Part shown: positions 1 to 15,770 of the stretch, piece by piece
Numbering within the stretch: the first letter of the stretch is position 1
Layout: every line of letters starts with the position of its first letter
Assembly (NCBI GenBank): GCA_023230825.1
Contig: JALNWO010000024.1
Span: 1-15,770, forward strand
Direction: 5' to 3'
Source of the DNA: Acholeplasmataceae bacterium
Lineage (GTDB): Bacteria; Bacillota_I; Bacilli_A; Acholeplasmatales; Acholeplasmataceae
Length of the DNA: 15,770 nt
Position numbers and translations under genes: made by a program
The notes under the pieces: model-generated
Seen by the model: only the letters and a program-made list of their open reading frames with translations
Databases searched by the model: none
What the model was told of the DNA's origin: nothing

Positions 1-47
1 AATTGTTTAACAACTTTTGTTATTTCATCTGCTTTTATTACTCGCAT
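1..47 (-). CDS. 5' end of a leftward gene, possibly class I fumarate hydratase alpha subunit (partial)
   Basis: Reading leftward from an ATG at 47-45, an open frame runs off the window edge after 15 codons; it reads MRVIKADEITKVVKQ. A GGTGAT Shine-Dalgarno-like element, complementary to the 16S rRNA tail, lies about 4 nt upstream of the ATG, and a perfect TATAAT sits at 69-64. The N-terminus resembles that of class I (iron-sulfur) fumarase alpha subunits, which often begin MR-I-----I---V--L, but 15 residues are too few for a firm call. If correct, it is divergent from the histidine operon and would fit fumarate/malate metabolism next to a glutamate-yielding pathway. That a gene starts here is much surer than its identity. 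Confidence 0.5.
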   Translation of the reverse strand, partial: MRVIKADEITKVVKQ

Positions 48-63
48 TTTATCACCCAATCCT

Positions 64-69
64 ATTATA
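64..69 (-). promoter_or_regulatory. Promoter -10 box of the leftward partial gene
   Basis: TATAAT reads on the minus strand at 69-64, a perfect sigma-A -10 hexamer. No good -35 is visible at the right spacing. The predicted start of transcription (about 57) leaves a leader of only about 10 nt that still contains the GGTGAT ribosome site. Confidence 0.5.
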
Positions 70-70
70 C

Positions 71-86
71 ATGATAACGCTTTCTT
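71..86. promoter_or_regulatory. cre-like site (candidate CcpA operator)
   Basis: ATGATAACGCTTTCTT matches the degenerate Bacillota cre consensus WTGNAANCGNWNNCWW at all specified positions but one (T in place of A at the fifth position). It abuts the -10 box of the leftward gene and lies about 100 bases upstream of the hutH promoter. In Bacillus the hut genes are carbon-catabolite repressed. That is consistent, but a CcpA in this organism is not shown here. Confidence 0.35.
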
Positions 87-168
87 TTCTCTTTAAAAAT
101 GTTTAAATCTTTTCTTTTCTAAAGAACTTTAAAAAATGCATAAAAACAACAATAACCCCAAATCTCTC

Positions 169-197
169 TTAATTCTCGGCTGTTTCTATGTTAAAAT
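169..197 (+). promoter_or_regulatory. Putative promoter of the hut operon (extended -10)
   Basis: TG-T-TAAAAT at 189-197 is an extended -10 element (TGn followed by a near-consensus hexamer at 192-197). A weak -35-like TTAATT lies 17 bases upstream at 169-174. Transcription would begin near 204, giving a leader of about 57 nt before hutH. The same TGTT(A/T)AAT arrangement recurs before pntAA, dps and rpiB in this window, which supports it. Confidence 0.5.
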
Positions 198-231
198 GTA
201 AATGTAGCTTAAACGATAACTGAAGAAAGGA

Positions 232-250
232 CATAAATCTTAGATTTATG
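232..250 (+). promoter_or_regulatory. Perfect 8-bp dyad next to the hutH ribosome binding site
   Basis: CATAAATC (232-239), a 3-base centre, then GATTTATG (243-250) form a perfect inverted repeat. It ends two bases before the AGGAG ribosome site of hutH (252-256). In RNA it would be an 8-bp, AU-rich hairpin with a very tight loop, pressing on the ribosome site. In DNA it is a 19-bp symmetric site downstream of the promoter, where a repressor could act as a roadblock. No regulator is seen in the window, so either reading is open. Confidence 0.4.
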
Positions 251-260
251 CAGGAGAAAA

Positions 261-1787
261 ATGATTCTGTTAAACGGTTCTAATTTAACACTGGAAATGT
301 TAATTGCGGTTGCACGTCATAACAAAAAAGTTGATATTGATGAGCAAAGTAAATTAGCGGTTCAAAAAGCCAGTGATTTTGTTAAAAATTTAATTAATGA
401 AGGGCGCCCAGTTTATGGTATTAATACCGGATTTGGTGATCTTTCTCAAGTTGAAATTAAAAACCATCGCTTAGAAGAACTGCAGGAAAATTTAATTAAA
501 AGTCATGCTTGCGGAATGGGTAATCCTTTAGATATTGAAATCGTTCGCGCCATGCTTGTTTTAAGGATCAATGCTTTGATTAAAGGACATAGTGGAACAC
601 GACTAGAAACCATTCAACTGATGCTTGATTTGTTAAACGCAAAGATTACGCCTGTGGTCTTTGAACAAGGTAGTTTAGGAGCAAGTGGAGATTTAGCACT
701 TTTATCACATATGAGTTTACCTTTACTTGGTTTAGGTGAAGTTTTTTATGAAGGCGAAAGGTGTCAAGCAGACATTGCCTTAAAAAAAGCCAATTTAAAA
801 CCTTTGAGTCATTTAGCACCGAAAGAAGGACTCAGTTTAATTAATGGTACACAAGCGATGTCCGCTATAGGGGCTTTCGTTTTATACGATGCATTTCGTC
901 TCATGAAATATGCCAATCTTTCATTGTCGATGACAATGGAGGCTCTTGAAGGTGTTATCGATGCGTTTGCAGAACAAATCCAAACGGTAAGAGGTCATAT
1001 TGGTCAGTTAGAAACGGCTGTTCAAGTTAAAAATTATTTAAAAAACAGTTCAAACATTACGAAACAAGGTGAAAAACGCGTTCAAGATGCCTATTCAATT
1101 CGCTGTGCGCCTCAAGTGCATGGCGCTTCGCTCGATGCTTTTTATTATGTTCACCAAGTCTTAGATACAGAAATGAATGCGGTAACAGATAATCCAATTT
1201 TATTTGTTGATGAACATCAAGCCATTAGTGCTGGTAATTTTCATGGTCAACCCCTCGCATTGGCTTTTGATTATTTATCTTTAGCGATTGCAGAGCTTGC
1301 AAATATAAGCGAGAGACGGATTGAACGGTTAGTAAATCCTAAATTAAATCAAGGACTACCACCTTTCTTAAGTGAAGACTCTGGAGTAAACTCAGGATTT
1401 ATGATTGTTCAATATACAGCTGCATCGATCGTTAGTGAAAACAAAGTTTTAGCTCATCCTGCTTCAGTAGATTCAATTCCATCATCAGCAAATCAAGAAG
1501 ATCATGTGTCTATGGGAGCATACGCCGTTCGTAAAGCAAAACAAATTTTAGATAACGTTTGGAAAGTGATTGCTTTAGAAATCTTTACTGCTTATCAGGC
1601 ACTCCATTTTCGGGGTAAAGATCAATTAGGCGAAAAAACAAAACAACTCTTTGCCTTATTAGAAACGGACATTCCTTTTATCGCACAAGATGAAATAATG
1701 TCACCCTATATGCAAAAGATAGAAGAATTCTTAAAAACAGATGCTTTTTATCAATCATTATTTAAAGGAGATGAAGTTGATGTATGA
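261..1787 (+). CDS. hutH: Histidine ammonia-lyase
   Basis: Cytoplasmic enzyme that removes ammonia from L-histidine to give trans-urocanate, the first step of histidine degradation. The protein has 508 residues, the usual size. The Ala-Ser-Gly triad that cyclises into the MIO electrophile is at 141-143 within GSLGASGDLALL. The catalytic tyrosine (Tyr53 in Pseudomonas) is Tyr52 in YGINTGFG, and the conserved Asn195 of NGTQAM and the Tyr278/Arg281 pair in YSIRCAPQVHGA are present. The ATG follows AGGAG by 4 bases. It is the first gene of a five-gene operon and overlaps hutU by 8 bases, implying translational coupling. No sign of damage; very secure. Confidence 0.98.
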   Translation: MILLNGSNLTLEMLIAVARHNKKVDIDEQSKLAVQKASDFVKNLINEGRPVYGINTGFGDLSQVEIKNHRLEELQENLIKSHACGMGNPLDIEIVRAMLVLRINALIKGHSGTRLETIQLMLDLLNAKITPVVFEQGSLGASGDLALLSHMSLPLLGLGEVFYEGERCQADIALKKANLKPLSHLAPKEGLSLINGTQAMSAIGAFVLYDAFRLMKYANLSLSMTMEALEGVIDAFAEQIQTVRGHIGQLETAVQVKNYLKNSSNITKQGEKRVQDAYSIRCAPQVHGASLDAFYYVHQVLDTEMNAVTDNPILFVDEHQAISAGNFHGQPLALAFDYLSLAIAELANISERRIERLVNPKLNQGLPPFLSEDSGVNSGFMIVQYTAASIVSENKVLAHPASVDSIPSSANQEDHVSMGAYAVRKAKQILDNVWKVIALEIFTAYQALHFRGKDQLGEKTKQLFALLETDIPFIAQDEIMSPYMQKIEEFLKTDAFYQSLFKGDEVDV

Positions 1788-3786
1788 ATTAACCCTAGCT
1801 GATATTTTTTCGACCCTACCTGAATACCCAACGTTTGATCCAAAAATTCGTCGAGCACCGATGCGTGAACTCAACTTATCTGAAAAAGAAATTGAACTTG
1901 CTTTAAAAAATGCGCTGCGTTATGTTCCTGAAGTTTGGCATGAAACCTTAGCGCCTGAGTTTTTAGATGAACTTTTAACTCATGGACGTATTTATGGTTA
2001 TCGTTTCCGTCCTCACGGCGAAATCAAAGGCATGCCAATCGATGCTTATCCAGGAAAAACATTAGAAGGAAAAGCATTTCAAGTAATGATGGATAATAAC
2101 CTAGACTTTGACGTTGCTTTATATCCCTATGAGCTTGTTACTTATGGGGAAACGGGTCAAGTATGCCAAAATTGGATGCAGTATCAACTTATTAAAAAAT
2201 ATTTAGAAGTGATGACGGATTCCCAAACACTGTCCATTTTATCAGGTCATCCCATGGGTTTATACACTTCCCACCCTGCCGCACCTAGAGTCATTATCAC
2301 CAATGGTTTAATGGTTGGATTATACGATAATTTAACTGATTTTAACCGCGCTCAAGCTCTTGGGGTTGCGAACTACGGGCAGATGACTGCGGGTGGTTTA
2401 ATGTATATTGGACCTCAAGGCATTGTTCACGGCACATATTCAACGTTATTAAATGCAGGAAGACTTAAACTCGGAATTCCCACAGAAGGAAATTTAGCAG
2501 GTAAACTCTTTGTTTCATCCGGTTTGGGTGGTATGAGTGGCGCGCAAGGAAAAGCAGTCGAAATTGCTGGTGGTGTAGGAATCATTGCTGAAGTTGATGC
2601 ATCAAGAATCGAAACACGTTACCAACAAAAATGGGTTAGCCAAGTCGTTAAAACACCAAAAGAGGCATATGAAGTTGCTCAAATTTATTTAGATAAGGGT
2701 GAATCGATTGCGATTGCTTATTTAGGTAATATCGTTGACTTACTTGCATATGCTGTTGATCATCATATTCACATTGATTTATTAAGCGATCAAACAAGTT
2801 GTCATGCTGTTTATGATGGAGGCTATTGCCCCACAGGAATGACATTTGATGAAAGAACTGAATTATTAAAAAATGATAAATCCCTTTTTGAGAAAAAAGT
2901 CGATGAAACACTTCTACAACATTATCATGCCATTAAGGCGCTCGTTAGCCAAGGAACATATTTCTTTGATTATGGTAATAGTTTCCTTAAAGCGCTTTAT
3001 GATGCGGGAATTAAAGAAGTTTGTAAAAACAAACAAAACGATTTAGATGGATTTATTTATCCCTCTTATGTAGAAGATTTGATGGGACCCCTCCTCTTTG
3101 ACTATGGATATGGACCTTTCCGTTGGGTTTGTTTATCTGGTAAAGAAAGTGATTTAGATTTAACTGACCAAACGGCATTATCCTTAATTGATCCAACAAG
3201 AAGATTCCAAGATAAAGATAATTACGAATGGTTAAAAAATGCAAAAGAGAATGCTTTAGTCGTAGGAACACAAGCGAGAATCCTTTATCAAGATCAAATT
3301 GGTCGCCTAAAAATAGCTTTAAAATTTAATGAGCTTGTTCGTAATAAATTAACTGGTCCGATTATGTTAGGAAGAGACCATCACGATACCGGTGGAACCG
3401 ATAGTCCCTTTAGAGAAACAGCGAATATCAAAGACGGTTCAAACATTATGGCTGAAATGGCAACTCAAGTTGCCATTGGCAACGCTCTTAGAGGCATGAG
3501 CCTTGTGGCCCTCCATAATGGTGGTGGCGTCGGGATTGGTAAATCAATTAATGGTGGATACGGGATGGTTTTAGATGGCTCAGCTCGTGTCGATGACATT
3601 TTAAAACAAGCGATGACATACGATGTTATCCTAGGCGTTTCTAGACGTTCTTGGGCACTGAATCCTAACGCAATTGAAACCGCTAAACAATTTAATCAAG
3701 ATCAGCCAGAAGCTGGCATTACCATGCCCTTTGTCGCTGATGACGACTTCATTAATAAACTTGTGAAAGAGAGGTTCAACAAATGA
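1780..3786 (+). CDS. hutU: Urocanate hydratase (urocanase), long form
   Basis: NAD+-dependent hydration of urocanate to 4-imidazolone-5-propionate, second step of the pathway. I start it at ATG 1780, which lies 9 bases after AAAGGAG (1764-1770). The in-frame ATG at 1771 touches that site and the one at 1741 has none. This gives 668 residues, clearly longer than the roughly 555 of Bacillus or Pseudomonas HutU and close to vertebrate UROC1. The nucleotide-binding loop GLGGMSGAQ is at 248-256, and GRDHHDTGGTDSPFRET begins at residue 531, followed by HNGGGVGIG and NGGYGMVLDG. ARILYQDQ replaces the ARICWVG of short-type enzymes and resembles the animal form. Its TGA overlaps the ftcD ATG by 4 bases. 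Confidence 0.97.
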   Translation: MYELTLADIFSTLPEYPTFDPKIRRAPMRELNLSEKEIELALKNALRYVPEVWHETLAPEFLDELLTHGRIYGYRFRPHGEIKGMPIDAYPGKTLEGKAFQVMMDNNLDFDVALYPYELVTYGETGQVCQNWMQYQLIKKYLEVMTDSQTLSILSGHPMGLYTSHPAAPRVIITNGLMVGLYDNLTDFNRAQALGVANYGQMTAGGLMYIGPQGIVHGTYSTLLNAGRLKLGIPTEGNLAGKLFVSSGLGGMSGAQGKAVEIAGGVGIIAEVDASRIETRYQQKWVSQVVKTPKEAYEVAQIYLDKGESIAIAYLGNIVDLLAYAVDHHIHIDLLSDQTSCHAVYDGGYCPTGMTFDERTELLKNDKSLFEKKVDETLLQHYHAIKALVSQGTYFFDYGNSFLKALYDAGIKEVCKNKQNDLDGFIYPSYVEDLMGPLLFDYGYGPFRWVCLSGKESDLDLTDQTALSLIDPTRRFQDKDNYEWLKNAKENALVVGTQARILYQDQIGRLKIALKFNELVRNKLTGPIMLGRDHHDTGGTDSPFRETANIKDGSNIMAEMATQVAIGNALRGMSLVALHNGGGVGIGKSINGGYGMVLDGSARVDDILKQAMTYDVILGVSRRSWALNPNAIETAKQFNQDQPEAGITMPFVADDDFINKLVKERFNK

Positions 3787-4757
3787 AACAAATCGTCCAA
3801 TGTGTTCCTAATTTTTCCGAAGGGAAAGATTTAGAAAAAATTGAAAAAATAATTACTCCCTTAAAGAATCAACCCGGCTTTACTCTTATTAGTTACGAGC
3901 CCGATCAAGATTATCACAGAACTGTGGTGACATTAATCGGCGAACCAGAAGCAATGATTGAGCCTTTGGTACGTTTCTTCAAAGAAGCGCGTGATTTAAT
4001 TGATATGAATGTCCATCAAGGTGAACATGCCCGCATGGGTGCGGTTGATGTTGTCCCTTTTATACCTATTCAAAATATTAAAATGAGCGAATGTACTGCT
4101 TATGCTAAAAAACTTGCTGAAAAGGTAAGTTCAACGTTAGATTTACCGGTTTACTTATATGCAAATGCCGCAACTTCACCAGACAGAAAGTCATTACCAA
4201 ACATTCGTAAAGGTGAATTTGAAGGAATGAAAGAAAAAATTAAAACCGAACCCTGGTTACCAGATTATGGTAAAAATGAAATTCATCCAACGTTTGGGGT
4301 TGTCGCCATTGGCTCAAGACTCCCTTTATTAGCTTACAATATTGATTTACCAACGGATGATTTAACAATCACCGGTGATTATGCACGGGCAATTCGTCAA
4401 TCAGGTGGCGGATTTCAATTTGTTCAAGCAGGTCCTGTTTATTTAAACGAACGAGGTCACACGCAAGTAACAATGAATATTTTAAATTATCAAAAGAATC
4501 CAATCTACCGCATTTTTGAGACGGTTAAAATGGAAGCACTCAAGCATCAACTTCATGTTCAGTCATCAGAAATAGTTGGTTTAATACCAGAAAAAGCTTT
4601 AATTCAATCTTTGGATTACTATTTAGAGCGCGATCAAAAACCGAAGACTGAACTTTCCTTAAAGGAAATTGCTGAATTAAGTCGTGAATACTTAGGTTTA
4701 CGTGATTTTACCGAAGAAAAAATAATTGAATATTATATCACAGGTAGTGAATCATGA
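3783..4757 (+). CDS. ftcD: Glutamate formimidoyltransferase (single-domain)
   Basis: Transfers the formimino group of N-formimino-L-glutamate to tetrahydrofolate, releasing glutamate and 5-formimino-THF. The 324 residues correspond to the N-terminal transferase half of animal FTCD. VPNFSEG is at 8-14, and QGEHARMGAVDVVPFIP at 79-95 contains His82, at the same position as the catalytic histidine of the mammalian enzyme. The cyclodeaminase half is absent here and encoded separately by the downstream fchA. The ATG overlaps the hutU stop (ATGA), with AGAGG just upstream; its own TGA overlaps hutI in the same way. Its presence means histidine is degraded by the folate route rather than by HutG formiminoglutamase or the HutF route. 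Confidence 0.96.
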   Translation: MKQIVQCVPNFSEGKDLEKIEKIITPLKNQPGFTLISYEPDQDYHRTVVTLIGEPEAMIEPLVRFFKEARDLIDMNVHQGEHARMGAVDVVPFIPIQNIKMSECTAYAKKLAEKVSSTLDLPVYLYANAATSPDRKSLPNIRKGEFEGMKEKIKTEPWLPDYGKNEIHPTFGVVAIGSRLPLLAYNIDLPTDDLTITGDYARAIRQSGGGFQFVQAGPVYLNERGHTQVTMNILNYQKNPIYRIFETVKMEALKHQLHVQSSEIVGLIPEKALIQSLDYYLERDQKPKTELSLKEIAELSREYLGLRDFTEEKIIEYYITGSES

Positions 4758-5989
4758 TTGCCGATTTCATTGTTTATAATATTAAATCACTTTATCACTC
4801 AAGAGAAATACCACCGGTAAAAGGTAATAAAATGAAAATGATTGAAACCTTGGAACAGCCTTTTATTGCTATTAAAGATGGTAAAGTCTTACACGTTGGA
4901 GTTGCAGATTATAGCGCTTTAGTGGGCGATAAAACACTTCTTTTTGATGCCAAACAAAAAGTGGTTGTTCCTGGTTTTATTGACTCACATTCTCATTTGG
5001 TCCATGCAGGTTCACGTGAAAATGAATTTGAGCAATTACGTCAAGGTGTACCCTACTTAGACATTTTACAGGCTGGTGGAGGTATTTTAGGAACAGTTGA
5101 TAAAACTAGAAAAGCGAGTTTTGATGAGTTATATGCCCAAGCTAAAAAATCACTTGATGTCATGTTATCATACGGTGTCACAACTTTAGAAGCAAAAAGT
5201 GGCTATGGTTTAAATTATGAAAATGAAGTTAAGCAACTAGAAGTAATGAAAAAACTGAATGATAATCATCCAGTTCATCTTGTTCCTACATACATGGCTG
5301 CTCATGCTGTTCCAAAAGAGTTTTTAAATAATAAACGGGGCTATATCGATGCCATGTTAGCTGATTTAGAAAAAATTAGAGCAACCAACCTAACTGAATT
5401 CGTCGATGTATTTTGTGAAACAGGTGTTTTTGATTTAAATGAAACAAGAGAAATACTTGAAGCAGCAAAAGCACTCGGTTTTAAAGTGAAATTGCATGCA
5501 GATGAAATTGATCCTTTAGGTGGTGCTGGTTTAGGTGCCGATCTTGGCGCAACCAGTGTTGACCATCTAATGGCTATTAAAGATGAAGACATCATCAAAC
5601 TTGCAAAAACTTCAACCATCTTAAATATCTTACCGGGTACATCTTTTTATTTAAATAAAACATATGCTCGCGCCCGCGATATGATTGAGGCTGGTTGTGC
5701 CCTATCTGTTTCAGGTGATTACAACCCCGGAAGTTGCCCCACGGAAAACTTCCAACTAATTATGCAATTGGCTGCTAATTATCTAAAGTTAACACCTGAA
5801 GAAATTTTGACTGCAGTCACACAAAATGCCGCCTTCCATTTAGGACTTGCTTCACAAAAAGGATCTTTAGAGCCAGGAAAAGATGCTGATTTCCTTTTAT
5901 TAGACATTCCCAATTTAGCTTATCTTTTTTATCATTTTGGAATTAACCATGTTTCTCACGTTTTTATAAACGGACAACAAATACAATAG
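4754..5989 (+). CDS. hutI: Imidazolonepropionase
   Basis: Metal-dependent amidohydrolase that opens 4-imidazolone-5-propionate to N-formimino-L-glutamate, the third step of the pathway and the one that makes the FtcD substrate. The 411 residues match the family. The HxH metal site is His79/His81 in FIDSHSHLVHAG. The further metal and catalytic residues are His248 in KLHADEIDPLGGAG, His271 in SVDHL and Asp322 in SGDYNPGSCPTE, aligned closely with Bacillus HutI. It starts inside the ftcD stop (ATGA overlap), with AGGTAG upstream as a modest ribosome site. Placement between ftcD and fchA is unusual order but functionally coherent. Ends in TAG. Confidence 0.97.
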   Translation: MIADFIVYNIKSLYHSREIPPVKGNKMKMIETLEQPFIAIKDGKVLHVGVADYSALVGDKTLLFDAKQKVVVPGFIDSHSHLVHAGSRENEFEQLRQGVPYLDILQAGGGILGTVDKTRKASFDELYAQAKKSLDVMLSYGVTTLEAKSGYGLNYENEVKQLEVMKKLNDNHPVHLVPTYMAAHAVPKEFLNNKRGYIDAMLADLEKIRATNLTEFVDVFCETGVFDLNETREILEAAKALGFKVKLHADEIDPLGGAGLGADLGATSVDHLMAIKDEDIIKLAKTSTILNILPGTSFYLNKTYARARDMIEAGCALSVSGDYNPGSCPTENFQLIMQLAANYLKLTPEEILTAVTQNAAFHLGLASQKGSLEPGKDADFLLLDIPNLAYLFYHFGINHVSHVFINGQQIQ

Positions 5990-6001
5990 CTGGAGGCTTA
6001 T

Positions 6002-6631
6002 ATGAAACTGATTGATTTAACTGTAAAACATTTTTTAGATGAAGTTGATTCTTCATCACCAGCACCAGGTGGTGGTTCGTCATCTGCATTGATTAGTGCT
6101 TTGGGAATTTCTTTAGCCAGAATGGTCGGTCATTTAACGGTTACGAAAAAGAAATTTCTTAATTTAGAACCTGAAATTCAAACACAATTTAATGAAACAT
6201 TAAATGCCCTTGAACAATTAAAAATCCAATTGACGCAATTAATTGATTTAGATACGGATGCTTACAACAAAATTGTTACCGCATACCGTCTTCCAAAAAC
6301 GGATGAGTTGCGCAAACAAAAAATCGAAGACGCAACATTAGGTGCGATTGAAGTGCCTGAACAAATTGGTCTATTATCGTTAGAAGCATTAAAACACCTT
6401 TCTTTTGTTCTTGCATATGGTAACCAATCAGCAATTTCTGATATGGGTGTTTCTGCTTTAAGTATTGCTACAGGTGTTGAAGGAGCTGTTTTAAACGTTT
6501 TAATTAATTTGCCTGGTCTTTCTAACGAGACACTTATCGAGCAATTTAAGGCAACCACACAAACCCTTTTAAAAGAAGCGCATGCCCTTAGAGAAAACAT
6601 TTTAGCACTCGTCTATCAGGCGTTATCCTGA
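6002..6631 (+). CDS. fchA: Formiminotetrahydrofolate cyclodeaminase
   Basis: Converts 5-formimino-THF to 5,10-methenyl-THF plus ammonia, finishing the folate route of histidine breakdown and feeding a one-carbon unit to the folate pool. The 209 residues are the usual length of a stand-alone cyclodeaminase (the C-terminal half of animal FTCD). The family signature SSPAPGGGSSSAL is at 18-30, followed by a small-residue-rich helix, and the acidic stretch DLDTDAYN at 82-89 is typical. A good TGGAGG ribosome site precedes the ATG; the gap to hutI is 12 bases. It ends in TGA and is the last gene of the operon. Confidence 0.95.
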   Translation: MKLIDLTVKHFLDEVDSSSPAPGGGSSSALISALGISLARMVGHLTVTKKKFLNLEPEIQTQFNETLNALEQLKIQLTQLIDLDTDAYNKIVTAYRLPKTDELRKQKIEDATLGAIEVPEQIGLLSLEALKHLSFVLAYGNQSAISDMGVSALSIATGVEGAVLNVLINLPGLSNETLIEQFKATTQTLLKEAHALRENILALVYQALS

Positions 6632-6658
6632 GTCACTTTTTTAAAAAAATGGCATTCT

Positions 6659-6686
6659 AAACAAAGCATGAAAGATGCTTGTTTTA
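6659..6686 (+). terminator. Weak hairpin terminator after the hut operon
   Basis: AAACAAAGCAT (6659-6669), loop GAAAG, then ATGCTTGTTT (6675-6684) form a 10-bp stem with one bulged A, followed by the short T-rich stretch TATCTGTCTTT. The stem is AU-rich and the U-tract broken, so it may be leaky. Its right arm overlaps the -35 region of the next promoter. Confidence 0.5.
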
Positions 6687-6708
6687 TCTGTCTTTAATAT
6701 GTTATAAT
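6679..6708 (+). promoter_or_regulatory. Promoter of the pnt operon
   Basis: TGT-TATAAT at 6700-6708 is a perfect extended -10, with TTGTTT at 6679-6684 as a half-matching -35 and an 18-base spacer. Transcription would start near 6715, leaving a leader of about 80 nt before pntAA. The -35 box lies in the right arm of the preceding terminator hairpin. Confidence 0.65.
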
Positions 6709-6710
6709 TT

Positions 6711-6760
6711 AAACGTCTAGCGTCACGCTTTTTTTCTCATGCGTAGACGCACATACCGTC
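6711..6760 (+). promoter_or_regulatory. GC-rich structured leader upstream of pntAA
   Basis: Within this short stretch, much richer in G+C than its surroundings, several inverted repeats overlap. GCGTCACGC (6720-6728) pairs with GCGTAGACGC (6741-6750) as a 9-bp stem with one bulged A. CGTCTA (6714-6719) can instead pair with TAGACG (6744-6749). AGCG-TCA-CGCT (6719-6729) is a mini-hairpin followed by a run of Ts to 6735. GACG (6746-6749) can also pair with CGTC (6757-6760). The options exclude one another, as in an attenuator or switch. A repressor operator made of repeated CGTC half-sites is the alternative. It does not match a riboswitch class I recognise. Confidence 0.45.
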
Positions 6761-6793
6761 ATCTAAAAAAATAAATAAATGGAGGAATTTATT

Positions 6794-7954
6794 ATGATTA
6801 TTGGCGTTCCAAAAGAGATTCTTCAAGGAGAAAATAGAGTATCAGCTACACCCGATACTGTTAAAAAAATGGTTCGAGATGGCCATGAAGTTCTCGTTCA
6901 AAAAACCGCAGGAGATGGTTCTTTTTATCATGATGAAGATTATATAGAAGCAGGAGCAATTTTGGTAGACAGTCCGAAAGAAATTTACCAAAAAGCAAAT
7001 GTTATCTTAAAAGTGAAAGAACCACAATTTAACGATGATTTACAAATGCATGAAATCGATATGATGCAAAAGGATCAAGTCTTAATTACTTTCTTACACC
7101 CCGCATCACCGAATAATCATAAAATGGTGCAAATGCTTGCTGATAAGGGCATTATTGGTTTAACTTTAGATGGAATTCCAAGAATTAGCCGCGCTCAATC
7201 AATGGATGCTCTTTCTTCAATGAGTACATGTGCTGGATATAAAGGCATGATTATGGCAACCGATACCATCGCTAAATTTATGCCGATGATTGGTTCAGCT
7301 GTTGGGATGATTAAACCTGCAAACGTATTGGTCGTTGGTGCTGGCGTTGCTGGCTTAAGAGCAATTGCAACTGCCAAAGGTTTAGGTGCTGTTGTTCATG
7401 CATGTGATATTCGCCCCGAGGCAAATGAGCAAGCGCAATCTTTAGGTGCGAGAATCATTGATTTAGGTATTCCTGCCGACATCGCAGTTAGCGAAGATGG
7501 AAAACATGCCAACAGATTGTCTGACCACTGGTTAGGTGTAGAAAAAGATGCTTTACGTGATTATGTTAAAAATGCTGACATTATTTTCTTATCTGCTTTA
7601 TTGTTTGGTAAGAAAGCACCTATTTTAATTGATGAGGAAATGATTCAAACCATGAGACCAGGATCGGTGATTGTTGACGTATCGATCGACCAAGGCGGAA
7701 ACTGTGCCTTAACAAAAGCTGGAGAAACTTATCAAGCACATGGTGTTACAATGATTGGTTCAAAAAACATTCCTGGCATGATTCCAACATCATCAACATG
7801 GATGTTTTCTAATAACGTATACAACTTATTAAAATACTTAGTTAAAAATGATCGTGTTGAGTTAGACACAAGTGATGAAATCGTCGGATCTATCTTAGTC
7901 ACTCAAAACGGTAAAATTGTCCATCAAGGCACATTAGAGGCGATGGAAAATTAA
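6794..7954 (+). CDS. pntAA: NAD(P) transhydrogenase, NAD(H)-binding alpha-1 subunit
   Basis: Soluble domain I of the proton-translocating transhydrogenase, which binds NAD(H) and passes hydride to NADP+ on PntB. I start at ATG 6794 because TGGAGGAATT lies just before it; the in-frame ATG at 6779 would include that ribosome site. The product has 386 residues, right for the split-subunit form. ISRAQSMDALSSM at 131-143 is the family mobile/active-site segment, GAGVAGL at 182-188 the dinucleotide fold, and DIRPEANEQAQSLGA at 205-219 includes the Asp that reads the NAD ribose. It is relatively close in form to alanine dehydrogenase (GSVIVDVSIDQGGN), but its neighbours settle the identity. Confidence 0.93.
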   Translation: MIIGVPKEILQGENRVSATPDTVKKMVRDGHEVLVQKTAGDGSFYHDEDYIEAGAILVDSPKEIYQKANVILKVKEPQFNDDLQMHEIDMMQKDQVLITFLHPASPNNHKMVQMLADKGIIGLTLDGIPRISRAQSMDALSSMSTCAGYKGMIMATDTIAKFMPMIGSAVGMIKPANVLVVGAGVAGLRAIATAKGLGAVVHACDIRPEANEQAQSLGARIIDLGIPADIAVSEDGKHANRLSDHWLGVEKDALRDYVKNADIIFLSALLFGKKAPILIDEEMIQTMRPGSVIVDVSIDQGGNCALTKAGETYQAHGVTMIGSKNIPGMIPTSSTWMFSNNVYNLLKYLVKNDRVELDTSDEIVGSILVTQNGKIVHQGTLEAMEN

Positions 7955-7963
7955 GGAGGAAGC

Positions 7964-8269
7964 ATGGAATTATTACATTTTATCTTACTAGGCGTTTTCG
8001 TCTTATCAACAATTGTTGGTTACTTTTTAATTAAAAACGTCCCTTCTTTATTACACACACCTTTGATGAGTGGGATGAATGCTTTATCTGGGATTACATT
8101 AATTGGAGCTTTAGTTGCATTTGCGATTAGTTATCGTGATATTGGCTGGCTTTCCTCAATCGCAGGGGGACTTGCTGTTGTTGTCGCAACCATTAATGTG
8201 GTTGGTGGCTTTGGCGTCACACACCGGATGTTAAATATGTTCAGAAAGAAGGATGAGAAACATGACTAA
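7964..8269 (+). CDS. pntAB: NAD(P) transhydrogenase, membrane alpha-2 subunit
   Basis: Small integral membrane subunit (101 residues) that corresponds to the C-terminal membrane part of E. coli PntA and forms the proton channel with PntB. Three hydrophobic helices are visible, about 5-23, 43-58 and 64-82. HTPLMSGMNALSG at 31-43 is the conserved motif, with His31 matching the alpha-subunit channel histidine, and NVVGGFGVTHRMLNMF near the end matches E. coli NVVGGF-VT-RML-MF. The ribosome site TAAGGAGGA overlaps the pntAA stop codon. It overlaps pntB by 8 bases. Confidence 0.93.
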   Translation: MELLHFILLGVFVLSTIVGYFLIKNVPSLLHTPLMSGMNALSGITLIGALVAFAISYRDIGWLSSIAGGLAVVVATINVVGGFGVTHRMLNMFRKKDEKHD

Positions 8270-9680
8270 ATTAATGTTGCTGTCTATTTCTGACAATTTA
8301 TATTATGTAATTGCTGGCGTATTATCACTTGCGGTTTTATTTGGAATTCACTTAATGAGTCAAGTTAAAACGGCTAAAACAGGTAATATTTTAAGTGCAG
8401 TCGCTCTTTTAGCCGGTGTTGTCGTTACTTTAATTAGATATGATATTTTACCGATTTGGGTTTTATATGTCGGTGTAGCGATTGGTGCTGCCATTGGCTT
8501 ATGGATTAGTATTAAAGTTAAAATTATTGAAATGCCACAGCTTATTGCTTTACTCAATGGTTTAGGTGGCTTAGCATCTTTCATCGTTGGTGGTTATGCC
8601 CTCCTTGGCATCGGTTCAGATCAACAAGTGTTTAGCTTACTTGTCGCGATGTTAGCTGTTATTATTGGTGCCCTAACCTTCTCAGGAAGTATGGTTGCTG
8701 CAGGGAAACTCCATCGTGTCATTACCCAAAAACCAATTGTCATTAAATTCCATCAATCTGTGACGAGAATTTTAATTGCTTTATTGGCCATTGGTTTCAT
8801 TTATCCTGCTTTAACAACAGCAGGATTAACTGTTGTTTTAGTGATTACAATTGTAGTTGCCTTCCTTTTTGGGATTCTCTTTACCATTCGTATTGGTGGT
8901 GCAGATATGCCCATTGCGATTTCATTACTTAACAGTTTATCTGGTGTTGCAGCAGCAATCTCAGGTTTAGCCATTGGCGATCCTTTATTGGTTGCGGTGG
9001 GCGGCATTGTTGGAGCTTCAGGTTTACTCTTAACGCAAATTATGTGTAAAGCGATGAACCGCAAGCTTATTGAAATTCTTCTAGGAAAAACAACGGTTCA
9101 AAAAACTGAGAAAGTTAAGACTGAAAAACAAGTGGTTGAAGAAGAAGTTGAAGAAGATGAAGCCGACGAGAATACTCCCTATTTAGACGTTATTAAAAAT
9201 GCCAAAGATATCATTATTGTTCCAGGTTATGGAATGGCAGTTGCTCAAGCACAACATTTAGTAAAACAACTTGCCGACACGCTTAAAAAACAAGGTGCCA
9301 CTGTGCGTTTTGCCATTCACCCTGTAGCAGGCAGAATGCCAGGCCATATGAATGTCTTGTTAGCTGAGGCTGACGTTGATTACGATGATCTCTATGAAAT
9401 GGATGATTTAAACGATGAGTTTAAGAATATTGACTTGGCAATTGTTATTGGTGCCAATGACGTTGTTAATTCAGCCGCGAGAAATCAAGAAGATACACCA
9501 ATCTACGGAATGCCTATTTTAAATGTTGATGAAGCAAAAGAAGTCTTTATCTTCAATTACGATTTAAACCCTGGCTACTCAGGTGTCGATAACCCGCTTT
9601 ATAAACGGAAAAAAGGCGTCCACATGTTTTTAGGAAACGCTTTGGAAACTTTACAAAAATTAGCTGATGAAATGAAATAG
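8262..9680 (+). CDS. pntB: NAD(P) transhydrogenase, beta subunit
   Basis: Membrane domain II plus soluble NADP(H)-binding domain III of transhydrogenase, coupling proton entry to NADPH formation. I start at ATG 8262, 9 bases after AAGGA; the ATG at 8253 abuts that site. The protein has 472 residues. About eight to nine membrane helices fill residues 10-262. An acidic linker (EEEVEEDEADE, 293-303) leads to the NADP fold GYGMAVAQAQ at 322-331, then HPVAGRMPGHMNVLLAEA, VIGANDVVN and GYSGVDNPL. At the position of the E. coli channel residue His91 the sequence reads ALLNGLGGL, so an Asn (Asn99) stands there. Last gene of the operon, ended by a strong terminator. Confidence 0.95.
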   Translation: MTKLMLLSISDNLYYVIAGVLSLAVLFGIHLMSQVKTAKTGNILSAVALLAGVVVTLIRYDILPIWVLYVGVAIGAAIGLWISIKVKIIEMPQLIALLNGLGGLASFIVGGYALLGIGSDQQVFSLLVAMLAVIIGALTFSGSMVAAGKLHRVITQKPIVIKFHQSVTRILIALLAIGFIYPALTTAGLTVVLVITIVVAFLFGILFTIRIGGADMPIAISLLNSLSGVAAAISGLAIGDPLLVAVGGIVGASGLLLTQIMCKAMNRKLIEILLGKTTVQKTEKVKTEKQVVEEEVEEDEADENTPYLDVIKNAKDIIIVPGYGMAVAQAQHLVKQLADTLKKQGATVRFAIHPVAGRMPGHMNVLLAEADVDYDDLYEMDDLNDEFKNIDLAIVIGANDVVNSAARNQEDTPIYGMPILNVDEAKEVFIFNYDLNPGYSGVDNPLYKRKKGVHMFLGNALETLQKLADEMK

Positions 9681-9707
9681 AGGATTGGTTTCAATCCTCT
9701 TTTTTTT
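9680..9707 (+). terminator. Strong intrinsic terminator of the pnt operon
   Basis: GAGGATTG (9680-9687), loop GTTT, CAATCCTC (9692-9699), then eight Ts (9700-9707): a perfect 8-bp stem with a full U-tract, starting on the last base of the pntB stop codon. Confidence 0.93.
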
Positions 9708-9711
9708 CGAT

Positions 9712-9737
9712 AAAAAAACCACTCGTTGAGTGGTTTT
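9712..9737 (-). terminator. Intrinsic terminator of dps (possibly bidirectional)
   Basis: AAAACCACTC (9715-9724), loop GTT, GAGTGGTTTT (9728-9737) form a perfect 10-bp stem. On the minus strand it is followed by Us (complement of A9718-A9712), placing it right after the dps stop. On the plus strand the trailing TTTTGTTTT could also back up the pnt terminator. Confidence 0.88.
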
Positions 9738-9750
9738 GTTTTAATTCTTG

Positions 9751-10185
9751 TTATTTAAGGGTTGCTGATAACATCCAAATGTGTTTCTCAAAACTAGCAA
9801 GAGTTGTAATTAAAAGATCAACAGTCACCTCATCACCTAAATCTTGAGCAATGACCAATGCTTCTTTTAATTCGATTGCCATAATTTCAATGTCTTTAAG
9901 AACATGACCAACCATGACATCAGCATCTTCAACACCGGCAGCTTCTGCTAGTGAGGTTACTTCTAAATATGCTTTTTGAGTTGAAAGTGGTTTGCCACCA
10001 ATCATTAACAATCTTTCTGCAAACTCATCATAGAGTTCGTTAATTTCATCGTATAACTCTTCAAATTTTTCATGAAGGCGATAAAAGTGTGGGCCTTCCA
10101 CATACCAATGATAATGATGCAATTTCGTAAAGAAAATGCTTAAATTAGCAACTTGCTTGTTTAAAACAGCATATAGTTTTTCCAT
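9751..10185 (-). CDS. dps: Dps-family mini-ferritin (DNA-binding / iron-storage stress protein)
   Basis: Twelve-subunit cage protein that oxidises Fe2+ with hydrogen peroxide and stores the iron, limiting Fenton damage. I start at ATG 10185, preceded by GGAAAGGAAG; the longer frame up to 10251 covers the promoter and ribosome site. The 144 residues are a short Dps without a basic N-terminal tail, so DNA binding is doubtful. The inter-subunit ferroxidase site is visible: His26 in HYHWYVEGPHF, His38 in LHEKFEELY, Asp53 and Glu57 in DEFAERLLMIGGKP. Glu42 stands where Listeria Dps has Asp, a mild change. It lies convergent to pntB and divergent from prfA, as a single-gene unit with its own promoter and terminator. 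Confidence 0.95.
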   Translation of the reverse strand: MEKLYAVLNKQVANLSIFFTKLHHYHWYVEGPHFYRLHEKFEELYDEINELYDEFAERLLMIGGKPLSTQKAYLEVTSLAEAAGVEDADVMVGHVLKDIEIMAIELKEALVIAQDLGDEVTVDLLITTLASFEKHIWMLSATLK

Positions 10186-10214
10186 TTTTATAAATCTTCC
10201 TTTCCTTTTATTTG

Positions 10215-10229
10215 GTACCTTAATTATAA
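10215..10229 (-). promoter_or_regulatory. Possible PerR-like half-perfect box over the dps -10
   Basis: On the minus strand TTATAATTAAGGTAC compares with the PerR consensus TTATAATNATTATAA. The left half is perfect and the right half poor. Dps/MrgA is a classic PerR target, which is why I list it, but half of the match is simply the -10 box itself. Confidence 0.2.
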
Positions 10230-10251
10230 CACTATTTAGAAAAATATACAA
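10223..10251 (-). promoter_or_regulatory. Promoter of dps
   Basis: On the minus strand TTGTAT (10251-10246), a 17-base spacer and TATAAT (10228-10223) preceded by TGT make an extended -10 promoter. Transcription would start near 10216, giving a leader of about 30 nt. Confidence 0.7.
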
Positions 10252-10274
10252 ATTTAAAGCATTGTCTAATACGA

Positions 10275-10303
10275 TGGAAATATTATTTTTTTTATGGTAA
10301 TAT
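10275..10303 (+). promoter_or_regulatory. Putative promoter of prfA
   Basis: TGG-TAATAT at 10295-10303 reads as an extended -10 and TGGAAA at 10275-10280 as a -35 with a 17-base spacer (four of six consensus bases). The predicted transcript begins near 10310 and carries a leader of about 110 nt. Confidence 0.45.
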
Positions 10304-10315
10304 ATCAGTAAGGAA

Positions 10316-10333
10316 CGTTAGCAATTTGCAACG
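10316..10333 (+). promoter_or_regulatory. Small hairpin at the 5' end of the prfA leader
   Basis: CGTT-A-GCA, loop ATT, TGC-AACG can form a 7-bp stem with one bulged A, at the very start of the predicted transcript. It may simply stabilise the 5' end of the mRNA; no specific role is seen. Confidence 0.3.
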
Positions 10334-10365
10334 AATTTCTAAAATAGACCAATAGAATCTGACCG

Positions 10366-10418
10366 AAAGGAGAAAGATTTAAAGGGGCAACATTTCCTTT
10401 AAGTCTTTTCATATATTT
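10366..10418 (+). promoter_or_regulatory. prfA ribosome site split from its start codon by a 13-bp hairpin
   Basis: The only Shine-Dalgarno sequence before prfA is AAAGGAG at 10366-10372, about 46 bases from the ATG. The last bases before the ATG (TCTTTTCATATATTT) have none. Between them AAAGATTTAAAGG (10373-10385) pairs fully with CCTTTAAGTCTTT (10396-10408), 13 bp with one G-U pair and a 10-base loop. If folded, SD and ATG are joined by only the 10 bases 10409-10418, a normal spacing. In the prfA frame, TAA at 10380-10382 rules out an upstream start. A known parallel is T4 gene 25, where a hairpin brings SD and AUG together. Confidence 0.7.
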
Positions 10419-11483
10419 ATGTTTGACCGTTTAAAATTAATCGAAAAACAATACAAAGAAATTCAAAATAAACTCGCTCAAGGCGTTGTCGATGTAAAGG
10501 AAATCACTGAGCTATCAAAAGCTGCAGCTTCCTTTCAGGAAACCGTTGAGCTTTATCGCTTTTATCAAGAGAAAGAAACCGAACTCCATGATGTGAAAGC
10601 AATGATTGAAGACGAAACCGATGAAGATCTTATTCAATTTGGACAAAACGAAGTCCGTCTTTTAGAGCAAACATTAGCTGATACAGAAGAAAAACTGAAA
10701 GTTTTATTATTACCAAAAGATCCAAATGATGAGAAAAACGTTATCGTTGAAATTAAAGGGGCCGCAGGTGGCGATGAGGGCAATATTTTTGCTGGCGATT
10801 TATTTAGAATGTATTTGAAATATGCTGAATCAAAAAACTGGAAAATAGAAATTTTGAATGCGATGCCCGGCTCGATGGGCGGTTATACGACAATTGAATT
10901 TATGATTTCGGGGAAACTTGTGTACTCGATGTTAAAATATGAATCTGGAACTCACCGTGTTCAAAGAGTCCCAGAAACCGAATCTCAAGGACGTGTTCAC
11001 ACGTCCACTGCTACAGTTTTAGTTATGCCAGAAGCAGATGAGCTTGATTTAAACATTAGTTGGAACGATATTCGTTTTGACACCTTTAACTCTAGTGGAC
11101 CTGGTGGTCAATCCGTTAATACAACTAAATCTGCTGTTCGGTTAACACATTTACCAACAGGAATCAGTGTGAGTTGTCAAGAAGGTAAGTCACAACACGA
11201 AAACAGAGATAAAGCATATCGTCTTTTAACAACACGAATTTATGATCAAATGCGTGCTGAACAAGAAGCAATTGAAGAAGAAAAACGCCATGCATTGGTT
11301 GGTCGTGGGGACAGAAGCGAGAAAATCAGGACTTATAACTATCCCCAAAACCGTGTTTCTGATCATCGTATCAACTTAACACTACAACGTTTAGATGCAA
11401 TTATGGATGGACGCTTAGATTTAGTTTTAGAACCACTTTTAAATGAATTTCAAAAACAACAATTAACAGAGGTTTCGGCTTGA
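10419..11483 (+). CDS. prfA: Peptide chain release factor 1
   Basis: Recognises UAA and UAG in the ribosomal A site and triggers peptide release. The 354 residues are typical. The codon-reading tripeptide is Pro-Glu-Thr at 185-187 in RVPETESQGRVHTSTATV, of the RF1 type (PxT) rather than the SPF of RF2. The catalytic GGQ is at 229-231 in SSGPGGQSVNTTKSAV. The N-terminus MFDRLKLIEKQYKEI fits the family, so ATG 10419 is right despite its missing near ribosome site. The adjacent prmC encodes the enzyme that methylates the GGQ glutamine. The stop TGA overlaps the prmC start codon; RF2 must exist elsewhere to read it. Confidence 0.98.
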   Translation: MFDRLKLIEKQYKEIQNKLAQGVVDVKEITELSKAAASFQETVELYRFYQEKETELHDVKAMIEDETDEDLIQFGQNEVRLLEQTLADTEEKLKVLLLPKDPNDEKNVIVEIKGAAGGDEGNIFAGDLFRMYLKYAESKNWKIEILNAMPGSMGGYTTIEFMISGKLVYSMLKYESGTHRVQRVPETESQGRVHTSTATVLVMPEADELDLNISWNDIRFDTFNSSGPGGQSVNTTKSAVRLTHLPTGISVSCQEGKSQHENRDKAYRLLTTRIYDQMRAEQEAIEEEKRHALVGRGDRSEKIRTYNYPQNRVSDHRINLTLQRLDAIMDGRLDLVLEPLLNEFQKQQLTEVSA

Positions 11484-12337
11484 CTTACGAAGAACTTTTA
11501 AGAGATGGCCAACAAAAGGCTCGCAAACATCGTCTCGAGGAAGAAGCTGTTAAGTTTTTACTAATAGAACTTTCAGCTATGGAGCCCCATCTTTTTTATT
11601 TATCGTTAAAAAATTCTGTTCCAAAAACAATTCAAGAGCAGTTCGTGAAAGTTTTAGATCGATATCTTTTTCACCATGAGCCTGTTCAATATTTACTTGG
11701 TTATACTTACTTTTATAACCGTCGTTTTTTCGTGAACGAAGACGTTCTTATTCCCCGCCGGGAAACAGAACAATTAGTCGATATTTTGTTAAAAGAAATC
11801 AAACTTTTTTGGCCTAACGAAAAACCGTTATCCGTTCTCGATTTAGGAACAGGAAGTGGTTGTATTGGGATCACATTATCATTAGAAAACCCCTCATTAG
11901 AAGTTACCTTGGTCGATTTGTCTCATAAGGCCTTGGTGGTTGCAAAAAGGAACAGTCAAAAGTTTAATGCCTCGGTTCATTTAGTGCAAAGCGATTGGTT
12001 CGAAAAGATTCATGAAACGTATGATGTTATAGTAGCAAACCCACCCTATATACGTGACGAAGAGCCCCTAGATAACATTGTGGATAAAGAGCCAAAAAGC
12101 GCATTATATGGCGGCATTTACGGATTAGATTCTTATGAAGCTATTTTAAAATCTGTGCATCAACATATACAGAAAAAAAGCATTATTTTCTTTGAGCATG
12201 GAGCTGAACAAAAACAAGCATTAAACGAATTGATTTATCAATTTTTGCCAAACGCGCAAATTACACATTTGAAAGATTATCAAAATAAAGATCGTTTTAC
12301 GATGATAAAAATAGGAGTTGATTTACATGATGTATAA
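11480..12337 (+). CDS. prmC: Release factor glutamine N5-methyltransferase
   Basis: SAM-dependent enzyme that methylates the glutamine of the GGQ motif in RF1 and RF2. It starts with TTG at 11480, overlapping the prfA stop (TTGA), with AGAGG 7 bases upstream. The 285 residues include an N-terminal helical domain ending in EPVQYLLGYTYFYNRRF, the IPRRET element at 91-96, SAM motif I DLGTGSGCIG at 121-130, the acidic motif LVDLS at 144-148, and the substrate-binding NPPY at 187-190 that holds the glutamine. Coupling with prfA is the standard bacterial arrangement. It overlaps tsaC by 11 bases. Confidence 0.97.
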   Translation: MTYEELLRDGQQKARKHRLEEEAVKFLLIELSAMEPHLFYLSLKNSVPKTIQEQFVKVLDRYLFHHEPVQYLLGYTYFYNRRFFVNEDVLIPRRETEQLVDILLKEIKLFWPNEKPLSVLDLGTGSGCIGITLSLENPSLEVTLVDLSHKALVVAKRNSQKFNASVHLVQSDWFEKIHETYDVIVANPPYIRDEEPLDNIVDKEPKSALYGGIYGLDSYEAILKSVHQHIQKKSIIFFEHGAEQKQALNELIYQFLPNAQITHLKDYQNKDRFTMIKIGVDLHDV

Positions 12338-12884
12338 AGGCGATATTATTATTATTCCCACTGACACTGTTTTTGGTTTTGCGAGCCTCCTTCATGATCA
12401 AGAAGGGCTAAAAAAAATCAACCATCTCAAAGGTATTAAAAAACCACAACCTATCCCCATTTTAATTTCTAATGTCAATCAACTAAAAGAGATTGCTGTA
12501 ATTAACCGAAAAAGTGAATTATTGATGCGGAAATATTGGCCTGGCCATTTAACGATTATTTTCAAAACCACTCCTGAGTTTTTTGAAAAAACTAAAGAAG
12601 AAACGGTTGCAATTCGGATGCCTAAGCATCCAATCCCTTTAAAATTAATCGATATGTATGGGCCCTTAAGAGTCACGTCTTTAACTTTGCCTGAAGAAAA
12701 ACCGATCAATGAATTTAAGGCCATTGAAAAACAGTTTAAAAAACATGTGAAAGAAATTTATCCCCAAGGACAGATTCCTAAAAGCGATCAATCATCAACG
12801 ATTGTTGATGTCACTAAAAGAGGACTTAAAATTGTTCGACCTGGTGCTATTTCAGAAGCTGAGTTACTCGAGACAATTAAATAA
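12327..12884 (+). CDS. tsaC: TsaC/YrdC/Sua5-family L-threonylcarbamoyladenylate synthase, divergent
   Basis: Makes threonylcarbamoyl-AMP from threonine, bicarbonate and ATP for the t6A modification of tRNAs reading ANN codons. I start at ATG 12327, 9 bases after AGGAG; ATG 12330 is also possible, and TTG 12318 abuts the site. The 185 residues include PTDTVFG (11-17), WPGHLT (71-76), VAIRMPKHP and STIVD...IVRPGAI (157-175), all family landmarks. Two signature elements differ. The KxR motif is KGIKKPQP, with no Arg at the third place, and the SxN of TSANLSG reads TSLTLPEE (117-124). Only the single catalytic YrdC domain is present. Position after prmC matches Bacillus ywlC. Confidence 0.87.
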   Translation: MMYKGDIIIIPTDTVFGFASLLHDQEGLKKINHLKGIKKPQPIPILISNVNQLKEIAVINRKSELLMRKYWPGHLTIIFKTTPEFFEKTKEETVAIRMPKHPIPLKLIDMYGPLRVTSLTLPEEKPINEFKAIEKQFKKHVKEIYPQGQIPKSDQSSTIVDVTKRGLKIVRPGAISEAELLETIK

Positions 12885-12887
12885 TTG

Positions 12888-12911
12888 AAGTCCATCATCG
12901 ATGGACTTTTT
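12888..12911 (+). terminator. Intrinsic terminator after tsaC
   Basis: AAGTCCATC (12888-12896), loop ATC, GATGGACTT (12900-12908) form a perfect 9-bp stem running into five Ts (12907-12911). It closes the prfA-prmC-tsaC transcript. Confidence 0.9.
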
Positions 12912-12952
12912 CTCATTTGAAATAACCTCTTTTATTTCCTAACTTTTAAGCG

Positions 12953-12962
12953 GTATTAATAC
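12953..12962. promoter_or_regulatory. 10-bp palindrome in the -35 region of the rpiB promoter
   Basis: GTATTAATAC is a perfect palindrome centred where the -35 element would be expected. No -35 hexamer is recognisable there. It could be an operator or activator site, or chance in AT-rich DNA. Confidence 0.25.
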
Positions 12963-12970
12963 TCAAATTA

Positions 12971-12979
12971 TGTTATAAT
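12971..12979 (+). promoter_or_regulatory. Extended -10 promoter of rpiB-upp-atp
   Basis: TGT-TATAAT is a perfect extended -10; no -35 hexamer is visible at 16-18 bases upstream. Transcription would begin near 12986, with GAGGAGG shortly after as the rpiB ribosome site. No further promoter is evident up to atpE, so it may drive the ATPase genes too. Confidence 0.65.
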
Positions 12980-13006
12980 ATATAAAGTGAAAAAGAGGAG
13001 GTTCTT

Positions 13007-13444
13007 ATGAAAATTGCAATTGGAAGTGACCATGCAGGTTACGAATTAAAGGCGATTTTAAAAGATCACCTAAAAGAAAAACAAATCAACGTCGTTGATT
13101 ATGGAACAGATTCACTCGAGTCTGTTGATTATCCTGACTATGCTGAAGCTGTTGGACAAGCTGTTGCGCATGATGATTTTGACTTTGGCATTTTAGTCTG
13201 TGGCACAGGTATTGGTGTTTCTATTGCTGCCAATAAAGTTAAAGGCGTTCGAGCAGCTTTAATTTATAATGAAGAAACTGCTCGACTTGCTAAACAACAC
13301 AACCAAGCCAATGTCATTACAATGGGTGGAAGAATGACTTCACCTGAATTAGCTAAAAAAATGGTTGATGCCTTTATGGAAGAACATTTTGAAACAAGAC
13401 ATCAACGTCGGATAGATAAAATATCGAAGATCGAGGAAAAATAA
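13007..13444 (+). CDS. rpiB: Ribose-5-phosphate isomerase B
   Basis: Interconverts ribose-5-phosphate and ribulose-5-phosphate in the pentose phosphate pathway, supplying ribose for PRPP, the co-substrate of the next gene (upp). The 145 residues match the RpiB/LacAB family. GSDHAGYELK is at 6-15. The catalytic base region GILVCGTGIGVSIAANK at 61-77 carries Cys65, the family catalytic cysteine. His98-Asn99 in KQHNQANVITMGGR bind the phosphosugar. A strong GAGGAGG ribosome site precedes the ATG. Close LacA/LacB (galactose-6-phosphate isomerase) paralogues exist, but the context favours RpiB. Its TAA is followed at once by the upp ATG. Confidence 0.95.
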   Translation: MKIAIGSDHAGYELKAILKDHLKEKQINVVDYGTDSLESVDYPDYAEAVGQAVAHDDFDFGILVCGTGIGVSIAANKVKGVRAALIYNEETARLAKQHNQANVITMGGRMTSPELAKKMVDAFMEEHFETRHQRRIDKISKIEEK

Positions 13445-14071
13445 ATGAGTTCAGTCGTAATTTTGAAACATCCTTTAATTGAGCATAAAATGGCAAAAAT
13501 TCGTGATAAGAACACTGGAACCAAGGAGTTTCGGGAATCAGTCAATGAAGTGAGTGGCTTAATTACTTATGAAATTACTCGTGATTTTCAAACGATTCCC
13601 AAAGCCATCGAAACGCCGATTACGCACATGGAAGCAAGCGTTTTGAAAAAACAAGTGGTGATCGTTCCTATTTTGCGTGCTGGTTTAGGGATGGTTGAAG
13701 GCATTCATAACATTATTCCCACTGCAAAGATTGGCCACATCGGTCTATATCGTGACGAATCCAGTTTACAACCTAATGTTTACTACGCAAAGTTTCCCGA
13801 TATTATTACCGATAGCGTTGTTTTGGTTCTTGATCCGATGCTTGCGACAGGTGGTTCGGCATCAAAAGCCATTGAAATTATTAAACAAGCCGGTGCGAAA
13901 GACATTCGTTATGTTGGGATTGTTGGTGCGCCCGAAGGTGTTTCTCGATTACAAGAAGACCATCCTGATGTTAAGATTTATTTAGCAGCTTTAGACTCAC
14001 ATTTAAACGAACACGGATATATCGTTCCTGGACTTGGAGATTGTGGGGATCGTTTATTTGGAACCAAATAA
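13445..14071 (+). CDS. upp: Uracil phosphoribosyltransferase
   Basis: Pyrimidine salvage enzyme, uracil plus PRPP giving UMP and pyrophosphate. The 208 residues are the standard length. The PRPP-binding loop is DPMLATGGS at 130-138, and the uracil-binding C-terminus GLGDCGDRLFGTK (196-208) matches the family GLGDAGDRLFGTK with Cys for Ala. ILRAGLGM at 76-83 and YRDESSLQP at 102-110 are also conserved. There is no spacer after rpiB, and GAGG lies inside the rpiB end. In Bacillus glyA lies between rpiB and upp; here it does not. The gene overlaps the following atpZ start. Confidence 0.97.
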   Translation: MSSVVILKHPLIEHKMAKIRDKNTGTKEFRESVNEVSGLITYEITRDFQTIPKAIETPITHMEASVLKKQVVIVPILRAGLGMVEGIHNIIPTAKIGHIGLYRDESSLQPNVYYAKFPDIITDSVVLVLDPMLATGGSASKAIEIIKQAGAKDIRYVGIVGAPEGVSRLQEDHPDVKIYLAALDSHLNEHGYIVPGLGDCGDRLFGTK

Positions 14072-14312
14072 AAAAAAGTTTGAAAAGCGACGAAAACTAT
14101 TTATGGCTTATGCCATGGTGATGCAAATGATTTTTTCAGTCATTGGTTTAGCTGTGTTTGGCATTTATTTAGGCCGTAAAATTGATCCCGATGGTAACTT
14201 GGCATCTTATTTAGCTGCTATCGGATTATTTCTAGGTTTGGTCGTTGGTTATATGGGATTACATCAGTTTATTAAAAGCGAGGACAGATATGAAAGAACT
14301 CAGCGTGATTAA
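14058..14312 (+). CDS. atpZ: AtpZ-like small membrane protein of the F-ATPase operon
   Basis: Short protein with two predicted membrane helices (roughly residues 14-36 and 47-69 of the chosen start), a basic N-terminus (NKKKFEKRRK) and the Gly-Arg-Lys-Ile-Asp turn after helix one. This pattern is typical of the ATPase_gene1/AtpZ family, often found just before atpI and linked to c-ring assembly or cation supply. The start is uncertain. I choose TTG 14058, 7 bases after GTGGGGAT, which gives 84 residues and overlaps upp by 14 bases. GTG 14043 or ATG 14103 are alternatives, but the latter loses the basic segment and has no ribosome site. It overlaps the next gene by 23 bases. Confidence 0.7.
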   Translation: MEPNKKKFEKRRKLFMAYAMVMQMIFSVIGLAVFGIYLGRKIDPDGNLASYLAAIGLFLGLVVGYMGLHQFIKSEDRYERTQRD

Positions 14313-14724
14313 TTTAATTGGTTTAGGTTATAGTGTCCTTTTAGCCATCGTTACTGTTATCTTTTTTCGTGACTACTGGATTTGGTCAGTATTAGGAAGT
14401 GCAGTGGCGATGTTTAACCATAGCCGTTCGATTGCTTTAAGTAAACGTAAAATTAATTATGCAAACGTAATGTCTCATATTGGTTTACGATATGTGATGT
14501 ATTTAATTGTGATTGCATTTGCTTATTTTGACCAAAAGGACAATGGGACAAATGTCCTTATTAATACGTACATTTTTTTATTACTTGGATTCGTATCTAT
14601 CCAAATCGGTATTTTCATTTATCATTCACCTTTGTTTAGAAAACACCGACAAATGCTTCTAGCATTAGAACAAGAAGAACAAGCGAATCAATTTGTGGAG
14701 GAAAATATGCATGACGTGGAATGA
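14290..14724 (+). CDS. atpI: AtpI-like membrane protein of the F-ATPase operon
   Basis: 144-residue protein with four predicted helices (about 7-26, 28-45, 62-80, 89-111) and a charged, Glu-rich C-terminal tail. Its size, topology and place directly before atpB fit AtpI, an accessory protein that helps assemble the c-ring. The sequence itself is poorly conserved in this family, so the call leans on position. I start at ATG 14290, five bases after AGGA; the longer frame from 14245 lies wholly within atpZ. It overlaps atpB by 14 bases and ends in TGA. Confidence 0.72.
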   Translation: MKELSVINLIGLGYSVLLAIVTVIFFRDYWIWSVLGSAVAMFNHSRSIALSKRKINYANVMSHIGLRYVMYLIVIAFAYFDQKDNGTNVLINTYIFLLLGFVSIQIGIFIYHSPLFRKHRQMLLALEQEEQANQFVEENMHDVE

Positions 14725-15385
14725 AATCGTTAATCGCCTAACCAATCTCCCTGTCTATTTTTTGACGTCACTTGGGATTATGGTTTTTATTATGATTATT
14801 AGTATTTGGTTTGGAGCGAGAATTTCTAAGTTAGATGTCGAGGCGAAACCAAATAAATTGTGGACGGTTGTGATTCAATTTGTTGCTTTTTTCAACACGT
14901 TTACCAAATCTTATTTTGGGAAACATTGGCGCAAACTTACACCACTTGTTTTTGCGATGACATTATATGTTGCTCTTGCCAATATGAGTGGAATGTTTTT
15001 TAACTTAACAGCACCCACACGGTTTACCTCTATTACGTTTAGCTTATCAATTCTTTCCTTCTTAATTATTCAAACGGCAGGTTTTATGAGTCAAAGTTGG
15101 CGCCATCTAACCGGTGTTTTCCAACCATTGTGGCCGTTATTCCCCCTTAATATTATCGGTGATTTTACCCCTATTTTCTCGATGGCACTGCGTTTATTCG
15201 GTAATATTGTGAGTGGATCGATTATTTTGTTTTTAGTTTATGAACTTGGCGGTTGGGTTTCAGTTGTTATTACACCTGCACTCCACGTTGTGTTCGATAT
15301 TGGGTTTGGTTTTATCCAAACACTCGTTTTAATTTTACTTACGGTTATTTTCGCTTCAAACAAAATGGATGAAGCTGATTTATAA
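14711..15385 (+). CDS. atpB: ATP synthase F0 subunit a
   Basis: Membrane stator subunit carrying the ion half-channels against the c-ring. I start at ATG 14711, preceded by GGAGGAAAAT; the TTG at 14693 precedes that site. The 224 residues are rather short but complete. The essential arginine is Arg161 in SMALRLFGNIVSGS (E. coli Arg210), followed by Asn165 and, in the last helix, Gln203 of FGFIQTLVLILLTVIF. PLFPLNIIGDFTPIFS at 142-157 is a family hallmark. Five to six membrane helices are visible. A 34-base gap with a strong ribosome site separates it from atpE. Confidence 0.96.
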   Translation: MTWNEIVNRLTNLPVYFLTSLGIMVFIMIISIWFGARISKLDVEAKPNKLWTVVIQFVAFFNTFTKSYFGKHWRKLTPLVFAMTLYVALANMSGMFFNLTAPTRFTSITFSLSILSFLIIQTAGFMSQSWRHLTGVFQPLWPLFPLNIIGDFTPIFSMALRLFGNIVSGSIILFLVYELGGWVSVVITPALHVVFDIGFGFIQTLVLILLTVIFASNKMDEADL

Positions 15386-15419
15386 TTAATATAATTAAAA
15401 AAGAAAAGGAGAATAGAAC

Positions 15420-15701
15420 ATGTTTGCATTTCTTACAACAATCATTCCAAAAATTTTAGAAGTGGTACCAAATGAATTTTACGCACAAGGTTTAGCTTAT
15501 CTTGGTGCTGGTATCGCTGTTTTTACCGGTGTGGGTACTGCCCTTTCACAAGGTTATGCAGCTGCTAAAGCCGCTGAAGCCGTTGCACGTCAACCAGAAG
15601 CTTCTGGAAAAATCACAACCACAATGCTGATTGGACAAGCGGTTGCAGAAACAACTGGTTTATATGGTTTAATTATTGCATTCATCTTATCAGGTAAATA
15701 A
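15420..15701 (+). CDS. atpE: ATP synthase F0 subunit c, with Na+-type binding residues
   Basis: Proteolipid forming the rotor ring. The 93 residues form a two-helix hairpin with the polar loop Arg57-Gln58-Pro59 and the ion-binding carboxylate Glu77 in helix two (VAETTGLYG). Gln44, Val75, Glu77, Thr78 and Tyr82 sit at exactly the spacing of Gln32, Val63, Glu65, Ser66 and Tyr70 of the Na+-binding Ilyobacter tartaricus c subunit, with the conservative Thr-for-Ser change. The glycine-rich helix one reads GVGTALSQG, so later glycines are Ala and Ser. About 20 residues more at the N-terminus than many c subunits may be an extra segment. AAAGGAG precedes the ATG. Confidence 0.96.
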
Positions 15702-15726
15702 AATTTTAAAAAAGGACTGATGTTTT

Positions 15727-15770
15727 GTGTCAACTATATTTGACCAAATAACCGAAATGGTTGAAGAAGG
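15727..15770 (+). CDS. atpF: ATP synthase F0 subunit b, N-terminus (partial)
   Basis: An open frame starts with GTG at 15727, preceded by AAAAAGGA about 11 bases upstream, and runs off the window reading MSTIFDQITEMVEEG. Nearby ATG (15720) and TTG (15725) codons are closed by early stops. Identity as subunit b rests on the a-c-b order of bacterial atp operons; the 14 residues alone prove nothing. Confidence 0.6.
   Translation, partial: MSTIFDQITEMVEE

Follow-up and report, generated by a model that had tools for sequence, protein, structure and literature searches.

A candidate split ribosome-binding site, bridged by a predicted hairpin, before prfA of an Acholeplasmataceae bacterium

The prfA start and its distant Shine-Dalgarno sequence

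How could a ribosome reach the start codon of a gene that has no Shine-Dalgarno (SD) sequence near its start, but a perfect one far upstream? The question arises at prfA in the window analysed here, a whole stretch of 15,770 nt from an Acholeplasmataceae bacterium (assembly GCA_023230825.1, contig JALNWO010000024.1, forward strand). A preliminary description of this DNA had reported both that the prfA ATG lacks a nearby SD and that AAAGGAG stands about 46 bases upstream of it. Both statements are borne out: no SD word of at least 4 nt lies at 2–15 nt before the prfA ATG, and AAAGGAG is present as part of a longer match to the 16S tail, GAAAGGAG, which ends 46 nt before the ATG (Table 1).

The start codon itself is well fixed. 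The translation opens with MFDRLKLIEK, which a comparison with the N-termini of relatives identifies as the conserved prfA N-terminus, and because of this conservation an alternative start was rejected and ATG 10419 stands. The nearest protein found, the PrfA of Tenericutes bacterium MO-XQ, is 81% identical to that of the window, and the ten closest prfA loci found are titled Acholeplasmataceae, Acholeplasmatales, Phytoplasma or Tenericutes. Elsewhere in this Acholeplasma-like window (261–6631), histidine-utilisation genes adjoin transhydrogenase genes; from a reading of their ORFs, we take the former to be hutH, hutU, ftcD, hutI and an fchA-like gene.

Of the 18 genes of the window, prfA alone lacks an SD word of at least 4 nt near its start. 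Such a word is found at 2–15 nt in all 17 of the others and reaches at least 5 nt in 13 of them, the words of atpZ and atpI being merely AAAG. These counts refer to gene starts chosen from ORF translations by the N-termini usual in each family, with pntB counted from a start at 8262 that has an SD word (a possible start at 8274 has none).

Table 1. Features of the prfA locus, in window coordinates
Feature	Coordinates	Strand	Basis
Predicted prfA promoter, extended −10 element TGGTAATAT	10295..10303	+	Conservation among relatives; window aligned with 24 of 43
Extra leader, net gain about 96 nt, borders unsure	10307..10413	+	Comparison with 68 relatives
Shine-Dalgarno sequence GAAAGGAG (AAAGGAG = 10366–10372)	10365..10372	+	8 nt complementary to 16S tail
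Spacer hairpin, 5' arm	10373..10385	+	Minimum-energy stem 10372–10387
Spacer hairpin, 3' arm	10396..10408	+	Minimum-energy stem 10394–10409
Effective spacer from stem to ATG, 10 nt, A/U-rich	10409..10418	+	
prfA, peptide chain release factor 1, 354 aa	10419..11483	+	PCRF and RF-1 domains; N-termini of relatives

The distant SD is strong. With the 16S tail of a relative, G001, whose 16S-like 3' end was located by motif (...GGATCACCTCCTTTCTA), it would form an 8-bp duplex of −12.7 kcal/mol. It also has no other start codon to serve, as no AUG, GUG or UUG occurs between it and the prfA ATG; among the codons sought, only ATT and ATA triplets are present there. What does occupy the interval is a hairpin, and its sequence is as had been described: the 5' arm begins directly after the SD, the 13 base pairs are uninterrupted and include one G-U, and 10 nt remain before the ATG. 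The arms are themselves separated by 10 nt. In the minimum-energy fold the stem lengthens to 16 bp (Table 1), and the predicted energy of the hairpin runs from −14.0 kcal/mol (10373–10408) to −15.3 kcal/mol (10372–10409), leaving 10 (or 9) nt to the start. The 13 stem pairs have predicted probabilities of 0.75–1.0 in all four of the transcript lengths that were folded.

We propose, with a probability of roughly 55%, that translation of prfA starts at a split ribosome-binding site of the type described for phage T4 genes 25 and 38. The 16S tail of a 30S subunit would pair with the distant SD, the 13–16 bp stem would remain folded and so cut the 46-nt gap to 10 nt, and the prfA AUG would thereby be brought to the P site. 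The locus combines a strong SD that is too far from the start and the lack of any near it with a predicted stable stem that leaves a functional distance, which is what characterises a site of this kind. From the predicted folds we infer that the stem forms in cells, and the proposal further supposes that the ribosome accommodates it in its folded state and uses the distal SD. Several considerations count against the split site. The SD is partly covered in the predictions, by the closing G10372-U10409 pair and by a 2-bp CC(GAAA)GG mini-hairpin, and the AUG itself is under weak pairing. Inhibition by upstream hairpins has also been reported, and is described as strong for a hairpin at most 40 nt upstream of the start (Osterman et al. 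2013, as cited in a passage of PMC4631060).

The main rival of the split site is SD-independent initiation, in which, once the ordinary SD had gone, the prfA AUG would be reached through the open, A/U-rich 10 nt before it, and the distal SD and hairpin would be by-products of an insertion. The low affinity of the immediate upstream region is in keeping with this, since the 20 nt before the AUG give only −1.6 kcal/mol with the anti-SD, as is the richness of the 10-nt spacer in A/U; SD-less starts in unstructured regions have also been reported (PMC3121790). We nevertheless consider SD-independent initiation unlikely. All 17 other window genes carry an SD word of at least 4 nt (even if only AAAG in the two cases above), 66 of 68 relatives retain one before prfA itself (see below), and SD-independent initiation would not explain why a perfect SD that serves no other start stands directly before an improbable stem.

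A leader gained between promoter and gene

We compared the leader with those of 74 prfA loci, comprising 70 from 88 family genomes together with L008–L011. The start could be located in 68 of these (L093, L097, L098, L100, L101 and L103 were left out), two of which, L008 and L070, are the same in sequence. Also left out were 14 further prfA matches from the 88 family genomes and four genomes with only a weaker RF2-like match, as well as L001–L007, which duplicate whole-genome loci, and L012–L020, which belong to other groups.

An SD word of at least 5 nt lies 3–14 nt before the prfA start in 66 of the 68 relatives, and the remaining two have TGGGGAT and GAGGGT at the SD position. In 43 of the 68, an extended −10 element, TGnTAnnAT, precedes the start by 15–23 nt; judging by sequence, the mRNAs of these loci would begin only shortly before the SD, which is often GGTGAT. 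The window has kept this promoter element, but at a distance of 115 nt from the prfA ATG, and we therefore conclude that about 96 nt were gained before prfA and that an SD of the GGTGAT type was lost. The split site would have originated in this way, by a gain between the conserved promoter and prfA that removed the ordinary SD, and the leader would then be an example of how a gene could survive insertional loss of its proximal SD. Gene order at the locus (promoter, divergent dps, prfA) is the same in the window and in G001, the only relative checked for this.

The view of the preliminary description that a hairpin joins the distant SD to the start is upheld in part. A split SD fits best, given a distal SD without another start, an effective spacing of 10 nt, the singular position of prfA among the window genes and the loss of the ordinary SD that its relatives have. 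Split SD-hairpin geometry with a stem of at least 10 bp was found in none of the 68 relatives, of which the nearest prfA is only 81% identical; L040 has an 8-bp stem in split geometry, with a 69-nt gap that spans its own promoter. As far as the sequences compared go, the hairpin-bridged arrangement of prfA is known from one sequence only. With no relative to share it, there are no paired changes to speak for selection on the structure, which counts against the split site.

Occurrence in a single sequence, with no convincing match elsewhere, also fits a fault of assembly or sequencing, or a recent insertion that has no function, in which case the leader would be chimeric or transient; its GC content of 0.34, against 0.20 directly upstream, points the same way. 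We regard such an origin as quite improbable, as promoter, divergent dps and prfA are ordered as in G001 and a random join would not be expected to yield a long clean stem that begins right after an SD.

Searches for the leader in other genomes returned few matches, and among the genomes searched no close relative with the long leader emerged. Across 160 genomes of the order, with up to five candidates scored per genome, only short and weak matches of 21–51 bases were found, in 12 genomes (E = 0.001–0.01). A search of 392 genomes of the phylum, run without a positive control, gave no match at E ≤ 1e-4, and viral contigs showed neither a match to one exact 23-base leader pattern nor a prfA relative. 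Short matches in the genomes of ten relatives (best E = 0.001, in G003) were treated as chance; the place of the G003 match is, by eye, apparently dense coding sequence of locus L021. Several candidate sources and identities were rejected. Plasmid records returned 16 weak matches (E = 0.6), each spanning at most 21% of the query. For a repeat or mobile element, the best exact word that the leader has in common with other parts of the window is 12 nt long (E = 0.078), and the best in common with 1.2 Mb of G001 is 16 nt long (E = 0.024), both of which were taken as chance. For a known riboswitch or leader RNA, the best Rfam match in the leader reaches 21.8 bits where the gathering score is 62, and no Rfam family comes close to its threshold.

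Chance and terminator-like features

The geometry could in principle be accidental, and we assessed this by shuffling, in tests that were designed post hoc with the feature already seen. In sets of 3000 dinucleotide shuffles, a stem of at least 13 bp appeared twice for the 46-nt segment, 18 times for the 114-nt leader and 49 times for the region 10252–10418. The joint geometry, defined as an SD of at least 6 nt, an adjoining stem and 4–14 nt to the start, appeared in 12 of 5000 leader shuffles when the stem was required to have at least 9 bp, in one when it was required to have at least 11 bp, and in none at 13 bp or more. Against the split site, the folding energy of 10340–10450 is unremarkable (z = −1.81; 10 of 200 shuffles do as well).

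We also scanned 1.2 Mb of G001, taking 2074 candidate ATG starts from 750 long ORFs and, as a control, 1822 internal ATGs. The geometry was present at 13 candidate starts vs 4 control ATGs for a stem of at least 8 bp, at 5 vs 3 for 9 bp and at 2 vs 1 for 10 bp; with a stem of at least 11 bp it was present at none of the 2074 candidate starts and none of the 1822 controls, so that the 13–16 bp stem of the window stands alone within the scanned sequence. One G001 start can be recorded in its own right. The reverse strand of locus L157 carries an ORF of some 460 aa that looks hydrophobic by eye and starts near position 15137 of the reverse complement. It has an AAAGGA that ends 46 nt before its ATG and a 10-bp stem that begins 3 nt after AAAGGA and leaves 10 nt. 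It is the sole one of the 2074 starts with both a stem of at least 10 bp and no near SD, which corresponds to the chance frequency.

The hairpin and the T-rich stretch after it might alternatively constitute an intrinsic terminator, acting as a transcription attenuator that limits read-through into prfA. The arms do look like the A-tract and U-tract of a terminator, a consensus scan calls the hairpin terminator-like (with 6 calls in 9000–12500 vs 2.2 ± 1.5 in shuffles), and the segment 10356–10380 could, by eye, compete for pairing with the 5' arm. Against this, the d score of d'Aubenton-Carafa ranges from −17 to −63 over eight choices of stem boundary, whereas the pntB terminator of the window reaches +21.9; the neighbouring hairpin at 9715–9737, however, also scores −29. 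The T run, moreover, is not continuous but contains C and A, and in the folds made the main stem prevails. A palindromic operator in the DNA, bound by a protein, was considered as well. An attenuator is therefore very improbable, and we return to the split site in considering whether the leader might regulate translation.

Regulation and comparison with known systems

The preliminary description had gone on to suggest that stability, temperature or a bound factor could tune RF1 levels through the hairpin. This part of it finds no support, the predicted mean stem probability being 0.98 at 4 °C and still 0.90 at 65 °C. Of the SD, only the last G sits in the stem, and what weakens with temperature in the predictions is the 2-bp mini-hairpin over the SD. 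The SD (10366–10371) could alternatively pair with UCCUUU of the 3' arm (10395–10400), a pairing that would hide it; when the fold is forced to sequester the SD in this way, its energy is −19.1 vs −25.9 kcal/mol, 6.8 kcal/mol worse. We accordingly rejected an RNA thermometer or switch, since the predicted stem persists across 4–65 °C and the SD-hiding fold is less stable by that amount, and consider the split site of prfA to be probably constitutive and not a switch.

Within the leader, the region 10326–10382 may encode a leader peptide ending at an RF1-specific stop. A leader that senses RF1 could be built on it, in which prfA would answer RF1 shortage through a 9-codon uORF running from UUG 10326 to UAG 10353. 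The TTG, the TAG, a TAA at 10380 and the prfA ATG share one frame (LQRISKIDQ-stop-NLTERRKI-stop-RGNISFKSFHIF-M, in frame with prfA), the distance from TTG to ATG is 93 nt, and an AAGGA (10310–10314) lies 11 nt before the UUG, where the SD of relatives lies. That upstream SD is weak, however (−5.1 kcal/mol), and the UUG falls within a small predicted hairpin; a shared frame has a chance of one in three, stops are common in A/T-rich DNA, and UAA is read by RF2 too. Passages of a survey of more than 12,000 genomes judge programmed frameshifting unlikely to regulate prfA, and leave leaders untreated (PMC12421855). Among the alternative folds computed, the main stem also has no competitor, and we give an RF1-sensing leader very little credence. 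Scarcely credible is a combined arrangement, in which the new leader behind the old promoter would be a hairpin-bridged SD and an RF1 sensor at once, with stalling at the UAG changing access to the split site; a ribosome stalled there would presumably, going by footprint size, have its 3' edge just short of the SD.

If the split site is real, a core translation gene of a small-genome bacterium depends on a hairpin-bridged SD, and start-site prediction that scans only 15–20 nt would overlook such sites. Our searches of the open-licence PMC literature turned up no case of a hairpin separating SD and AUG in a native chromosomal gene of a bacterium, and nothing on this leader in connection with prfA autoregulation or Acholeplasma transcript starts.

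Three known systems invite comparison. The programmed frameshift autoregulation of prfB (RF2) resembles the case proposed for prfA in that a release factor gene departs from standard translation. It involves an in-frame stop and a frameshift soon after the coding region begins, and is reported, in passages of the survey cited above, as not demonstrated for prfA (PMC12421855); at the prfA leader, regulation is not indicated. E. coli thrS is, like prfA, a bacterial housekeeping gene with a long leader hairpin, and the thrS hairpin is accommodated by the ribosome without being unfolded (passages of PMC3936740). In thrS the hairpin precedes an SD at the usual distance and parts this SD from a second single-stranded binding domain, whereas the predicted prfA hairpin lies between SD and AUG.

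Phage T4 supplies the best-known hairpin-bridged SD sites. RNA structure there shortens the distance between SD and AUG from 27 to 11 nt in gene 25 and from 22 to 5 nt in gene 38 (passages of PMC3014915), in agreement with the preliminary description, which had named gene 25 as a precedent for a hairpin that brings the two together. In these genes, as would be the case in prfA, a suboptimally distant SD is made functional by structure, with a predicted reduction at prfA from 46 to 10 nt. The gene 25 structure is present in close T-even phages and missing from more distant relatives of T4 (passages of PMC3014915), much as the prfA arrangement is absent from the relatives examined. The likeness is an analogy and does not suggest shared ancestry. 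Unlike genes 25 and 38, prfA is a bacterial chromosomal housekeeping gene with its own promoter and a stem of 13–16 bp, and its arrangement is known from sequence and prediction. The prfA leader is thus a probable lineage-specific counterpart, in a bacterial housekeeping gene, of the site described for T4 gene 25.
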